A stretch of 64,000 bases of DNA from Oligoflexia bacterium (GTDB lineage Bacteria > Bdellovibrionota_C > UBA2361 > JBGSMV01): contig JAIBBU010000008.1 in the NCBI GenBank assembly GCA_019694515.1, positions 1 through 64,000 of the forward strand, given 5' to 3'. Made by a program: the position numbers and the translations under genes. The notes under the pieces are model-generated. The model saw only the letters and a program-made list of their open reading frames with translations. It made no database searches and was not told the origin of the DNA. Every line of letters begins with the position of its first letter. Within the stretch, counting starts at the first letter, position 1. Positions 1-64,000 of the stretch are shown one piece after another.

Positions 1-75
1 CTACGCTCGCAATGACAGGAATTTTGCCATTGAGCTCTGTAACACCTACGGCAATGACACCGAGAGCTATCGCAG
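1..75. repeat. Fragment of the interspersed intergenic repeat family
   Basis: The first bases carry the core CGCTCGCAATGACAG, also found near 9,210-9,230 and many times at 31,560-31,740. Degenerate copies of GCAATGACA follow at about 51-60. The element is cut by the window edge. It lies downstream of the flagellin-like gene. Confidence 0.6.
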
Positions 76-79
76 GAAC

Positions 80-2113
80 TTAGGCCGAAGTATCGAGCAC
101 AAGTGCCGCGACGATCATCGGTTCTAGGTTCTCGGCCTGGCTGATTGCAGCGCCCGCGTTCTTCCGAATTGCTGTGCGCAGGTCCTTGGCTACCTGTGCC
201 GCATCGGCGCTCGAGCTGATAGTGTCAGAGACCGAGAGGAAAGCTAGTCCGGACTGCCGGGCCAATTCCAGGTTTTGGCCCAAGACCTCCAGGGCATGAT
301 CGATCGCTTTGATGTTATCGTCGATCTGGCCGCGCAGCGCTTTTAGATCGACCTTCATTCGGAAGGCATCGGCGCGGGAGCGAATGTTAGCATCACTCGC
401 AAAGAGCGAGCTAAATTCGTTCGACATGCGCTCGAAACGCTGCCCGGTGGTGGCCTGTGCGTTCTTCTTAATGCGGTACAACTCCGCATCTGCATCGCCC
501 GAAAGCGATCGCATGACGCCGAAGATTCCCATCTCCGCCTGATCAGAGGTGTTGTACGCTAAACTCAGATCGAGCGGGACATCGGTGGTAGCTGAATCGA
601 GAGTATAAAGAGCTGTGGCACTATCCGCGCCGTACATCTGCAACCTGCGGGCGCCGCCTCCAAGACTTGAGTTTACGGCGAAATAACCGGAGTTTCCGCT
701 GCCGGCCTCAAGCGCTGTAAGTTGGGAGATGCCAGAAAGACCTGCAGTTAAAGCCGTGGACGATCCGTCCGCGTAAGTATGACTATGAACCTGGCCGTCG
801 CCCGAATCGATGTATACTAATTTGTTGTTCTCAAGAAAATCAAAGCTATTTAGAACGACACCCTGAGCTTGGGTCCAGGGGTCGAAGTAGGTGTAATACT
901 CTCCGGTATCGCCATCGAAGAGATTATAGGCGAACGAAGTGCCGTCATCGCTCATTTTTAAGGTGTCAAAGGAGCGCACCGGGTCGCCCAGTGAATATTG
1001 GTAGCTGATTGAGGCAACCGTAGTTCCGACGGTCGAACCTCCCGTTGAAGAGAAGCTTGAGGCCGTTTGTTTCACTACTGAGGTGGTTCGAATACCAAGT
1101 TTTCGCTGCTGCTGTATGTAAGAAATTGTGGTGTCATCTTCGGAAAGTTGGAAATCGGAGATGCCTTCCAAGGTTGCGCCTCCGATCCCGGCCGGGATGT
1201 TGAAGCGATGTTTTACAGCTCCGCTGCTGTCAATTAAGTAGAGACAGTAATCTCCTCCGGAATTGCCCCCAAGATCTTGATTAGTGCCGATTAAACTTGA
1301 ACCTGTCGTGCTGTTGATAGTCAGAACTTCAAGCGGCTGGTTTAAGAGGCCGGCCTCCATAGTTTGCAGGGTGCCGTTCGAGTTCTTAATAAAGATTGAA
1401 TCATATCCGGGGTTGGCATTCAGGATGTCATCGGTGTCGATAAATACGTTGCCGGCCCGGGTGATCTTGGCGGCGCTTCCCGAAATAGCGTTGTCGGTGA
1501 TCTTCTCAATGTTGTATCCGGTATCCGACACCGGTGTGGCGAATTTATTACTCGGAACTTTTACTGGCCGGTATCCTTTGATTTTAGAACTTGCCAGCGA
1601 ATCGTCGTCAGCCGGGGTGGTGAACTGCGAGAATACTTCTGCAATCGAAGCTGAAGTATCCGGGTCCAGCCCCAGAGTTTGGAACACCTGGGTGAGTCCT
1701 TCTACGGTAAGGAGTTGACGGTCTCCAAGTTTAGTGTCCTCGACCGCTTTAACAAACTTGTGACTTAGCTTCTTGAATTCACGATCTAGGTTTGCGCGCA
1801 TACCCGCGCCGGTCCCGTTTTGACTGGCACGTTCGGCCAGCGCCAGCATCTTGTCGGTTAGTTCTCCTAAGTTGGTGAGAACGGCACGCGATACATTCAC
1901 TAGTCCGATCGAAGAGTTGATGTTCTGGACGGCAGAGGCGAAGGTCCGTGCGCCGGTTCGAAGACCATCTGCGATTGTGACAGCTCCGGATTTACCGCTC
2001 AGCGCCGCGGTTACGCTTTTGGCCGCATTGCTCGACCCGCTGCCAGAGGCGAGACCGCGAAAGCGGTTAATGAGGCTCTTATCGATGACGGAGTCGAGGC
2101 TAACCTTTGCCAT
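80..2113 (-). CDS. Flagellin-like protein with a large beta-propeller-like insertion
   Basis: The N-terminal ~140 residues look like the flagellin D0/D1 helices: a run of Ala/Asn/Ile/Leu heptads, a segment with LTDKMLALAERASQNG, then an Arg-x-x-Leu-containing helix ending in TKLGDRQLL, matching the flagellin pattern that ends in NGQKLL. The last ~95 residues form a long Ala/Leu helix like the flagellin C-terminal D1/D0. Between them lie about 400 residues of beta-rich sequence with repeated strand patterns (for example LYLIDSSGAVKHRF and SFDTLKMSDDGTSFAY) resembling TolB/WD40-type propeller blades. ATG at 2113 is chosen because it gives MAKVSLDS directly before the helix; an in-frame upstream start at 2170 lacks a ribosome site and would add a hydrophobic-poor leader. 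No flagellar assembly genes are in view. It may be a filament subunit with a surface domain or a hook-associated relative; the propeller assignment is inference. Confidence 0.75.
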   Translation of the reverse strand: MAKVSLDSVIDKSLINRFRGLASGSGSSNAAKSVTAALSGKSGAVTIADGLRTGARTFASAVQNINSSIGLVNVSRAVLTNLGELTDKMLALAERASQNGTGAGMRANLDREFKKLSHKFVKAVEDTKLGDRQLLTVEGLTQVFQTLGLDPDTSASIAEVFSQFTTPADDDSLASSKIKGYRPVKVPSNKFATPVSDTGYNIEKITDNAISGSAAKITRAGNVFIDTDDILNANPGYDSIFIKNSNGTLQTMEAGLLNQPLEVLTINSTTGSSLIGTNQDLGGNSGGDYCLYLIDSSGAVKHRFNIPAGIGGATLEGISDFQLSEDDTTISYIQQQRKLGIRTTSVVKQTASSFSSTGGSTVGTTVASISYQYSLGDPVRSFDTLKMSDDGTSFAYNLFDGDTGEYYTYFDPWTQAQGVVLNSFDFLENNKLVYIDSGDGQVHSHTYADGSSTALTAGLSGISQLTALEAGSGNSGYFAVNSSLGGGARRLQMYGADSATALYTLDSATTDVPLDLSLAYNTSDQAEMGIFGVMRSLSGDADAELYRIKKNAQATTGQRFERMSNEFSSLFASDANIRSRADAFRMKVDLKALRGQIDDNIKAIDHALEVLGQNLELARQSGLAFLSVSDTISSSADAAQVAKDLRTAIRKNAGAAISQAENLEPMIVAALVLDTSA

Positions 2114-2346
2114 GGCAATGTTAATAAATAGCGGAATGCAAAAAGGCTGCTTGGCGGACTGCTGCAGCACTTTGCATAACCCGATTAATTTAGATTTCAG
2201 CTAGAGCTGCAACGGATCTGAAAACTTGCAGCCGACCCGGAAATTTAGATAGTCTTCAAACCGATCTTATAGGCTAAAAGTGCCGCACCGCGGGCATAAT
2301 TTGCCGACTGCATTGGGGAATCCAGCGCTGAATAGTGCACATCCCA

Positions 2347-5300
2347 ATGGGCATGGCGCGCTCACTAAATTATGCAGGTATCCGTGCAGGTCGAAGCATT
2401 CTGCTGGGGATCTCGTTAGTGCTGGCCGCGCTGTTTGTCTCCGGCGCCGCGTCCGCTCCCGACTCTTCCCGTTCCGCCATGCGTGCGCGCACTTCGCGCG
2501 AGGAGCAAGCGCTCCGTTCAGTTAAAGTTGAGGAATACAGACCCTCGCTGCAAAGAGCATCGGCCACGGGACAAGAATTTGAAGTTCCGCGGTGGCACCT
2601 TGCAAATCGGCAGCAAAATTTACGGGCGTACTTCAGTGCCGATGGTTGGGATTTGGAGCCGCGTGCTCAGAGCGACGAAACTTCAAAGTGGCGCTGGCGC
2701 TATCGTTTCTCAGCCCTATCGCGAAATGCCGGATCTGGAACCGAAGGTATCCAGATTCAACGACCGAATTTCCTCAGAGTGGGGGAGCGGGTCGAAAGTC
2801 ATTCCTCTAGTCTCGTGACTGAGTGGTACCTGAATTCGGAGGCTGGAATCGAGCAGGGCTTCGAGCTGAGTGAGCGGCCGCTACAGAGTCAAAGTGGAGA
2901 TCTCGTGATTGCAGGACGGGTCGATAGTAGCCTAACTCCCCGTTCTTGGTCTTCCCAGCAGGTAACATTCTCAGACCAGCACCAAGATCTGCTGAAAATT
3001 AGCGCGCCCAAAGCTTGGGATGCCGATAAACGAGAGCTGCCCTGCGTACTCGCGTATCGCCCGCTCGAGAACGGCGCCGGACTGCTCCAGATTTTAGTCT
3101 CCGATAAGAATGCAAAGTATCCGATCAGCGTCGATCCGATAGCGAGTTCTCCAGCGGCCACCCGGGAGTCGGACCAGGTCGGCGCATACTTCGGCTACTC
3201 CGTCGCCAGCGCTGGAGATGTGAATGGTGACGGATATTCGGACGTAATCGTTGGAGCCCCGCTTTTTGATAACGGTAGCACGGATGAGGGGCGCGCCTAT
3301 CTGTTTCTCGGTTCTGCGACGGGGCTAGCTGCTAGTGCCAGTTGGAGCAGCGAAAGCGACCAAATTAGCGCCGCATACGGTGCCGCGGTTGGGACTGCCG
3401 GCGATGTGAATGGTGACGGCTATGCCGACGTGGTGGTTGGTGCTCCGGGTTATGACCGGGGTCAAACCAACGAAGGGCGGGTGTTCGTTTATCTCGGTTC
3501 GGCCAGCGGATTGGGTACTCAGCCAAGCTGGTCGGCGGAAAGTGATCAGGCCGGTGCGCTCTTTGGATTTGCGCTTTCGACCGCCGGTGATGTTAACGGC
3601 GATGGATACTCCGATCTGTTAGTCGGTGCCTACGGCTTTTCGAACGGCAGTGCGGGGGAAGGGCGCGCGTTTCTCTACCTGGGGTCTGCCTCGGGACTTG
3701 GAACCGCGCTAATTTGGACCGCAGAAAGCGACCAGGTCGCGGCGAATTTTGGTAAAGCGGTCTCTACGGCGGGAGATCTTAACGGGGACGGTTACTCCGA
3801 TGTCGTTATCGGCGCTCCCAATTTCGATAATGGACAGAATGACGAAGGCAAAGTTTATGTCTATCTAGGTTCGGCCAGCGGGCTAGGCAGTAGTGCTGCC
3901 TGGAGCTTCGAGGCCAATCAGGCCGGCGCGGTCCTGGGCACGGCGGTTGGATCGCCGGGGGATGTGAATGGGGACGGCTACGCCGACCTACTCGTCGGAG
4001 CACCGAACTACGATAACGGCAATACCGACGAAGGGCGGGCGTATCTCTTTACCGGCTCGGCCATAGGGTTGGGGCCAACTGCCGCGTGGATGGGAGAGGG
4101 AGATCAGGATGGGGCGGCCTACGGATTTGCCCTCGGAACCTTGGGCGACCTAAATGGCGATGGTTACGCGGATGTGCTGATCGGTGTCCCGAATTACGAT
4201 CACGGACAGAGCAACGAGGGACGGATCGTGGTGTATTTTGGTTCAGCGTCAGGGGTATCTTTGCTCCCCGATTTTAGCTTCGAATCAGATCAAACCGAGG
4301 CGCTGCTGGGCAGCGCCGTAGCGATCGCGGGGGATATAAATGGCGATGGTTTCGGGGATCTTCTCGCTGGCGCATATGTTTACGACAACGGTCAAAGTGA
4401 AGAGGGGAGGGTTTACCTTTTTGCGGGCTCTGCCGCTAACTTAGCGGCTAACCCGGGGTGGAGCGCTATCGGCGACCAAGCTGCTGCGGCTTTGGGCGCC
4501 TCGCTCGCCTCGGCCGGAGATGTAAATGGCGACGGCTATGCGGATTTACTCGTGGGCGCACCCACATACGATAACGGTGAGAGTGATGAGGGGCGGGTCT
4601 ATCTTTACCTCGGCTCCGCGAACGGACTCTCGTCAACACCGGCATGGTCAGCCGAGGGTGATCAGGTCGAGGCCTCCTTTGGATACGCGGTAGCCTCAGC
4701 CGGTGACGTAAATGGAGATGGCTACTCGGATGTGCTAGTGGGCGCGCGGTTCTACGACAACACCGAAATTAACGAAGGGCGAGCCTATCTTTACCTCGGC
4801 TCGGCCTCAGGTTTATCTGCTTCCCCTGCATGGACGGCGGAACCTGATCAGGATTACACCTTCTTTGGTTATACACTCTCGGCCGCGGGTGATGTGAACG
4901 GCGATGGCTACGCGGATGTCATCATCGGGGGCTACCGCTACGATAACGGAGATCTGGATGAGGGGCGGGCTTTTGTTTATTTAGGCGGCCCTACCGGGCT
5001 TGGAGCGTTACCGGCATGGAGCGCGGAATCAGATCAAGATCTAAGCGACTATGCGATTTCAGTTAGCGCCGCGGGAGACGTCAATGGGGACGGCTACTCT
5101 GATGTTATCGTCGGTGCCCGTTTCTACGATAGTGGACAGACCAATGAGGGCAAAGCGTTCGTTTATCTTGGTTCAGCCTCGGGGTTGGCCAGTGCGCCGA
5201 GCTGGAGTGCTGAGGCCAATCAAAATGCAGCTCTTTTCGGAGTCATGGTGGCCGGGGCGGGGGACGTTAACGGTGACGGCTACTCCGATGTGGTAGTTGG

Positions 5301-7332
5301 CGCAAAATTTTACGACAGCGGGGAGAACAATGAGGGCAGAGCCTCTCTATATCTCGGTTCCGCGTCAGGCTTAGCAACGACCGCCGCTTGGACCGCCGAA
5401 GGTAACGAAGAGCAGGCCGAGTTCGGCTCAAGTTTGGCCCCTGCTGGCGACGTAAATGGCGATGGCTATTCTGATCTGTTGGTTGGGGCTGCCAAACTCG
5501 ACAACAACGGGGTTGACCAGGGCAAAGTCTATCTCTATCTCGGCTCATCGACCGGGCTCCAGTCCGCAGCGGTGTGGTCCAGCGGTGGCACCCAGGATGA
5601 TGAAGGGTGGGGAACCGCCGTCGCATCAGCCGGAGATACTAATGGGGACGGCTATTCCGATATCGTTGTCGGTGCGCCCGGCTTTGATGGGGATCAGGTT
5701 GATGGGGGAAAAGTTTCTCTTTATCTGGGAAATGGAGCTGCGGGTCTGTCCGTAGCAGCTCAGCAGGCAGGCAGCGCTGGATTTCTAATGCAGCCTCTGG
5801 GATTGAGTTACGGCACGAGCTTCGAAATGCGGCTAAAGGGCCGTGTCCCGGCGGGTCGCACACGCGCAAGGCTTGTATGGGAGAGTAAAGCCCTAGGTGT
5901 AAGCTTTAATGGACAGGGGCTCGGAGCAGGGTCGGGTTGGACTGACATCGGCAATGTTGGGGCGACGCTGGCGCAGAGTATAAGCGGGCTGGAAATCGGA
6001 CGAAGCTACCACTGGCGTGCTCGGATCCAGTATCTACCATATCTGTCATACTCCGCTTGGTTCTCGGTAGGAAACAATGGTGCTAACGAGGCTGATTTCC
6101 GAGCCATGTTGCAGATTGTTCCGACCCCGACTCCTAATCCATTAGGCACGGAAACGGCGACTCCAACGGCTACGCCAACCGCCACTCCGACTGAGACCTT
6201 GACACCGTTGCCGACTCCGACCATTGCAACGGATCCGTTGGAAACAATAACGCCGACGCCCACAGCAACGGAATCCCAGGGAACACCGGCCGCTACAGGC
6301 ACTATCACTGCCACGCCTACGCCCACGGTGGAAGGGGGGCCGCATTCCTTGACCCCCACGATTACTCCAACTCCGACGCCAGCGCCCGGCGATTCAGACG
6401 GGGACGGCATCCCGGACGGGACAGAAGGGGGGGGAGATTCAGATGGGGACGGCGTTGACAATGCGCATGATCTTGATGCCGACGGCGACGGTATTATGGA
6501 CCGGATTGAGGGCAGCTCCGATTTCGACCTTGATGGTTTGGCCGCCTATCTCGATTTAGACTCGGATGGCGATGGTATTCGCGACAATATTGAGGGACAA
6601 AGCAGCGCTCAGTTCCACCGTCCTTCGGGAGTGGATCTGGACCACAACGGAATAGACGACGGCTACGACGGCGGTGATCTGATCTTGCCTAATGATTTCG
6701 ACGCCGACGGGACCCCTGACTATCTCGATCTCGATTCCGACAATGATGGCGCAACCGATTACCAGGAGGCTTTTGACCTGGATTCCGATGGCAATCCCGA
6801 AGTTACGGAGTTAGGCGTAGATTCGGATGGTCATGGGCTAGATGATGCCTTCGAGCCTTTCATCGACCTTTCCCAGCTAAATCCCGTCTGGCGCGACGCT
6901 TCCAATCCGCCCGAGTGCCAGCTAAGTAGTCAGCTCAAGGTGCTGTCGGTCGTTGAACGCTTAGCTTCGAAATTGAACACTCAGATCGCTAGATTTTCTT
7001 TGAAATCGAGCCGCTGCGGGGCTCTGGAGCTAAGGAGCTTGGTAATCCGAGGGCAGGGTGGGTACCGCAATTTGACGCAGACCCTTAGAAACGGCTTTAG
7101 CCAAACCAAATTAGTTTGTCCCTATGGAGTGTGTGTTCCCGTGAGTACTAGCAAGACAATTAAACGGCTAAAACGGCAGGCCAAGAAACTCTCGAGCGCG
7201 GCATTAAAGGCTGAATTGCAGAGTCTTAAGAACTGTGGCCGCAGCGTGAGCGCGAAGAGTTCTCCGCGGCTAAAGAACAAGCTGTTGGCAGCGATCGGTC
7301 GTCTCCCGCGAAAGTTTACCCGGTGTTTCTAG
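2347..7332 (+). CDS. Giant secreted FG-GAP / thrombospondin-3-repeat surface protein
   Basis: About 1,660 residues. A Sec signal peptide (SILLGISLVLAALFVSGAASA) is followed by a ~230-residue N-terminal domain of unknown type. Next come 14 tandem ~62-residue FG-GAP repeats, each with a GDVNGDGYSDV-type calcium loop and an EGRAYLYLGSASGL-type strand. A ~115-residue fibronectin-III-like domain follows, then a ~90-residue Thr/Pro-rich linker (nt ~6,121-6,390), at least eight DxDGDGxxD thrombospondin-3-like calcium loops (nt ~6,390-6,860) and a Cys-containing helical C-terminus. FG-GAP units fold as blades of integrin-type propellers, so the protein is probably a calcium-stabilised extracellular adhesin or structural protein. 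Possible starts are GTG 2335, ATG 2347 and ATG 2353; all keep the signal peptide and none has a strong ribosome site. No sorting signal is evident at the C-terminus. Confidence 0.9.
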   Translation: MGMARSLNYAGIRAGRSILLGISLVLAALFVSGAASAPDSSRSAMRARTSREEQALRSVKVEEYRPSLQRASATGQEFEVPRWHLANRQQNLRAYFSADGWDLEPRAQSDETSKWRWRYRFSALSRNAGSGTEGIQIQRPNFLRVGERVESHSSSLVTEWYLNSEAGIEQGFELSERPLQSQSGDLVIAGRVDSSLTPRSWSSQQVTFSDQHQDLLKISAPKAWDADKRELPCVLAYRPLENGAGLLQILVSDKNAKYPISVDPIASSPAATRESDQVGAYFGYSVASAGDVNGDGYSDVIVGAPLFDNGSTDEGRAYLFLGSATGLAASASWSSESDQISAAYGAAVGTAGDVNGDGYADVVVGAPGYDRGQTNEGRVFVYLGSASGLGTQPSWSAESDQAGALFGFALSTAGDVNGDGYSDLLVGAYGFSNGSAGEGRAFLYLGSASGLGTALIWTAESDQVAANFGKAVSTAGDLNGDGYSDVVIGAPNFDNGQNDEGKVYVYLGSASGLGSSAAWSFEANQAGAVLGTAVGSPGDVNGDGYADLLVGAPNYDNGNTDEGRAYLFTGSAIGLGPTAAWMGEGDQDGAAYGFALGTLGDLNGDGYADVLIGVPNYDHGQSNEGRIVVYFGSASGVSLLPDFSFESDQTEALLGSAVAIAGDINGDGFGDLLAGAYVYDNGQSEEGRVYLFAGSAANLAANPGWSAIGDQAAAALGASLASAGDVNGDGYADLLVGAPTYDNGESDEGRVYLYLGSANGLSSTPAWSAEGDQVEASFGYAVASAGDVNGDGYSDVLVGARFYDNTEINEGRAYLYLGSASGLSASPAWTAEPDQDYTFFGYTLSAAGDVNGDGYADVIIGGYRYDNGDLDEGRAFVYLGGPTGLGALPAWSAESDQDLSDYAISVSAAGDVNGDGYSDVIVGARFYDSGQTNEGKAFVYLGSASGLASAPSWSAEANQNAALFGVMVAGAGDVNGDGYSDVVVGAKFYDSGENNEGRASLYLGSASGLATTAAWTAEGNEEQAEFGSSLAPAGDVNGDGYSDLLVGAAKLDNNGVDQGKVYLYLGSSTGLQSAAVWSSGGTQDDEGWGTAVASAGDTNGDGYSDIVVGAPGFDGDQVDGGKVSLYLGNGAAGLSVAAQQAGSAGFLMQPLGLSYGTSFEMRLKGRVPAGRTRARLVWESKALGVSFNGQGLGAGSGWTDIGNVGATLAQSISGLEIGRSYHWRARIQYLPYLSYSAWFSVGNNGANEADFRAMLQIVPTPTPNPLGTETATPTATPTATPTETLTPLPTPTIATDPLETITPTPTATESQGTPAATGTITATPTPTVEGGPHSLTPTITPTPTPAPGDSDGDGIPDGTEGGGDSDGDGVDNAHDLDADGDGIMDRIEGSSDFDLDGLAAYLDLDSDGDGIRDNIEGQSSAQFHRPSGVDLDHNGIDDGYDGGDLILPNDFDADGTPDYLDLDSDNDGATDYQEAFDLDSDGNPEVTELGVDSDGHGLDDAFEPFIDLSQLNPVWRDASNPPECQLSSQLKVLSVVERLASKLNTQIARFSLKSSRCGALELRSLVIRGQGGYRNLTQTLRNGFSQTKLVCPYGVCVPVSTSKTIKRLKRQAKKLSSAALKAELQSLKNCGRSVSAKSSPRLKNKLLAAIGRLPRKFTRCF
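3160..5750 (+). repeat. 14 tandem ~186-bp FG-GAP coding repeats
   Basis: The coding sequence repeats with a period of about 186 bp, visible in recurring GGAGATGTGAATGGTGACGG-like cores (about 3,210, 3,400, 3,590, 3,775 and so on to 5,640). The copies are diverged at the DNA level, so this is an old array rather than a recent expansion. Fourteen units would make two complete seven-bladed propellers. Confidence 0.85.
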
Positions 7333-7498
7333 TGCGCCATGAAAACCGGGGCAGCGTTCAGCTCCGGGGAGGCGACTTGATAGCATGCGTGAACCTCAGA
7401 TCATTAAAAAATCGCGGTAATACCCCGAACCGGCTTTGACTTTTGGCAGCGCTGCTTTCAAGATAGGCGAGCGAGTGCCTTAAAGGTTTTCTATCAAG

Positions 7499-8914
7499 AT
7501 GGCGGACAGCGATAAAACCACAGATGAACGTGCAGAGAAGCTGGTACAGCGTGCCGAGCGTGTTGCCGCCCTCATTGAAAAGCGCGACTTTCATCAACTT
7601 CGTGATGATCTAATCAAGCTTGAACCAGCTGATGTAGCCGAAGTGTTGGGATCGCTGGATGATGCCGACAAGGCTGTGATCTTTAGAATCGTCCCCCGGC
7701 CGCTCGCTAAAGAAAGCTTCGAGTATCTTGATGTGGAGCAGCAAAAATCGCTCCTGAATGCGCTCGGTGATTCGCGCGTGGCTATCATCCTGAACGAGAT
7801 GTCGCCGGATGATCGCACTGCGCTGCTGGAGGAGGTGCCGGCGCAGGCCGCGAAGCAGCTGCTGCAGCTATTGTCAAAAGAGGAGCGTGCGGTAGCACTG
7901 ACCCTGCTGGGATATCCGGAGGGTAGTGTCGGGCGCCTGATGACCCCGGAGTACCTTGCCGTCAAGGAAACCCTAACTGTCATTGAGGTCTTGGAGTATA
8001 TCCGCGAGCAGGGGCGCGAAAAGGGCGATCTCGATGTGGTGTACGTCACGGACGCCAACGGCAAATTGGTCGATGACCTCAATATCCGCGAACTGCTGCT
8101 CTCCAAATTCGGCACCAAGCTTTCCGAGATCGTCGATCGTAAGTATGTTTCGCTGTCGGCGACTGAGGATCAGGAGGCTGCGACACAGCTCTTTAAGAAG
8201 TACGGCCGCCCAGCTCTTCCCGTGGTGGATTCGGGGGGCCATTTGCTCGGTGTCGTCACGATCGACGACGTAATTCATGTGATTGAAGAGGAAACCACCG
8301 AGGACATCCATAAGTTGGGTGCCGTGGGAGCGTTGGAAAACGCCTATATTCGCACACCGCTGGCAGAGCTGGTGCGGAAACGAGCCGGCTGGCTGGTGCT
8401 CCTAATGATAGGCGAAATGCTGACGGCGACCGCGATGGGATACTTCGAGGGCGAGATCTCGCGTGCCGTCGTTTTGGCGCTGTTTATCCCGTTGATTATT
8501 TCAAGCGGCGGAAATTCCGGTTCCCAGGCAGCTACGCTCATCATTCGTGCGCTTGCGGTGGGAGAAATTACCCTTAAAGACTGGAGCACGGTATTTGTGC
8601 GCGAAGTTATTTCAGGGGCCTGTCTAGGGGCGATTCTGGGTGCGATCGGATTCTTGCGTATTGTGATGTGGTCTTTATTCTTTAATATTTACGGGCCGCA
8701 TTGGTTCAATGTGGGGTTGGTCGTTAGCTTTTCGCTCTTCGCCGTCGTGGTTTGGGGGGTCTTGGTCGGCTCAATGCTGCCTTTTGGCCTTAAACGGGTT
8801 GGAATCGATCCCGCCACATCCTCAGCGCCGTTCGTTGCAACCTTGGTGGACGTCACTGGACTCGTAATTTATTTCACGATCGCGGCGCGCCTGCTAGGCG
8901 GCACGCTGCTTTAG
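7499..8914 (+). CDS. mgtE: Magnesium transporter MgtE
   Basis: A 471-residue protein with the full MgtE layout. An N-terminal helical superhelix (residues ~15-140, including LEPADVAEVLGSL and ILNEMSPDDRTALLEEVP) precedes a CBS pair (~145-270, with GRLMTPEYLAVKE and LPVVDSGGHLLGVVTIDDV). A five-helix membrane domain follows from ~290 to the end, containing PLIISSGGNSGSQAATLIIR, the conserved ion-pore segment. MgtE is a homodimeric Mg2+ channel gated by Mg2+ binding to the cytosolic domains. ATG at 7499 gives the expected N-terminus. The gene stands alone. I looked for an M-box-type leader in the 166 bp upstream and did not see one. Confidence 0.95.
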   Translation: MADSDKTTDERAEKLVQRAERVAALIEKRDFHQLRDDLIKLEPADVAEVLGSLDDADKAVIFRIVPRPLAKESFEYLDVEQQKSLLNALGDSRVAIILNEMSPDDRTALLEEVPAQAAKQLLQLLSKEERAVALTLLGYPEGSVGRLMTPEYLAVKETLTVIEVLEYIREQGREKGDLDVVYVTDANGKLVDDLNIRELLLSKFGTKLSEIVDRKYVSLSATEDQEAATQLFKKYGRPALPVVDSGGHLLGVVTIDDVIHVIEEETTEDIHKLGAVGALENAYIRTPLAELVRKRAGWLVLLMIGEMLTATAMGYFEGEISRAVVLALFIPLIISSGGNSGSQAATLIIRALAVGEITLKDWSTVFVREVISGACLGAILGAIGFLRIVMWSLFFNIYGPHWFNVGLVVSFSLFAVVVWGVLVGSMLPFGLKRVGIDPATSSAPFVATLVDVTGLVIYFTIAARLLGGTLL

Positions 8915-8919
8915 CGTTT

Positions 8920-9267
8920 CTGTCATGGCTGTCCGGGTTAGGTAATGCGAAGACAGATTTTCTGTCATTGCGAACCCGAGCGTGGCGAGGGTGAAGCAAC
9001 CCCTAACATTATGTCGATGCAGGCTTTATTTCTAGATAATCGTAAAAGTTCCTTTCGAGCATCAAGACCACGGCGATTGGCTGGCGAATGCGCAAACAAT
9101 TCTCCTAGCTCTTTCAGTCAACAGCCGCAGCTTGCGTGTTTGTAAGAAACGTTTTGCAACTACCAAGGGACAAAAGCTCCTTAGACATAATGGTAGGGAT
9201 TGCTTCGCTACGCTCGCAATGACAGAAAATCTGTCTTCGAAGCGCCTAACTCGTACAGCCACGGCAG
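8920..9267. repeat. MITE-like hairpin element with ~85-95-bp inverted arms
   Basis: The left arm (8920-9015) and right arm (9184-9267) are near-complete inverted copies. Both include GGCTGT near the outer end, then GTTAGG, GAAGACAGATTTTCTGTC and ATTGCGA, and at the inner edge GCAA..CCCTA and ATTATGTC. The ~170-bp centre is unrelated sequence with no credible gene. The element fills the space between the convergent mgtE and nadA genes. It carries the same ATTGCGAGC core as the repeats at 1-75 and 31.4-31.8 kb. No transposase is present, so it would have to be mobilised in trans or be a transcription-terminating hairpin. Confidence 0.75.
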
Positions 9268-9282
9268 AACTGAGCGCGCGGG

Positions 9283-10329
9283 CTACTGTACCTCCAGCAT
9301 CCGTTCGAGTGAACGGCGCGCGCGGTTCATCAAATCTTCCGGCAATTCGATTTTTTGAACATTTTCGGTAAGAGAACGCAGCGTGTCTTCGAGGGTGATC
9401 TCATTCATGTGCGGACAGCGAATACTGCAGAGTCTGAGCACGTCACTCTGTGGATTATCGGCGATGATGTTATCCGCCATACTGCACTCAGTCAGGATTA
9501 GGAACTGCTTCTTGGGATGCTCCTTAACAAATCTGGACATATATGAGGTGCTGGAGGAGAAGTCCGAAGCCTGAATTACTTCCGGACTGCATTCAGGATG
9601 CGCTAAGACGCAGACATCCGGGAACTGTTTCCGCACGTTTTCGATATCCTCAACCGAAAACTTCTCGTGCACCTCGCAGCGTCCTTCCCAGCCGATCATC
9701 TCATACCCGGAAGCAGCAGGTTTTAGGGCGCCGCCCCGCCCGGCGACGAAGATCTTCTTCCCCGTTTCATGCGCCACGTTCTTGGCCAGATATTCATCGG
9801 GCAAGAAAATGATCGTATCGCTTTTTAATGACTCTACAACTTTGGCCGCGTTGCCTGAGGTGCAGCAGATATCACATTCAGCCTTAACCTCAGCATAGGT
9901 ATTGATATAGGTAACAATGGGGACCCCGGGGTAGGTCTGGCGGAGCTTGCGCACATCGTCTGCGGTTATGCTCTCGGCTAACGAGCACCCCGCCACCTTG
10001 GCCGGTAGCAGCACCGTACGGGTTGGGTTCAAAATCTTGGCGGTCTCCGCCATGAAGCGCACGCCGCAGAAAATGATCGGATCGCACTGCGTCGTAGCGG
10101 CTTTGCGCGATAGCTCTAGCGAATCTCCAACTACATCCGGCACCGTGTGAAACAGGGCCGGTTCCATGTAGTTGTGCCCCAGAATGATCGCACCCCGTTC
10201 ACGCTTTAGTTTATTAATCTTATAAACCAGCTCGGCCTTCAGCTTTAGCTCAAAATCCGGAACCACAGCGCTAAGTTTTGTGCGCATCTGCTGATAGGTT
10301 TCCTCGACGCTGGCGGCTTCAATTCCCAT
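9283..10329 (-). CDS. nadA: Quinolinate synthase NadA (4Fe-4S)
   Basis: The 348-residue enzyme condenses iminoaspartate with dihydroxyacetone phosphate to quinolinate in NAD synthesis. Characteristic segments are ILGHNYMEPALFHTVPDVVG, VAGCSLAES, YINTYAEVKAECDICCTSGN, GWEGRCEVHE and RCPHMNEITLEDTLRSL. The three conserved cluster-ligand cysteines are likely C115, C208 and C305. The ATG at 10329 gives a short N-terminal extension typical of longer NadA forms. No nadB or nadC is adjacent, so the rest of the pathway is elsewhere. It converges on mgtE across the hairpin repeat. Confidence 0.96.
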   Translation of the reverse strand: MGIEAASVEETYQQMRTKLSAVVPDFELKLKAELVYKINKLKRERGAIILGHNYMEPALFHTVPDVVGDSLELSRKAATTQCDPIIFCGVRFMAETAKILNPTRTVLLPAKVAGCSLAESITADDVRKLRQTYPGVPIVTYINTYAEVKAECDICCTSGNAAKVVESLKSDTIIFLPDEYLAKNVAHETGKKIFVAGRGGALKPAASGYEMIGWEGRCEVHEKFSVEDIENVRKQFPDVCVLAHPECSPEVIQASDFSSSTSYMSRFVKEHPKKQFLILTECSMADNIIADNPQSDVLRLCSIRCPHMNEITLEDTLRSLTENVQKIELPEDLMNRARRSLERMLEVQ

Positions 10330-10512
10330 AGGCTCACTTTAGCATTGTGGTGGATCAGGAACAAATTATGGAGGGGGAACCTGCCAAAACGACAGAGTTG
10401 GAAGCGAACTCTGGACAGAACTGAAGAGTGGGGGCAGCTCCGATCAGTGAGGATTGCACATCGCCCGGACCTGATGCTGAAGCTCGTCGTGGTCTAACAA
10501 TTAGGGCGCAGC

Positions 10513-12114
10513 CTATTCACACAGCATCTCCAGCATCTTGGCAACCTGGTTATAGCAAACCTCTACCGTACCTACTATAAACCGTTCTTCGCTCGAATGT
10601 GCTCCAAGGATGGTAGGGCCGAGGGAAACCTGCTGCATGTTAGGAGCAATCTTATTAAACTCGCCCGGTTCGACTCCGGCATGAATGCCGGAGACTATCG
10701 CCTCGTCTCCGCTTACTTCCCGGTAGGCTTCGCAAGCCACGCTAAGCAAGCGATAAGAGTCTCCTCCATACCAGCCCGCGGAGGTGGAGCGAAGTCGAAG
10801 AGCCAGGCTCGCATTAAGCGGAGCCAAAGCATCAAATTGTGAGGTGAGTGACTCAACGCAGCGATCTTCATCGAAATGTCTGGTCATGCAGACGACTTCT
10901 AGTCCCTGTCCACGTTGTAGTATTTGAGCCACGTTGTTGCTTAACTCAGGATTCTGATGTTCGTCGTCCTCAAGTACACCGTGCTTCAGAGTGTTCAGCA
11001 TTCCCAGGAGCGCCCGGGCATCGCTCGGGGAGATCGGCTCAGGTAAATGTGATCTGATGGCAGATTCAGATAGATCTTCAATTTCTACACGGGGAGGTTT
11101 GCCGCTCTTAAAAAACACTGGATCTACTGTAGCCTCGATAATTGCCATAGCGCGGCGCTCAAGCTGTTCTATCGTGGCCGCCGCTTCATCTTTATGAATC
11201 CAGAGAACAGCACTAGCGCCGGACGGGATTGCGTTCCTTGCTTCTCCGCCAGCCAGGCTTCCAACGCGGAGAGGTTGGCCCGATTCGTCTTGGATAACGG
11301 AACCGAGCGCCTGCGCCAGGGTTGTAATTGCGTTGCCGCGTCGTTCATGAATCTCAGCGCCGCTGTGTCCACCGGGCAGATTCATAACCTTGACCAAAAT
11401 CGGGCGATAGTCGGAGCGCACGGATTCATCTATGCCCGTCCTCTCAAGCGGCATCGAAATCGCGCCGGTCGCCTGACCTGCGCAGCGATTAAAGACATGC
11501 CCCAATTTCTCGTTGTCTAGATTAATCAGGAATTGGCTGCCGCGTAGCATCTCCGACTTAAGTTCTTTTGCGCCTACAAGTCCGATCTCTTCGGCGGAGG
11601 TGGCGAGCAAGACAAGAGGGGGACGATCCGCAAGCTGATCATCGATCGCAAGCGCCAGCGCTATACTGGCGCCAAGCCGGTTGTCCGCGCCAATTGTGGT
11701 GGTGCCGCCGGAGCTAATTACGGTTTCCCCATCGGCAAGCGTGTTCGACTCAAGAGAGATTCCGAGTCCACTGAAATCGTGATGCTCCGGATAGAAAACC
11801 ATGTCGGTATGAAATTGCAGCGCCACCGGGGCCGCCTCCGTGCCCTTGCCGCGACCCGGTACGTAGATTGCGAGATTCCGGTGGTCATCGCGAGCGTATT
11901 CAAAGCCATGCAGTTCGGCGAACTCGACGAGCTTGGCAATGACGATTTCTTCACCGCCCGCCTTGCAAGGCCGATTACAAAAATCGGCGAAAAATTGGCC
12001 GACCGCGGCCGGTCGAATCGCAGCTAGCTCCGGGTGTTCTTTCAATTCTCGGGGGGTGCTGCCTGACGGGCCACTGGGTGAGAATCGCGGACCATTGCCA
12101 GTAACTAGACTCAT
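10513..12114 (-). CDS. pepD: Aminoacyl-histidine (Xaa-His) dipeptidase, PepD family
   Basis: A ~533-residue M20-family metallopeptidase of the PepD/carnosinase-like type that cleaves Xaa-His and related dipeptides in the cytoplasm. Metal-site segments visible are LQFHTDMV, TIGADNRLGASIALA, LLATSAEEIGLVGA, NLDNEKLGHVFNRCAG and, near the end, GIHAGVEPGEF and LGPTILGAHSSEE. The start at 12114 is chosen because TAGGAGG lies just upstream; longer in-frame starts up to 12240 would put this ribosome site inside the gene. It appears monocistronic; 170 bp without an obvious same-strand gene separates it from the upstream bat operon. Confidence 0.93.
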   Translation of the reverse strand: MSLVTGNGPRFSPSGPSGSTPRELKEHPELAAIRPAAVGQFFADFCNRPCKAGGEEIVIAKLVEFAELHGFEYARDDHRNLAIYVPGRGKGTEAAPVALQFHTDMVFYPEHHDFSGLGISLESNTLADGETVISSGGTTTIGADNRLGASIALALAIDDQLADRPPLVLLATSAEEIGLVGAKELKSEMLRGSQFLINLDNEKLGHVFNRCAGQATGAISMPLERTGIDESVRSDYRPILVKVMNLPGGHSGAEIHERRGNAITTLAQALGSVIQDESGQPLRVGSLAGGEARNAIPSGASAVLWIHKDEAAATIEQLERRAMAIIEATVDPVFFKSGKPPRVEIEDLSESAIRSHLPEPISPSDARALLGMLNTLKHGVLEDDEHQNPELSNNVAQILQRGQGLEVVCMTRHFDEDRCVESLTSQFDALAPLNASLALRLRSTSAGWYGGDSYRLLSVACEAYREVSGDEAIVSGIHAGVEPGEFNKIAPNMQQVSLGPTILGAHSSEERFIVGTVEVCYNQVAKMLEMLCE

Positions 12115-12412
12115 ACTGCCTCCTAGTGTGATGAGAGCGCCGTGCATTAAATCATTTCTGTAAGCAAAACTTAAGGGGTTTTTTTGTCGGTGAAAGATGC
12201 GCATGAAACGAAGGAGCGGAAAAGCCGCCGGCTTTCGCATGGCCCGCGTTCAGTGAGGAATCTCTAGTTGATTTAGAGAGTTGTAATGTTGGTGGTACTA
12301 GCTGCTGTCGCGCTAATCGGCTGCGGAAGAAGTCTGTCGATTTCTTTGGTGTAGTTAAGGGATAACTCGCTCAGTTATGAGAGCCGAGTCCCAATCATCG
12401 AAGGCCGCGCAA

Positions 12413-14125
12413 TCACAGCTTTCGAAGGGTCTCCGCCGCGCGTTTTCTTAATTCACTAAGTTCCTCACTATCCATGGGGATACCGCCGAAGAGAGCCTGT
12501 TCCAATCGATCCAGCAAGCTTATTACATCGAGCCGTAACGGGCTTGCATGCAGCGCCTGGTCGACGGCCTGTTTAAGGGCGTAGCCGCGCAGGTTTGCAC
12601 CCAAGCCCAGCCGTTTTTCGAGGGCCGTTCCCAATTCTCTCCAGAGTGCATTTGGATCGCAGGCTTGGTTAATGGCGGTAAGCTGAAGTTGTGTTTCGGC
12701 CTTCCTTCTAAGTAGGGGCCGAAATGAGATCCATCCAAGTACCAGCACTAGGAGGGCGCAGATGCCGAATAGCAGGCTGGAGAAATTGATTGAGGCGAAA
12801 GCAGAGCCCGGCTCGATCTGCGGTTGGGCGGGTGTGGGTTCGATCCCTTTCGAAGCCTCGAGCGCGGGCGAGACCGGCGCGGTGTCCAGCGGCGCAGCAG
12901 GTCCTTCTACCTCAAAAGAGATCGGCTCAGTCGAGGCCACCTGGTAGCTGCTTGTATTCGGATCGAAATATCCGAGGCTCAGGGGCGGAATCGTAAGGGT
13001 GCCGCCGTAGCTTGGCACCAATGCCGCTTTAAAGCGCTTGGTGGTTACGAGCTTTCCGGCACGTTCACGCCGATCGATTTCAGCTGTTTCCTGATAGATT
13101 TTGAAATTAGAGCTATTCTTGATCGGCAGTTCGGTTAGAGGATTGAGGTTGCCTTCGCTTTCTACGACAACTTCGATCGTCTTGCTATCCTGAGCGTTAA
13201 TCGCGGAGCGATCGTACTTGAGTTCGACCTTAGTCGGCCCCACCAAGGTTTCCCTGAGCCCCCAGTGCGGGAGATCGGCCGGGGCTGGGGGCAGCTCCGA
13301 GATCTGAACGTTCAACGGGTTGGAGACGATCTTAATGTCCCTGGTAACGGCGTTGCCAAAGAAATCGTCGAAGAAGTCCTGGTTGAAGGGATCGTTCTCA
13401 AAAAACGGCATGCGCGAGGGGCGGCGCTGACGTTCACGGATTATAGCATCGATGGTGCGCGCCGGAATGGTAAGTTGTCCCGATTTTAGAGGAAAGAGGG
13501 CGCGGCGAATGGAGAGCGTGCTGTAGTCTTGGCCATTGATGAAGCGCTGACCGGAGCGGTTCTGTCCCAGGACTTCGCTCCAGAACCCATCGAAGGTCAA
13601 GTTCTCGAGCTGCGCTTCAATCAGGGGAACCCGACTGACGATATCGACCGAGTTACTGAGCTGCTCTCCGACATAGGCGCGAGTTTTTGAGACGTCCTGT
13701 TCCACGAAATATGGATCTTTACTGCTGGACTGGGCACTCGGGGCGGTCGGGCCAGCGCTCACCTGTACCGGGAGCGGTTCGGCTTTAAGCTTTGTGCCAT
13801 CGACCTCCACCTCGGCCGCCGGGGTCTGAAGCAATCCGTCTTTTTTGGGGGTCAGAACGTAGACGAAAGTTACCCGCTGGGAAACCTTACCGTTTACCAC
13901 CATCACACTGGATTGCGGACCTAAGAGCTTTAGGCTGAAATCGTCACCCCCGCTCAGCATCGGATAAGCTGCGTCGGAAGCGCCGTCGATTGTTACATTG
14001 AAGGTATAGCGATCAGCGCTAGTACCACTGGTTGGATCGACCGAAAGGGTGAGACGAGGGGCATCTGCTAGCGCGACACCCGCTAAGCAGAACCACAGCA
14101 TAATCGAGAATAGATGCCTCACCAC
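12413..14125 (-). CDS. batD: BatD-like protein (oxygen-tolerance family)
   Basis: A 570-residue protein with a Sec signal peptide ending ALADA, a long beta-rich periplasmic region (residues ~22-440) with repeated Ig-like segments, one TM helix (~FGICALLVLVLGWISF) and a ~100-residue cytoplasmic helical tail. This is the BatD/DUF layout found last in Bat operons. Its start overlaps the end of the BatB/BatC gene by 7 bp, so the two are probably translationally coupled. Family members are linked to envelope stress and stationary-phase survival, but the molecular role is not settled. Confidence 0.9.
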   Translation of the reverse strand: MVRHLFSIMLWFCLAGVALADAPRLTLSVDPTSGTSADRYTFNVTIDGASDAAYPMLSGGDDFSLKLLGPQSSVMVVNGKVSQRVTFVYVLTPKKDGLLQTPAAEVEVDGTKLKAEPLPVQVSAGPTAPSAQSSSKDPYFVEQDVSKTRAYVGEQLSNSVDIVSRVPLIEAQLENLTFDGFWSEVLGQNRSGQRFINGQDYSTLSIRRALFPLKSGQLTIPARTIDAIIRERQRRPSRMPFFENDPFNQDFFDDFFGNAVTRDIKIVSNPLNVQISELPPAPADLPHWGLRETLVGPTKVELKYDRSAINAQDSKTIEVVVESEGNLNPLTELPIKNSSNFKIYQETAEIDRRERAGKLVTTKRFKAALVPSYGGTLTIPPLSLGYFDPNTSSYQVASTEPISFEVEGPAAPLDTAPVSPALEASKGIEPTPAQPQIEPGSAFASINFSSLLFGICALLVLVLGWISFRPLLRRKAETQLQLTAINQACDPNALWRELGTALEKRLGLGANLRGYALKQAVDQALHASPLRLDVISLLDRLEQALFGGIPMDSEELSELRKRAAETLRKL

Positions 14126-15885
14126 GTTTGCTGCTCTGATGATGGGGCGCGGTGGCGCTGTTTTTGAATTAGCACAGGAGAATCGGGGAGCGAGTCAAGC
14201 CAGTTTCTAGCTTCACGCTCGGATAGCGGGATCTCCTTTTCCTGGTCCCCCGGCTGTGCCTCCGAAGATTGCGGCTTGGGCTGTTGCTGATCTTGGCCTG
14301 CGGCGGGCGAGGGGGATGGGGCATCCTGTTGCTCTTTCGCGGAATTTTGATCCTCGGGATTCGATGAGTCTTGCTGATTGTGTTGGTCAGATTGGTCTTG
14401 CTGCTGCTGGTTCTGGTTTTGTTGCTCCTGTTCTTGCTGATCCTGGTTCTGCTGCTGGTCCTGATCTTGCTGCTGCTGCTGCTGCTGCTGCTTTTGCTGT
14501 TCCTGCTCTTTAAGCATCTTTCTCGCCACTTCGAGATTGTGCTGCGCACGCCTATCGGTCGAATTTATTTCGAGTGCTCCTTCGTATTGTTTAATCGCCT
14601 CTTTAAAGTTGCCCTTCATGAAGAGAGCGTTGCCTAGGTTGTATCTTGCGTCGAATTGTGACTCGTTGGGGAGCCCGTTCTGCAGTGCTTCAAGTTTTCG
14701 AAAGGTTTGAGCAGCAGACTCGTAGTCCCCCTTCTTGTACTGTGCGCTGCCTAGAGCCTTTAGTGCGTTCGGGTCGTCGGGAGTGTTTGCCGAGAGTGCT
14801 TCGAACCCCCTCAGAGCATAATCGAAGTCTCCCTCCTGATAGGCGCGGTAAGCCTGGTGGGGCGAAGGGGGAGTATCGGCATTGGCCCGCGAGCAGAGTA
14901 GGATCGGAATCAGGGCAAGAAAGGCGGCGCGGCGTCCCGTAATTTTAAGCGCTAGCATGAGTGCCATCGGAAACAACAGCAGCAACGGGCCGATGTCTCG
15001 GTATTGGCGTAGGGTTTCCGCTTCCTGTACCTCTCCCGGAAGTTCTTGCGGAAAGGAGCGCTCCAGCGCTGCAGAGGTCTCGGTTGTAGGGAAGTAGCTC
15101 CCGGCAGTGGCTGAAGCTAGCTCTTTGAGCGCATCCTCTGCTAGGCGGCTTACTACGATCTTGCCGTCATTGTCTTTTAAGAAAGATCCGCCCGGCAGTT
15201 CAATCACACTTCCGGCGGTGGTGCCAATTCCTACAATCACTAATTTATATCCCGAGCTTCGAATCACCGCAGCGGCGTCGCTCTGATCGAACTTCTGATC
15301 TTCGCCATCGGTTAAGAGTACAATCGTTGCTGTTCCGACCTTGGCGGAGCGTAATGACTCGACCGCACTTTTTAGCCCTTGATTAAGGGCGGAGCCCTGA
15401 CTCGAAATCATCTCGGAATCAATTGAGCGTACGAAGGTTTTCAGCACCGCGTGATCGTTGGTGGGCGGGCAATAGAGGTAGCTTTCTCCGGCGAAGAGCA
15501 CCAGTCCGATGCGATCACCCCGTTTTCGACGCTCCGATAAATCCACCAGATCAAAGATCGCACGACGCGCAAGTTCAAGCCTTGATGGTGGTGTGTCGTT
15601 CGCCAGCATGCTGCGGCTTACATCCACAACCACCATGATATCGGCCCCCATGACGGCGCGTTTGATCTCTGTAATTCCGAGATAGGGACGGGCCCAAGCC
15701 AGAATTCCTATCGCCAGCAGTAAGAGCGGCACCCAAATAGAAGCGCTGTGTTTGTTAACGCGGAGACCCACCAGCTCCATCCGTTTATTCCGCGCTTTAG
15801 CGAGCAAGCCCAAGAGCAGCAGCAAGGGGGCCAGCGCTGCTAACCAAACCAAATGGAATGCATCAACGAAGCCGTTCTCGCTCAT
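14119..15885 (-). CDS. batB: BatB-BatC fusion: membrane vWA domain plus TPR and Gln-rich tail
   Basis: The 588-residue product joins two proteins that are often separate. Residues ~1-310 are BatB: two N-terminal TM helices, a von Willebrand A domain with a complete MIDAS (D88-V-S90-R-S92, later LTDGEDQ) and a further TM helix. Residues ~330-470 are BatC-like, with tetratricopeptide repeats (YQEGDFDYALRGFEAL, YKKGDYESAAQTFRKL, FMKGNFKEAIKQYEGAL) preceded by a second hydrophobic segment. A ~50-residue Gln/Asp/Asn-rich stretch and a charged tail end the protein. The start overlaps batA by 4 bp (ATGA). vWA and TPR domains suggest assembly of a periplasmic or membrane complex with BatA and BatD. 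Confidence 0.92.
   Translation of the reverse strand: MSENGFVDAFHLVWLAALAPLLLLLGLLAKARNKRMELVGLRVNKHSASIWVPLLLLAIGILAWARPYLGITEIKRAVMGADIMVVVDVSRSMLANDTPPSRLELARRAIFDLVDLSERRKRGDRIGLVLFAGESYLYCPPTNDHAVLKTFVRSIDSEMISSQGSALNQGLKSAVESLRSAKVGTATIVLLTDGEDQKFDQSDAAAVIRSSGYKLVIVGIGTTAGSVIELPGGSFLKDNDGKIVVSRLAEDALKELASATAGSYFPTTETSAALERSFPQELPGEVQEAETLRQYRDIGPLLLLFPMALMLALKITGRRAAFLALIPILLCSRANADTPPSPHQAYRAYQEGDFDYALRGFEALSANTPDDPNALKALGSAQYKKGDYESAAQTFRKLEALQNGLPNESQFDARYNLGNALFMKGNFKEAIKQYEGALEINSTDRRAQHNLEVARKMLKEQEQQKQQQQQQQQDQDQQQNQDQQEQEQQNQNQQQQDQSDQHNQQDSSNPEDQNSAKEQQDAPSPSPAAGQDQQQPKPQSSEAQPGDQEKEIPLSEREARNWLDSLPDSPVLIQKQRHRAPSSEQQTW
14371..14515 (-). repeat. Poly-Gln-coding microsatellite-like tract in the bat gene
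   Basis: A run of CTG/TTG-type triplets on the plus strand, read as CAG/CAA on the coding strand, encodes a Gln-dominated stretch including eight consecutive Gln. Interruptions by GAC, GAG and AAC codons make it only partly slippage-prone. Confidence 0.8.
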
Positions 15886-16898
15886 GGAATCGTGGCTAGT
15901 AGTCCTCTAGAAAGTATAAGCGCCGCAAGATAGAGCGCCAGAGCCCAGGCCAAGAGTGGAGGGAATAACTCGTCGATCTTCTGTGGCGGGGCGTCCTCTG
16001 CGGTGCTGCTCTCCAGCTTGTCCAGTTCCTGATAAATGCCACGAAGTCCCTCCAGATTCTCGGCGTGGAAATAGATGCCGCCGCTGATTTTGGCGATCTC
16101 TTGCAGGGTCTTCTCGTCGAATTCAACCTGCCGCAATCCGCCGCCGAAGATAAAATTGGAGGGGGAATTAATCACGACCGGCTTGTCGGAACCGATGCCG
16201 ACAGTGTGAATCTTAATACCCAGATCTTTGGCGACGTGAGCGGCTTTCTCGGGATCGACCTGTCCAGAGTTATTGGCCCCGTCAGTTACCAGCACGACCG
16301 CGCGGCTTCCGTCCGGAGCAGAGGCCAGTCGTTTGACGCTAAGCCCCAGCCCGTCGCCGATGGCTGTACCGTCCTGCGCCATTCCGACATCAAGACGCGC
16401 GACCAGCTGGGTTAGAAGTTCGTGATCGAGGGTGAGAGGTGAAAGCAGCAGTGAGGTACTGCCAAAGACCACGATGCCGATGCGGTCGCCTGGACGCTCG
16501 CGCAGGAATTCACTTACAACTAGTTTGACCGCATCGAGTCGCGAAATATTGCGTCCCTGCTGATAGAAATCTTGAGCCGACATACTGCGCGAGAGATCCA
16601 ACGCCAGTACGAGGTTTCTGGCTTCCCCGGAGTTGTTAAGAAAGCTGATGCGTTGGGGACGCGCGGCAGCCAGACTGATCAGCAGCAGCGCGGCTAGTAA
16701 GAGGGGGGGCAACAGATAGCGCCGTAACCACACCCGCAGACCGGCGGGGGCCCGTTTGAGAAGCGCTGCTCTGGGGTAAACTGGATAGGGCACGATTGCT
16801 GAGCGCAGCGGACGGACCAGGAGAAAGAGCGGCGGAAAGAGCAGTGCCAGAGGATAGACGAATGAAATGCCGGTCCACGCTAACAGAAGTTGCTGCAT
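15882..16898 (-). CDS. batA: BatA-like membrane von Willebrand A protein
   Basis: A 338-residue protein with N-terminal TM helices (residues ~12-30 and ~60-80), a vWA domain starting near residue 95 with a complete MIDAS (D101-L-S103-R-S105), VVLVTDGANNSGQVDPEKAA, and a C-terminal TM helix. It is the closest relative of the adjacent BatB half. Its start is fused to the stop of the upstream gene as TAATG. Probably a metal-dependent adhesion partner in the membrane complex predicted for this operon. Confidence 0.92.
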   Translation of the reverse strand: MQQLLLAWTGISFVYPLALLFPPLFLLVRPLRSAIVPYPVYPRAALLKRAPAGLRVWLRRYLLPPLLLAALLLISLAAARPQRISFLNNSGEARNLVLALDLSRSMSAQDFYQQGRNISRLDAVKLVVSEFLRERPGDRIGIVVFGSTSLLLSPLTLDHELLTQLVARLDVGMAQDGTAIGDGLGLSVKRLASAPDGSRAVVLVTDGANNSGQVDPEKAAHVAKDLGIKIHTVGIGSDKPVVINSPSNFIFGGGLRQVEFDEKTLQEIAKISGGIYFHAENLEGLRGIYQELDKLESSTAEDAPPQKIDELFPPLLAWALALYLAALILSRGLLATIP

Positions 16899-17374
16899 TA
16901 TGACCCCTGGAGCTCCTGCGGCAGCTGATCAACCAGTGACTTAGCGCGGCGTATTACAGCGATGGGGTCGGTTGCGGCAGCTGGACTATACAAGGTGCGT
17001 TCCTGCTCGGCGATAAAGGTGAGGATCTGACTGCGAGCCTCCGAGGGGGTGGCACGGGCCAGCCGCTCCAGCTCGGCAGGGGTCGCAGTTGTTAGGTCCT
17101 GACTTGCCTGCAGTGAGAGATAACGCCGAAGCAGCAAAGCGATCTGGGAAACTAAGGCGGTATGCGGCGCGGTCGCTGCGCGGTTTTCGAGTTTGGCCAG
17201 CTCCAGCCGGAGCGACTCCAGGGATGACCCGGAGGGAACGCGGCGCCGCGAAACAAACATCCGCACAATCAAAATCACCAAGGCGGCCAGGGCTAGCGCG
17301 CCCCAGGCGATGGTATCAGGCCCCCAGGCGAAATAGGGGATGTCGGTTATGTCATAGATCTTGTCAGCTTCCAC
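16898..17374 (-). CDS. DUF4381-like single-TM protein of the bat operon
   Basis: A 158-residue protein with one TM helix (~residues 22-42, TIAWGALALAALVILIVRMF) and a helical cytoplasmic domain with LVSQIALLLRRYLSLQAS, a pattern typical of the small DUF4381 protein encoded between DUF58 and BatA. The start is GTG at 17374, 8 bp after the DUF58 stop. The function is unknown; synteny places it in the same complex. Confidence 0.85.
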   Translation of the reverse strand: MEADKIYDITDIPYFAWGPDTIAWGALALAALVILIVRMFVSRRRVPSGSSLESLRLELAKLENRAATAPHTALVSQIALLLRRYLSLQASQDLTTATPAELERLARATPSEARSQILTFIAEQERTLYSPAAATDPIAVIRRAKSLVDQLPQELQGS

Positions 17375-17382
17375 GTCATTCC

Positions 17383-18282
17383 TTAGCGCATACGGGCAGA
17401 GCGCTTGCGCATCAGTTCAGCCAGGGGCGCCAGTGGACTGGTCTGCACCCGTAGTAAATCACAATCGGCGCGGTCGCACAGCTCTTGGAGCTCCCTAAGG
17501 CGTTTAGTGTATGCCGATTGAAGCTCCGCGCGAAGTGCGGGACTGGAGCTGTCCACCAGCACAATCTCCCCGCTCTCCGGGTCGCGCAGCCTGACCAAGC
17601 CGGCGGCGGGCAGCTGATGCTCGGCAGGGTCTTCGGGAAGAACCAAAATCACATCGTGCCGGAACGCTAGGGTAAGAAGCTCGCTTTCAAAATCCGGACT
17701 TAAGAAATCGGAGATTAGAAAAATCACCGAGCGTCGACGCAGTTTCCCGTGGAGCGCTTGCAGGCTGGCTGCGAGATCGGTGCGATCCTGGAAGCCATGC
17801 TCATTTAATAGCTCGTATAGCACCCGATACAGCTGGAAACGGCGCGACGCAGGGGGGAGCAGCAGATCGATCTTATCTGAGAATAGCGCCAGTCCAAGTG
17901 AGTCTCCGCTGCGCGACGCCAGCACCGCCAGCAGCGCCGCGAATTCGCGGGCCCGCTCCTGCCTCGAGCGCGCCGGGCCGAAAGCGGTCGAGGCCGAGAT
18001 GTCGAGGGCCAAGATGATGTTAAGGTGACGCTCCTCCTCGAACGATTTAACGTAGACTCTGCCGGTGCGTGCGGTCGCGCGCCAGTTTATATGCCGCACG
18101 TCGTCGCCTGGTTGATATTCGCGGAGCTCTGAAAATACCAGGCCGCTACCCCGAAAAGCACTGCGGTAATGTCCGATTAAGTCGGTGCTGACGACCCTGC
18201 GGGTGCGAAGTTCGATGCGTCTTAGCTCGGGGATCAGCGCCGGATTTAACAGGGTCGAGAGGTCGGACTGCGCGGCTGACAT
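17383..18282 (-). CDS. DUF58 (vWA-like) protein
   Basis: A 299-residue soluble protein with the DUF58 hallmark around residues 50-75 (FSELREYQPGDDVRHINWRA), followed by a vWA-like fold beginning IILALDISASTAFG (DxSxS-type MIDAS), and VIFLISDF. DUF58 proteins are regularly paired with MoxR AAA+ ATPases, which are thought to act as chaperones loading metal or remodelling vWA proteins. It follows moxR by 12 bp. Confidence 0.93.
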   Translation of the reverse strand: MSAAQSDLSTLLNPALIPELRRIELRTRRVVSTDLIGHYRSAFRGSGLVFSELREYQPGDDVRHINWRATARTGRVYVKSFEEERHLNIILALDISASTAFGPARSRQERAREFAALLAVLASRSGDSLGLALFSDKIDLLLPPASRRFQLYRVLYELLNEHGFQDRTDLAASLQALHGKLRRRSVIFLISDFLSPDFESELLTLAFRHDVILVLPEDPAEHQLPAAGLVRLRDPESGEIVLVDSSSPALRAELQSAYTKRLRELQELCDRADCDLLRVQTSPLAPLAELMRKRSARMR

Positions 18283-18294
18283 ACAGTCCTGCCT

Positions 18295-19250
<956 letters not shown>

Positions 19251-19251
<1 letters not shown>

Positions 19252-20174
19252 TACGCCGCCTTCTTCGGATCAATCAAACCCTTGGCCATAGTAATGACCG
19301 AGCCTAAATCGGAAAGATTGGCCGGAATCACCACAGTGCTTGAGGCTTTGGCAATCTTTCCGAACTCACCGATGAATTGCTCCGCGATTCTAAGCTGCAT
19401 GGCCTTATCGCCGCCCGCATTGTTCAGAACGCCGCCAACTTTCGCTAAGCCCTCGGAGGTGGCGTGTGCTACGGAGAGGATCGCTTCAGCTTCACCGCGC
19501 GCCTCGTTGATCTGAAGCTGCATACGGGCTTCGGATTCTTTAATTACGCGCTGCTTTTCACCCTCGGCCTCGTTAATCTTGGCGTCACGGACACCTTCCG
19601 ATTGCAAAATAATAGCACGCTTTTCACGCTCGGCGCGCATCTGTTTCTCCATGGCGGCCAATACATCCGCGGGTGGAGTAATGTTCTTAATCTCATAACG
19701 CAGAACTTTGACACCCCAAGCTTCGGTCGCTTTGTCGACCTCCATAACCACTGCGGCATTGATCGCGGCGCGGGCCTCGAAGGTGCGGTCAAGCTCAAGT
19801 TTGCCGATTTCGCTTCGCAGGGTAGTTTGGGTGAGCTGTGTTACCGCAAAGGTGTAGTCGCTGATGCCGTATGAAGCACGCTCCGGATCTAGTACCTTTA
19901 AATAGATCACGCCGTCGACGCCGACCTGTACGTTATCGCTGGTGATGCAGATCTGCTCTGGAATATCCATAGCCTCCTCTTTGAGGGAGTGGCGATACGC
20001 AATACTGTCCATGAAAGGGACTAAGATATGAAAGCCCGCGTCCAAGGTGCGGCTGTATTTTCCTAGGCGCTGCACCACGTAGGCGCTCTGCTGGGGCACT
20101 ACCACTGCGGTCTTCACGATCGCGACGATCACCACCAGGACAAGAAGAATTGTAATAAACAAACCAGCGGTCAT
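19251..20174 (-). CDS. SPFH/Band 7 (stomatin-like) membrane protein
   Basis: A 307-residue protein with an N-terminal hydrophobic anchor (LFITILLVLVVIVAIV), a Band 7 domain (VPQQSAYVVQRLGKYSRTL, GFHILVPFMD) and a long Glu/Arg/Ala-rich coiled coil (ILQSEGVRDAKINEAEGEKQ). It ends in a hydrophilic tail. It is of the QmcA/stomatin class that oligomerises into membrane microdomain rings. It is encoded directly after an NfeD-like protein, its usual partner. Confidence 0.95.
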
Positions 20175-20177
20175 GTG

Positions 20178-20609
20178 TTAGTCCTCCTTAGACACAAAAA
20201 GCGTTAAGCCATCGATCCGATCGATCGGACAGCTGCTGCCCGATCGCAGCGCCTGCGGACCGGCGTTGTGAACCTTCCAAACTGTTCCACGTAGTTCGCC
20301 CGAGCCGTCTGCTCCAGCAGCAATTTCGGTTGTAAGTTTGACCCGCTTACCGGTGAGCTCGTCAGAAACGTCCCGCGAATTTGCAAAGAAACGACGCGCG
20401 AGCTCTTCGCGCAATCCGACTAAGAGGACGATCGAGAATAGGCCGTAGGTTAGCCACTGTCCCCAGAAAGGAATGGGCAGCCCAGTCATGGCTAGTAAGC
20501 CGACTAGAATGCCGCTAAGACCAAGCACGAAAAGATAAAAGCCGCTTGGACTAAAAAGCTCCAGCACCAGCAGACCGCACCCAAATACAAACCAAAGCCA
20601 CCAGGTCAT
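20178..20609 (-). CDS. NfeD-like membrane protein
   Basis: About 143 residues with two to three TM helices in the first 80 residues (WWLWFVFGCGLLVLELF, GFYLFVLGLSGILVGLLAM) and a C-terminal OB-fold domain (LTGKRVKLTTEI, GRVDGLTL-like end IDRIDGLTLFVSKED). This is the short NfeD type without a ClpP-like protease. ATG at 20609 is preferred because GGGGGAA lies ten bases upstream; a TTG at 20630 is the in-frame alternative. First gene of the eight-gene minus-strand operon that ends with batD. Confidence 0.9.
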   Translation of the reverse strand: MTWWLWFVFGCGLLVLELFSPSGFYLFVLGLSGILVGLLAMTGLPIPFWGQWLTYGLFSIVLLVGLREELARRFFANSRDVSDELTGKRVKLTTEIAAGADGSGELRGTVWKVHNAGPQALRSGSSCPIDRIDGLTLFVSKED

Positions 20610-20859
20610 ATCGTTTATTTCCCCCAGCAAGAGAGATTAAAGGTGCCAATTCCCCCGACCGCGCCTTCACGATCAGGGTGCGTAGATACGCGCACAACAA
20701 TATGCTGAGATTTAAGGGTTCACAAGCAGGATCGAGGAGGTGCCGAGCGGTGAAAATGCTTGAATACCAGCTGGATAGCACTCAAGAACTGCGTTTTTGC
20801 AGATTGGCAAAGCCATCACCCGAAGTTAGAATCCGAGTCAACGCACAGAAGAGGTATCG

Positions 20860-21291
20860 ATGGCTGTAAAAATGCATGAACCAATCGGAGAGGCGCATTA
20901 TGGGCCGCTTCTCCTGCGCTGCAGTTTGGGAGCCTATCTGCTGCTGTCCGGACTTTCCCAGATCGATCACCTGGAGCTTTTCATCGACGCGGTGCAGCGG
21001 AACCGCCATTTCCCCGAACATGTCTCCACTTTGTATGCGATTTTAGTGCCGTATCTGGAGGTCTTGACCGGCGCGCTGCTAATTGTGGGTATCTGGACCA
21101 CCTTTGCTGGAATTGTAAGCGCCTTAATGTTGGGGTCATTCATTTTTGCAACCGGACTTTTCCCCTATAAGAATGACATGTTCACCACCCGGTTGTTTAA
21201 TAAGGATGTGATATTGCTCTGCGCGGCGCTTTCGCTCCTCTACACAGGCGCCGGAGCTTTTAGTATCGATCGCTTCAGAAAGGGCGGGTAA
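20860..21291 (+). CDS. DoxX-family membrane protein
   Basis: A 143-residue protein with four predicted TM helices (LLLRCSLGAYLLLSGL, ILVPYLEVLTGALLIVG, IVSALMLGSFIFATGLF, VILLCAALSLLYTGAG) in the DoxX arrangement. The ATG is preceded by AGAGGT. DoxX proteins are small integral membrane proteins linked in some bacteria to quinone or sulfur redox reactions or redox stress; no specific role can be read here. It is divergent from the NfeD operon across ~250 bp. Confidence 0.85.
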   Translation: MAVKMHEPIGEAHYGPLLLRCSLGAYLLLSGLSQIDHLELFIDAVQRNRHFPEHVSTLYAILVPYLEVLTGALLIVGIWTTFAGIVSALMLGSFIFATGLFPYKNDMFTTRLFNKDVILLCAALSLLYTGAGAFSIDRFRKGG

Positions 21292-21339
21292 GCGCCGCTT
21301 TAGTTTGCCTTCTCTGGCGCTCTGCCACTAAAATTCCGC

Positions 21340-22311
21340 ATGGCTGAGAGTTCCCCCTCAATCCTCCGCGCTTTGCGTGAAACTCTGCCCAACCAGGCGC
21401 GGCTTTTGGCCGCGGTGTCCGGTGGAAGGGATAGTGTCTGCATGCTTCACGCCCTGAAGGCTCTGCAGGAGGAGAAGGGCTTTGCGATTGAGGTTGCTCA
21501 CTATGACCACGCACTTAGAGAAGCAAGCGCTGCTGATGCCCGCTTTGTTGCGGAATACGGCGCCGCTCTAGGGTTAACAGTGCATACAGAGCGAGCCGCG
21601 GAGCAACCCGACGGTGAAAACCTGGAGGGCTGGGGGCGGCGCAAACGCTACCAGTTCTTTGAACGAGTCCGGGCGGAGCGAGGCTTGGAGTTAATCTTGA
21701 CCGCGCACACAGCGAATGATCTGGCTGAAACTTTACTGATTAAACTATTCGCCAACAAAGAGCTTAATACAATCGAAGCTTTCGATCCGCTGCGGCATCT
21801 TGCGCGTCCCTTCCTGAATGTGACGCGCGCGGAGGTCGATTGTTATATTAAGGACTGCCGACTGCAGTTTCGCGAAGATGAGACCAATTCCAACCTGGAG
21901 CTGACCCGCAATCGGATTAGGAATCAACTCCTGCCAGAACTTCGCGAAAAATATTCCGCTGTGATTGATCAGATCCTGGCGGAGCAGGCGACGGCAGTTG
22001 GAGCGGACATTAAACTGCTCTACCAGCTTACCAGCGCAGCCTTCGAACGGTGCGACAAATTTGAGTTTGGCAGCAAAGCATGGCTGAGGAGCCTCCGTGC
22101 GGAGCTGCAGGAGCTCGCGGTCCCACTCAGGTGGCGGTTAGCGGAGAGAGTGGCGCAAAAGAAACTCGGTTTTAATCTGGGGCGCAAGCATTCACAGCGG
22201 TTGGTAGAGATGATTTTAGAGGGCCGGGAAGGGCTCGAATTGCCCGGCGGATATGAACTTAGAGCTAAAGCAGGAGGGCTCCAGTTTGTGTCCCACGCCG
22301 CTATGAAGTAA
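21340..22311 (+). CDS. tilS: tRNA(Ile)-lysidine synthase TilS
   Basis: A 323-residue N-type ATP pyrophosphatase. The PP-loop AAVSGGRDSVCMLHAL lies near residues 25-40, with VAHYDHALREASAADARFV, LTAHTANDLAETLLIKLF and RPFLNVTRAEVD following. TilS makes lysidine at position 34 of tRNA-Ile(CAU) so that it reads AUA. It precedes ftsH, a linkage common in bacteria. The protein is shorter than Gram-negative TilS with two C-terminal subdomains, ending after one compact helical domain. Confidence 0.93.
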   Translation: MAESSPSILRALRETLPNQARLLAAVSGGRDSVCMLHALKALQEEKGFAIEVAHYDHALREASAADARFVAEYGAALGLTVHTERAAEQPDGENLEGWGRRKRYQFFERVRAERGLELILTAHTANDLAETLLIKLFANKELNTIEAFDPLRHLARPFLNVTRAEVDCYIKDCRLQFREDETNSNLELTRNRIRNQLLPELREKYSAVIDQILAEQATAVGADIKLLYQLTSAAFERCDKFEFGSKAWLRSLRAELQELAVPLRWRLAERVAQKKLGFNLGRKHSQRLVEMILEGREGLELPGGYELRAKAGGLQFVSHAAMK

Positions 22312-22442
22312 GTTTACTATATCACTAGGGATTTTTAGCGGCTGGGCGCATAGAGCCCAATGAAATTAACAAAGTTTTTCGCACTCTTAGGTGATGAAAT
22401 CGACTCCTAATAATCTAAGAGAAATTAACATCGGAGGCTCGC

Positions 22443-24362
22443 TTGGGTCAGATAAGTCGTAACGCACTTTTTTGGTTAGTTGTGATTCTGCTTTGCATGG
22501 CGCTGCTTAGCGTTTTCCGGGAAGCAGGTGAAGTCGCAGAGGACGTTTCATACTCAGAATTTTTGAAGCAGGTCGATGACGGCAAGATTAAAGAGGTCGT
22601 GATTGAAGATACGACGATCACCGGGAAGTACAGAAATCGTACGCCGCAATTCAAGACCATCTTCCCGAACAATGATGACAAGTTGATCGAGCGCTTGAAT
22701 AAGCATCAGGTTGAGATCTCGGTACGCAAGCCCGCGGAGCAGCCGCTTTACGTGATGTTCCTGATTAACGCGTTGCCGATCCTGTTAATCATTGGCTTTT
22801 GGATATTCTTCATGCGGCAGGTTTCGATCGGCGCAGGCAAGGGGATGAGTTTTGGTAAATCCCGGGCGCGGCTTTTGACCGAGAGTCAGCAGAAGGTCAC
22901 CTTCGAAGATGTCGCCGGCATTGACGAGGCCCGTCAGGAGGTGAACGAGATCATCGAATTTCTTAAAGATCCGAAAAAATTCACCAGGCTCGGTGGACGT
23001 ATTCCGAAAGGAGTGCTGTTAGTAGGCTCCCCTGGAACCGGGAAAACACTTTTGGCTAAAGCCATAGCGGGCGAGGCCGGGGTGCCGTTCTTCAGTATTT
23101 CGGGATCGGATTTTGTTGAAATGTTCGTCGGGGTGGGAGCTTCGCGGGTGCGCGACCTTTTCATCCAGGGAAAGAAGAATGCGCCCTGCATTATCTTTAT
23201 CGATGAAATTGATGCCGTTGGCCGTCACCGCGGCGCCGGCATGGGTGGAGGTCACGACGAGCGCGAACAGACTCTGAACCAGCTGCTGGTCGAAATGGAC
23301 GGATTTGAAAGCAACGAAGGGGTGATTCTAATTGCGGCGACAAACCGCCCAGACGTGTTGGATCCGGCGCTGATGCGCCCCGGACGTTTTGATCGGCGGG
23401 TGGTCGTGCCGCGTCCCGATGTGAACGGGCGCGTGGGCATTTTGAAAGTCCACACTAAGAAGACTCCGGTATCAGAAGATGTCGATTTAATGACGATTGC
23501 TCGCGGCACTCCTGGCTTTTCCGGCGCCGATCTCGAGATCTTGGTTAATGAGGCGGCGCTGTATGCGGCGCGCCTGAATAAGGACAAGGTTGGAAAAGGC
23601 GATTTTGAGTATGCCAAAGATAAAGTCATGATGGGTGCGGAACGGCGCTCCATGCTGCTGACCGAGAAGGAGAAGGAAACTACCGCCTATCATGAATCCG
23701 GGCATGCTTTGGTGGCGAAGCTTTTGAAGCACGCAGATCCGGTGCATAAGCTGACAATCGTGCCGCGCGGGATGGCGCTGGGGTTGATGCAGCAGCTTCC
23801 GGAGAATGATAAGCATACCTATTCGAAATCCTACTGGATGGATCAGCTGGCAGTGTTTTTTGGCGGTCGTGCGGCTGAAGAGATCATATTTAGCGACATG
23901 AACACCGGCGCTAGCTCTGACATTGAGCGCGCCACCGATATCGCGCGTAAGATGGTTTGCGAATGGGGCATGAGTGATCGACTCGGACCGGTGCATTATT
24001 CGAGTAAGGACGAGCATGTTTTCTTGGGGCGTGATTTCGGTAAGCCAAAAGAGCACTCCGAGCGCACGCAGCAGGAGATCGATGACGAGGTCAAGAGCAT
24101 CCTCGACCAGCAGTATCATCTGGCCAAAAAGGTGATCTCCGAGAACATCGATACGCTGCACCGTCTGGCACGCGCGGTAATTGAAAAAGAGACCCTGGAT
24201 GCAGACGATATTGCCAAGATCATGCGCGGTGAGAAACCCAATCCGCTTCCTCCTCCTCCGGGCGGCAGCGGCGGACCTGGGACCGAAGCGGCGAAGACTC
24301 CGCCGAAAGAGGAGAGTGTGCCGACCGGTCCATTAGGAGGGAAAGTTTCTTTTGCGGTCTAA
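22443..24362 (+). CDS. ftsH: ATP-dependent zinc metalloprotease FtsH
   Basis: A 639-residue membrane AAA+ protease. TM1 lies at ~9-24, a periplasmic region at ~28-100 and TM2 at ~105-123. Walker A GSPGTGKT is at ~195-202 (Ser replaces the usual second Pro), Walker B IIFIDEID at ~250-257, the second region of homology at ~301-318, and the zinc motif HESGH at ~417-421. The Pro/Gly-rich tail is typical. The start is TTG at 22443, preceded by CGGAGG at good spacing, so reduced initiation may limit its level. It degrades membrane and some cytosolic proteins, and SPFH proteins such as the one upstream in this window are known FtsH partners in other bacteria. Confidence 0.97.
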
Positions 24363-24472
24363 TAGCTCTGCCCGGTAGCTGCTTCGCAGTAGCACGCCGC
24401 TCGGGAAACGCCGGCAACTGGCAGTAGGGCGTTGGAGCTGAACAGCAGTTATTGGTTGGTCTAAAGATTTAC

Positions 24473-25261
24473 ATGGCAGAGGGCCTAAAATCATTGCTGC
24501 CTTACGTTAGGACGGTTGCTGATGTCCTGATTGTTTCCTATCTCGTGTACCGGGTGCTGTTGGTGATCAAGGGTACGCGGGCGGCGGCGATGTTGCTCGG
24601 ATTGCTGGCCATCGTTTCGCTCTATTTCCTGGCCAGCTGGGTGAATCTGACCACGCTTAGCTGGATTCTGGAAAACGTCCTAAGCTCTTTCATCCTGGTG
24701 ATTGTCGTGATTTTTCAGGATGAAATCCGCCGCGGCCTAACCAAAGTCGGACTGCAGCCGCTTCTGACCGGTCAGAGCAAGCCTTTCTACGACAAGAGCA
24801 TCGAAGATATTACTTTGGTTTGTGTGCATCTGTCCGAGAAGAAATTCGGGGCGTTGATTGTACTGCAGCGCGAGGTGGGACTGGATGAATTCTTGGAGGA
24901 CGCCGTAATTCTGGATGCCGAGCTTAATCGCAAATTACTCTACGGTATTTTCCTGAAAGAATCACCGCTGCATGACGGCGCGGTAGTGATCGACGGCGGC
25001 CGAATTAAGGCGGCCGGCTGTGTGTTGCCGCTCAGCTTTAATCCCGATCTGGACCCGAATTTGGGCACACGACACCGCGCCGCGCTGGGGCTCTCGGAGC
25101 GCTGTGATGCTGTGATTATTATCGTTTCGGAAGAAAATGGTACGATTTCGGTGGCGCGCGACGGCCGGCTGATTCGAAATTTGGATGCCTCGACGCTGCG
25201 TGATTCGCTGCACCGGCTGCTTTCTACCAGCAGCGTAACCGAGCATGAGATTGGAGAGTAA
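24473..25261 (+). CDS. cdaA: Diadenylate cyclase CdaA (c-di-AMP synthase)
   Basis: About 262 residues. Three N-terminal TM helices (ADVLIVSYLVYRVLLVI, AAAMLLGLLAIVSLYFL, VLSSFILVIVVIF) lead into a DAC domain with the diagnostic HDGAVVIDGG and GTRHRAALGLSE motifs. The enzyme makes cyclic di-AMP from two ATP at the membrane. ATG at 24473 is chosen; a TTG at 24452 would add seven residues. It is the first gene of the conserved cdaA-ybbR-glmM order, here extended by nnrED, tsaE and lysC. Confidence 0.95.
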   Translation: MAEGLKSLLPYVRTVADVLIVSYLVYRVLLVIKGTRAAAMLLGLLAIVSLYFLASWVNLTTLSWILENVLSSFILVIVVIFQDEIRRGLTKVGLQPLLTGQSKPFYDKSIEDITLVCVHLSEKKFGALIVLQREVGLDEFLEDAVILDAELNRKLLYGIFLKESPLHDGAVVIDGGRIKAAGCVLPLSFNPDLDPNLGTRHRAALGLSERCDAVIIIVSEENGTISVARDGRLIRNLDASTLRDSLHRLLSTSSVTEHEIGE

Positions 25262-25266
25262 TTTAC

Positions 25267-26169
25267 ATGCTTAGCTCCAAAGATTTTGGTTTGAAGCTGC
25301 TGTCGGTGCTGATCGCCGTGGGATTGGCGGTCTTCGTTAAATCGGGCAGCAATACCAGTCAAATTACTTTTGTAGTGCCGGTGGAGATTCGCAATTTGCC
25401 GGCTAATAAGCTGGTGCTGGCCCCCGCCACGACCGAAGCTGAAGTCACGATTAGCGGGCCGTCTTTCCTGGTCACTCGAATCTATTCATCGCCGCCAAGC
25501 TTTAGAGTCTTTCTCCCGCCGGATCCGGGGGAGCATTTTCGCAGCCCGCTAAAAGCTTCGCAGCTCAATCTGCCAAGCTCCGTTGAGATTATTAAGATCG
25601 ACCCGCCTGAAGTGGAATTTTCTCTGGATGAAAAAGTTACCCGTGAAGTGCCGATTGAGATTGTGTCTGTCGGCACGGTTAAAGCCGGTCATCGATTGGA
25701 GAGTTTGCAGGTTACTCCAACCTCGGTTCAGTTAATCGGCGCGGCCAATGAACTGAAAGATGTCAGCAGTATTGAGACGATGCCCGTCGATCTGCGCGGG
25801 CTTAGCCGGCCCGAAACTTTCGCTGCGGGGCTGCGGGTACCGGGCAGATACAGCGAAGCTGTTCCTAATCGGGTCGAAGTGCAGGTGAAAGTTTCGATTG
25901 AACAGCTTGAGAAGAAATTCCGCAATGTCCAGATCCAGACTCAACCGTTGGATGCGGCCGTGAAAATTGCTCCCAAAACGGTGGAAATTGAGGTCAGTGG
26001 CCCGCGCAATACGGTTTTGCACCTTAAGGAGCAGGACCTTGCTCCGTACGTCACGGTTGGGGAGCAGTTTGAATCTCGTGCTGAACTTGAGGTAAAACTC
26101 AACCTCCCTGAGGAAGTGGCGCTGATCGCCATAGAACCCAGCAAAGTGCTGGTGACCAAGACAAAATAG
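25267..26169 (+). CDS. YbbR-domain protein (CdaR-like)
   Basis: A 300-residue protein with an N-terminal membrane anchor (LKLLSVLIAVGLAVFVKS) and three to four YbbR repeats outside the membrane (for example FVVPVEIRNLPANKL, REVPIEIVSVGTVKAGH, KFRNVQIQTQPLDAAVKI). YbbR proteins encoded after cdaA bind and modulate the cyclase in firmicutes (CdaR); the same role is inferred from position here. It starts 5 bp after cdaA. Confidence 0.9.
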   Translation: MLSSKDFGLKLLSVLIAVGLAVFVKSGSNTSQITFVVPVEIRNLPANKLVLAPATTEAEVTISGPSFLVTRIYSSPPSFRVFLPPDPGEHFRSPLKASQLNLPSSVEIIKIDPPEVEFSLDEKVTREVPIEIVSVGTVKAGHRLESLQVTPTSVQLIGAANELKDVSSIETMPVDLRGLSRPETFAAGLRVPGRYSEAVPNRVEVQVKVSIEQLEKKFRNVQIQTQPLDAAVKIAPKTVEIEVSGPRNTVLHLKEQDLAPYVTVGEQFESRAELEVKLNLPEEVALIAIEPSKVLVTKTK

Positions 26170-26184
26170 CTGCGGATTTACGGC

Positions 26185-27573
26185 ATGGCTGGTGTAATGC
26201 AAGAAAAGATAAAAAAGGAACGGCGCTTTTTCGGTACTGACGGAATTCGCGGGGTGGCGAGCGTCCCCCCGCTTGATCCAGAAAGCCTCGTGCGTCTTGG
26301 GAAATCCATCGCTCGGCAATTTCTCGGCCGCGGGCGCAAACACCGCATACTGATCGGAAAGGACACGCGACTCTCCGGCTATATGATCGAAACCTCGCTG
26401 GCTGCCGGCATAACCTCGATGGGTGCTGATGTGCTGCTATGCGGTCCAATTCCGACTCCCGGGGTGGCCTACCTGACTCGCAGCATGCGCGCTGACGCCG
26501 GCATCATGATTTCGGCCTCCCACAACGCCTATGAAGATAACGGCATCAAGATCTTTGGAGCCGATGGTTTTAAGCTTCCGGACGAACTTGAACTTCAGAT
26601 CGAGGCCCTGATGGAGCCGGGGGCGCTAGAAGGCAAAGGCGCGGCGCCGTCCGAAATCGGCAAAGCGCAGCGCATCAATGATGCCGTAGGGCGCTACACA
26701 GTTTATTTAAAGGGCAGTTTCCCCCGCGAGATCGGATTGGACGGAGTGAAGATCGGTGTCGACTGCGCAAATGGCGCCGGCTATGTCGTGACACCGCTGG
26801 CGTTCACTGAATTAGGGGCAGAGGTGGTCTCGCGCGGCGTCAGTCCTAATGGCAGAAATATCAATGCCGGATTCGGCAGCCTCTTTCCGGAGGTAGTGAG
26901 TAAATTGGTGGCCGAATACACCCTGGACGTAGGGGTGGCACTGGATGGGGACGGCGATCGCGCCATGTTCTCCGATGAAAAAGGTGCGCTGATCGACGGT
27001 GATGTGGTTCTTGCCATTCTCGGCAAGGATCTCAAAGAGCGCGGACTGCTCACCAACAACGTCGTAGTTGGAACTGTGATGAGCAATCTGGGGCTGGATG
27101 TTTATTTTTCGGAGCTCGGAATCAAACTTGCGCGTACTGCGGTCGGCGATCGATACGTGCTGGAAGAGATGCGAAAATTGAACGCCTGTTTAGGCGGCGA
27201 GCAGTCCGGCCATGTAATTCTTTCGAACTATTCTACCAGCGGGGATGGGACCTTGACCGCGCTAGCCGTGCTGTCGGTGATGCTCCGAAGCGGCAAGCCG
27301 CTTTCGGCTCTAGCCGCGGACTTCAAACGTTTTCCGCAGAAGTTGATCAGCATACCGGTCTCACGAAAGCCGCCGCTTGATTCGTTGGAGCAGCTGCAGC
27401 GCCTGATTCATGAAAAGGAGAAGACCCTCGGAGAGCGAGGGCGCGTACTGGTGCGCTACTCTGGAACAGAGAATAAGGTTCGGGTGATGGTAGAGTGCGA
27501 GGACGAAGACAGCTGCAGGCAGCATGCTGATGACCTGGTGGAGGTCGTGGAGCGCGAGATCGGAGCATTATAG
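26185..27573 (+). CDS. glmM: Phosphoglucosamine mutase GlmM
   Basis: A 462-residue alpha-D-phosphohexomutase that interconverts glucosamine-6-phosphate and glucosamine-1-phosphate for cell-wall precursors. Visible motifs are RRFFGTDGIRG, the catalytic serine loop ISASHNAYEDNGIK, the metal loop ALDGDGDRAMF, the sugar loop GGEQSGH and the phosphate loop RYSGTENKVRVM. Third gene of the c-di-AMP operon; CdaA and GlmM interact physically in firmicutes. ATG 26197 is a possible alternative start. Confidence 0.97.
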   Translation: MAGVMQEKIKKERRFFGTDGIRGVASVPPLDPESLVRLGKSIARQFLGRGRKHRILIGKDTRLSGYMIETSLAAGITSMGADVLLCGPIPTPGVAYLTRSMRADAGIMISASHNAYEDNGIKIFGADGFKLPDELELQIEALMEPGALEGKGAAPSEIGKAQRINDAVGRYTVYLKGSFPREIGLDGVKIGVDCANGAGYVVTPLAFTELGAEVVSRGVSPNGRNINAGFGSLFPEVVSKLVAEYTLDVGVALDGDGDRAMFSDEKGALIDGDVVLAILGKDLKERGLLTNNVVVGTVMSNLGLDVYFSELGIKLARTAVGDRYVLEEMRKLNACLGGEQSGHVILSNYSTSGDGTLTALAVLSVMLRSGKPLSALAADFKRFPQKLISIPVSRKPPLDSLEQLQRLIHEKEKTLGERGRVLVRYSGTENKVRVMVECEDEDSCRQHADDLVEVVEREIGAL

Positions 27574-29181
27574 GTGTCGATACATTTAAGTGACTCCAGC
27601 GTGCCAGCTCAACTCCCTTCGCCGCAGGAAATGGCGGCGCTAGATCAAAACGCTATTCAGCAAGGTACGCCCGGCCTGGAGCTGATGGAGCGGGCCGGGA
27701 CGGCCATGTTCGACACAGTCTGTTCGATGTGCGAGGCGCAGGAGTCGCGATTGGATCGGGTGGTCGTTCTTTGCGGCCCGGGCAACAACGGCGGGGATGG
27801 GCTGGTAATCGCGCAGCGCTTTAAAGAGGTGCGGCGCGAGCCGGTGGTCGTGCTTGCGAGCTCTGAACGTTACAGCTCTGATTGCTTGATACAGATCCAG
27901 AAAGCCGGATGGGCTGGCGTCCAGATTCTATTATTCGGCGGGCGCAAGGCGGGAGCATCGGGCTTCAAGTTTGAAGAGGTCTCCGAAACTGCACTGGCAA
28001 AATTGCTGAGTGAGGCGGGGGTGGTGGTGGACGCCCTGCTGGGTACTGCGCAGCATGCAGCTCCGCGGGGAACAATTGCTGAAATCTTATCGTGCCTGCG
28101 CTCGGCTACGGATGGCGTTGACGGACGACCGTTACTGCTAGCTGCCGACCTTCCAACCGGTATAAATGCTGACAGCGGAGAGCTCTTCGAACCGCACTTT
28201 CGGGCTGATTTTACAGTGAGCGTCGAGTTTGCGAAGCGCGGCATGCTGCAGATGCCCGCTCGCGAAGCTTGCGGGGAGATTGAGATTGTGCCGATCGGCA
28301 TTGAACCCGCACTTGCAATTGAATATTTCCTGCAGCGCGCCGACAACCTGCCGACGCTTGCTGCACGGCCTCCGGACCTGCATAAGGGCCAGGCCGGCAG
28401 AATCGTGATCATCGGGGGATGCGAGAGATATCCCGGGGCTGCGGGACTAGCGGGGCATGCAGCGCTTAGAGCCGGAGCTGGCTTGGTCACGGTCGCACAT
28501 CCAGCCGGCGCCAGCTATGACTTAATCCCTGAGATCATCCGGCTTCCGGTCGGATCGCGCACCGATCGAAATTTCAAAGCGACGCACTTGAAGGCAATCG
28601 TCGAGGCGCTTAAGGAGTGCGATGCGGTGGTGCTTGGGCCGGGGCTAGGAAGCAGCAAGCCGACGCACGAGTTCGTCAAGAAGCTGCTGGTCGAATTAGA
28701 GCGCCGTCAAATCGCCGCAGTGATCGATGCCGATGCGCTCAATATAATCGCTGAGCTGAAGGGCTTTAAAGGTTGCAAGCGCGGCATCTTTACGCCCCAT
28801 CCGGGTGAGGCCTCACGCTTGCTCGGAATTAAGACCTCGGCAGTTCAGGCTAACCGTTACGCGGCGGTAGCGAAGCTCCAAAAGAAACTGCGCGGCGTGG
28901 TCGTACTTAAAGGCGCGGCAAGTTTGGTTCGGGACGCTGCGATCGGTGCCGTCAATAGCAGCGGGAACCCATTTATGGCCACCGCCGGAAGCGGAGATGT
29001 TCTTAGTGGACTGCTCGCGGCGCTGCTCGCTACAAATCTGGAAAATTTTGACGCTGCAAGACTAGGCGTTTTCCTGCACGGCCGGGCTGGAGATTTGGCC
29101 AGCAACGAGGGCCGTTTGCCGATTATTGCGAGCGATGTAATTGCAGCGATTCCGCAAGCTTTTGGTGAGATTCTGCAGTAA
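27574..29181 (+). CDS. nnr: Bifunctional NAD(P)HX epimerase / ADP-dependent NAD(P)HX dehydratase
   Basis: A 535-residue fusion for repair of hydrated NAD(P)H. The N-terminal YjeF_N (epimerase) half (~1-235) has PSPQEMAALDQ, LMERAGTAMFD, VVLCGPGNNGGDGLVIAQ and LLAADLPTGINADSGE. The C-terminal carbohydrate-kinase-like dehydratase half (~270-535) has HKGQAGRIVIIGG, DAVVLGPGLGSSKPT, VIDADALNIIAEL, FTPHPGEASRLLGI and TAGSGDVLSGLLAALLA. The start is GTG directly after the glmM stop. Confidence 0.96.
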   Translation: MSIHLSDSSVPAQLPSPQEMAALDQNAIQQGTPGLELMERAGTAMFDTVCSMCEAQESRLDRVVVLCGPGNNGGDGLVIAQRFKEVRREPVVVLASSERYSSDCLIQIQKAGWAGVQILLFGGRKAGASGFKFEEVSETALAKLLSEAGVVVDALLGTAQHAAPRGTIAEILSCLRSATDGVDGRPLLLAADLPTGINADSGELFEPHFRADFTVSVEFAKRGMLQMPAREACGEIEIVPIGIEPALAIEYFLQRADNLPTLAARPPDLHKGQAGRIVIIGGCERYPGAAGLAGHAALRAGAGLVTVAHPAGASYDLIPEIIRLPVGSRTDRNFKATHLKAIVEALKECDAVVLGPGLGSSKPTHEFVKKLLVELERRQIAAVIDADALNIIAELKGFKGCKRGIFTPHPGEASRLLGIKTSAVQANRYAAVAKLQKKLRGVVVLKGAASLVRDAAIGAVNSSGNPFMATAGSGDVLSGLLAALLATNLENFDAARLGVFLHGRAGDLASNEGRLPIIASDVIAAIPQAFGEILQ

Positions 29182-29193
29182 AATTGGACGGCG

Positions 29194-29613
29194 ATGGAAC
29201 TTAGAACCCTAGAAGATACTGCACGGTTCGCCGGCTCGTTAGCGCGGGCTCTTAAGCCCGGCAAAAGTTACGGATTCATCGGAGAACTGGGTGCCGGCAA
29301 AACTACGCTGATCTCGGCGCTCTGCCGCGAGCTAGGGGTAACTGAGCCGGTATCATCCCCGAGCTTTGTGCTCGAGCATCAGTACGCCGGAGCCAATGTG
29401 CGTTTTGAACATTGGGATCTGTACCGGCTGCGGGATCTTCCCCTGGACCTATACGAGCCGCCGGAACCCGATACGATCCGATTGGTGGAATGGGCCGATC
29501 GCGACACTGAATTCGCGGCGCGGTTGGATGGAGTGATTTCAATTGATCTGGGCTACGGAGACGATGGCGCGGCGCTCAGAAAGGTAACTCTGAGCGGAGA
29601 GCTTTCGGCATGA
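29194..29613 (+). CDS. tsaE: tRNA t6A threonylcarbamoyladenosine biosynthesis protein TsaE
   Basis: A 139-residue P-loop protein with Walker A GELGAGKTTLI, SSPSFVLEHQY, the HWDLYRL motif and VEWADRD, all typical of TsaE. It is the ATPase that resets the TsaB-TsaD complex in t6A37 tRNA modification. It starts 12 bp after nnr and its stop overlaps the lysC start (ATGA). Confidence 0.95.
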   Translation: MELRTLEDTARFAGSLARALKPGKSYGFIGELGAGKTTLISALCRELGVTEPVSSPSFVLEHQYAGANVRFEHWDLYRLRDLPLDLYEPPEPDTIRLVEWADRDTEFAARLDGVISIDLGYGDDGAALRKVTLSGELSA

Positions 29614-30869
29614 AGTTAGTTGTAAAAAAATTTGGCGGGACCTCCGTGGGAGATCTTGGCCGGATTTCGCAGGTGGCCGAGCTCCTGCGTAAATTTTTAG
29701 CTGAAAATCCTGGGGTTGGCTTGGTAGTGGTGGTTTCAGCCATGGCTGGCGAGACCAATCGCTTGACTGCGCTGGCAAAAAGCTTGGTGGCTGAGCCCGA
29801 TCCGCGTGAGCTCGATACGCTGCTGGCCACGGGAGAGCAGGTCTCGATCGCCTTGGTATCGATCGCGCTGAGACAACTCGGCATTCCGGCGCGGAGTTTC
29901 GATGCGCAGCAGGCACAGATCGCAACCAACAATCGCCATCTGGAGGCTCAGATTGAGGGCATCAACGCCGCTGCGCTAAATGCCGCTTTAGCCCGGGGCG
30001 AGATCCCGGTTGTTGCAGGCTTTCAGGGAGTGGACGAGGAGGGGAGTATTACCACCTTGGGCCGGGGCGGGTCCGATATTACGGCTGTCGCAATTGCGGC
30101 CGCGCTAAAAGCGGATGCCTGTTATATCTACACCGATGTCGATGGTGTATACTCGACCGACCCGAGGATCTGCAGGTATGCGAAGCGGCTCACGCAGACT
30201 TCGCACGAGGAGATGCTCGAGATGGCGAGTCTCGGGGCCAAGGTGCTTCATCCGCGTTCGGTGTATTTCGCGATGCAATATGCTGTGCCCCTCGTGGTGC
30301 TATCAACTTTTAACCCGGAAAGAGGCGGCACCTGGGTGGTGCCGGAGGAGGAGCTGGTGGAGAAAGCAGTTGTCACAGGGATTACCTATAGGAATGATGA
30401 AGCCAAGATCTCCGTGCACCATATGCCGCAGGGGATCAAGAGCTTCAATTTGGTTTTCTCCGCGCTGGCAGAGCAGGGTATCTTTGTGGATATGATTACC
30501 CAGGCGGGGGCGGCTGATGGAACGACTACCGTCAGCTTTACCGTGCCGGACGAAGCCAGCAGCAAAGCTTTGGCGCTGATGCAGGCCTTGGTTCCTAAAA
30601 TCAAGGCTGAAGGGGCTTCCTTGGAGCGTGACATCGCCAAGATCTCGGTAGTCGGGGTGGGTATGCGATACCATACCGGCGTGGCAGCGAAGCTGTTTGA
30701 GGCGTTAGCCGCAGAAGGCATCGATGTGAGCATGATCGCTACCTCAGAGATCAAGATCTCTGTTCTGGTGCCCCGCAAGTTCTCCGAAGTCTCAATCCGT
30801 GCGCTGCACCGCGCCTTTATCGAAAACCAACCCGAGATCGCGCTGGAACGCGGAGCTGCTGCGGTTTGA
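29610..30869 (+). CDS. lysC: Aspartate kinase
   Basis: A 419-residue aspartokinase with KFGGTSVGDLGRI at the N-terminus, VVSAMAGETNRL, LATGEQVSIALVSI, GRGGSDITAVAIAAAL, YTDVDGVYSTDPR and two C-terminal ACT domains (~270-410, including MIATSEIKISVLVP). It phosphorylates aspartate as the first step to lysine, threonine and methionine; the ACT pair is the usual site of lysine/threonine feedback. It is coupled to tsaE by a 4-bp overlap. Its last 78 bp overlap the convergent gene on the minus strand. Confidence 0.97.
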   Translation: MKLVVKKFGGTSVGDLGRISQVAELLRKFLAENPGVGLVVVVSAMAGETNRLTALAKSLVAEPDPRELDTLLATGEQVSIALVSIALRQLGIPARSFDAQQAQIATNNRHLEAQIEGINAAALNAALARGEIPVVAGFQGVDEEGSITTLGRGGSDITAVAIAAALKADACYIYTDVDGVYSTDPRICRYAKRLTQTSHEEMLEMASLGAKVLHPRSVYFAMQYAVPLVVLSTFNPERGGTWVVPEEELVEKAVVTGITYRNDEAKISVHHMPQGIKSFNLVFSALAEQGIFVDMITQAGAADGTTTVSFTVPDEASSKALALMQALVPKIKAEGASLERDIAKISVVGVGMRYHTGVAAKLFEALAAEGIDVSMIATSEIKISVLVPRKFSEVSIRALHRAFIENQPEIALERGAAAV

Positions 30870-31256
30870 GCCTGAGCTTTTAAATGCGTGGCGGTTGATC
30901 GACTCACAGCCCAGTTCGAGATGCTGCTCCAGCTTCTGAGCAGTTTTTTGGCCGATGCCCTTGATTGCCTGAAGCGGGCTTCGCGCGGACTTTTTTTCGC
31001 AGATTGTCAGCTGCGCTTTGGCGCGTTCAATTTTGAATGCCAGGGTATCTGAGACTCCTTTAATTAGCTCGAGTTCATAAATACTGGCAGCAGAGAGCAG
31101 CAGCTTCTGGCCCAGAGCCAGGGTCGTTTCAGCCGGATCAAGCTCGAAGATGCGCTCGATCTCGATCGGGCGCTCGCGGCCTGGGAGCTGGAAGCAGAGC
31201 GCCACTGCAGAGAAGAGCGTCAGGGAGAGCGCTAACTGTCTTAGAGCTTGGAGCAT
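30792..31256 (-). CDS. Small exported protein with two helix-hairpin-helix motifs
   Basis: A 154-residue protein with an N-terminal hydrophobic segment (LRQLALSLTLFSAVALCF) and two HhH-like motifs, at ~57-83 (SIYELELIKGVSDTLAFKI) and ~93-113 (LQAIKGIGQKTAQKLEQHL). The layout resembles short ComEA-type DNA-binding proteins of the envelope, with a Ser/Asn-rich tail. The C-terminal 26 codons overlap the end of lysC on the opposite strand. No other competence gene is nearby. DNA-binding outside the membrane is inference. Confidence 0.7.
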   Translation of the reverse strand: MLQALRQLALSLTLFSAVALCFQLPGRERPIEIERIFELDPAETTLALGQKLLLSAASIYELELIKGVSDTLAFKIERAKAQLTICEKKSARSPLQAIKGIGQKTAQKLEQHLELGCESINRHAFKSSGSNRSSSAFQRDLGLVFDKGAVQRTD

Positions 31257-31423
31257 GGGATGTGCAGATTGTTCGTTAGCGGAGCGCTGGAGTTTCCTGG
31301 AAGTTGCGCCGAAGTAGGGGACTTGGGAGAACTAGATTGAAGAAATTTCGAAGTGCCGCTGTCTGTACTTGCTGTAGATGCCGCATTTTTCTGGGACGGA
31401 ATGCATGCCGATGCGCGCTGTTC

Positions 31424-31577
31424 TGTCGTTGCGAGCGAAGCGAAGCAATCCCTATCAATTTGCCCGGCAGTGCGTATGCTCCGAGCCAGGGGGTAAGGGG
31501 ATTCTCTCCCCATTAAAGCTGTGTAAAGTAATAAGTGGCATGGAGTTAGGGTTTGCTTCGCTTCGCTCGCAATGACA
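31424..31577. repeat. Inverted repeat, 31-bp arms, of the GCGAGCGAAGCGAAGC family
   Basis: The left arm 31424-31454 and right arm 31547-31577 are inverted copies differing at two of 31 positions. They flank a 92-bp centre. The right arm is also the first copy of the tandem array that follows. Confidence 0.75.
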
Positions 31578-31740
31578 CTGGGCTTCGCTTCGCTCGCAAT
31601 GACACTGGGCTTCGCTTCGCTCGCAATGACGCCGGGCTTCGCTTCGCTCGCAATGACGCCGGGCTTCGCTTCGCTCGCAATGACGCCGGGCTTCGCTTCG
31701 CTCGCAATGACACCGGGCTTCGCTTCGCTCGCAATGACAG
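31550..31740. repeat. Seven-copy tandem array with a 27-bp period
   Basis: The unit reads GGGCTTCGCTTCGCTCGCAA followed by TGACRCY. The AATGAC core recurs at 31571, 31598, 31625, 31652, 31679, 31706 and 31733, exactly 27 bp apart. Differences between units are confined to the last three bases (ACT, GCC, ACC), so the array is young. There are no unique spacers, so it is not a CRISPR. Confidence 0.9.
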
Positions 31741-31870
31741 AGTCACGCATACAGGCAAATATTTCGCCCTCGAAATATGTAGCAGCTATAGCAATGACGG
31801 TAATTTTGTCTTTGAATTGGGCAACTCGTATAGCAACGACAGGAGATCTGTCCACCTAGTGCGTACGGGG

Positions 31871-32197
31871 CTAACCTTCTACGCCGCTGCGCTTGCGTTT
31901 CTGAATCCAGCGGCGTTTAAGCATCGGCAGGCTCCAGGTTGAGAGAATGAAGCCGATAGTGGGGACGATCGAATTCAAATAAAACTTTTCATTCCCTAGC
32001 GCCCAAAATGCCAGACTCACCAGCAGGTAGGTAAAAGCCGCGAGGCTGCCGATGCGATAGCTGGAGGTCTCCCAGGCCTTCTCAGTTTCGACTCTCAGGT
32101 TTCGTTCGATAATGCGGCGGATTGCGTCCTCGAGCGCATCAACGCGGGCGTTGAGATCTCCGGTCGAAGTTGTTTCATCCAGAAACGGTGGGGACAT
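31871..32197 (-). CDS. Small two-TM protein with N-terminal coiled coil
   Basis: A 108-residue protein. A short charged helix (LNARVDALEDAIRRIIERNL) precedes two TM helices (IGSLAAFTYLLVSLAFWALG and IVPTIGFILSTWSLPML) and a basic tail (KRRWIQKRKR). I do not recognise the family. Composition and length are consistent with a real membrane protein; the basic C-terminus would face the cytoplasm. Confidence 0.65.
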   Translation of the reverse strand: MSPPFLDETTSTGDLNARVDALEDAIRRIIERNLRVETEKAWETSSYRIGSLAAFTYLLVSLAFWALGNEKFYLNSIVPTIGFILSTWSLPMLKRRWIQKRKRSGVEG

Positions 32198-32272
32198 ATC
32201 GGAACATTAGCATAGCTATGAACCGGGGTGAACCGGCTGCTTCTGATCGGGTATTGGAGTTTCAGGTGCTTT

Positions 32273-32584
32273 TTATGCCAGCACGTCCAGCGATCCATCT
32301 CCGCGGCGCCGCTTGGTTCTAACTGTATTCGTCTGACTCTGCGCGGTTTGTTCCTTCTCCTCGTCAGGCTGAGAAAAGGTTGCTTCCGTGCGCTTGGGGT
32401 TTTGAATCGTTCGCTTATTATTGGGTTGTGCGACCCCCGTGGCTTTCTGCGCCTGGTTTACCGAGGTTTGGGATAACTGCTCGGCGCTAACCGGCCGTTG
32501 GGGGAGAGCGTTAGGGTTAGTATTGGCGCTAGCCGCAGTCTTTGAGGCGGCGCTCGATATAATTGCAGTTAGTTCTGAAGCCAT
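32273..32584 (-). CDS. Small hydrophilic low-complexity protein, unknown
   Basis: About 103 residues rich in Ala, Ser, Thr, Gln and Asn, with a basic segment (TVRTKRRRGDGSLDVLA) at the end. ATG 32584 is preferred because GGTGA lies upstream; a GTG at 32596 is the alternative. No domain is recognised. It could be an intrinsically disordered adaptor or a shadow; its stop lies in a non-coding gap and no larger gene overlaps it. Confidence 0.5.
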   Translation of the reverse strand: MASELTAIISSAASKTAASANTNPNALPQRPVSAEQLSQTSVNQAQKATGVAQPNNKRTIQNPKRTEATFSQPDEEKEQTAQSQTNTVRTKRRRGDGSLDVLA

Positions 32585-32681
32585 AGTATTATTCACCGGT
32601 TAAGATCGGCATTTTTGGGCCTCTTTCTTAGTGTCTGGGGCTAGATAGATCGGTTTCAATGCGGCCCAACCTCTTGAAGTT

Positions 32682-33827
32682 ATGCGGAAATTTATTAATT
32701 TGGACGCAAATGCCAGCTACGGCCCGCTTCCGGCGCTAAAGCCGTCCTCTATCCTCGATTCCGACTATCTCAATCCCAGCTCCATCCATCGCGGCGGCCA
32801 GCGTGCCAAAGCAGCGATTGAATTAGCGCGCGACCGGGTTCGGGAACTGGTAGGCAGCGACTCTGCGCTTAAAGTGATCTTTACCTCTGGCGCCACGGAA
32901 GCCCTTAATCTCGCGCTGAACTTTCCTCCAGAAGTCGCGCGGGGACGGACGATTGTCAGTACTACGATTGAACACCCGGCGGTGCTCGCTGCACTGCAGC
33001 GCTTCGAAAAGTTTGGCGGAGTCGTGCGCTGGGTGGCACCGGGCCGCAACTGGGAATTTTCTGAAGCTCCATTTCTAAATGCGCTTGCTGAAAAGCCCCT
33101 GCTTGTAAACCTGATGTGCGTCAACAATGAAACGGGACAGCTTCTTCCGGTTGCGGAGATCTCGCAGGCTTTGAGAAGCGCCGGTTATAGAGGCCTGGTG
33201 CTCTCCGATGCGGTGCAAGCTGCGGGGAAATTGGATCTTTCCTTTGCTGGGCTCGGAGCGGATATGTTGGCGCTCTCGGGACATAAGATCGGCGCGCTTC
33301 CGGGGGTAGGGGCGCTGGTAGTGGGAAACCGGACTGATCTAGAGCCGCTCGTCGTGGGAGGGCCGCAGGAAGGGCGGTTGCGAGCGGGAACGGAGAATGT
33401 GCCGGGAATTATCTCATTTGGGCAGGCGGCAGAATACGTCCGGCAAAACCTAGCGCATCGGCTTGCGAGATATGCAGCGTTGCGTGACACCCTTGAGCGT
33501 GAAATTTCAGCGCGGTTCCCGGACACTATTATCAACTGTGCGAACACCGAGAGAGTCGCAAATACTTCCTCACTGACCTTCCCCGGAGTAAATGCTGATG
33601 ACCTGGTAGTGGCGCTCGACCTAGCTGGAATTGGAATCTCGTCGGGCTCCGCCTGTGCTTCCGGCAAGCCAGAGCCCTCGCATGTGCTTTTGGCAGGAGG
33701 GCTGGCGCCAGCCACTGCCCGCTCTACTGTGCGTTTAAGTTTTACTGCTGAGGCAGCGGATGACGAGCTTGCCTATTGTATCGAGAAGCTTGGCGATGCG
33801 GTTGAGCGCCTTCGAGGTGCAGCATGA
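32682..33827 (+). CDS. Cysteine desulfurase (NifS/IscS class I)
   Basis: A 381-residue PLP enzyme. It begins FINLDANASYGPLP, contains FTSGATEALNLAL, TTIEHPAVLAAL, the PLP-lysine segment LSGHKIGALPGVGAL, a GRLRAGTENVPGI motif and the catalytic cysteine loop SSGSACASGKPEPSHVL. It moves sulfur from cysteine to acceptors. It overlaps mnmA by 4 bp, so its main client is probably tRNA 2-thiolation; no iscU is adjacent. Confidence 0.93.
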   Translation: MRKFINLDANASYGPLPALKPSSILDSDYLNPSSIHRGGQRAKAAIELARDRVRELVGSDSALKVIFTSGATEALNLALNFPPEVARGRTIVSTTIEHPAVLAALQRFEKFGGVVRWVAPGRNWEFSEAPFLNALAEKPLLVNLMCVNNETGQLLPVAEISQALRSAGYRGLVLSDAVQAAGKLDLSFAGLGADMLALSGHKIGALPGVGALVVGNRTDLEPLVVGGPQEGRLRAGTENVPGIISFGQAAEYVRQNLAHRLARYAALRDTLEREISARFPDTIINCANTERVANTSSLTFPGVNADDLVVALDLAGIGISSGSACASGKPEPSHVLLAGGLAPATARSTVRLSFTAEAADDELAYCIEKLGDAVERLRGAA

Positions 33828-34948
33828 CAACCGCGGTTAACATGCCCAAAGCGACCCGCAAAATAGTGGTGGCGCTCTCCGGTGGAGTGGACTCGTCGGT
33901 GGCAGCGCTGCTGCTAAAGCAGCAAGGCCATGAGCTGATCGGGGTGTCGATGCAGGTTTGGGATTACCGCAATCATGGCGGCTGCAGTACCCGCGCCACC
34001 TGCTGCGCGCCCTCGGATTTTATGGATGCTCGGAAAGTTGCCGCGGTGCTCGATGTGCCGTACTACGTCTTTGATTTTGAAAGCAGCTTTCGAGAAAAGG
34101 TCATCGATAAATTCGTGCGAAGCTATCAGCAGGGCTACACCCCTAATCCATGTGTAGAGTGCAATAATAAGGTGAAGTTCGGGGAGCTGCGGGCCCGGGC
34201 GCACACGCTGGGTTTTGAACAGGTAGCCACCGGACATTATGCCCGGGTGGAGGGTGAGGCTGGACGGAAACGGCTGCTTAGAGGGATCGATGGCAATAAG
34301 GACCAGAGCTATTTTCTTTACGGCACTAAGGCTGCAGAGCTGGGCGCCACTATCTTTCCTGTCGGCGCTCTCACCAAGCCGGAGGTGCGTGAACTAGCTA
34401 AGGCTGCCGGGCTGGTTACGGCGGAGAAGGCTGAAAGCCAGGATATCTGTTTTGTAAGCGGGAGCGCCGGAGAATTCGTCGCCCGCATCGGCGGCCGTCG
34501 GCCGGCAGGTCAAATTACCGATAAGTCGGGGCAGGTCTTGGGTCACCACGACGGTATTCATAACTTTACAATTGGGCAGCGCCGCGGCATCGGTATCGGC
34601 GGTAACGAGGAGCCGATTTACGTGGTTGATATAGATGCGGCCTCAAACCAGGTAATCGTGGGGCCTAAGGAGGAATTGGAACGGGAGGGGTTCAGGGTTG
34701 CCGAAACCAACTGGATTAATCCAGAACTCTTGGAGACCCTCGCGAAGGACGGCGCCGCGGAGCTCTCCGCGATCGCGCAGGTGCGGCATCGGCATGCCGG
34801 AGTGCCGGTAACTTTGAAGATTGACCAAAACGGCGCATGCAGCGCGCGTTTTGTCAGCGAGTGGAGCACTATTTCTCCAGGCCAAGCAGCCGTGTTCTAT
34901 GACACCGCCAACATCGAGGTGCTGGGCGGCGGAACTATTGTGCGGTGA
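33824..34948 (+). CDS. mnmA: tRNA-specific 2-thiouridylase MnmA
   Basis: A 374-residue PP-loop enzyme with ALSGGVDSSVAALLL, GVSMQVWDY, the first catalytic cysteine in NPCVECNNKVKFGEL, ATGHYARVE, QSYFLYG, the second catalytic cysteine in ESQDICFVSG, and GQRRGIGIGGNEEPIYV near the C-terminal beta domain. It makes s2U34 in Lys, Glu and Gln tRNAs with sulfur from the desulfurase encoded just upstream. Its last 14 bp overlap the convergent sat-cysC gene. Confidence 0.96.
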   Translation: MTTAVNMPKATRKIVVALSGGVDSSVAALLLKQQGHELIGVSMQVWDYRNHGGCSTRATCCAPSDFMDARKVAAVLDVPYYVFDFESSFREKVIDKFVRSYQQGYTPNPCVECNNKVKFGELRARAHTLGFEQVATGHYARVEGEAGRKRLLRGIDGNKDQSYFLYGTKAAELGATIFPVGALTKPEVRELAKAAGLVTAEKAESQDICFVSGSAGEFVARIGGRRPAGQITDKSGQVLGHHDGIHNFTIGQRRGIGIGGNEEPIYVVDIDAASNQVIVGPKEELEREGFRVAETNWINPELLETLAKDGAAELSAIAQVRHRHAGVPVTLKIDQNGACSARFVSEWSTISPGQAAVFYDTANIEVLGGGTIVR

Positions 34949-36650
34949 TGAAGCCGCGCTCCCGGAGATACGATACGATCTTATCAACGCCATCTGAAAT
35001 TGAAAGCGTACCCATGTCCAGATGCAGCTCCGGACGCTCCGGCGCCTCGTACGGATCGTCAATGCCGGTGAAGCCGGTGACCTGTCCCTTCCTAGCTTTG
35101 GCGTAAAGACCTTTCGGATCTCGCTCCTCGCAAACCTTTAGCGAGGTGGCAACGAATACTTCGAGGTATTCTCCGACCGGTGAAATGGCATCACGGTTGA
35201 TGCGCCGATCTTCTGCGTACGGGGCGATCAATGAACAGATCACCGTGCCGCCATGCTTGGCAATCTCGGCTGCAATAAAGCCCACTCGACGCACCTGGGT
35301 GGCGCGGTCTTGCTTCGAGAATCCCAGTTCGGCTGTTAGATATTTTCGAACAACGTCGCCGTCCAAAAGGGTAATCTGCCGCCGGTCGATCTCCATCAGC
35401 CGCATCGCCAAGGCGTTTGCGAGGGTCGATTTGCCCGAGGCGGGAAGACCAGTAAAGAAGAGCACCATGCCGCGCGAGGCGTTGGATGGGAAGGCTTCTT
35501 TAAGCTCCTTGATGATCTCAGGATAGCTTAGCCAGCTTGGGATTGGCTTGCTTTCTGCCAAAAGCCCACGCAGCTCTGTTCCGGAGATTTGCAGCGTCTT
35601 TTCTCCAGCGGGGGCCTCATGTTCCTGGAAATACTTGTCGAGCTTCTCCACGTACACCATGTTCTTGAACGGCACCATTTCCACCCCGACCTGCTGCGAG
35701 AGCGAAGCCAAAAGATCCTGTGCCTCATAAGGCTGATAGAAGGGCTTGCCCTGCTTGTCTTTCCCGGGGCCGGCATGATCCCGTCCGACAATAAAGTGCG
35801 ACACGCCGTGATTCTTTCTGATGATCGCATGCCACACCGCTTCACGCGGTCCGCCCATCCGCATCGCCAAAGGCAGGAGGCTTAGAGATGCTGTGCCGGG
35901 CTTGTAGTAGCGCATCACTTCTTTGTAGCAGCGCACTCTAGTGAAATGGTCCACATCCCCCGGCTTGGTCATGCCAACCACCGGATGAATAAGAAGATGT
36001 CCACCGATCTGTTCGGCCGCACGGAAGGTTAGCTCCACATGCGCACGGTGCATCGGATTGCGGGTTTGGAATGCAACCACCTTGCTTGCGCCTTTGGCCT
36101 CAAGTTCAGCCCGGAGCTGTGCCGGAGTCTTACGGAGCTCCACAAAATCATAGTGCCGAGGCAGGCTAATACCGGCGAGTTTACCACCGACGTAGTGGCT
36201 GCCGGACTGCTTCATCAGGTAGAACACCCCGGGATGATCCAGCGAGGTGGTACCGAAGACACGTTGTGCCTCATTGGCCTTTTCCGGTTCCCAAATGTCA
36301 CTGATAGTTAATATCGCCAGTGGGAAACCCTCGTTGTCCCTCAGAACGGCTTCGCTCGCGCCCTTGATTTGCTCCAGCGCCTTGCTATCCAGATCTAATG
36401 TAATCGGCATCGGCCAAACGGTGCCGTCCGGCAGCTGCATGCCTTCCAGTACGGAAAGATATTGCTCTTTTGTCATGAAGCCAGTGAGCGGAGAGAAGCC
36501 GCCGCTCAGAAGCAGCTCCAGGTCGCAGATCTGACGGTGCGAAAGCGAGATGCTGGGAAGCTTCTCGGCTCGAGCCCTGAGGCCCGCTACCTCAGAAGGG
36601 TTGATAAGTTGGATTAATTGGCCGCCATGCGGCTTGATTAGACTGCTCAT
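34935..36650 (-). CDS. sat-cysC: Bifunctional ATP sulfurylase / APS kinase
   Basis: About 571 residues. The N-terminal ATP sulfurylase (~1-385) shows FSPLTGFMTKEQY, VVAFQTRNPMHRAHVELTF, HPVVGMTKPGDVD, MRMGGPREAVWHAIIRKN and IVGRDHAGPG. The C-terminal APS kinase (~395-571) has P-loop FTGLPASGKST, LLDGDVVRKYLTAELGFS and ICSLIAPYAEDRR. Together they make PAPS from sulfate. ATG 36650 is chosen because AAGGAG precedes it; upstream in-frame codons to 36755 lack a site. With no reductases nearby, assimilation or sulfation are both possible. Confidence 0.95.
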   Translation of the reverse strand: MSSLIKPHGGQLIQLINPSEVAGLRARAEKLPSISLSHRQICDLELLLSGGFSPLTGFMTKEQYLSVLEGMQLPDGTVWPMPITLDLDSKALEQIKGASEAVLRDNEGFPLAILTISDIWEPEKANEAQRVFGTTSLDHPGVFYLMKQSGSHYVGGKLAGISLPRHYDFVELRKTPAQLRAELEAKGASKVVAFQTRNPMHRAHVELTFRAAEQIGGHLLIHPVVGMTKPGDVDHFTRVRCYKEVMRYYKPGTASLSLLPLAMRMGGPREAVWHAIIRKNHGVSHFIVGRDHAGPGKDKQGKPFYQPYEAQDLLASLSQQVGVEMVPFKNMVYVEKLDKYFQEHEAPAGEKTLQISGTELRGLLAESKPIPSWLSYPEIIKELKEAFPSNASRGMVLFFTGLPASGKSTLANALAMRLMEIDRRQITLLDGDVVRKYLTAELGFSKQDRATQVRRVGFIAAEIAKHGGTVICSLIAPYAEDRRINRDAISPVGEYLEVFVATSLKVCEERDPKGLYAKARKGQVTGFTGIDDPYEAPERPELHLDMGTLSISDGVDKIVSYLRERGFITAQ

Positions 36651-36781
36651 AATTCTCCTTATAAAGCGACCAATAAAGTACCTGAATTGGCGGATTTTGC
36701 AAAATCGAGCGGGAGAAACAGGCGCTCTTTGAATCACGCCGGTCAATTGTGCCACGGACTATTTCGGGTTAGAGCTGAGGG

Positions 36782-38107
36782 GTGAAAAAGTTCACAGCCT
36801 GGGTCATCTTAGCAGCATTGTTCGGGACGTTAGTGTTCGCGATGGGGCGTCTTTTAAAGAGCTCCGAGCCGAATGTTATTCTGATCGTGCTGGATACCCT
36901 GCGCGCCGATCACCTCGGCACTTACGGTTATGCGCGCGACACTTCACCGCATCTTGATCAATTCGCCGCCGAGAATCTGCAGTTTAATTATGCGATGACA
37001 GCCGCCCCCTGGACTCCGGCTTCCCTGGCCAGCATGTTCAGCGGTGTCTATCCATCGCGGCATGGCATGATGCCCCCGGATGGCCGCGGCCTGGCTAAGC
37101 AGAGCTCGCACCGCCTAGAGAGTCAGGTCGAAACCTTAGCCGAGATTTTTAGTGCGCACGGTTATCTGACGGCCGGTATTACCCCCAACCCCTGGCTCAA
37201 ATCGGAGTTCGGTTATAACCAGGGGTTCGATCGCTATCACTACCGCGATCGGGATCGGGCCGCAGAAATTAATGGGGCGGCCTTCAAAGTTATCTCGGAA
37301 ATTACCAAACAGAAGAAACCGTTCTTCCTCTTCCTTCACTATTTAGACCCGCATGATCCTTATGATGCGCCGGAGCCCTACGGATCGATGTTTAAGGGCA
37401 AACCTCCGGGACTGGATTATGCCCCCGAGATGGAGCAGCTGATAAACGCCTATGACGGCGAGATCCGTTATATGGACGATCGAGTTGGAGAACTGTTCGC
37501 CTTTCTAAAGGAGCAGGGGCTCTACGATAATTCCCGGATCGTGATCTTGGGTGACCACGGCGAGCAGTTCAAGGAGCACGGCAATCTGACCCACGGCTTT
37601 ATGGTGCATACGGAGGAGCTGCACATCCCGCTCCTGGTGAAATCTGGTCAGCCGCACCGCGCGCCGGACTTTACTGTGAGCAGCATCGATATCTTTCCGA
37701 CCCTTTTAGAGATGGCTGGTATCCCCGTGCCGGCGACCGCCCAAGGTCTTTCTCTGCTTAATGATGAAAATTTTAGAGCGCGCGAAGGAGTGCTCTCGGA
37801 GATCAAGCGCAAGTACAACCAAAAGGCTTTCACCAATTTCGAAGGCCGCAAGCTTATCTTGGAATATCCGCTGGAAAGCGGGCTAGTGCAGGAGGATCCT
37901 GCAGGTGGCAAGGTTCTGGGGGTATTCGATCGGCATTCAGACTATGCCGAGCTGCATCCGTCGCTGGATCCCGCGCTAATTGCGCCGCTAAAGCAGGAAT
38001 TGTCGAAGCTATATGCAGATACCGTGAAAGGACGCATTGAGTCGACCGAGGCCCCCGTTTCTGATAAAACCCTGGAGCAGTTAAAATCGCTGGGTTATCT
38101 GCATTGA
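36782..38107 (+). CDS. Membrane-anchored sulfatase-like hydrolase (alkaline phosphatase superfamily), LGYL tail
   Basis: A 441-residue protein with an N-terminal TM anchor (FTAWVILAALFGTLVFAM) and a sulfatase-fold domain. The metal-binding start is LIVLDTLRADHLGTYGY (D38), then APWTPASLASMFSG, LHYLDPHDPYDAP and LGDHGEQFKEHG. The formylglycine motif CxPxR is absent. Thr78 sits at the nucleophile position (ten residues before the Gly that closes the motif), so it is unlikely to be an activated sulfatase. The C-terminus is LEQLKSLGYLH. The start is GTG at 36782. The next gene overlaps it as TTGA. Confidence 0.9.
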   Translation: MKKFTAWVILAALFGTLVFAMGRLLKSSEPNVILIVLDTLRADHLGTYGYARDTSPHLDQFAAENLQFNYAMTAAPWTPASLASMFSGVYPSRHGMMPPDGRGLAKQSSHRLESQVETLAEIFSAHGYLTAGITPNPWLKSEFGYNQGFDRYHYRDRDRAAEINGAAFKVISEITKQKKPFFLFLHYLDPHDPYDAPEPYGSMFKGKPPGLDYAPEMEQLINAYDGEIRYMDDRVGELFAFLKEQGLYDNSRIVILGDHGEQFKEHGNLTHGFMVHTEELHIPLLVKSGQPHRAPDFTVSSIDIFPTLLEMAGIPVPATAQGLSLLNDENFRAREGVLSEIKRKYNQKAFTNFEGRKLILEYPLESGLVQEDPAGGKVLGVFDRHSDYAELHPSLDPALIAPLKQELSKLYADTVKGRIESTEAPVSDKTLEQLKSLGYLH

Positions 38108-40188
38108 GAATCACCTATAGAAACATAGCGTGCTACGGCGCGTTTGTTCTGCTTTTGGCGACACCGCTAAAGGCATTCGCATACATCGGGCCCGGTGCCG
38201 GTTTCGCCTTCCTAGGTTCCGGTTTTGTCTTTATCGCGGCAATCCTGATGGCCTTCGTGACGATTGCCTTTTGGCCCTTTATCTGGCTTTGGCGCCGGGT
38301 GCGCGGCAAGGTTATCAGCAAGCGCGCTCGTACCCGGCGTGTGATCGTAGTTGGTCTGGATGGTCTGGAGCCGACTCTAGCAGAGCGCTTCATGGAGGAG
38401 GGGCGGCTTCCCAACCTTAAGCGCCTCCGTGAGCAGGGCTCGTATTCACGGCTCGGTACCACTCTTCCAGCGCTCTCTCCCGTCGCCTGGTCAACTTTTC
38501 AGACCGGGGTGAATCCAGGCGCGCACAATATCTTTGATTTCCTGACCCGTGATAAGCGCGTGTGCATGCCCTTGCTGGCCTCCACCGAAAGCGTTTCAGG
38601 CGGAAAAACATTCAAGCTGGGACCGATCAAATTTAATTATGGGCACGACAGTGTGCGCATTACCAGAAAATCGGAGCCCTTTTGGAAGATCCTCGGGCGC
38701 TACGGGGTTTTCTCGAATGTGCTGAGGGTTCCGATCTCATACCCTCCAGAAAAATTTGAAGGGAATATTCTCTCGGCGATGTGTACTCCCGATCTGAAGG
38801 GGACCCAGGGGAGCTTTTCGCTTTTCACTACCAACGCCAAGCTTCTGGCCGAACGGAGTACCGGAGGGGAATTTGCGCTGCTTAATCGGCAGGGGTCGCT
38901 GCTGTGCGGAGCAGTTGATGGACCGCCTGATCCTAGCGGGAAGAGCAAATATTTAAGCTGTGCCTTCACGTTAGAACCTCAGCTAGAGGCCGGGTATGCA
39001 GTGTTGCGTACAGGCGGGCTATGCGTGCAGTTAAAGCCGAACGTTTTTTCTGATTGGGTTGAGCTTAAATTCCCCTTGGGCCGGAAGGAGATCCCCGGAA
39101 TCGCGAGATTTTGCCTGCGTGAATTGGGGGCCGAGACCACCCTGTACGTGTCGCCGGTCAATGTCAGTCCGGAGAAGCCCGCACTTCCGATATCGAGTCC
39201 CTTCCTTTTCTCGTCCTGGTTGGCCAAGCGCAACGGTCTATACGGCACCCTCGGGCTGATGGAGGACACCTGGGGGCGAAATGAACACGCGCTTGATGAT
39301 GCCCGGTTTCTGGAGCAGACCTATCTGACTCATGCAGAGCGCGAGAAGATGTTTTTCGATCTGCTGGCCCGCACTAGGGAAGGGGTGGCGGTATGTGTTT
39401 TTGACGCCTCGGACCGAATCCAGCATATGTTCTGGCGGTACCTTGATGATAGACATCCTTCGCCGCGCGAGCAGACTCCGGGGCTTGAACATACCATCCG
39501 CGAAATGTACGAGCGCATGGATCAGCTGGTGGGCAGGGTGATGGCCAAAGTTAATCCTGGTGACGTGCTCTTTGTTTTAAGCGATCACGGGTTTTCCTCA
39601 TTTAGACGGGGTGTGAATTTAAACACCTGGCTGATGCGCGAGGGATATTTAGTGCTCAAAGAGGGCAAAACCGTAGGGGCAGATTATCTGCAGGATGTGG
39701 ACTGGAGCCGCACGAGAGCCTATGCGCTTGGACTTAGCGGGCTATATATAAACAAGCGCGGACGCGAACGGATGGGGATCGTCGAAGAGCAGGCGGCGAC
39801 GGCGCTGAAGCTCGAAATTGCAAAAAAACTGGAGGGGCTGAAGGATCCCAAAGATGGCGCAGTCTCGATTCGCAAAGTACATGACAGCGCGCTTTGCTAC
39901 AAAGGGCTGTATGCCGACGAGGCACCCGATCTGATCGTGGGTTACAACCCGGGGTACCGGGTTTCGTGGGATTCGATTACCGGTACGGTCGAAGCGGAGG
40001 TTTTTAGCGATAACACGAAGGCCTGGAGTGGGGACCATCATGTGGATCCGGAGCTTATTCCTGGTGTGCTTTTCTCGAACCGCAAGCTTACTGCGGAGAG
40101 GCCGCACATCATTGACATGGCCCCCACGATGCTCGATCTTTTTGCGGTCCCAGTGCCCCGCCACATGGAAGGCAAAGTTTTAGTTTAG
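38104..40188 (+). CDS. Membrane-bound type I phosphodiesterase-like protein (alkaline phosphatase superfamily)
   Basis: A 694-residue protein. The N-terminal ~65 residues are hydrophobic (signal-like helix, AYIGPGAGFAFLGSG, long TM), then a basic stretch, then the catalytic domain: VIVVGLDGLEPTLAERF (D86), SPVAWSTFQTGVNPGAHN (S125 at the nucleophile position), FDASDRIQHMFWRY, LSDHGFSSFRRGVNLNTWL and WSGDHHVDPELIPGV. These are the metal and nucleophile regions of the nucleotide pyrophosphatase/iPGM-like branch. It is a clear paralog of the Tat-exported protein at 42,969-44,978. The start is TTG, overlapping the previous stop, so its synthesis probably depends on translation of the sulfatase-like gene. 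Confidence 0.88.
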   Translation: MRITYRNIACYGAFVLLLATPLKAFAYIGPGAGFAFLGSGFVFIAAILMAFVTIAFWPFIWLWRRVRGKVISKRARTRRVIVVGLDGLEPTLAERFMEEGRLPNLKRLREQGSYSRLGTTLPALSPVAWSTFQTGVNPGAHNIFDFLTRDKRVCMPLLASTESVSGGKTFKLGPIKFNYGHDSVRITRKSEPFWKILGRYGVFSNVLRVPISYPPEKFEGNILSAMCTPDLKGTQGSFSLFTTNAKLLAERSTGGEFALLNRQGSLLCGAVDGPPDPSGKSKYLSCAFTLEPQLEAGYAVLRTGGLCVQLKPNVFSDWVELKFPLGRKEIPGIARFCLRELGAETTLYVSPVNVSPEKPALPISSPFLFSSWLAKRNGLYGTLGLMEDTWGRNEHALDDARFLEQTYLTHAEREKMFFDLLARTREGVAVCVFDASDRIQHMFWRYLDDRHPSPREQTPGLEHTIREMYERMDQLVGRVMAKVNPGDVLFVLSDHGFSSFRRGVNLNTWLMREGYLVLKEGKTVGADYLQDVDWSRTRAYALGLSGLYINKRGRERMGIVEEQAATALKLEIAKKLEGLKDPKDGAVSIRKVHDSALCYKGLYADEAPDLIVGYNPGYRVSWDSITGTVEAEVFSDNTKAWSGDHHVDPELIPGVLFSNRKLTAERPHIIDMAPTMLDLFAVPVPRHMEGKVLV

Positions 40189-40213
40189 CCCTCTTTTTTG
40201 GAGGAGAGAGAAC

Positions 40214-40429
40214 ATGTTCAAACCAAAAGTTACCGTCACTAAAGAATTGATGAGCAAGATTACCGAGGCTGCCAAGATTGCAGGATGCTCCAATCTCGAG
40301 GAATTCGTTGAGCGCGCCTTGAACAAGGAGGCTGATCGCGTTTTGAGTCAGGGTCCTAAGCGCGAAATGTCGGCTGCTGAAGTGGAAGAGATCGCGGCTA
40401 AGATGAAAGGCTTGGGATACCTTGAGTAA
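40214..40429 (+). CDS. Small ribbon-helix-helix-like protein with LGYL tail
   Basis: A 71-residue protein with a strong ribosome site (GGAGGAGAG). Residues ~3-45 fit a ribbon-helix-helix pattern: a basic beta strand KPKVTVTKELMSKI, then helix, a turn AGCSNLEEF, and helix VERALNKEADRVL. The tail AAKMKGLGYLE matches the ends of two sulfatase-like proteins of this cluster. It may be a DNA-binding regulator, but the tail suggests a structural link to the enzymes. Its stop overlaps the start of the next gene. Confidence 0.8.
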   Translation: MFKPKVTVTKELMSKITEAAKIAGCSNLEEFVERALNKEADRVLSQGPKREMSAAEVEEIAAKMKGLGYLE

Positions 40430-41252
40430 GGCAATCGACTTAGTGCACAGCGCTGTTGGTTGGATCGTCGATCTGATGATTGCGCCGGTTCAGTCGCTGC
40501 CCGGATGGATCGGCCTGACGTTGGTGTCGGCTATCTGCGGGGTTGTACTTTTGTTTCTTTGGGGCAAGGTTTCGAGTCAGTCCGGTATCAAGCAGGTCAA
40601 GCGGGACATTGCGGCCAGCATGTATGAGGCGGTGCTTTTTCGGCGCGACATTCTGGTCTCGTTGAAGGCACAAGGGCGGCTCTTCGGTTACGCGGCTAAA
40701 TATTTCGGATATGCCGTACCGCCCTTAATTATATTGGCGATTCCGTGTGTGCTGATGCTGTCACAGCTGAACCTGCATTACGGTGTGCGTCCCCTGAAGA
40801 CCGGGGAGTCGGCAGTCTTGACTGTGGATGTTGAGAAGCTTCTCGATCCCAAGGGGGTGAAAGCGGAGCCTGGTGCGGGCTTGGAGCTGTCCCCGCCGGT
40901 GCGCTCGCCGAATCTGAATGAGGTCAGCTGGCGGGTGAGAGTGCTGGATGAAACCAAGCCGGTCACGCTGCGCATATTGGCGGCCAGTGCAAACCCGATC
41001 GATCTAGATCTGGCCGTGCACAATGCTGCACAGAAGGTTTATGCGCATTACTCTAAGTCCTGGCTCGAGTCTTTGATGTATCCAGCAGCGCAGGGGCTGC
41101 GGGCCGATCCCAATCTCAAGGGTATCTCCATAGACTATCCGGCGTCCGATCTGCGTCTTCCAGGGGTCCATCTGCACTGGTTGGTGGTGTTCTTCCTGGT
41201 GTCTTTGGCGAGCGGTTTAATTGCCTCCCGCTGGCTCAAAGTTCAAATTTAG
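40422..41252 (+). CDS. Three-TM membrane protein with beta-rich extracytoplasmic domain, unknown
   Basis: A 276-residue protein with TM1 at ~28-48, a basic helical stretch at ~50-88 (SGIKQVKRDIAASMYEAVLF), TM2 at ~96-114 and LNLHYGVRPLKTGESA after it. A ~120-residue beta-rich domain follows, then TM3 at ~250-270. The TM1-charged helix-TM2 and late-TM3 order recalls Oxa1/EMC3/DUF106-type insertases, but this is topology plus a faint pattern, not a recognised family. The start is TTG at 40422, overlapping the RHH-like gene by 8 bp. Confidence 0.8.
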   Translation: MSKAIDLVHSAVGWIVDLMIAPVQSLPGWIGLTLVSAICGVVLLFLWGKVSSQSGIKQVKRDIAASMYEAVLFRRDILVSLKAQGRLFGYAAKYFGYAVPPLIILAIPCVLMLSQLNLHYGVRPLKTGESAVLTVDVEKLLDPKGVKAEPGAGLELSPPVRSPNLNEVSWRVRVLDETKPVTLRILAASANPIDLDLAVHNAAQKVYAHYSKSWLESLMYPAAQGLRADPNLKGISIDYPASDLRLPGVHLHWLVVFFLVSLASGLIASRWLKVQI

Positions 41253-41354
41253 CCCAGTCCCCGATCTTGATCATACTCTCTCGGCTTGCGTCCTGATTCT
41301 TGGCCGCAAATAATATAGCCCTATATTCAATTTTATTTTGATACGAAGTCTTCC

Positions 41355-41972
41355 ATGAAGAAAATTCTACTGTCCTGCTTGTGCCTGTTTGTTTCCAGCG
41401 CTTGTGCCGGACGCCTGCATCACGCGCAGCCGCAAACCACCCCGCGCGAACCTGCGATGACCAAAGAGCAGATGATGGAAAAGATGATGAAGCTAAGCAC
41501 CCCGGGGCAGGAGCATACCGCGCTGCAGCCGTTGGTAGGGAGCTGGAACGTTGAAGTAAAGAGCTGGGAACAACCTGGTGGGAAGCCGCAGATCTCCAAG
41601 GGGCAGTCAACCAACAAATGGGTGCTCGGAAAACGCTTTGTGCAGGAGCAGTTCAACGGCAAGTTTATGGGGCAGCCGTTTCAGGGAGTCGGTATGTTGG
41701 GATTCGATAATGTGAAGCGCGAATATGTTTGGACCTGGTACGATTCTATGAGCACCGGCTATATGCAGAGCGCAGGCAATTTTACCCCGGGCGCTAAGAC
41801 TCTCGAGATGGAAGGGAAGTTTAGCTGTCCGATGACTGAGGAAGAGATGAGCACTCGGCTCGTTACCAACTTCGTTGATAAGAATCACCACACTTTTGAG
41901 ATGTACATGCGTAACCCCGAAGATGGCCATGAGTTCAAGACCATGGAGATCCATTACAAGCGAAAAGCCTAG
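41355..41972 (+). CDS. DUF1579 family secreted protein
   Basis: A 205-residue protein with a signal peptide (MKKILLSCLCLFVSSACAG; a cysteine at the end might be lipidated, but the lipobox is poor). A DUF1579-like domain follows: LQPLVGSWNVEVKSWEQPGG, STNKWVLGKRFVQEQFNG, GMLGFDNVKREYVWTWYDSM and FEMYMRNPEDGHEFKTMEI. Members form lipocalin-like beta barrels of unknown ligand. It sits in the middle of the phosphatase-superfamily cluster with a terminator after it. Confidence 0.88.
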   Translation: MKKILLSCLCLFVSSACAGRLHHAQPQTTPREPAMTKEQMMEKMMKLSTPGQEHTALQPLVGSWNVEVKSWEQPGGKPQISKGQSTNKWVLGKRFVQEQFNGKFMGQPFQGVGMLGFDNVKREYVWTWYDSMSTGYMQSAGNFTPGAKTLEMEGKFSCPMTEEEMSTRLVTNFVDKNHHTFEMYMRNPEDGHEFKTMEIHYKRKA

Positions 41973-41992
41973 AAAATAGAGCCTTTTCGAGA

Positions 41993-42034
41993 GAGGCGCG
42001 GCTGTTCCAGTTTCGGGGCAGCGCGCCTTTTTCT
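41993..42034 (+). terminator. Rho-independent terminator after the DUF1579 gene
   Basis: GGCGCGGCTG and CAGCGCGCC pair around a short loop with one bulged base, followed by a run of five T. It lies 20 bp after the stop codon. Confidence 0.75.
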
Positions 42035-42107
42035 TGGCGCCGAACGCGGCGCTGGAGCAGCTGCTCGGCTGGTGCAAGATTGTGTTCTGTGATAGCTTTT
42101 CGCTGCG

Positions 42108-42953
42108 ATGAAGAATAATCTTGTTTTTATAACTTTTGACAGCTGCCGTTACGATTCGTTTACTGCGGCCAAGACTCCTAACATCTCCAAGTTAGGTCCA
42201 ACTGATCGGCGTTTTTCTTACGCTAGCTGGACGGTGCCTTCTCATACTGTCTACATGCTGGGCGCTACTCCGCATACCAGTCCGAAAGGCGTCTTTGCCT
42301 CGGAGGTCTACAAGAAGGATTTTATCGCTTGGGGCGCGCGGCTGAATATTGAAGATATCTCTTTTAAGAAGTTCGTGCCGCGGCTATCGCTGCCGGCTTT
42401 TTTGCGGGAGCACGGGTACCGCACCAATGCGCTGGTCTCGATGCCGGTACTGAATCCCACCACAAATTTCAACCAGCACTTTGATCGCTTTCAGCTGATG
42501 AAGGAGCACAATAATTTTGACGCCATTTTAGATGAGCTTGAGTTCGACCAGGCTCAGCCGTCATTTTATCTCTTAAATATCGGGGAGACCCACTATCCCT
42601 ATACGGTGCCGGGAGAAAGCGGCGAACATCTGCCCAGAATTCATGGAGTGCATGGGGTTTTCAAGCACATGGATGATCTGATTTTGCAGGGTAAGACGGC
42701 CAGCGACATAGCGGATGAGGATAAATTTTTCGATATGAGCCAGATGGAGGAATTGCATCAGAAGCAGATTAAGAACGTGAGCTACTTGGATAAGCTTTTT
42801 GAAAAGCTTTACCAAAAAGCGCCGCGGAACACCCATTTCATCGTGACTTCTGATCACGGGGAGCTTTTTGGCGAAGATGATTATTTTGGCCACGGTCCAG
42901 TGATCCATGAGAAGGTCTTCGAGGTGTTTTTTGTCGAAGGCCGAATAGCCTAG
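42108..42953 (+). CDS. Short cytosolic sulfatase-like hydrolase (alkaline phosphatase superfamily)
   Basis: A 281-residue protein without signal peptide or TM helix. Metal and nucleophile regions are LVFITFDSCRYDSF, ASWTVPSHTVYMLG (Thr at the nucleophile position, His where sulfatases have Arg), NIGETHYPYTVPG and VTSDHGELFGEDDYFGHGP. It is shorter than the two other sulfatase-like proteins here and lacks their C-terminal subdomain and the LGYL tail. The substrate is unknown. Confidence 0.85.
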   Translation: MKNNLVFITFDSCRYDSFTAAKTPNISKLGPTDRRFSYASWTVPSHTVYMLGATPHTSPKGVFASEVYKKDFIAWGARLNIEDISFKKFVPRLSLPAFLREHGYRTNALVSMPVLNPTTNFNQHFDRFQLMKEHNNFDAILDELEFDQAQPSFYLLNIGETHYPYTVPGESGEHLPRIHGVHGVFKHMDDLILQGKTASDIADEDKFFDMSQMEELHQKQIKNVSYLDKLFEKLYQKAPRNTHFIVTSDHGELFGEDDYFGHGPVIHEKVFEVFFVEGRIA

Positions 42954-42968
42954 CCCCCGGAGGTCCTA

Positions 42969-44978
42969 ATGTCGAAAAGTATCGGGCGCCGCCAGTTTCT
43001 CAAGCAATCTGCGCTCGGTGTGTCGGCGTTGGCCTGCTCGGGATTGGGAGCTCCTTCGGGCCGCACAGCGCGCGCTCCCTATATCAAGAATTCAAAGATT
43101 GCCAACAAGGTTCTGGTTTTGGGAATGGACGGGCTCGATCCCAACCTTTTGAAACGTTTCATGGCCGAGGGCATCCTTCCGACCTTTTCCAAGTTCGTAC
43201 AGGGCAATCACTTCGGGGAGCTTCAAACCACCATGCCCCCGCAGAGTCCGGTAGCATGGTCAAGCTTTATTAGCGGTACGAATCCCGGCGGGCATGGGAT
43301 CTTCGACTTTATTCACCGTGATCCGGCCAAGTTTATCCCTTATTTGTCGACCTCGCGTTCTTTTCCTTCTAAGCGTTCGATCTCGGTGGGCCGGTGGTCG
43401 GTGCCGCTGGAGAGCGGACATGTTGAGCTGATGCGCAAGGGCCCGGCTTTTTGGCGTTACCTCGAGGATCGGGATATCGACTCCACGGTTTTTCAGATCC
43501 CCGGCAATTTTCCGGTAGTTGAGAGCGCAACGCGCCAAATGAGCGGCATGGGAACTCCTGATCTGCTGGGTGGATATGGAACCTGCTCGCTTTATACCGA
43601 TGCCCCCACAGAAAGCGGCAAACAGTTTGAAGGCGGGGTGATTGAAAAGGTTAAGGGCATCGACCACGTATACAAAGCGACGCTGCGAGGCCCATCGAAT
43701 CCCTTCATGGTTAAGCCGGAAAACGCTGCAATTGAGCTGCAGTTCACCCGTGATCCCTGGGAACCGGTGGTCAAGATTGGTATTCAGGACCGTCAGATTG
43801 TTTTGCGCGCGGGCGAATGGTCAGAGTGGGTGCCGCTTAGCTTCGAATTTGTGCCGCTTTTCTCCACTGTTTCCGGAATGGTGCGCTTCTTCGTGCGCGA
43901 TGTGCATCCGTATTTGCGGATCTACGCTTCGCCGGTAAATGTAGATCCTCAGGATGCGAGTCTGCCGATCTGCAGTCCGAGCGGGTATTCCCGCGACATC
44001 AGCGAAGCAATCGGCAGATTCCATACGCAGGGATTGCCGGCCGATACGAAGGCGCTATCTAACGGCATCCTCTCAGACGATGAATTCCTGCAGCAATCGA
44101 GTCTGATCTTGAACGAAAGCACCCGTGTCTATGAGCATCTGCTGAACGATTTTCGCGAAGGCTTTTTCTTCTTCTATTTCTCCAGCGTTGATCAAAATTG
44201 CCACATGCTGATGCGCAATATGGATCCGACGCACCCGCTCTATAATCCAAATGCGAGTCCCGAAGTGAAGGATGGCATCCGGCATTTTTATCGGGGGATG
44301 GATTACGCTTTGGCCCGGGCGCTCGAGCGGGTCGATAATTATACGACTTTAATGGTGCTCTCGGATCATGGATTTGCGCCATTTATCCGGGAATTCCATC
44401 TTAGTACCTGGTTGGTCGAAAATGGATTTACTACATTGACCTCGCCGCAGCGGCTGGGTGAGGGGGAGTTTTACCGTTACGTCGACTGGTCCAAGTCAAA
44501 AGCATACGCGCTTGGAATCAATGGTATCTACATCAACCAAAAGGGCCGGGAAAAGAACGGCTGGGTCGAGCCCGCCGAAGCTGACTCGATCAAGCAGGAG
44601 ATCATGGCGAAGCTTAGTACGGTTACCGATCCGCTGAACGGCCAGCGCGTGGTCCGAACTCCCTATGACTCACGCAAATTGTATAGCGGGCCGTTCGTTG
44701 ATTTTGCTCCCGATATTCAGGTCGGGTACGAGCGCGGCTACCGCGCCTCTGATGAAGCGATCTTAGGAAAGTTTCCGAAGGGCATTGTTGAGGATCGCAC
44801 CAACAAGTGGTCCTCCGATCACTGCATGGATCCCTCTACTGTGCCGGGGGTGTTCCTGTCCAATAAGCGCTGCCTGAGCGAGAGGCCCGCAATTTGGGAT
44901 ATGGCGCCTTCGATTTTAAAGGCCTTCGGAATCGAAACGCCCGCGGTCATGGACGGGAAGCCGGTGTTGGAGGTGTAG
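42969..44978 (+). CDS. Tat-exported type I phosphodiesterase-like protein (alkaline phosphatase superfamily)
   Basis: A 669-residue protein. The Tat signal is IGRRQFLKQSALGVSALAC, with the twin Arg and FLK. The domain begins VLVLGMDGLDPNLLKRF (D54), then SPVAWSSFISGTNPGGHG (S93 at the nucleophile position), SSVDQNCHMLM, LSDHGFAPFIREFHLSTWL and WSSDHCMDPSTVPGV. It aligns with the membrane-bound protein at 38,104-40,188 along its whole catalytic part. Tat export implies folding with bound cofactor, probably metal, before transport. CGGAGGT precedes the ATG. Confidence 0.9.
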   Translation: MSKSIGRRQFLKQSALGVSALACSGLGAPSGRTARAPYIKNSKIANKVLVLGMDGLDPNLLKRFMAEGILPTFSKFVQGNHFGELQTTMPPQSPVAWSSFISGTNPGGHGIFDFIHRDPAKFIPYLSTSRSFPSKRSISVGRWSVPLESGHVELMRKGPAFWRYLEDRDIDSTVFQIPGNFPVVESATRQMSGMGTPDLLGGYGTCSLYTDAPTESGKQFEGGVIEKVKGIDHVYKATLRGPSNPFMVKPENAAIELQFTRDPWEPVVKIGIQDRQIVLRAGEWSEWVPLSFEFVPLFSTVSGMVRFFVRDVHPYLRIYASPVNVDPQDASLPICSPSGYSRDISEAIGRFHTQGLPADTKALSNGILSDDEFLQQSSLILNESTRVYEHLLNDFREGFFFFYFSSVDQNCHMLMRNMDPTHPLYNPNASPEVKDGIRHFYRGMDYALARALERVDNYTTLMVLSDHGFAPFIREFHLSTWLVENGFTTLTSPQRLGEGEFYRYVDWSKSKAYALGINGIYINQKGREKNGWVEPAEADSIKQEIMAKLSTVTDPLNGQRVVRTPYDSRKLYSGPFVDFAPDIQVGYERGYRASDEAILGKFPKGIVEDRTNKWSSDHCMDPSTVPGVFLSNKRCLSERPAIWDMAPSILKAFGIETPAVMDGKPVLEV

Positions 44979-44994
44979 TCCGTAATTGATTCCG

Positions 44995-46332
44995 ATGAAG
45001 ACCCTAATCGTTTCTCTAATCGCCGCTGCGGCAGCACTTCTACCAACCTATCTCCGGGCCGATACTCGGCCGAACGTTGTGCTGATCATGATCGATACTC
45101 TGCGCGCCGATAAACTTGGCGTATACGGCTGTAAATTCAATACGTCGCCCGAGATTGATGCAATTGCTAAGCAGGGCGCCGTGTTCCGGCGGGCTATATC
45201 GCAGGCCCCCTGGACGCGCGCTTCTATTGCCTCGCTTTTGACCTCACAGTATCCGCGCAGCATCGGAGTGCTAAAGGAACAGTGGGACACCTTGCCTGCG
45301 GATGCCACTACTCTAGCAGAAGCCCTGAAAGGCGCCGGATATACTACGATCGGACTAACTGCAAACCCTCAAATCAATCGAACGTTTAATTTCCACCAGG
45401 GATTCGATCAGTACACCGACAGCGGCGTGATCTTTCGCTGGATGAAAAAGGAAGAGGGCAAGAAGAAATCTTCTAAACATGATCGCGTTGCCAGTGCGGC
45501 CGAGTTGCTGGGTGAGGCGCTCAAGCAGGCCGGCGCTGAGACCAAACGCCCGGTATATCTGCAGCTTCTCCTAATGGACGTGCATGCGCATGACAAAATG
45601 CGGCGCGAAGCAGTTGATCCTGATCTGGCTTCCGATCCGCGGCCCCGCTATTTACAAACGGTGCGAAATACCTCGCGCGAGGTGGGACCCTTTATTGCCA
45701 AGCTTGCGGCGCTGGAGAATTTTAAGAATACCCTTTTTGTCATCACCGCTGATCATGGCGAGGGTTTGGCAGACCATCCCTCCGTAGGGCAAAGCGCGCA
45801 TCATGGGAACCTGCTCTACGAATCGCAGCTGCATGTGCCGCTGATTCTCTTCAATCCGGCCGATAACGGTTTGCGGGGTCGGGTATTTGATGGAGATGTG
45901 CGGCTCTTGGAGCTGGTTCCGACGGTCTTGGGATATGTGGGAGCGGCGGTGCCTGCCGGTGTCGAAGGAAAAGATCTCAGCGCGATCCTGCACGGCATGG
46001 AAAAGATGCCGCTGCTGCCTGCCCCGATCTCCGAAACGCGCTGGCGCGATGTCGAGAAACTGGCAGTGTACTCGCCTGATTACGTCTACATTGAAAACCG
46101 AGATCACTGGAAGGGGGTCAATCCAAAAGAGTTGCAACGACGAGATCGTCCCCAAGATGGACTGAAGACCGACCTGTATGGCGGAGCTGATGATAAAGTT
46201 TCGGCCGAGCTACAGGCAGCGCTAAAAAAATGGGAAGATTCTCATCCCCTTAGAGCTGGCGCGGCACCGGATGAACAACATCAGCCGCTGCCCGAAGAGG
46301 TTGAACAGCTAAAGTCTCTGGGCTACCTCTAG
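44995..46332 (+). CDS. Exported sulfatase-like hydrolase, LGYL tail
   Basis: About 445 residues with a Sec signal peptide (LIVSLIAAAAALLPTYLRAD). Motifs are VVLIMIDTLRADKLGVYGC, APWTRASIASLLTS (Thr at the nucleophile position, no CxPxR), LQLLLMDVHAHDK, ITADHGEGLADHP and AHHGNLLYE. The protein ends EVEQLKSLGYL, nearly identical to the end of the 36,782 gene. ATG 44995 is taken; TTG 44986, nearer GGAGG, is possible. It forms a pair with the Tat-exported phosphodiesterase just upstream, mirroring the pair at 36.8-40.2 kb. Confidence 0.9.
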   Translation: MKTLIVSLIAAAAALLPTYLRADTRPNVVLIMIDTLRADKLGVYGCKFNTSPEIDAIAKQGAVFRRAISQAPWTRASIASLLTSQYPRSIGVLKEQWDTLPADATTLAEALKGAGYTTIGLTANPQINRTFNFHQGFDQYTDSGVIFRWMKKEEGKKKSSKHDRVASAAELLGEALKQAGAETKRPVYLQLLLMDVHAHDKMRREAVDPDLASDPRPRYLQTVRNTSREVGPFIAKLAALENFKNTLFVITADHGEGLADHPSVGQSAHHGNLLYESQLHVPLILFNPADNGLRGRVFDGDVRLLELVPTVLGYVGAAVPAGVEGKDLSAILHGMEKMPLLPAPISETRWRDVEKLAVYSPDYVYIENRDHWKGVNPKELQRRDRPQDGLKTDLYGGADDKVSAELQAALKKWEDSHPLRAGAAPDEQHQPLPEEVEQLKSLGYL

Positions 46333-46371
46333 CGCCTAAGAACGCAACCACAGAGCCTGTTCACCGGCGGC

Positions 46372-46396
46372 GTACCGCTGCAGTTAGCAGCGGTAC
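46372..46396. terminator. Hairpin between convergent genes
   Basis: A perfect 10-bp stem GTACCGCTGC / GCAGCGGTAC with a 5-base loop lies 40 bp after the sulfatase-like stop and 37 bp before the end of the minus-strand gene. There is no T run, so it may act as a bidirectional transcript end or stabiliser rather than a strict intrinsic terminator. Confidence 0.5.
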
Positions 46397-46432
46397 ACCC
46401 GGAGTAGAGTCACGCGCGTCCAAGTCCGCGCT

Positions 46433-46834
46433 TTATAGATCGCCTAAGGAGCCGGTTTCGCAGCCGTTGCTCTTCAGATCCCGGATGCCGGCTTTTGCAG
46501 CTCGCATCAGAGGTTTAATGGCAGACGGAGCGAGCACGGTGCTCTGAGTGTATTTAAAAACCTCCGCATTTAAGCACAGTACCTGCGCAGCTCGACGTGG
46601 CTTGGAGCAGCACTTGTTCGCGGCGGCATTAATTGCGTCCTGGACTGTAAATGCCTGGGCTCGATCTGCGCTGCAGGCCAGATCTGTTCGGCAGTCCACA
46701 ATCGCGATCTGTTCGCAGGCCAGAAGATTATCGGCATTTACGCCCTGACAGGCGCCGCCTGTCGCCCACGCTCCCACTGGGATTAGTAGGGCGATGGTAC
46801 AACCAAGTAACTCGAGAGTTTTCCACTGTTTCAT
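46433..46834 (-). CDS. Small secreted Cys-rich protein, unknown
   Basis: About 133 residues. A Sec signal peptide (LLGCTIALLIPVGAWA) precedes a mature domain with roughly nine cysteines (ACQGVNADNLLACEQ, DCRTDLACSADRA, KCCSKPRRA, CLNAE, NGCETG). ATG 46834 has TAGGAG upstream; longer starts are not supported. The even spacing of Cys and helical content suggest a disulfide-stabilised helical fold. No family is recognised. Confidence 0.7.
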   Translation of the reverse strand: MKQWKTLELLGCTIALLIPVGAWATGGACQGVNADNLLACEQIAIVDCRTDLACSADRAQAFTVQDAINAAANKCCSKPRRAAQVLCLNAEVFKYTQSTVLAPSAIKPLMRAAKAGIRDLKSNGCETGSLGDL

Positions 46835-46957
46835 AATTCTCCTATGCTTTTGGGTGGTAATCGCGCTTCTAAGAAGCGCGCAGTGGACCACAGTTAACAT
46901 GCATGGAGCGAGAGCAACATGCGCGGGGGCTTCTCCGCGGTGTGCGACTGATCGCGA

Positions 46958-48172
46958 TCATGTCGGGTGAGGGGAGGTCAACTCCGAGAGGCGGCTTAGA
47001 TCGTGCTGCAGAACCGCGCGCCACTTCTTCGCCAATGCCAGGACCACTGCCTTTCGGTTCCTAGTTCGAGAGTCCTCGGTGCGCATAGCGGCATTATAGC
47101 GGGTCGGGTCGAAGATACTTATAACCAGTTTTAGGCTCTGCTCGGGATCAAGGGTCTCGGGGGTTTGTGAATAAAGATTCCTGGCCGCCGCTGTAATCCC
47201 GGTGATACCTGGAGCGAAGGGTACGTTCTCAAGATATTGGCGAATTACCTCGTCCTTTGTGCTCCGCGCCTCTAGCATCCAGCTAATTACGATCTGATTC
47301 CATTTGCGCAAGAAGGTCTTCTGCTCCCCTACATAACAAACTTTGGCCAGCTGCATCGTAATGGTGCTTCCTCCTCGACCGATCTCTCCGTGTTCCAGCG
47401 CCTCCCGGATGGCCTGCCGCAGGCGGTGATAGTCTACTCCTGAGTGCCGCAGAAAGCGCGGGTCCTCCGCTGCCAGCAGATAGAGCAGAAATGGATGGTT
47501 GACCTTTAACGCACTATTCGGAGCTGAGCAGATACTGCGGGTGAGAAGTGATAGGCAGTACAGGGCAGATAAAATTAGAAGCGTTCCTGCACCCGCAACC
47601 ACAATTATCTCCAGCCGTTCTAAGGCTCGGGGAGCGCTGGTGCCCTGTGCCATTAGAAGGCGGCAAGCAATTGAGCCATAGACCAATAAAGCTAGGGGGT
47701 GTTCCCCTAATGTGAGGTTGAAGAAAGGTGCCGGTCGGTGCAGGGCCAGAGCGGCAGATAGCCCCCACAGCAAGAGTGCCGCACCGGCTAGGATCTTTCC
47801 TGTCGCGGTTCGTGTAGGTGATCCAAGGCGCCCCGAGCAGCTGAGCCAGCCGCAGATAATTATAATCAGAAGCCCGGCCAGATTTTCGGCGCTTAAGGTC
47901 GGAACAATCTCGCCGTGTAGTTCCCAGTAATCTAATGCGCTTAGATCCGCCTTTAGAGAAAACGTTATTAGAAGGAGGTAGGCAATAAAGAAGGGCAAGG
48001 AGATACGTTGGGCGGCTGAGCGGCCAAATAGCCTCAACACCAGCACTAACAGAATGGCGAAGACGACCGGAATTAGCAGCAGATGGGATTCGGCTCGAAA
48101 GATGATCTGTTCCCCCAGCGCAGCACAAAGTAGCAGATCGACTAGATAAGTTAGAAACATTTCGGAGCACAT
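46958..48172 (-). CDS. GT51 peptidoglycan glycosyltransferase with seven-TM N-terminus
   Basis: About 404 residues. The C-terminal ~170 residues are a GT51 transglycosylase: AAEDPRFLRHSGVD with the catalytic Glu, GRGGSTITMQLAK, RKWNQIVISWMLE and YLENVPFAPGITGI. Instead of the single anchor of MtgA, the first ~220 residues hold about seven TM helices. There is no transpeptidase domain. ATG 48172, ATG 48160 and TTG 48196 are all possible starts; none has a clear ribosome site. It probably polymerises lipid II; the membrane part may be a separate ancestral protein. Confidence 0.85.
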   Translation of the reverse strand: MCSEMFLTYLVDLLLCAALGEQIIFRAESHLLLIPVVFAILLVLVLRLFGRSAAQRISLPFFIAYLLLITFSLKADLSALDYWELHGEIVPTLSAENLAGLLIIIICGWLSCSGRLGSPTRTATGKILAGAALLLWGLSAALALHRPAPFFNLTLGEHPLALLVYGSIACRLLMAQGTSAPRALERLEIIVVAGAGTLLILSALYCLSLLTRSICSAPNSALKVNHPFLLYLLAAEDPRFLRHSGVDYHRLRQAIREALEHGEIGRGGSTITMQLAKVCYVGEQKTFLRKWNQIVISWMLEARSTKDEVIRQYLENVPFAPGITGITAAARNLYSQTPETLDPEQSLKLVISIFDPTRYNAAMRTEDSRTRNRKAVVLALAKKWRAVLQHDLSRLSELTSPHPT

Positions 48173-48443
48173 GACGGTAGAGCTTGTATCGCACAAGCGC
48201 TGGATTTCAACTATGAGTTTCGAGGGGGGCCTGGAATGGGGGCAATTTGATTGATTTGGGGCTTTCTACTACAATTGTTTCAGGAGCACGGAACCAAAGG
48301 ATACGGCTAAACAGGCATTTATCTCGGCTCGAGTTAAGTTCCTTTCTGGGTGTCTGTTTATCGGTACCTACCTTTCCGGCTCCAAATTTATCCTTTTGAA
48401 CGATTGAAGGCCTCTTCGCGGGCCGACTTATGGGAGCTGTCCG

Positions 48444-49193
48444 ATGGCGAGCTTTAACGAAAATAGTGATATCTCCGCGCCCAGCGGCGATTTAGGTGAG
48501 ATTGAGAAGGCCTTGGGTTACGTTTTTAAAGACAAGCAGTGGCTTGAGCGCGCTCTAACACACCGCTCGGTCCATGGGCTTGGACCGAAGAATGACTATG
48601 AGAGGTTGGAGTTCTTAGGGGATGCGGTGCTTGATCTTTCGATCGCGCAGCTCCTTTTGGATCGACACCCGGAGGCGCGTGAAGGAGAACTCTCGAAGAT
48701 GCGAGCGGCGCTGGTAAACACCGGAACATTGGCTGAGGCTGCGAAGCGTTTGGAGCTTGGCCGGTTCATCCGTCTTAGCCGCAGCGAAAGCGCCAATGGA
48801 GGTTCGGAGCGTGCTTCCATCCTGGCCGATGTTTTCGAAGCTTTGATGGGTGCCATTTACAAGGACTCAACCTTCGACGCGGCGCATGCTTGCATTGAGA
48901 CGCTTTTCGGCGAAATGGTGGTCACCGTCACCCCGCGAGATCCGAAGACTGAGCTTCAGGAAGTTCTGCATGCGGTCGGTGCCACTGCCCCTGTGTATCT
49001 ACTGGAGGCGGTCGAAGGACCAGAGCATGCTCCGACATTCGTAACCGTTGTCCAAGTTAACGGACAAGAGATGGGCCGGGGGCGGGGCGCCACCAAGAAA
49101 GCCTCTCAGCAGGAGGCTGCCGCGGAGGCCTTACGCGAACTCGCCAAGTCTTCAAAAACTAATAGTGGTACCGCAGGAGGCGCCGATGTCTAA
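48444..49193 (+). CDS. rnc: Ribonuclease III
   Basis: A 249-residue enzyme. The catalytic domain has LTHRSVHG, the signature NDYERLEFLGDAVLDLSIAQ and ADVFEALMGAIYKD. A C-terminal double-stranded RNA-binding domain covers ~165-240 (PKTELQEVLHAVG, GRGRGATKKASQQEAAAEAL). It cleaves double-stranded RNA in rRNA and mRNA processing. Its last 8 bp overlap the der start. Confidence 0.97.
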   Translation: MASFNENSDISAPSGDLGEIEKALGYVFKDKQWLERALTHRSVHGLGPKNDYERLEFLGDAVLDLSIAQLLLDRHPEAREGELSKMRAALVNTGTLAEAAKRLELGRFIRLSRSESANGGSERASILADVFEALMGAIYKDSTFDAAHACIETLFGEMVVTVTPRDPKTELQEVLHAVGATAPVYLLEAVEGPEHAPTFVTVVQVNGQEMGRGRGATKKASQQEAAAEALRELAKSSKTNSGTAGGADV

Positions 49194-50559
49194 AAAGATT
49201 CCGGTGATTGCGATCGTCGGGCGCACAAATGTCGGGAAGTCGACCCTCTTCAATACGCTTTTAGGGCGGCGCAGCTCGATCGTCGAGGACCAGCCCGGCG
49301 TTACGCGCGATCGAAACTATGCCTTGGTTAAACGGTTCAATTTCCCATTTACGATCGTCGATACCGGTGGATTGGTGGGAGAGGAAGAGAATCCGTTAAG
49401 AGATGCGGTGCGTGCGCAGGCTGAAACGGCGATTAAAGAGGCTGATTTGATCCTGGCTGTATTAGACGGATTGCACGGGGAGCATCCTTTGGATGCCGAT
49501 GTGTTTCGCATGTTGCATCAGGCGCAGGCTCCCGTAATTTGGGTGGTGAACAAGTGCGAAAGCCCGAAGATTGAACTCGCTGCGGCCGAGTTTTATGCCC
49601 TGGGCATCGAGGAGCTGACTTTTATCAGCGCCGCCCACAAGAGCGGAATCAAGCAGCTGGTGTCCAAGATCGAGGAGAAGCTAAGCCTGAAGGCGGACGC
49701 AACTCTGGTTGAAGAGCGGCCTGAGTCTGTAATCAAGGTCGCAATTCTGGGCAAGCCCAACTCCGGAAAATCGACTTTGATTAATAAATTGATCGGCGAG
49801 GAGCGGCTAGTTACCTCGAATCTGGCAGGAACGACCCGCGATAGCATCAAGATTCCGCTAAAGCGGGACGGGGTCGATTTCGTGTTATTGGACACGGCAG
49901 GCTTACGAAAGAAGGCCAAGGTCGATGATGGCACGGTAGAGCGCTTCTCTAACTTAAGAGCGTTGCGCGCTCTGGCCGAATGCGATGTGGCAGTTCTGCT
50001 GCTCGACGCTACGCAGGGCATGCCGACCGAGCAGGATCAGCGGGTCGCTGGTCTAATTCATGAGCGCGGACGGGGGCTAATCATTGCGGTGAATAAGTGG
50101 GACGCCGTTGAAAAAGACCATAAGACGGTCAAGGAGTACGAACGCACGGTGCGTGCGAACCTCAAATTCGGAACCTATGCGCCGATCCTTTTTATCTCTG
50201 CGCTTAGCGGCAGACGCTGCCCTTCGGTGTTGGAGGTCGCCAAGCAGGTTTATGACGCCGGGCGAGAGCGGGTGCAGACCTCTGATCTCAATAAAGTGCT
50301 CGAACGGGCCTTCAAGAAGAAACCGCCTCCGAACTACCGCGGAGAGCCGATTAAGATCTTCTTCGCCACGCAGGTCGGAATCGCTCCGCCGGAATTCGTG
50401 GTGTTCGTCAGCCATCCGGCCAAGCTGAACTTTTCCTATAAGCGCTATCTAAAGAATATCCTGCGTGATATTTTCCCTTTCCCCGGCTATGACATTAAGA
50501 TTCATTATCGCAAGCGCACCGAGAAGGCCGATCGGGCCCAGCGTGAAGCTGCGGTTTGA
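49186..50559 (+). CDS. der: Ribosome-associated GTPase Der (EngA)
   Basis: A 457-residue protein with tandem GTPase domains: G1 motifs GRTNVGKST (N-terminal) and GKPNSGKST (central), G3 DTGGLVG and DTAGLRKKAKV, G4 NKCE and NKWD, and a C-terminal KH-like domain ending RKRTEKADRAQ. It acts in 50S subunit assembly. ATG 49186 is fixed by AGGAGG six bases upstream, inside the end of rnc; much longer in-frame starts are not used. Confidence 0.97.
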   Translation: MSKKIPVIAIVGRTNVGKSTLFNTLLGRRSSIVEDQPGVTRDRNYALVKRFNFPFTIVDTGGLVGEEENPLRDAVRAQAETAIKEADLILAVLDGLHGEHPLDADVFRMLHQAQAPVIWVVNKCESPKIELAAAEFYALGIEELTFISAAHKSGIKQLVSKIEEKLSLKADATLVEERPESVIKVAILGKPNSGKSTLINKLIGEERLVTSNLAGTTRDSIKIPLKRDGVDFVLLDTAGLRKKAKVDDGTVERFSNLRALRALAECDVAVLLLDATQGMPTEQDQRVAGLIHERGRGLIIAVNKWDAVEKDHKTVKEYERTVRANLKFGTYAPILFISALSGRRCPSVLEVAKQVYDAGRERVQTSDLNKVLERAFKKKPPPNYRGEPIKIFFATQVGIAPPEFVVFVSHPAKLNFSYKRYLKNILRDIFPFPGYDIKIHYRKRTEKADRAQREAAV

Positions 50560-50590
50560 TTGGATCTAACTTTTAGAGCATACTTCCGGC

Positions 50591-52132
50591 ATGCAAGCGC
50601 AGATCCTGATCCTGGATTTTGGCTCCCAGTTTACGCAGCTGATTGCGCGCCGCATCCGGGAGCTTGGGGTATTCACCGAAATTAGACCCTGTACTGATCC
50701 GCCGCCGAAGCACGCGACCTTCAAAGCTCTGATATTGTCAGGTGGACCCGCCAGCGTTACCGATGCAGACGCGCCCAAATTCGACCCCGCCTGGCTGGCA
50801 TTGGGAGTTCCGGTGCTGGGGATCTGTTACGGCATGCAGCTGATTGCCCACCTTAGCGGCGGTATCTTGGAGAAGGGCAGTAGCCGCGAATACGGGTTTT
50901 CGACAATCGAGGTGGCCGACAACAGCTCATTGCTTTCGGGCTTTGAGCTTAATGAACACACCACGGTGTGGATGAGTCACGGTGACCATGTGGGCAAGCC
51001 GCCGCCTGGCTACAAACTGCTCGCGCGCACCCTGGCGGGCGTCCCCGCAGCAATTGGCAATCCTGACAAGAAGACCTACTGCCTGCAGTTTCATCCCGAA
51101 GTGGTGCATTCGCCCCGCGGCACGGAGATGCTCTCTAACTTCATCTTTAATATCTGTAGCCTCTCCAGGGATTGGAGTTCGGCCGGATTTATTGAGCAGA
51201 CGATTGCAACGATCAGGCGGCAGCTGCCTGAGGGCAGTCGTGCGATTTGCGCCCTGAGCGGCGGGGTGGACTCGACCGTGGCCGCGGCCTTGGTGCACCG
51301 GGCGATTGGGGAGCGGCTGCACTGCGTCTTTGTCGATAATGGTGTGCTACGAAAGGAAGAAGCTCCCGCGGTCATGGCTCGCTTAGGTCGCGGAGGGTTA
51401 AATCTTAATATCAAGGCGGTGGATGCCTCCGATACATTTTTGGCGGCGCTCAAAGGGGTCAGCAATCCTGAAGAGAAAAGGAAGATCATTGGCCGGACCT
51501 TTATCGAGATCTTTGATCATGAAAGTAAATCTATTCCGGGTGTAACCCATCTGGTGCAGGGAACCTTATATCCCGATGTGATCGAGTCGGTCTCGGTACG
51601 CGGGCCATCGGCTACCATTAAATCGCATCACAATGTGGGCGGATTGCCGGAGAAGATGAAGCTCAAACTGATTGAACCGTTACGCGAGCTTTTTAAAGAT
51701 GAGGTGCGAAAAATCGGCGCGGAGCTCGGCGTCAGCGAAGATATTCTGAAGCGACAGCCATTTCCCGGTCCGGGATTGGCGGTGCGAATTATCGGCGATA
51801 TTACACCCGCCAAGCTAGACCTGCTGCGCGAGGCCGACCACATCTTGGTAGAGGAGATCAAAGCTCAGGGACTTTATCACACGCTGTGGCAAAGCTTCGC
51901 AGTGTTATTGCCGGTGCAGAGTGTAGGGGTGATGGGGGATGGTCGAACCTATGAGCAAACCGTGGCCATTCGAGCGGTAGTGTCGGAGGACGGTATGACG
52001 GCCGATTGGGCCTATCTTCCGCATGATTTGCTTCGACGAGTCAGCAGCCGCATCGTCAATGAGGTGCGCGGCATTAATCGGGTGGTATTGGACATTTCGA
52101 GCAAGCCTCCAGCCACGATCGAATGGGAGTAG
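50591..52132 (+). CDS. guaA: GMP synthase (glutamine-hydrolysing)
   Basis: A 513-residue enzyme. The glutamine amidotransferase domain (~1-190) has ILDFGSQFTQLIARRIRE, GICYGMQLIAH with the catalytic Cys, and QFHPEVVHS. The ATP pyrophosphatase domain has ALSGGVDSTVAAALV, and the C-terminal dimerisation domain ends SSKPPATIEWE. It converts XMP to GMP. It appears to be followed by a 70-residue gene 6 bp downstream. Confidence 0.97.
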   Translation: MQAQILILDFGSQFTQLIARRIRELGVFTEIRPCTDPPPKHATFKALILSGGPASVTDADAPKFDPAWLALGVPVLGICYGMQLIAHLSGGILEKGSSREYGFSTIEVADNSSLLSGFELNEHTTVWMSHGDHVGKPPPGYKLLARTLAGVPAAIGNPDKKTYCLQFHPEVVHSPRGTEMLSNFIFNICSLSRDWSSAGFIEQTIATIRRQLPEGSRAICALSGGVDSTVAAALVHRAIGERLHCVFVDNGVLRKEEAPAVMARLGRGGLNLNIKAVDASDTFLAALKGVSNPEEKRKIIGRTFIEIFDHESKSIPGVTHLVQGTLYPDVIESVSVRGPSATIKSHHNVGGLPEKMKLKLIEPLRELFKDEVRKIGAELGVSEDILKRQPFPGPGLAVRIIGDITPAKLDLLREADHILVEEIKAQGLYHTLWQSFAVLLPVQSVGVMGDGRTYEQTVAIRAVVSEDGMTADWAYLPHDLLRRVSSRIVNEVRGINRVVLDISSKPPATIEWE

Positions 52133-52138
52133 TTTCCC

Positions 52139-52351
52139 GTGACTGAGCGTCTGACCCGCTTTCGCTTCCAACACCGAGGTCGACGTTACAGCGCCGTGCT
52201 TGTCGAGCGACCCTTTAGGGAGGGGGGCGAGATGCGCTTTCTTGTTGATGGCCGGGAAGTCAATGTGGCAGATCTAGGACTCGGCAAGCGTGCCTTAGTC
52301 GCGAAGGCCAAACACTTGATCGATTCACTCCAGAATGCGTCACCGCGTTAA
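52139..52351 (+). CDS. Small basic protein, unknown
   Basis: A 70-residue product from a GTG start 6 bp after guaA. The sequence is Arg-rich and beta-then-helix in pattern (RFRFQHRGRRYSAVLVER, MRFLVDGREVNVADL, ALVAKAKHLIDSLQ). I do not recognise it. The close spacing suggests co-transcription with guaA. Confidence 0.55.
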   Translation: MTERLTRFRFQHRGRRYSAVLVERPFREGGEMRFLVDGREVNVADLGLGKRALVAKAKHLIDSLQNASPR

Positions 52352-52399
52352 AACTTTTCAATTGGCTTTAGGTAGAATAGACTTCAATTTTTCCTCCCG

Positions 52400-52825
52400 A
52401 TGCTTAGCAATTCGGCAAAGTACGGAATACGAGCTCTTCTTTGGCTATCAAGTCAGCCGTGCGGACAGTTTGTGTCACTGGAACGAATTGCCGCTGAGGC
52501 TGGGGTACCTCATCCATATCTTGCAAAGGTGATTAAGGCTCTGGCGCGGAAAAAGATCTTAGTGACAAAAAAGGGCCTGAATGGCGGCGCCTGTATTCGA
52601 CCTCGCCGCAAATCGCTGCACTTTCTTGACGTATGCATAGCCATGAATGATCCGATAGTTCGCGATGTTTGCGTGCTTTCAAGGAAACGCTGCGGGGGAA
52701 AGAGCTGCTGCAGCTTTCATCAGAGCTGGAAGATGGCCCGCCAAAATATGATTGAGTTTTTAAAAGCGCAGGAGCTCAAATGTCAGAATCCGGCGCGGCA
52801 GCGAATTGTTCCTGACTTCGCTTAA
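52400..52825 (+). CDS. Rrf2-family transcriptional regulator with Fe-S-type cysteines
   Basis: A 141-residue protein. The winged helix (~1-70) has SNSAKYGIRALLWLSSQP, IAAEAGVPHPYLAKVIKALARK and LVTKKGLNGG. The C-terminal part has C91, C98, C103 and C104; C91/C98/C104 give CX6CX5C, close to the cluster ligands of IscR and NsrR (CX5CX5C). An NO- or redox-sensing role is inferred from this and from the nos genes that start 55 bp downstream. Confidence 0.9.
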   Translation: MLSNSAKYGIRALLWLSSQPCGQFVSLERIAAEAGVPHPYLAKVIKALARKKILVTKKGLNGGACIRPRRKSLHFLDVCIAMNDPIVRDVCVLSRKRCGGKSCCSFHQSWKMARQNMIEFLKAQELKCQNPARQRIVPDFA

Positions 52826-52880
52826 ACCAGTCCGCGCTCGCGGCTGTCCCTGGCCTGCCGGTGTTCCTTGCAGAAGCGCC

Positions 52881-53312
52881 TTAATGCGAATCGTTTTGAC
52901 GCAGGAATTCGAGGAGTGAACGGGCTTCCGGCTCCGTAAGGTTCAACGATGCCATCTGAGTGAGATATTCTCCGAGCAGCTCTTGTGCCGCTGGGTCTTT
53001 TTGGGTCATCTCCTGCGGATTCATGATCATATTCATCACCCATTCCGGGGTACGGCGCTTGGTGACTCCGGCCAATGGGGGACCGACATAGCGCTCGTCA
53101 AGTTTGTGACAAGCTGAGCACTTAGTCTGAAACAGAGCTTGTCCCTTGGCTGCCAGTGCAGAATCAATAGGTTGCAGCTCCACTTTCTTGATTGGGCCTA
53201 CGCCGATCTCGCTCGTTTCACCAACCGCCGTTCGATCATGCGAAACCGTGAAGACCAACGAAAAGATGAGGTAAAACTTCAAACTCCCGACCACGCGTGA
53301 AACTGTTCTCAT
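52881..53312 (-). CDS. Exported monohaem cytochrome c
   Basis: A 143-residue protein with an N-terminal signal/anchor (LKFYLIFSLVFTV), a CSACH haem site (C65, C68, H69) and a distal Met in a MNMIMNPQEM segment, ending in a helix typical of class I cytochromes. It is divergent from nosZ across 166 bp and is a likely periplasmic electron donor to N2O reductase, as c-type cytochromes are in clade II nos clusters. Inference from context. Confidence 0.88.
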   Translation of the reverse strand: MRTVSRVVGSLKFYLIFSLVFTVSHDRTAVGETSEIGVGPIKKVELQPIDSALAAKGQALFQTKCSACHKLDERYVGPPLAGVTKRRTPEWVMNMIMNPQEMTQKDPAAQELLGEYLTQMASLNLTEPEARSLLEFLRQNDSH

Positions 53313-53379
53313 GTGCGATTGCTCCTTGCTTATTAGCGCCGTTATTTCTTACATTATGGACATCGATATCTTTTGTATA

Positions 53380-53422
53380 TTGCTATAGCGGCGCGGGAAC
53401 TTCAAGCCGCGCTATATGGCAA
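53380..53422. promoter_or_regulatory. Imperfect dyad in the cytochrome c / nosZ divergent region
   Basis: TTGC-TATA-GCGGC on the left mirrors GCCGC-(GC)-TATA-(TG)-GCAA on the right, with a 13-base centre and small bulges. It lies about 57-100 bp upstream of nosZ, where an operator for the neighbouring Rrf2 protein or an FNR-type factor would be expected. No canonical FNR or NsrR box is visible. Confidence 0.4.
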
Positions 53423-53478
53423 AGACCGATTAAAAGCAGATCTCAGCGTTAAGCAGTTTTTAAAAGTAAGGAGTTGGT

Positions 53479-55452
53479 ATGCTACCTATAAAAGTTAAGC
53501 GTGTGCTTGCAAAATCACTCATCGCGTTGGCGATAGCGGCAGTTTTGCCCCATTTTGCCTTAGCGGACTCGCTCAATAATTTGGCCGCTGATGCCGCCAA
53601 AAAAGTTTATGTAGAGCCAGGGAAGTTTGACGATTTTTACGCCTTTCTCTCGGGCGGATTCAGCGGGCAGGTGTCGGCCTATGGTCTTCCCTCCGGCCGG
53701 TTACTCAAAGTGATCCCGGTTTTTGCTGTGAATCCAGAGAATGGATACGGCTTCTCCGAGGAAACCAAGCAGATGTTGGAAACCTCGCATGGCTTCGTCC
53801 CATGGGACGATTCGCATCATCCCTGGCTTTCGCAGACCAAGGGTGAGGATGATGGCCGGTGGCTTTTTATAAATGCCAACAATACGCCGCGTATCGCTAG
53901 AATTGATTTGGCGAGCTTTAGAACTGCCGAGATTTTGGAGATTCCGAATTCCGGTGGAAACCATGGATCGCCTTTCGGCACAATGAATAGCGAGTATCTC
54001 GTGGCCTCGACTCGTTTTGCCGTTCCCATTCCGCAGAAAGATGTTCCGATTGATTCCAAAAATTTCGCCGGCACCATCAGTTTCATAAAGGTTGACCCCA
54101 CGAGCGGACAGATGTCGGTGGCCTTCCAGTTAATGGTTCCGGGCATCGATTATGATCTCGCACATTGCGGGAAAGGACCCTCGCACGGCTGGTGCTTCTT
54201 CACTAGCTATAATAGCGAAAAAGCGACGAACCTATTAGAAGTCAACGCCTCCAAGAATGACAAAGATTTTCTTGCTGCTGTTAATTGGCAGGAAGCCGAG
54301 CGTTGTGTAGCCGGCGGCAAAGCTAAGGAGGTACCCGCGAACTACGTTCATAACGTTTACGATGAAACGACACATTCGGCGACATCAACTAAGGCCAAGA
54401 CGGTCAAGACGCTTAACGTTGGCGACTGTCCGGGGATGATTTACTACGTGCCGATCGCAAAATCGCCTCACGGTTCGGACGTCGATTCGACCGGAGAGTA
54501 CATCGTAGGCGGGGGGAAATTGGCGGCACAAATTACAGCCTATTCTTTTAAGAAAATGCAGCAGGCGATCGCTGATAAGAAATTTGCCGGCGATTTTGAA
54601 GGGGTTCCGGTCCTAGACTACGCCTCGGTGATGGCGGGCGAGGTGAAGAAGCCCTGTCTTGGTCCTCTGCATACCGAATTTGACGGGCAAGGTTACGCTT
54701 ATACCTCATGCTTCGTAAGCTCCGAGGTCGTCAAATGGAAGCTCGGCACATGGGAGGTCGCGGATCGCATGTCGACCTTCTATTCGCTGGGCCATTTGAT
54801 GGTACCCGGTGGTAATACGATGAAGCCTTGGGGCAAGTATGTGCTGGCCATGAACAAGATTACCAAGGGTCGATATCTGCCTACCGGTCCAGAGCTCAAT
54901 CAATCGGCGCAGCTAATCGATATCAGCGGGCCGAAAATGGAGATGTTGCTTGATTTTCCAACAGTAGGTGAACCGCACTACGCCCAAGGGATCGCGGCGG
55001 ACTTAGTAGCCAAGCGGGTGCGGAAAATATATCCACTTGAGGAGAATAAGCATAAGTATGCCACCATTACCGAAGAGGCTAGCAAGGTCGTTAGAGAGGG
55101 GAAGGATGTGCATATATACATGACCAGCATTCGCTCTCATTTCAGTCCCGACAACATCCAGGGCATCATGGTGGGTGACAACGTCTATTTCCACGTTACG
55201 AATCTTGAACAGGATTGGGACATTCCGCACGGCTTCACAGTGTTGGGCGGCAATACCGCAGAGCTGCTGTTAATGCCGGGTGAAACCCAGACCTATAAGT
55301 GGAATCCTACGGAACCGGGAGTGTATCCCTTCTATTGCACCGACTTCTGTTCGGCACTGCATCAGGAGATGCAAGGGTATCTCGAGGTTTCGGCTGCTGG
55401 TGCGAAAACGCCGCTCAAGTGGGGCACTGGTAAGAACTTGAACGCCCAATAG
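53479..55452 (+). CDS. nosZ: Nitrous oxide reductase NosZ, Sec-type (clade II)
   Basis: A 657-residue periplasmic copper enzyme that reduces N2O to N2. A Sec signal peptide ends FALAD with no twin arginine. The CuZ propeller region includes WDDSHHPWLSQT and GGNHGSPFGTM. The C-terminal cupredoxin domain carries the CuA site C620-TDF-C624-SAL-H628-QE-M631. Sec export, the DDSHHP form of the His motif and the nosZ-membrane gene-nosL-D-F-Y order are those of clade II (atypical) NosZ. No extra C-terminal haem domain is fused. AAGGAG precedes the ATG. Confidence 0.96.
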   Translation: MLPIKVKRVLAKSLIALAIAAVLPHFALADSLNNLAADAAKKVYVEPGKFDDFYAFLSGGFSGQVSAYGLPSGRLLKVIPVFAVNPENGYGFSEETKQMLETSHGFVPWDDSHHPWLSQTKGEDDGRWLFINANNTPRIARIDLASFRTAEILEIPNSGGNHGSPFGTMNSEYLVASTRFAVPIPQKDVPIDSKNFAGTISFIKVDPTSGQMSVAFQLMVPGIDYDLAHCGKGPSHGWCFFTSYNSEKATNLLEVNASKNDKDFLAAVNWQEAERCVAGGKAKEVPANYVHNVYDETTHSATSTKAKTVKTLNVGDCPGMIYYVPIAKSPHGSDVDSTGEYIVGGGKLAAQITAYSFKKMQQAIADKKFAGDFEGVPVLDYASVMAGEVKKPCLGPLHTEFDGQGYAYTSCFVSSEVVKWKLGTWEVADRMSTFYSLGHLMVPGGNTMKPWGKYVLAMNKITKGRYLPTGPELNQSAQLIDISGPKMEMLLDFPTVGEPHYAQGIAADLVAKRVRKIYPLEENKHKYATITEEASKVVREGKDVHIYMTSIRSHFSPDNIQGIMVGDNVYFHVTNLEQDWDIPHGFTVLGGNTAELLLMPGETQTYKWNPTEPGVYPFYCTDFCSALHQEMQGYLEVSAAGAKTPLKWGTGKNLNAQ

Positions 55453-55465
55453 ATCGCAGTTAGGG

Positions 55466-55492
55466 GGCGCGCGTTCAATCTGAACGCGCGCC
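55466..55492 (+). terminator. Perfect 12-bp hairpin after nosZ
   Basis: GGCGCGCGTTCA pairs exactly with TGAACGCGCGCC across a 3-base loop, 13 bp after the nosZ stop. There is no following T run, so it is better read as an mRNA 3' stabiliser or partial terminator that could set more nosZ than accessory mRNA. Confidence 0.6.
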
Positions 55493-55560
55493 AGCCTAAT
55501 ATTAGAGCGCTTCTTTACAATGGTTAGCTCGAAGCCAACTCTTCGAGGAAGGAGTTTTAG

Positions 55561-56133
55561 ATGGGAGTATTCACCCGATTGGGGGTCTTACTAGCCTCTG
55601 TGCTGATGGTGTTGGTATTCGTTCTTCCACTTTGGGAGATCGGGTTGAAAGCGCCCCAGTACCCGGAAGGTCTAGCCCTGCAAATTTGGGTCAATAAGGT
55701 CAGCGGTGATGTGCGGAATATTAATATTTTGAATCATTACATTGGGATGGCCAAGATCGAGCAGGACAAAATCCCGGAGCTGCGCATGTTTCCACTCGCC
55801 TTCGGTGTGCTGATTGGGCTCGGGATTCTAAGTGCTATTATAAATCGCCGCAGCCTAATTCTAGTCTGGTGTTGCGCCACAATTCTTTTCGCCGTTGCCG
55901 GACTTTACGACTTCTATTCGTGGGAATACCGGTATGGTCATGAGCTGTCGGAGGATGCCCCGATGAAACTAGAAGATAGTTACCAACCGCCGCTTATCGG
56001 GACCAAACAATTGGCCAATATCACAGCTTCGTCGTGGCCTTCGGGGGGCGGATATGCTTTCACCGCTGCGGCTCTGATCGCTTTATCAATTGCTGGTTTT
56101 ACATTACTCGGCGCTATTAGACGAAAGGCATGA
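55561..56133 (+). CDS. Nos-cluster multi-TM protein
   Basis: A 190-residue protein with four TM helices (LGVLLASVLMVLVFVLPLW, FPLAFGVLIGLGILSAI, LILVWCCATILFAVAGL, AFTAAALIALSIAGFTLLG). Between them is the conserved-looking APQYPEGLALQIWVNKVSGD and NILNHYIGM. Its place between nosZ and nosL is that of the transmembrane protein called NosB in clade II clusters, but I cannot confirm homology. It may anchor electron or copper delivery. AAGGAG lies upstream. Confidence 0.82.
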   Translation: MGVFTRLGVLLASVLMVLVFVLPLWEIGLKAPQYPEGLALQIWVNKVSGDVRNINILNHYIGMAKIEQDKIPELRMFPLAFGVLIGLGILSAIINRRSLILVWCCATILFAVAGLYDFYSWEYRYGHELSEDAPMKLEDSYQPPLIGTKQLANITASSWPSGGGYAFTAAALIALSIAGFTLLGAIRRKA

Positions 56134-56564
56134 ATCGCGTTCTGGTGCTTGCTATAATCTCGCTGGTGCAGTGGGGATGTACAGATCCACAGACTGCGCA
56201 GCCGATTGTTCTTGGGCAGGATCAGTGTCAACTTTGCAGAATGGCGATAGTGGACGGACATTATGGCGGCGAGATCATAAGCGCCAAAGGAAAGGTTTTT
56301 AAGTTTGACTCGATCGAGTGTCTGCTTAATTTTGCGCGAAGCAGTCAGACTGAGATCCAATCTGTCTATCTAGTAGACTTTCTGCGTCCGGGTACGCTGC
56401 TGAAGGCTGAAGGTGCGGTTTTAAGGCGATCTCCCGGTCAAGCTGGGCCGATGGGGGCCGGACTTGTCGCTTTCGCAAGTGCGAAAGAGGCTTTAGGCTT
56501 GGCCGAGGAGGAGACTCAACCGCTTTTTGGATGGCAAGCAGTATTAGATGGCACAGCCAAATGA
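56130..56564 (+). CDS. nosL: Copper chaperone lipoprotein NosL
   Basis: A 144-residue lipoprotein (lipobox cysteine C17 in LVQWGC). The Cu(I) site is C33-QL-C36-R-M38. Also FDSIECLLNFAR, VDFLRPG and MGAGLVAFASAKEA, as in NosL. It delivers copper to apo-NosZ. It overlaps the upstream gene and nosD by 4 bp each (ATGA). Confidence 0.95.
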   Translation: MNRVLVLAIISLVQWGCTDPQTAQPIVLGQDQCQLCRMAIVDGHYGGEIISAKGKVFKFDSIECLLNFARSSQTEIQSVYLVDFLRPGTLLKAEGAVLRRSPGQAGPMGAGLVAFASAKEALGLAEEETQPLFGWQAVLDGTAK

Positions 56565-57823
56565 AGTGGAAGCTTGCGCTTTCCATGGCGCTCGCTTTAA
56601 CTCCATTGCGCGTCTTTGCGCTCACTGTCTGCCATAGCGGCTGCGATTTCGACAGCATTCCTAAGGCTCTCGAACAGAGCGCCTCCGGAGAAGTGCTCAC
56701 TGTACTTCCGGGGATTTATTCTGAACATGAAACTATTCTGCTAAAAAAACCCGTGACTCTCGCCGGGCAGCCCGGGGCGGTTATTGAGGGTCAGGGTGGT
56801 GACAGTATCGTTACAATCAAAGTCCGCGGCGTGAAGGTCTTAGGATTCGAAATTCGGAATTCAGGCTCAAGCTATCTGCATGAACTTGCCGGAATCCGGG
56901 TTGAGGGGGTCGAAGACTGCGAAATTGCCGGCAATCGGCTGATAAACAATGCTTACGGAATTTATCTGGCAGAATCGAGCGGCTGCCGTGTTACGGCTAA
57001 TACAATTGTGGGAATGCCCAGTCAATCCGAGGCGGAATCCGGCAATGGTATTCACAGCTGGAAAGGATCGCGGCATTTTATCTCAAATAACCAGGTGCGC
57101 GGACACCGGGATGGAGTCTATCTCGAGTTCACAGATGACAGCGAGATCGCTGACAATATGGTCCTCGACAATGAGCGTTATGGCCTGCATTTTATGAGCT
57201 CCAACCGGAATGAATATCGATCTAACCGTTTTGAGCACAATGGGGCAGGGGTTGCCGTGATGTATTCGCGCGATATCCGCATGCTTCGGAATGTCTTCCG
57301 TCTTAACAGCGGCGTTGCGTCGTATGGCCTCTTATTAAAAGATATTACCACCGGGATAATTAGCGGCAACATTTTCGACGATAACACTACTGGAATTTAC
57401 ATGGAGGATACGAACCGTTCCAAGTTCAATCAGAACTATTTCTTGAGGAACGGGTACGGACTAAGGATTCTCGGGAACTGCGAAAATAATCTTGTGGAAA
57501 ACAATAATTTTATCGGTAATACCTTTGACGTGGCCACGAATTCAAGCCGCAACCCGAACAGATTCGCGCAGAATTATTGGAGCCAGTATGCCGGTTATGA
57601 TGTGAATCGTGATGGGATTGGGGATGTCCCTTATCGGCCCGTGAGCTTGTCATCAGTAATTGTGGAAAAGCTTGACTCCTCATATGTCTTAATCAAGAGT
57701 CCGTTGCTGCAACTGCTGGACCGGATTGAGCAGGGCTTTCCAATGTTGATTCCAGAGAGCCTTAAAGATGAAGCGCCATTGGATCGGCCTTTTAGTACCG
57801 GGCAGGAATTGGAGCCGCAGTGA
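56561..57823 (+). CDS. nosD: Nitrous oxide reductase maturation protein NosD
   Basis: About 420 residues. A signal peptide (ALSMALALTPLRVFA) precedes a right-handed beta-helix of CASH/PbH1 repeats (for example GNRLINNAYGIYLAES, HRDGVYLEFTDDSEIADN, FDDNTTGIYMEDTN). NosD works with NosF and NosY in CuZ assembly in the periplasm. ATG 56561, overlapping nosL's stop, is the coupled start; an upstream ATG at 56531 is less likely. Confidence 0.95.
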   Translation: MKWKLALSMALALTPLRVFALTVCHSGCDFDSIPKALEQSASGEVLTVLPGIYSEHETILLKKPVTLAGQPGAVIEGQGGDSIVTIKVRGVKVLGFEIRNSGSSYLHELAGIRVEGVEDCEIAGNRLINNAYGIYLAESSGCRVTANTIVGMPSQSEAESGNGIHSWKGSRHFISNNQVRGHRDGVYLEFTDDSEIADNMVLDNERYGLHFMSSNRNEYRSNRFEHNGAGVAVMYSRDIRMLRNVFRLNSGVASYGLLLKDITTGIISGNIFDDNTTGIYMEDTNRSKFNQNYFLRNGYGLRILGNCENNLVENNNFIGNTFDVATNSSRNPNRFAQNYWSQYAGYDVNRDGIGDVPYRPVSLSSVIVEKLDSSYVLIKSPLLQLLDRIEQGFPMLIPESLKDEAPLDRPFSTGQELEPQ

Positions 57824-58548
57824 TCGAAGTTCGCCATCTTTATAAGACATTTGGCTCGGTGCAGGCCCTGAGCGATATTAGCTTTAGCGTTAAGCCGGGG
57901 GTAATTACGGGACTGCTAGGGCCGAATGCCTGCGGTAAAACCACCCTAATCAAAAGCCTCTTGGGCCTGGTCGTGCCGACGCGCGGACAAATCCTTTTCG
58001 ACGGCAAGGATATCGCGGGCAGCTATGGCTACCGCGAAGAGATCGGATATATGCCGCAGAATCCGGACTTTCCCTCGAATCTTTCGCCGCGTGAGCTATT
58101 TGCGCTATTACGGGCAGTAAAGAGAGATTCTGGCTTGCGTCAGGACGAATGTGTCGAGCTCTTCGGCCTCGGTCCGTTCATGAAGCGAGCGCTGGGAGGT
58201 CTGTCCGTCGGTACACGGCAAAAGGTCTCGGCAGTAGCGGCCTTGATGTTCAACCCTCGCATATTAATTTTGGACGAACCGACCGCAGGATTGGACCCGC
58301 TTGCCGCTGCGACCTTCAAGGCGCTGGTGGTGAGTCTGGCCAAAAACGATACCACCGTTATCTTTGTGTCGCATGTGATATTGGAGTTAGAGCGCGTCGT
58401 CGAGCAGATTCTTTTTCTCTTGGACGGCAAGCTTCATTTTGCCAACAGCGTGACGGAGCTGCGCCGTATAATGGGCAAAGAATCACTAGAGGAGAGCATC
58501 CTAGAACTAGTTAAGGCTGAAACAGCGGTGCCGATGCATGGCAAATAG
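57820..58548 (+). CDS. nosF: NosF ABC-type ATPase
   Basis: A 242-residue ABC ATPase with Walker A GLLGPNACGKTTLIK, signature GGLSVGTRQKVSAVAAL, Walker B ILILDEPTAGLDPLA and the switch His in VSHVILELE. It powers the NosDFY machine. The GTG start overlaps nosD's stop. Confidence 0.95.
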   Translation: MIEVRHLYKTFGSVQALSDISFSVKPGVITGLLGPNACGKTTLIKSLLGLVVPTRGQILFDGKDIAGSYGYREEIGYMPQNPDFPSNLSPRELFALLRAVKRDSGLRQDECVELFGLGPFMKRALGGLSVGTRQKVSAVAALMFNPRILILDEPTAGLDPLAAATFKALVVSLAKNDTTVIFVSHVILELERVVEQILFLLDGKLHFANSVTELRRIMGKESLEESILELVKAETAVPMHGK

Positions 58549-59317
58549 GGGAGCGGTCGTTAAATTCGAGTTCTTTAATGTGCTCCGGAGCCGATGGCTG
58601 CTGGTATATTTTATTGCGCTGGCGGCATCGACGATTGGTCTCGCCAGGATTGTTGATGATCCCAGGAAGACCCAGTTGGCCCTGCTGAATGTGGTAGGGG
58701 TGCTGTGTCCTTTGGTCAGTGTCCTTTTCGCGGTCACCTATTGGTATAGCTCGGAGCGGTTTACGGAGCTGATGCTGTCTCAGCCAGTCTCTCGGGGCAT
58801 GCTCTTTTGGTCGCGTCTATTGGCACTAAGCGGTTCGCTAACGCTTTGTAGTTTGCTTGGCATTCTTTTGCCGGGGCTCTTCTGCGGCTTGCTAGACGGT
58901 GCAATGATTTGGTTGCTGGCGGCTACGGGCTTCCTTTCGGTCATCTCCTCGATGATAGGAGCATTGATCGCAGTCTACGTGCAGGACCGCATGCGGGGTA
59001 TCGGGCTTGCGCTCGGTCTCTGGTTCTACGCTGAGCTGCTGCACGACGGCATTGCTTTAACCGCGCTGATAAGCCTCAGAGACTATCCGCTCGATCTGGC
59101 AGTGGGGATCTGGTCTGCGTTGAACCCGGTGTGTTTAACGCGGGTTGCAATGCTGCTGCGGTTGGATGCGCCGCTGTTGCTAGGCCATTCCGGGGCGTTA
59201 GTGCGGAACTTGGCTCAAAGTGATACGGGTCTCTATTATGCCGCGGCGGCGGCAATGGTTTGGCTGGCTGTTCCGGTCTGCCTGGCCTCCCGTCATTTCC
59301 GCCGCCGCGATCTGTAG
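58538..59317 (+). CDS. nosY: NosY ABC permease
   Basis: A 259-residue membrane protein with about six TM helices (VGVLCPLVSVLFAVTYW, LLALSGSLTLCSLLGIL, WLLAATGFLSVISSMIG, and others). The ERFTELMLSQPVSRGMLFWSR segment is typical of the NosY/ABC-2 coupling region. It overlaps nosF by 11 bp and is the last gene of the nos operon. Confidence 0.93.
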   Translation: MANRGAVVKFEFFNVLRSRWLLVYFIALAASTIGLARIVDDPRKTQLALLNVVGVLCPLVSVLFAVTYWYSSERFTELMLSQPVSRGMLFWSRLLALSGSLTLCSLLGILLPGLFCGLLDGAMIWLLAATGFLSVISSMIGALIAVYVQDRMRGIGLALGLWFYAELLHDGIALTALISLRDYPLDLAVGIWSALNPVCLTRVAMLLRLDAPLLLGHSGALVRNLAQSDTGLYYAAAAAMVWLAVPVCLASRHFRRRDL

Positions 59318-59338
59318 GTCGATTCTTTGGAGTACCTA

Positions 59339-59854
59339 CTAGCTGGTCTTCTTTGGGGGTAGAAGCACAGTATCGATCACATGGACAATTCCATTCGCTG
59401 CTGGAACCGAGGCCAGCACCGCCGCGTCGTTAATGAACACCTTGCCGTTTTTCACGCTGACCTTGACGTGATCGCCATTGGCTTCACCCAAATCGGCGCC
59501 GTCGACCAGCATATTCGGTCGGAGCACCCCCACGAACACGTGATATTCCAGAATATCTTGAAGCGCAGCCAAGTTTTCCGGCTTCAATAGATTCTCTACG
59601 GTACCCTTGGGTAGCTTATCGAACGCAGCGTTGGTCGGTGCAAAGACCGTGAATGGACCGGGATTCGAGAGTGAGTCGACCAACGAGGCAGCCTTGACTG
59701 CCGTTACCAAGGTGCTGTGATCTTTAGAACCTACTGCAACTTGCACCACGTTTTTCTTCGCCACATCACCAACAATTGTTGATTGGTCTGCCAAAAGTTG
59801 AGTTGTTGTGCACAAGAGCACGAAAGTAATGGTCAATTGTAATGCGCGTCTCAT
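59339..59854 (-). CDS. Secreted fasciclin-domain protein
   Basis: About 171 residues: signal peptide (LQLTITFVLLCTTTQLLA) and one FAS1 domain with DHSTLVTAVKAASLVDSL, GPFTVFAPTNAAFDKLP, LQDILEYHVFVG and the terminal ANGIVHVIDTVLLPP. ATG 59854 has AAGGAG upstream; starts to 59893 are not supported. FAS1 domains mediate adhesion. It converges on nosY with 21 bp between stops. Confidence 0.93.
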   Translation of the reverse strand: MRRALQLTITFVLLCTTTQLLADQSTIVGDVAKKNVVQVAVGSKDHSTLVTAVKAASLVDSLSNPGPFTVFAPTNAAFDKLPKGTVENLLKPENLAALQDILEYHVFVGVLRPNMLVDGADLGEANGDHVKVSVKNGKVFINDAAVLASVPAANGIVHVIDTVLLPPKKTS

Positions 59855-60393
59855 CCAAAGCTCCTTTCTAAGTAATGCCATTTGCAGGCCCATAAACGAA
59901 ACGGCGCTGCGCTAATTATGTTACAAGAGACGATGCATATCGGGCAAATTAATTCGGCATTACTGGATATAGATATCCAGTAATTGAGTGACACGGTAAG
60001 GATTGTTGAGAAGACGGGTAGGGTGAGATTTCAGGCCCGCACCTACTCAGTAAATGACCCTAGGGTGTAGTCCAGCTAAAAGTTCCCGCATGAACCTCCT
60101 TGATGCCGAATTCCCAGACTGCTCCATTTTTCCTGCTGATGGTCAAATTACCGGCCGCGCCCGAGAAGCTGCGGGGGAAGAGAAGTGCTCAGCTATGCAG
60201 TTCACATCTTTGCGTTCGCAGCTGCTAAGGGCCTTGGCGAGAGCCAGGTCTTGATGCGAAGGCTAGCCATAAGAACCCTCGTTAAAGCCGGAAGTCATAC
60301 CGCATTTGTCTTTAGAGCTTCGCCCGCTGCCGCGTTTAGAGTCAATCCTTATCTTGATTTAGTAGGTCGTGTCCTGATAACGGCATAAGAGCG
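59855..60393. other. 540-bp intergenic region
   Basis: It lies upstream of the fasciclin gene and downstream of the HAD gene. It contains a perfect 22-bp palindrome (listed separately). Short open frames at 60,054-60,388 have no ribosome site or recognisable domain, so no gene is called. Confidence 0.6.
59961..59982. promoter_or_regulatory. Perfect 22-bp palindrome, possible operator
   Basis: TACTGGATAT is followed by AG and then ATATCCAGTA, an exact dyad with a 2-base centre. It is about 107 bp upstream of the fasciclin start and not near a stop codon, and it has no T run, which favours a protein-binding site over a terminator. Confidence 0.45.
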
Positions 60394-61260
60394 TTATGCT
60401 CGTCCCGGCATTGCTGAGACATCGTGCAGATGTTTAATGTCGGCGATGATGACGTCTAAGATATTTCTCACGTAGCGATCGAGAGCCTTGTCTTTGCGGT
60501 AGTCCGCAGCTGCAAAGTAATCTACGCGATTCGCTGCCCGCAGTTTTTCGCAAATGGAGATTGATCCCTTGTCGCGCGGGTTGTGGACGGCGATGGCGTA
60601 GCCCCCATTCTTCTTGGTAAGAGTCATCGACGGAACATCGGACATTCCGTCACCGATGTAAACCATGTGTGAGAATGGGACGGGCCTAAGATTTTCCGGC
60701 ATGTGCTCGTTGATACTTTCGTCTAATTGCTCCTTGCCTTTGTTAATCCTAAAGAGGAACTGGGTTTTCATGGTGTCGTTAATCAACACCGAGGGAAAGG
60801 TTGCCACGCCATTGTGATCATAATGCAATTCGGAAGCATAGATACGCTTGAACTCTTTCTTGATCGTGCAGCCCTCTACAATCTCGAGGAGTCCTGCTGA
60901 GATTAGGTAATGGTGAAGTCGGACATAGCCCGGTGCGTGTTTACGCACATATCTGTTCATTCGCGAAAACCACTCTTCGACCCCGGCGAAGTACTCAATG
61001 TTCTTGGCTAGCGCCCGCAGCTCTTTTCGGCCCAGCCGCTTTTCTTTGTCGGCGATCTTTTTCAGCATTAACCTCATCCAGGTTAACATGCGGTCGCCCT
61101 TGGTTTTATCGGCTTCCCTATTTACCTCTTTCCAGAAGGAGTCGCCGGTGATTCCGAGTTCGGGTAGCACCGTATACTCCTGCATCGCTAGGGGGGTGAG
61201 GGTATTGTCGAAGTCATAGATCAGAGCAATCGAATTCTGAAGGAAGCGCTCTTTCGGCAC
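60394..61260 (-). CDS. HAD-family hydrolase (phosphoserine-phosphatase-like)
   Basis: About 289 residues. HAD motif I is IYDFDNTLTPLAMQEY (nucleophile Asp, DxDxT), motif II near HHYLISAGLLEIVEG and motif IV VYIGDGMSDVPSMTL; a helical cap lies between I and II. GTG at 61260 is preferred because GGAG sits seven bases upstream; GTG 61266 is the longer alternative. The substrate cannot be read. It appears monocistronic. Confidence 0.9.
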   Translation of the reverse strand: MPKERFLQNSIALIYDFDNTLTPLAMQEYTVLPELGITGDSFWKEVNREADKTKGDRMLTWMRLMLKKIADKEKRLGRKELRALAKNIEYFAGVEEWFSRMNRYVRKHAPGYVRLHHYLISAGLLEIVEGCTIKKEFKRIYASELHYDHNGVATFPSVLINDTMKTQFLFRINKGKEQLDESINEHMPENLRPVPFSHMVYIGDGMSDVPSMTLTKKNGGYAIAVHNPRDKGSISICEKLRAANRVDYFAAADYRKDKALDRYVRNILDVIIADIKHLHDVSAMPGRA

Positions 61261-61424
61261 GTGCACACTCCATAGGGACTAATAGTAGATCTAGGCATAG
61301 CACCACTTGGCGCGGCGGTAAAATAGAAATGGAAGTCGACTAAAGGAAGGAGTGGGAAAAAACCGGAAAGGCTCACGCCAGCCCGAAACCGGCCTCTGGC
61401 GCACCGCGAAGGTTGCCTGAGAGC

Positions 61425-62963
61425 TTAGTTGCGATCAATGAAGGACTCGAGAGTGTCAATTCCCATTCGCAAGCGTGGCAGATATCCGGCCCAGCTGTTG
61501 AAGGAGTGCTGCAGCCCGTAATAGACCATCGTATCGAATAGAAAATTGCCCCCGCCCTCGGTGTACATGACCTGTCTTTCGAGATCCCGATAGAGCTCGG
61601 AAGTCATGTCGGGAAGTGCGCGCAAAAACTGGGCGCGCGTTTGAAGGGAGTTGAAGTCTCGTCTGCTTAGCGCATCGGGAATGACACGTCTTCGGAGGTC
61701 GTTCAGAATCGGACTGTCGGGATGGTTCCGTATGTCATCCTCGGGATCTAATTTTTGCCAAGCTCGGAGCCGCGCCTGTTTGGATTCCTCCGCTATGGCT
61801 TGGTCCACGATCTTCTGTGCGGCGCTCGAACACAGTGCCATGCGAGTGATGTGCCAGATCTCCTTCTCGCTAAACCCTGACAGCCTATAGTTAAGGCGCT
61901 GAGCGCTCTGCTCTATACCAAGGGAGGGCGGGAGAGTGCCCTTCCAGGTCTTGTATTCCGGATGTCTGACCCAGACCGAGTTGATAATAGCCTGTTCATT
62001 TGTGTCTCCGAAGTAATATTTTTGATGCCGTGAAAAGTAAATCTTGGCATCGTCGGATGCAGTCTCCCGCCTCAAATACTGCTCGATCCACCAGATCGTT
62101 TTTTCCGAGAGTTTCAATCCGGAAGTCAGGAGTCGCATTCTTGAGAAAAATTGGGAGATACTCTTTGGAGCGCCGAGTTTTCCGCTCCATTCGCTAGGCG
62201 TGTTAGCGTTTAAGTTGGCCGAGCTTTGTGCCGCATCCGGCGAGTTATTAAGCAGCCCGGGAGCGCTGGTAAAATCATAAGCGAAATCCGAGGGCACATG
62301 TCTGCGAAACGGTTTAAAGAGATGTGCCGCGCCCACAGCCAGCAGGCCCGTTAGGGCAATCACACTGAACTGTTCCCACCAGTGGGTCCATCCGCCATTC
62401 GAGCTATCCTCTGGATCGATCTCAATGCGCACGCCACGATGAAGCAGCTTTTGGTCGGTGGCGCTGATTTGAGATCCAGAATTTCTGGTCGCAAGCTCAC
62501 GAACTCGCTGCCGCACCCCGGCCTCTCCGCCTAGTGCTTCAATCTCCGGTTTGGTGAGAATGTCCTCCTGCGCACGCCAAGTAAAGGTAAGTTGCCCGGT
62601 TCGTCCGGCAAAAGCTTGCTCCAGTGCGGCGAGAGCAGCCTTGGCTCGTTGTGCGGCCAGCTCCTCATTGGAGGCATCTGCAACTCCGAGGGTAGGAAGG
62701 TCATTGCTATAGCCAGTAAGGGTAATGTGATGTGGATGCCCATCCTGGGTGCGTGCCTTAATGTAGTCCACCAGCGAGACTACCTGCTCGGCGTTAAGAA
62801 ACTGTTCATCGCCCGAATCGACCAGGAATGCAGACTCGGAGGCAGCCGCTGCCCGCGCGACAGTAGTTGCAAGGGCGATCGTGGCGACAGCGCTCGGAAG
62901 TCGTAACTGCTGCGCCCAAGGTTCGAGAATTGCGGGTGTGGGTTCTTTTGCGGTCGTAAGCAT
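61425..62963 (-). CDS. Membrane protein with OmpA-like N-terminal domain, unknown C-terminus
   Basis: A 512-residue protein. A hydrophobic segment lies at ~24-42. An OmpA/MotB-like fold covers ~46-125 (LNAEQVVSLVDYIKA, HHITLTGYSNDLPT, NEELAAQRAKAALAAL). A TM helix lies at ~197-216 (QFSVIALTGLLAVGAAHLF), followed by a ~290-residue soluble, mainly helical domain (for example LKLSEKTIWWIEQYLRRE, SGFSEKEIWHITRMALC). I do not recognise the C-terminal half. An OmpA-like domain before, not after, the TM is unusual. The ATG has GGAG upstream. Confidence 0.75.
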   Translation of the reverse strand: MLTTAKEPTPAILEPWAQQLRLPSAVATIALATTVARAAAASESAFLVDSGDEQFLNAEQVVSLVDYIKARTQDGHPHHITLTGYSNDLPTLGVADASNEELAAQRAKAALAALEQAFAGRTGQLTFTWRAQEDILTKPEIEALGGEAGVRQRVRELATRNSGSQISATDQKLLHRGVRIEIDPEDSSNGGWTHWWEQFSVIALTGLLAVGAAHLFKPFRRHVPSDFAYDFTSAPGLLNNSPDAAQSSANLNANTPSEWSGKLGAPKSISQFFSRMRLLTSGLKLSEKTIWWIEQYLRRETASDDAKIYFSRHQKYYFGDTNEQAIINSVWVRHPEYKTWKGTLPPSLGIEQSAQRLNYRLSGFSEKEIWHITRMALCSSAAQKIVDQAIAEESKQARLRAWQKLDPEDDIRNHPDSPILNDLRRRVIPDALSRRDFNSLQTRAQFLRALPDMTSELYRDLERQVMYTEGGGNFLFDTMVYYGLQHSFNSWAGYLPRLRMGIDTLESFIDRN

Positions 62964-63265
62964 CTGCGAGATACTCCATCGATGGAAATGCCAGCGGCAT
63001 CATAAACGAGGCGCCGTTTGAAAATCAAATATAGTTCTAGCTTCGACCCGAACGTAACGATCGCGTCATCGGTCTATCCGCAAACCGATGTAAGGTACCT
63101 GGTACCATACGTCCTTCGGTGCTTCTAGATGACTGAATTAATTAGTGAATATCAGAGCGCTATCGTCATCACGATCGGACCTGAATCGGCCGATATTGCA
63201 TCCAAATAGTAGGGAAGGCTCTTTGCGCCGCGCATCCCCACATTCAAGGTTTTTACCGGGATTTA
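62964..63265. other. Divergent intergenic region (~300 bp)
   Basis: Promoter region between the OmpA-like gene (minus) and the histidine kinase (plus). It holds a predicted minus-strand promoter and a pair of adjacent GGTACC sites near 63,095-63,107. No gene is seen in it. Confidence 0.6.
62999..63028 (-). promoter_or_regulatory. Predicted sigma-70-type promoter for the OmpA-like gene
   Basis: Reading the minus strand, TTGATT (-35) and TATGAT (-10) are separated by 18 bp, ending 36 bp before the ATG. Confidence 0.35.
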
Positions 63266-64000
63266 ATGGACATATTCGTCACCCTGTTTTCGTTCATCAT
63301 GGCGTTGGCGCTTGCCACCGAGCCGATCTACTTCCTCGACGTGCTCCCTCCGCGCACCGTAGCCGCGATTAACCTGGTTGGCTGGTCATTTGTCATTCTG
63401 TTGCTCCTAGTGCGTTTCGATTTTCGGCGACGCATCTATTTGATCGCAAAGAATCTTGAGATCGATACTCGCTTTAAAGGTTTCGAAGAACTGCTCTCGA
63501 CCTTGATTCGGGAGGTTCGCCGCAAGCATGACGCCTTCGCCATCAATTTGTTGGAAAAGAAGATCTCCTCCGAAAAGGAGCTTTCGCGGGCATTGGAAAG
63601 CATCGTTGCCCTGGCCTTTCGGCTGCTTAACGCTGAGTCGGCCGAACTGGCGCTGTTTGACCGCGAATCGGGGATGTATCACTCGTCATTCGTGCTCGGT
63701 AAACCATTTCGGACTTCAGCTCAGGCCATGCTCAATAACGCGGTCGATGGCGGCAAGGAGGAGGTCAGCCCGGATGTACTGGTGCATCCGATCACTTTCT
63801 CCGGCTCGGTCCTAGGGACGCTGCGAGTGGCGTTGAAGCGCGGCACGCTGCCCGGGCAAAGCGATCGAGAGGTGCTGAGACTCCTTGCGCTGCAAGGTGG
63901 GCTGGCGATTATCAATGCACAGTATACCGACCAGCTGCTAAAGATGCGCCGCAGCTCTGAGGAAACTGTAAAAGCTAAGACCGGATTCCTAGCGAATCTG
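63266..64000 (+). CDS. Sensor histidine kinase with GAF-like domain (partial, cut by window end)
   Basis: The first 245 residues are visible, all open. One or two TM helices (IFVTLFSFIMALALATE, VAAINLVGWSFVILLLLVR) are followed by a coiled helix and a GAF-like domain at ~105-215 (LLNAESAELALFDRESGMY, ITFSGSVLGTLRVAL, LLALQGGLAIINAQYTDQL). The last residues KAKTGFLANL are exactly the segment that precedes the phospho-accepting His box (SHELRTPL) in HisKA kinases. ATG 63266 is chosen; the ribosome site is weak. Confidence 0.85.
   Translation, partial: MDIFVTLFSFIMALALATEPIYFLDVLPPRTVAAINLVGWSFVILLLLVRFDFRRRIYLIAKNLEIDTRFKGFEELLSTLIREVRRKHDAFAINLLEKKISSEKELSRALESIVALAFRLLNAESAELALFDRESGMYHSSFVLGKPFRTSAQAMLNNAVDGGKEEVSPDVLVHPITFSGSVLGTLRVALKRGTLPGQSDREVLRLLALQGGLAIINAQYTDQLLKMRRSSEETVKAKTGFLANL

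What the first reader, a model, noticed from the sequence alone, without database searches (positions are those of the whole stretch)
36782..46332. Shared C-terminal LKxLGYL tail on otherwise unrelated proteins of one cluster
The sulfatase-like proteins at 36,782 and 44,995 end QLKSLGYLH and QLKSLGYL. The 71-residue RHH-like protein at 40,214 ends KMKGLGYLE. An enzyme and a tiny non-enzyme sharing a terminal tail points to a common docking, sorting or processing signal: a partner that recognises the tail, with the three-TM protein (40,422) a candidate. Seen directly: the tails. Inferred: their function. I recall similar LGY ends on other bacterial sulfatases, so the tail may be wider than this cluster, but I know no described role.
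Basis: partly seen in the sequence, partly recalled or inferred. Interest (0 to 1): 0.72.

Follow-up and report, generated by a model that had tools for sequence, protein, structure and literature searches.

The report
Shared LGY-helix tail on unrelated proteins
Two sulfatase-like enzymes and a tiny DNA-binding-type protein in this gene cluster really do end in the same short helix (L-K-x-L-G-Y-L), and the same ending recurs in several bacterial phyla on a large branch of sulfatase-like enzymes and on a few unrelated partners such as APS kinase, which points to an undescribed stick-on docking element rather than chance.

Summary
The tails are real: the only three among 253 ORFs of 60 aa or more in the window. 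In four genome censuses, 139 of 148 reading frames ending in the tail belong to a few families: PF00884 "sulfatases", PF01663 phosphodiesterases, two RHH subtypes, APS kinase and DUF2061. In an unselected PF00884 sample the LGY element occurs in 58 of 59 proteins with threonine at the nucleophile position and in none of 10 CxPxR formylglycine sulfatases. It is C-terminal or the hinge before a TPR domain. The small RHH protein keeps it invariant across phyla. AlphaFold places it as a short helix on a linker outside the folded core. A docking helix is the best explanation; function is inferred. The RHH tail has a "cytoplasmic" dialect that differs from the exported sulfatases' tails, so one shared partner for all three window proteins is unlikely.

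The parts
36782..38107 (+). sulfA: PF00884 'sulfatase' with Thr at the nucleophile position (APWTPAS), N-terminal TM/signal anchor
   Evidence: Pfam 1.2e-48; alignment T78 invariant; AF2 N-terminal helix 2-24
38057..38104 (+). LGY tail of sulfA (VSDKTLEQLKSLGYLH), exported dialect
   Evidence: sequence; AF2 helix 428-436 after low-confidence linker; last columns conserved in 19 sequences at 18-51% identity
40214..40429 (+). RHH1: 71-aa ribbon-helix-helix-like protein
   Evidence: Pfam TacA1 21.6 bits (cut-off 21), RHH_1 below cut-off; AF2 plus Foldseek to RHH antitoxins/NikR/CopG, weak E-values
40373..40426 (+). LGY tail helix of RHH1 (AAEVEEIAAKMKGLGYLE), cytoplasmic dialect
   Evidence: G66 L67 G68 Y69 invariant in 20 homologues over several phyla; AF2 helix 54-67 after a linker
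40422..41252 (+). three-TM protein, near-obligate neighbour of RHH1, remote EMC3/TMCO1-Ylp1 (Oxa1 superfamily)-like; no LGY tail
   Evidence: profile A4 against PDB 5c8j E=1.1e-6; EMC3_TMCO1 sub-threshold, best hits in several genomes are this gene; co-occurrence with RHH 21/21
44995..46332 (+). sulfB: second PF00884 'sulfatase' with Thr at the nucleophile position (APWTRAS), signal peptide
   Evidence: Pfam 2.6e-41; alignment
46288..46329 (+). LGY tail of sulfB (LPEEVEQLKSLGYL), exported dialect
   Evidence: sequence
38104..40188 (+). PDE1: PF01663 phosphodiesterase-like, YIGPGAG N-terminal TM; operon member, no LGY tail
   Evidence: Pfam 3.6e-32; conserved order in relatives
42108..42953 (+). 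sulfS: small sulfatase-like protein without signal, no LGY tail; conserved operon member
   Evidence: Pfam 7e-8; 61-76% identity in relatives
42969..44978 (+). PDE2: PF01663 protein with Tat-type leader, no LGY tail; conserved operon member
   Evidence: Pfam 1.6e-28
34935..36755 (-). bifunctional ATP sulfurylase/APS kinase, divergent neighbour (26 bp gap); sulfate activation recurs near the RHH1 operon
   Evidence: NF004040 828 bits; sulfate activation genes in 9/26 RHH1 loci against 1/54 controls

Best explanation
The LGY tail is a short amphipathic, helix-capped docking element ([DE]..hydrophobic..L-[KR]-x-L-G-Y-[LIVM]) carried on a flexible leash at the end of the protein. Shown: it is a hallmark of the Thr-nucleophile branch of PF00884, where it is either terminal or the hinge before a TPR domain. 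It also ends cytoplasmic PF01663 phosphodiesterases and is found on non-homologous proteins of the same gene neighbourhoods: two RHH subtypes and an APS kinase. Inferred: the helix binds a partner protein. The hydrophobic face (I/L at -7, L at -3, L, Y, L) packs in a groove, and acidic and basic residues set specificity. Two dialects exist. The cytoplasmic one (hydrophobic -7, basic -4) would let RHH, APS kinase and cytoplasmic AP-superfamily enzymes meet one partner, or each other, in the cytoplasm. The exported one (D-x-E-T) would act outside the membrane, possibly on TPR-type scaffolds, as the fused TPR versions suggest. In this window RHH would be an operon-linked, DNA-binding-type protein whose tail ties it to the cytoplasmic network and, through its partner gene, to the EMC3-like membrane protein. 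The exported sulfatases would use their tails separately.
For: Same C-terminal motif on at least four non-homologous folds, 139 of 148 in-frame tail ends in a few families. The RHH tail is the most conserved part of the protein. The APS kinase tail is a 27-aa extension beyond the solved-structure domain. One cluster (L268) carries tails on RHH2, APS kinase, two PDEs and a signal-less sulfatase-like protein at once. AlphaFold puts the tail on a linker outside the core in both window proteins. Unselected sample: 58/58 LGY-bearing PF00884 proteins have Thr; long-range internal copies sit just before TPR repeats. Dialect difference tracks the presence of an N-terminal TM/signal (17/53 against 38/44, p=5e-8).
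Against: No receptor is identified and no complex was modelled. In the Thr-type sulfatases the element is nearly universal, which is also what an inherited structural helix would show. The dialect split is confounded with phylogeny, and export was judged by hydropathy only. DUF2061 and CysD ends may be native ends rather than added tails (CysD relatives end KKREGYF). Low AlphaFold confidence for a tail is compatible with disorder.
Confidence: 0.5

Rival explanations
1. Cis structural element: the LGY helix is the ordinary last helix (or the hinge to TPR) of the Thr-type AP-superfamily enzyme, packing on its own protein or dimer mate; RHH and APS kinase ended up with look-alike capped helices by convergence.
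For: Near-universal in Thr-type PF00884 (58 of 59); conserved hinge before TPR; L-G-Y is a classic helix C-cap (general knowledge).
Against: Outside the core with falling confidence in AlphaFold; invariant GLGY in RHH and an appended copy on APS kinase; PDE, RHH, RHH2 and CysC share positions -7 and -4.
Confidence: 0.27
2. Docking to the three-TM protein: the membrane protein at 40,422 is the receptor for the tails.
For: RHH and the three-TM gene co-occur in 21 of 21 genomes and overlap in the window; its loop between TM1 and TM2 is conserved and basic.
Against: Genomes without it have many tailed proteins (G100, G111, G149, G156 and the six RHH2 genomes). It could still be the partner of RHH1 alone.
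Confidence: 0.08
3. Turnover or quality-control tag: a hydrophobic C-terminal end recognised by a protease or chaperone.
For: Terminal position, hydrophobic end, present on a regulator-like small protein and on enzymes.
Against: The motif also works as an internal hinge and tolerates 0-2 extra residues; strict G-Y and an upstream acidic/basic pattern are more than known C-terminal degrons need (general knowledge).
Confidence: 0.08
4. Compartment-targeting peptide for bacterial microcompartments.
For: Same anatomy as BMC encapsulation peptides (amphipathic helix on a linker; general knowledge); six genomes with the tailed APS kinase/RHH2 cluster all hold PF00936 genes.
Against: PF00936 absent from the window's own 92%-complete genome and from 8 other tail-bearing genomes; many tailed proteins carry signal sequences.
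Confidence: 0.03
5. Chance or composition: unrelated C-terminal helices that happen to match.
For: The bare DNA pattern is at control level in some genomes.
Against: Family restriction of in-frame ends (139/148), cross-phylum invariance in RHH, Fisher p=4e-14 for the nucleophile association.
Confidence: 0.02

Closest known systems
PF00884 proteins with threonine instead of Cys/Ser (non-formylglycine 'sulfatases'), as noted in the SulfAtlas paper PMC5066984
   Same: Both window sulfatases have Thr at this position; the paper says PF00884 holds Thr proteins that cannot be counted as sulfatases without experiments
   Different: No LGY tail or TPR hinge turned up in the passages read or in the paper searches; here it marks 58 of 59 Thr-type members sampled. 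The paper's own example has a TxNxE motif, not the APWTxxS seen here
Encapsulation peptides of bacterial microcompartments and cargo-loading peptides of encapsulins (works like)
   Same: Short amphipathic helix on a flexible linker shared by non-homologous proteins of one pathway (general knowledge)
   Different: No BMC shell gene in the window's genome; many tailed proteins are exported
RHH antitoxins such as TacA, AtaR, ParD, CopG
   Same: Size, predicted fold and a C-terminal partner-binding-type tail
   Different: The partner gene is a membrane protein, not a recognised toxin; the tail is shared with enzymes
EMC3/TMCO1 and archaeal Ylp1 (DUF106), Oxa1/YidC superfamily
   Same: Three-TM protein aligns over the TM1-hairpin-TM2 region and weakly over the last TM
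   Different: Extra domain of about 130 residues between TM2 and TM3; below Pfam cut-off

Membership tests
Formylglycine sulfatase (SulfAtlas S1) | PF00884 domain | tested here: met
   1.2e-48 and 2.6e-41
Formylglycine sulfatase (SulfAtlas S1) | (C/S)xPxR active-site signature | tested here: not met
   Thr at the nucleophile column, L/I where Arg should be; criterion from PMC5066984
Ribbon-helix-helix protein | strand-helix-helix fold / RHH profile | tested here: met
   TacA1 21.6 bits against cut-off 21, RHH_1 just below its cut-off; two core helices in AF2, Foldseek top hits are RHH proteins but with E above 0.2
Ribbon-helix-helix protein | operator DNA binding as a dimer | not testable with these tools
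   needs EMSA or ChIP
Type II toxin-antitoxin | cognate toxin next to the RHH antitoxin | tested here: inconclusive
   Invariant neighbour is a membrane protein with no toxin family match
EMC3/TMCO1/Oxa1 superfamily (three-TM protein) | profile match and TM1-hairpin-TM2...TM3 layout | tested here: inconclusive
   PDB 5c8j E=1.1e-6; Pfam EMC3_TMCO1 below cut-off
BMC encapsulation peptide | shell proteins in the genome | tested here: not met
   No PF00936 in G000 and 8 other tail-bearing genomes
C-terminal sorting signals (LPXTG, PEP-CTERM type) | C-terminal TM segment with basic end | tested here: not met
   The tail is a short helix of about 10-14 residues ending L-G-Y-L; no hydrophobic segment long enough for a TM (sequence)

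The most novel reading that the evidence does not exclude
The cytoplasmic-dialect LGY helix is a transferable assembly tag that joins PAPS synthesis (APS kinase), AP-superfamily transferase/phosphodiesterase enzymes and an RHH regulator into one complex in polysaccharide or lipid modification clusters, with RHH using the shared tail to sense free enzyme and, in one subtype, working with an EMC3/YidC-like membrane protein.
Probability: 0.2. Interest if true: 0.82.

Novelty: new variant of a known kind. Interest (0 to 1): 0.62.

Why it matters
If right, the tail is a simple marker that separates a large set of mis-annotated 'sulfatases' (Thr-type) from true sulfatases, and a handle for finding what these enzymes work with: pull-downs with a 15-residue peptide could reveal the partner. 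It also links an uncharacterised RHH protein family and an EMC3-like bacterial membrane protein to sulfate activation and AP-superfamily enzymes across several phyla.

Tried and rejected
Bare DNA pattern in the genome: not above control. Literature: no paper combining the LGY motif with sulfatases was found; no paper with five of six cluster terms. PDB: no structure shown covers the tail. Three-TM protein as general receptor: rejected by its absence from tail-rich genomes. Microcompartments: rejected for this genome. Chance: rejected. L322 APS kinase 'tail': judged a native end, because the protein is only 176 aa and the motif closes the ordinary last helix. CysD end in L032: probably native (relatives end KKREGYF). 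DUF2061 tails (4 proteins): kept as uncertain, at least one lies outside any sulfate cluster (L270). A complex model of tail with TPR, RHH or the three-TM protein could not be run (structure jobs limited to two single chains).

Full report
OBSERVATION. The three tails are exactly as described: sulfA 36,782-38,107 ends QLKSLGYLH, sulfB 44,995-46,332 ends QLKSLGYL, and the 71-aa protein 40,214-40,429 ends KMKGLGYLE. Among 253 ORFs of 60 aa or more in the window no other one ends this way. The bare DNA pattern is not enriched in the 3.5-Mb genome (9 matches, 12 in the reversed control), so the test has to ask where in a protein the motif lies and which proteins carry it.

CENSUS OF ENDS. I searched for the motif followed by one residue and a stop codon. 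In 46 genomes of the phylum there were 25 matches (about 20 in the reversed control), but only 14 unique reading frames in the fetched loci truly end there: 10 PF00884 sulfatases and 4 RHH proteins. In 28 genomes behind related loci (41 matches, 10 control) the in-frame ends read were RHH (8), sulfatases (6), PF01663 phosphodiesterases (6) and 3 unassigned. In 80 genomes of the Acidobacteria-type phylum (about 120 matches, 24 control), I read most of the sites: 53 sulfatases, 17 phosphodiesterases, 11 RHH (two subtypes), 3 APS kinases, 4 DUF2061 proteins, 3 unassigned (Pfam confirmation of representatives). In 81 genomes of another phylum: 8 sulfatases, 4 phosphodiesterases, 4 RHH, 1 APS kinase (a native end), 3 unassigned. 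In total 139 of 148 fall in these families.

THE ELEMENT MARKS A BRANCH OF 'SULFATASES'. To avoid selecting on the tail I took PF00884 hits from 12 genomes regardless of their ends. Of about 81 proteins, 35 carry the LGY element at the end, 25 further in and 20 not at all. Most of the internal copies sit between the sulfatase domain and a TPR domain (...DEETxxKLxALGYLG...DPKDKI...TPR); a few are simply 3-16 residues from the end. All 58 LGY-bearing proteins in the alignable set have Thr at the nucleophile column. Of those without it, 10 have the CxPxR signature of formylglycine sulfatases and only 1 has Thr (Fisher p=4e-14). The sample is dominated by a few Acidobacteria genomes. The SulfAtlas paper (PMC5066984) notes that PF00884 contains Thr proteins that cannot be regarded as sulfatases without experimental evidence. 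The window's sulfA and sulfB have Thr at this position (APWTPAS, APWTRAS). The other AP-superfamily genes of the cluster (38,104; 42,108; 42,969) and their orthologues do not have the tail.

THE SMALL PROTEIN. It is RHH-like (Pfam TacA1 just over the cut-off; AlphaFold helices 10-23 and 28-46, then a linker and helix 54-67; Foldseek best matches are RHH antitoxins, NikR and CopG, with weak E-values). Homologues occur in several families of the same order, in Acidobacteria, in Krumholzibacteria and in another phylum. G-L-G-Y is invariant in 20 of them, while the mean column identity is 48%. A second RHH subtype with the same kind of end (KRLKSMGYF, ERLKALGYID) lies directly upstream of an operon PDE460 - APS kinase - PHP phosphoesterase, or next to ATP sulfurylase. 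In L268 five proteins of one cluster carry the tail: RHH2, APS kinase, two phosphodiesterases and a signal-less sulfatase-like protein. There the APS kinase tail is 27 residues beyond the region that aligns with the solved structure 5cb6. This is the strongest sign that the element can be added to unrelated proteins.

STRUCTURE. In the AlphaFold model of sulfA (mean pLDDT 90.5) the core ends with helix 397-415; residues 416-427 are a linker and the tail is a short helix 428-436 with confidence falling to 57. No PDB match shown for the family profile reaches beyond position 428 of 442.

TWO DIALECTS. Phosphodiesterase, APS kinase and both RHH tails have a hydrophobic residue at -7 and mostly a basic one at -4 relative to the L of LGY. 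Unselected PF00884 tails instead have an acidic stretch with T/E at -7. Within AP-superfamily proteins the -7 hydrophobic residue occurs in 38 of 44 proteins without, and 17 of 53 with, an upstream TM-like segment (p=5e-8; within PF00884 alone 16/22 against 10/45, p=1e-4). Caveats: hydropathy only, uncertain start codons, shared ancestry, and the split was noticed before it was tested. In this window RHH has the cytoplasmic dialect and the two exported sulfatases the other, which argues against one receptor for all three.

THE THREE-TM PROTEIN. It accompanies RHH1 in 19 of 19 loci and in 21 of 21 genomes in the Acidobacteria set (one pair 4 kb apart). Its profile matches MJ0480/Ylp1 (PDB 5c8j) at E=1.1e-6 over TM1-hairpin-TM2 and weakly over the last TM. 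Pfam EMC3_TMCO1 is sub-threshold, but in several genomes this gene is the best match. It is therefore probably a remote Oxa1/EMC3-type protein with an extra domain. It cannot be the general receptor of the tail, since G100, G111, G149 and G156 lack both it and RHH yet have many tailed sulfatases.

CONTEXT. Sulfate-activation genes of different types (Sat-CysC, CysN/CysC with CysD, CysD/CysN) lie in 9 of 26 RHH1 loci and in 1 of 54 sulfS loci without RHH. Tailed sulfatases are found in 8 of 26 RHH1 loci and 0 of 54 controls (after removing one RHH artefact). The controls are mostly from other phyla, so these two comparisons are suggestive only.

CONCLUSION. Docking by a capped helix on a leash is the best-supported function (inferred, 0.5). 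A cis structural role is the main rival (0.27). No receptor is known. No published description was found in the searched library.

Noticed in passing
window 40422-41252 and family alignment A4: The unannotated three-TM protein is a remote relative of archaeal Ylp1 and EMC3/TMCO1 (YidC superfamily) with an extra domain between TM2 and TM3; an RHH gene accompanies it in every genome examined.
   Followed up: partly
L268 12,000-17,700; L269 5,400-8,900; L281 6,700-10,200: Operon RHH2 - PDE460 - APS kinase (often tailed) - PHP phosphoesterase near polysaccharide genes (flippase) and several tailed AP-superfamily enzymes; no classical sulfotransferase was recognised in L268, though not every gene there was classified.
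   Followed up: partly
L050-L107 (Nevskiaceae, Cyanobacteria loci): Homologues of the small sulfatase-like protein (42,108) sit beside polyketide synthases and, in some, Sulfotransfer_3 genes; in some of these genomes a PF01663 protein ending QLQMLGYME lies roughly 10-16 kb away.
   Followed up: partly
genomes G087, G103, G117, G130, G143, G155: All six genomes with the RHH2/APS-kinase cluster but no three-TM gene hold BMC shell genes (PF00936) on other contigs; possibly just one lineage.
   Followed up: no
window 31555-31739: Tandem array of 6.9 copies of a 27-bp unit (GCTTCGCTTCGCTCGCAATGACACCGG), REP-like.
   Followed up: no
L275 244-1005: APS kinase with about 65 extra residues after its native end, closing with a second LGY end (KLKKLGYIS).
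   Followed up: no
L154 591-1526: MauE/DoxX membrane protein ending in an acidic linker plus LRKLGYIE, a possible further tailed family.
   Followed up: no
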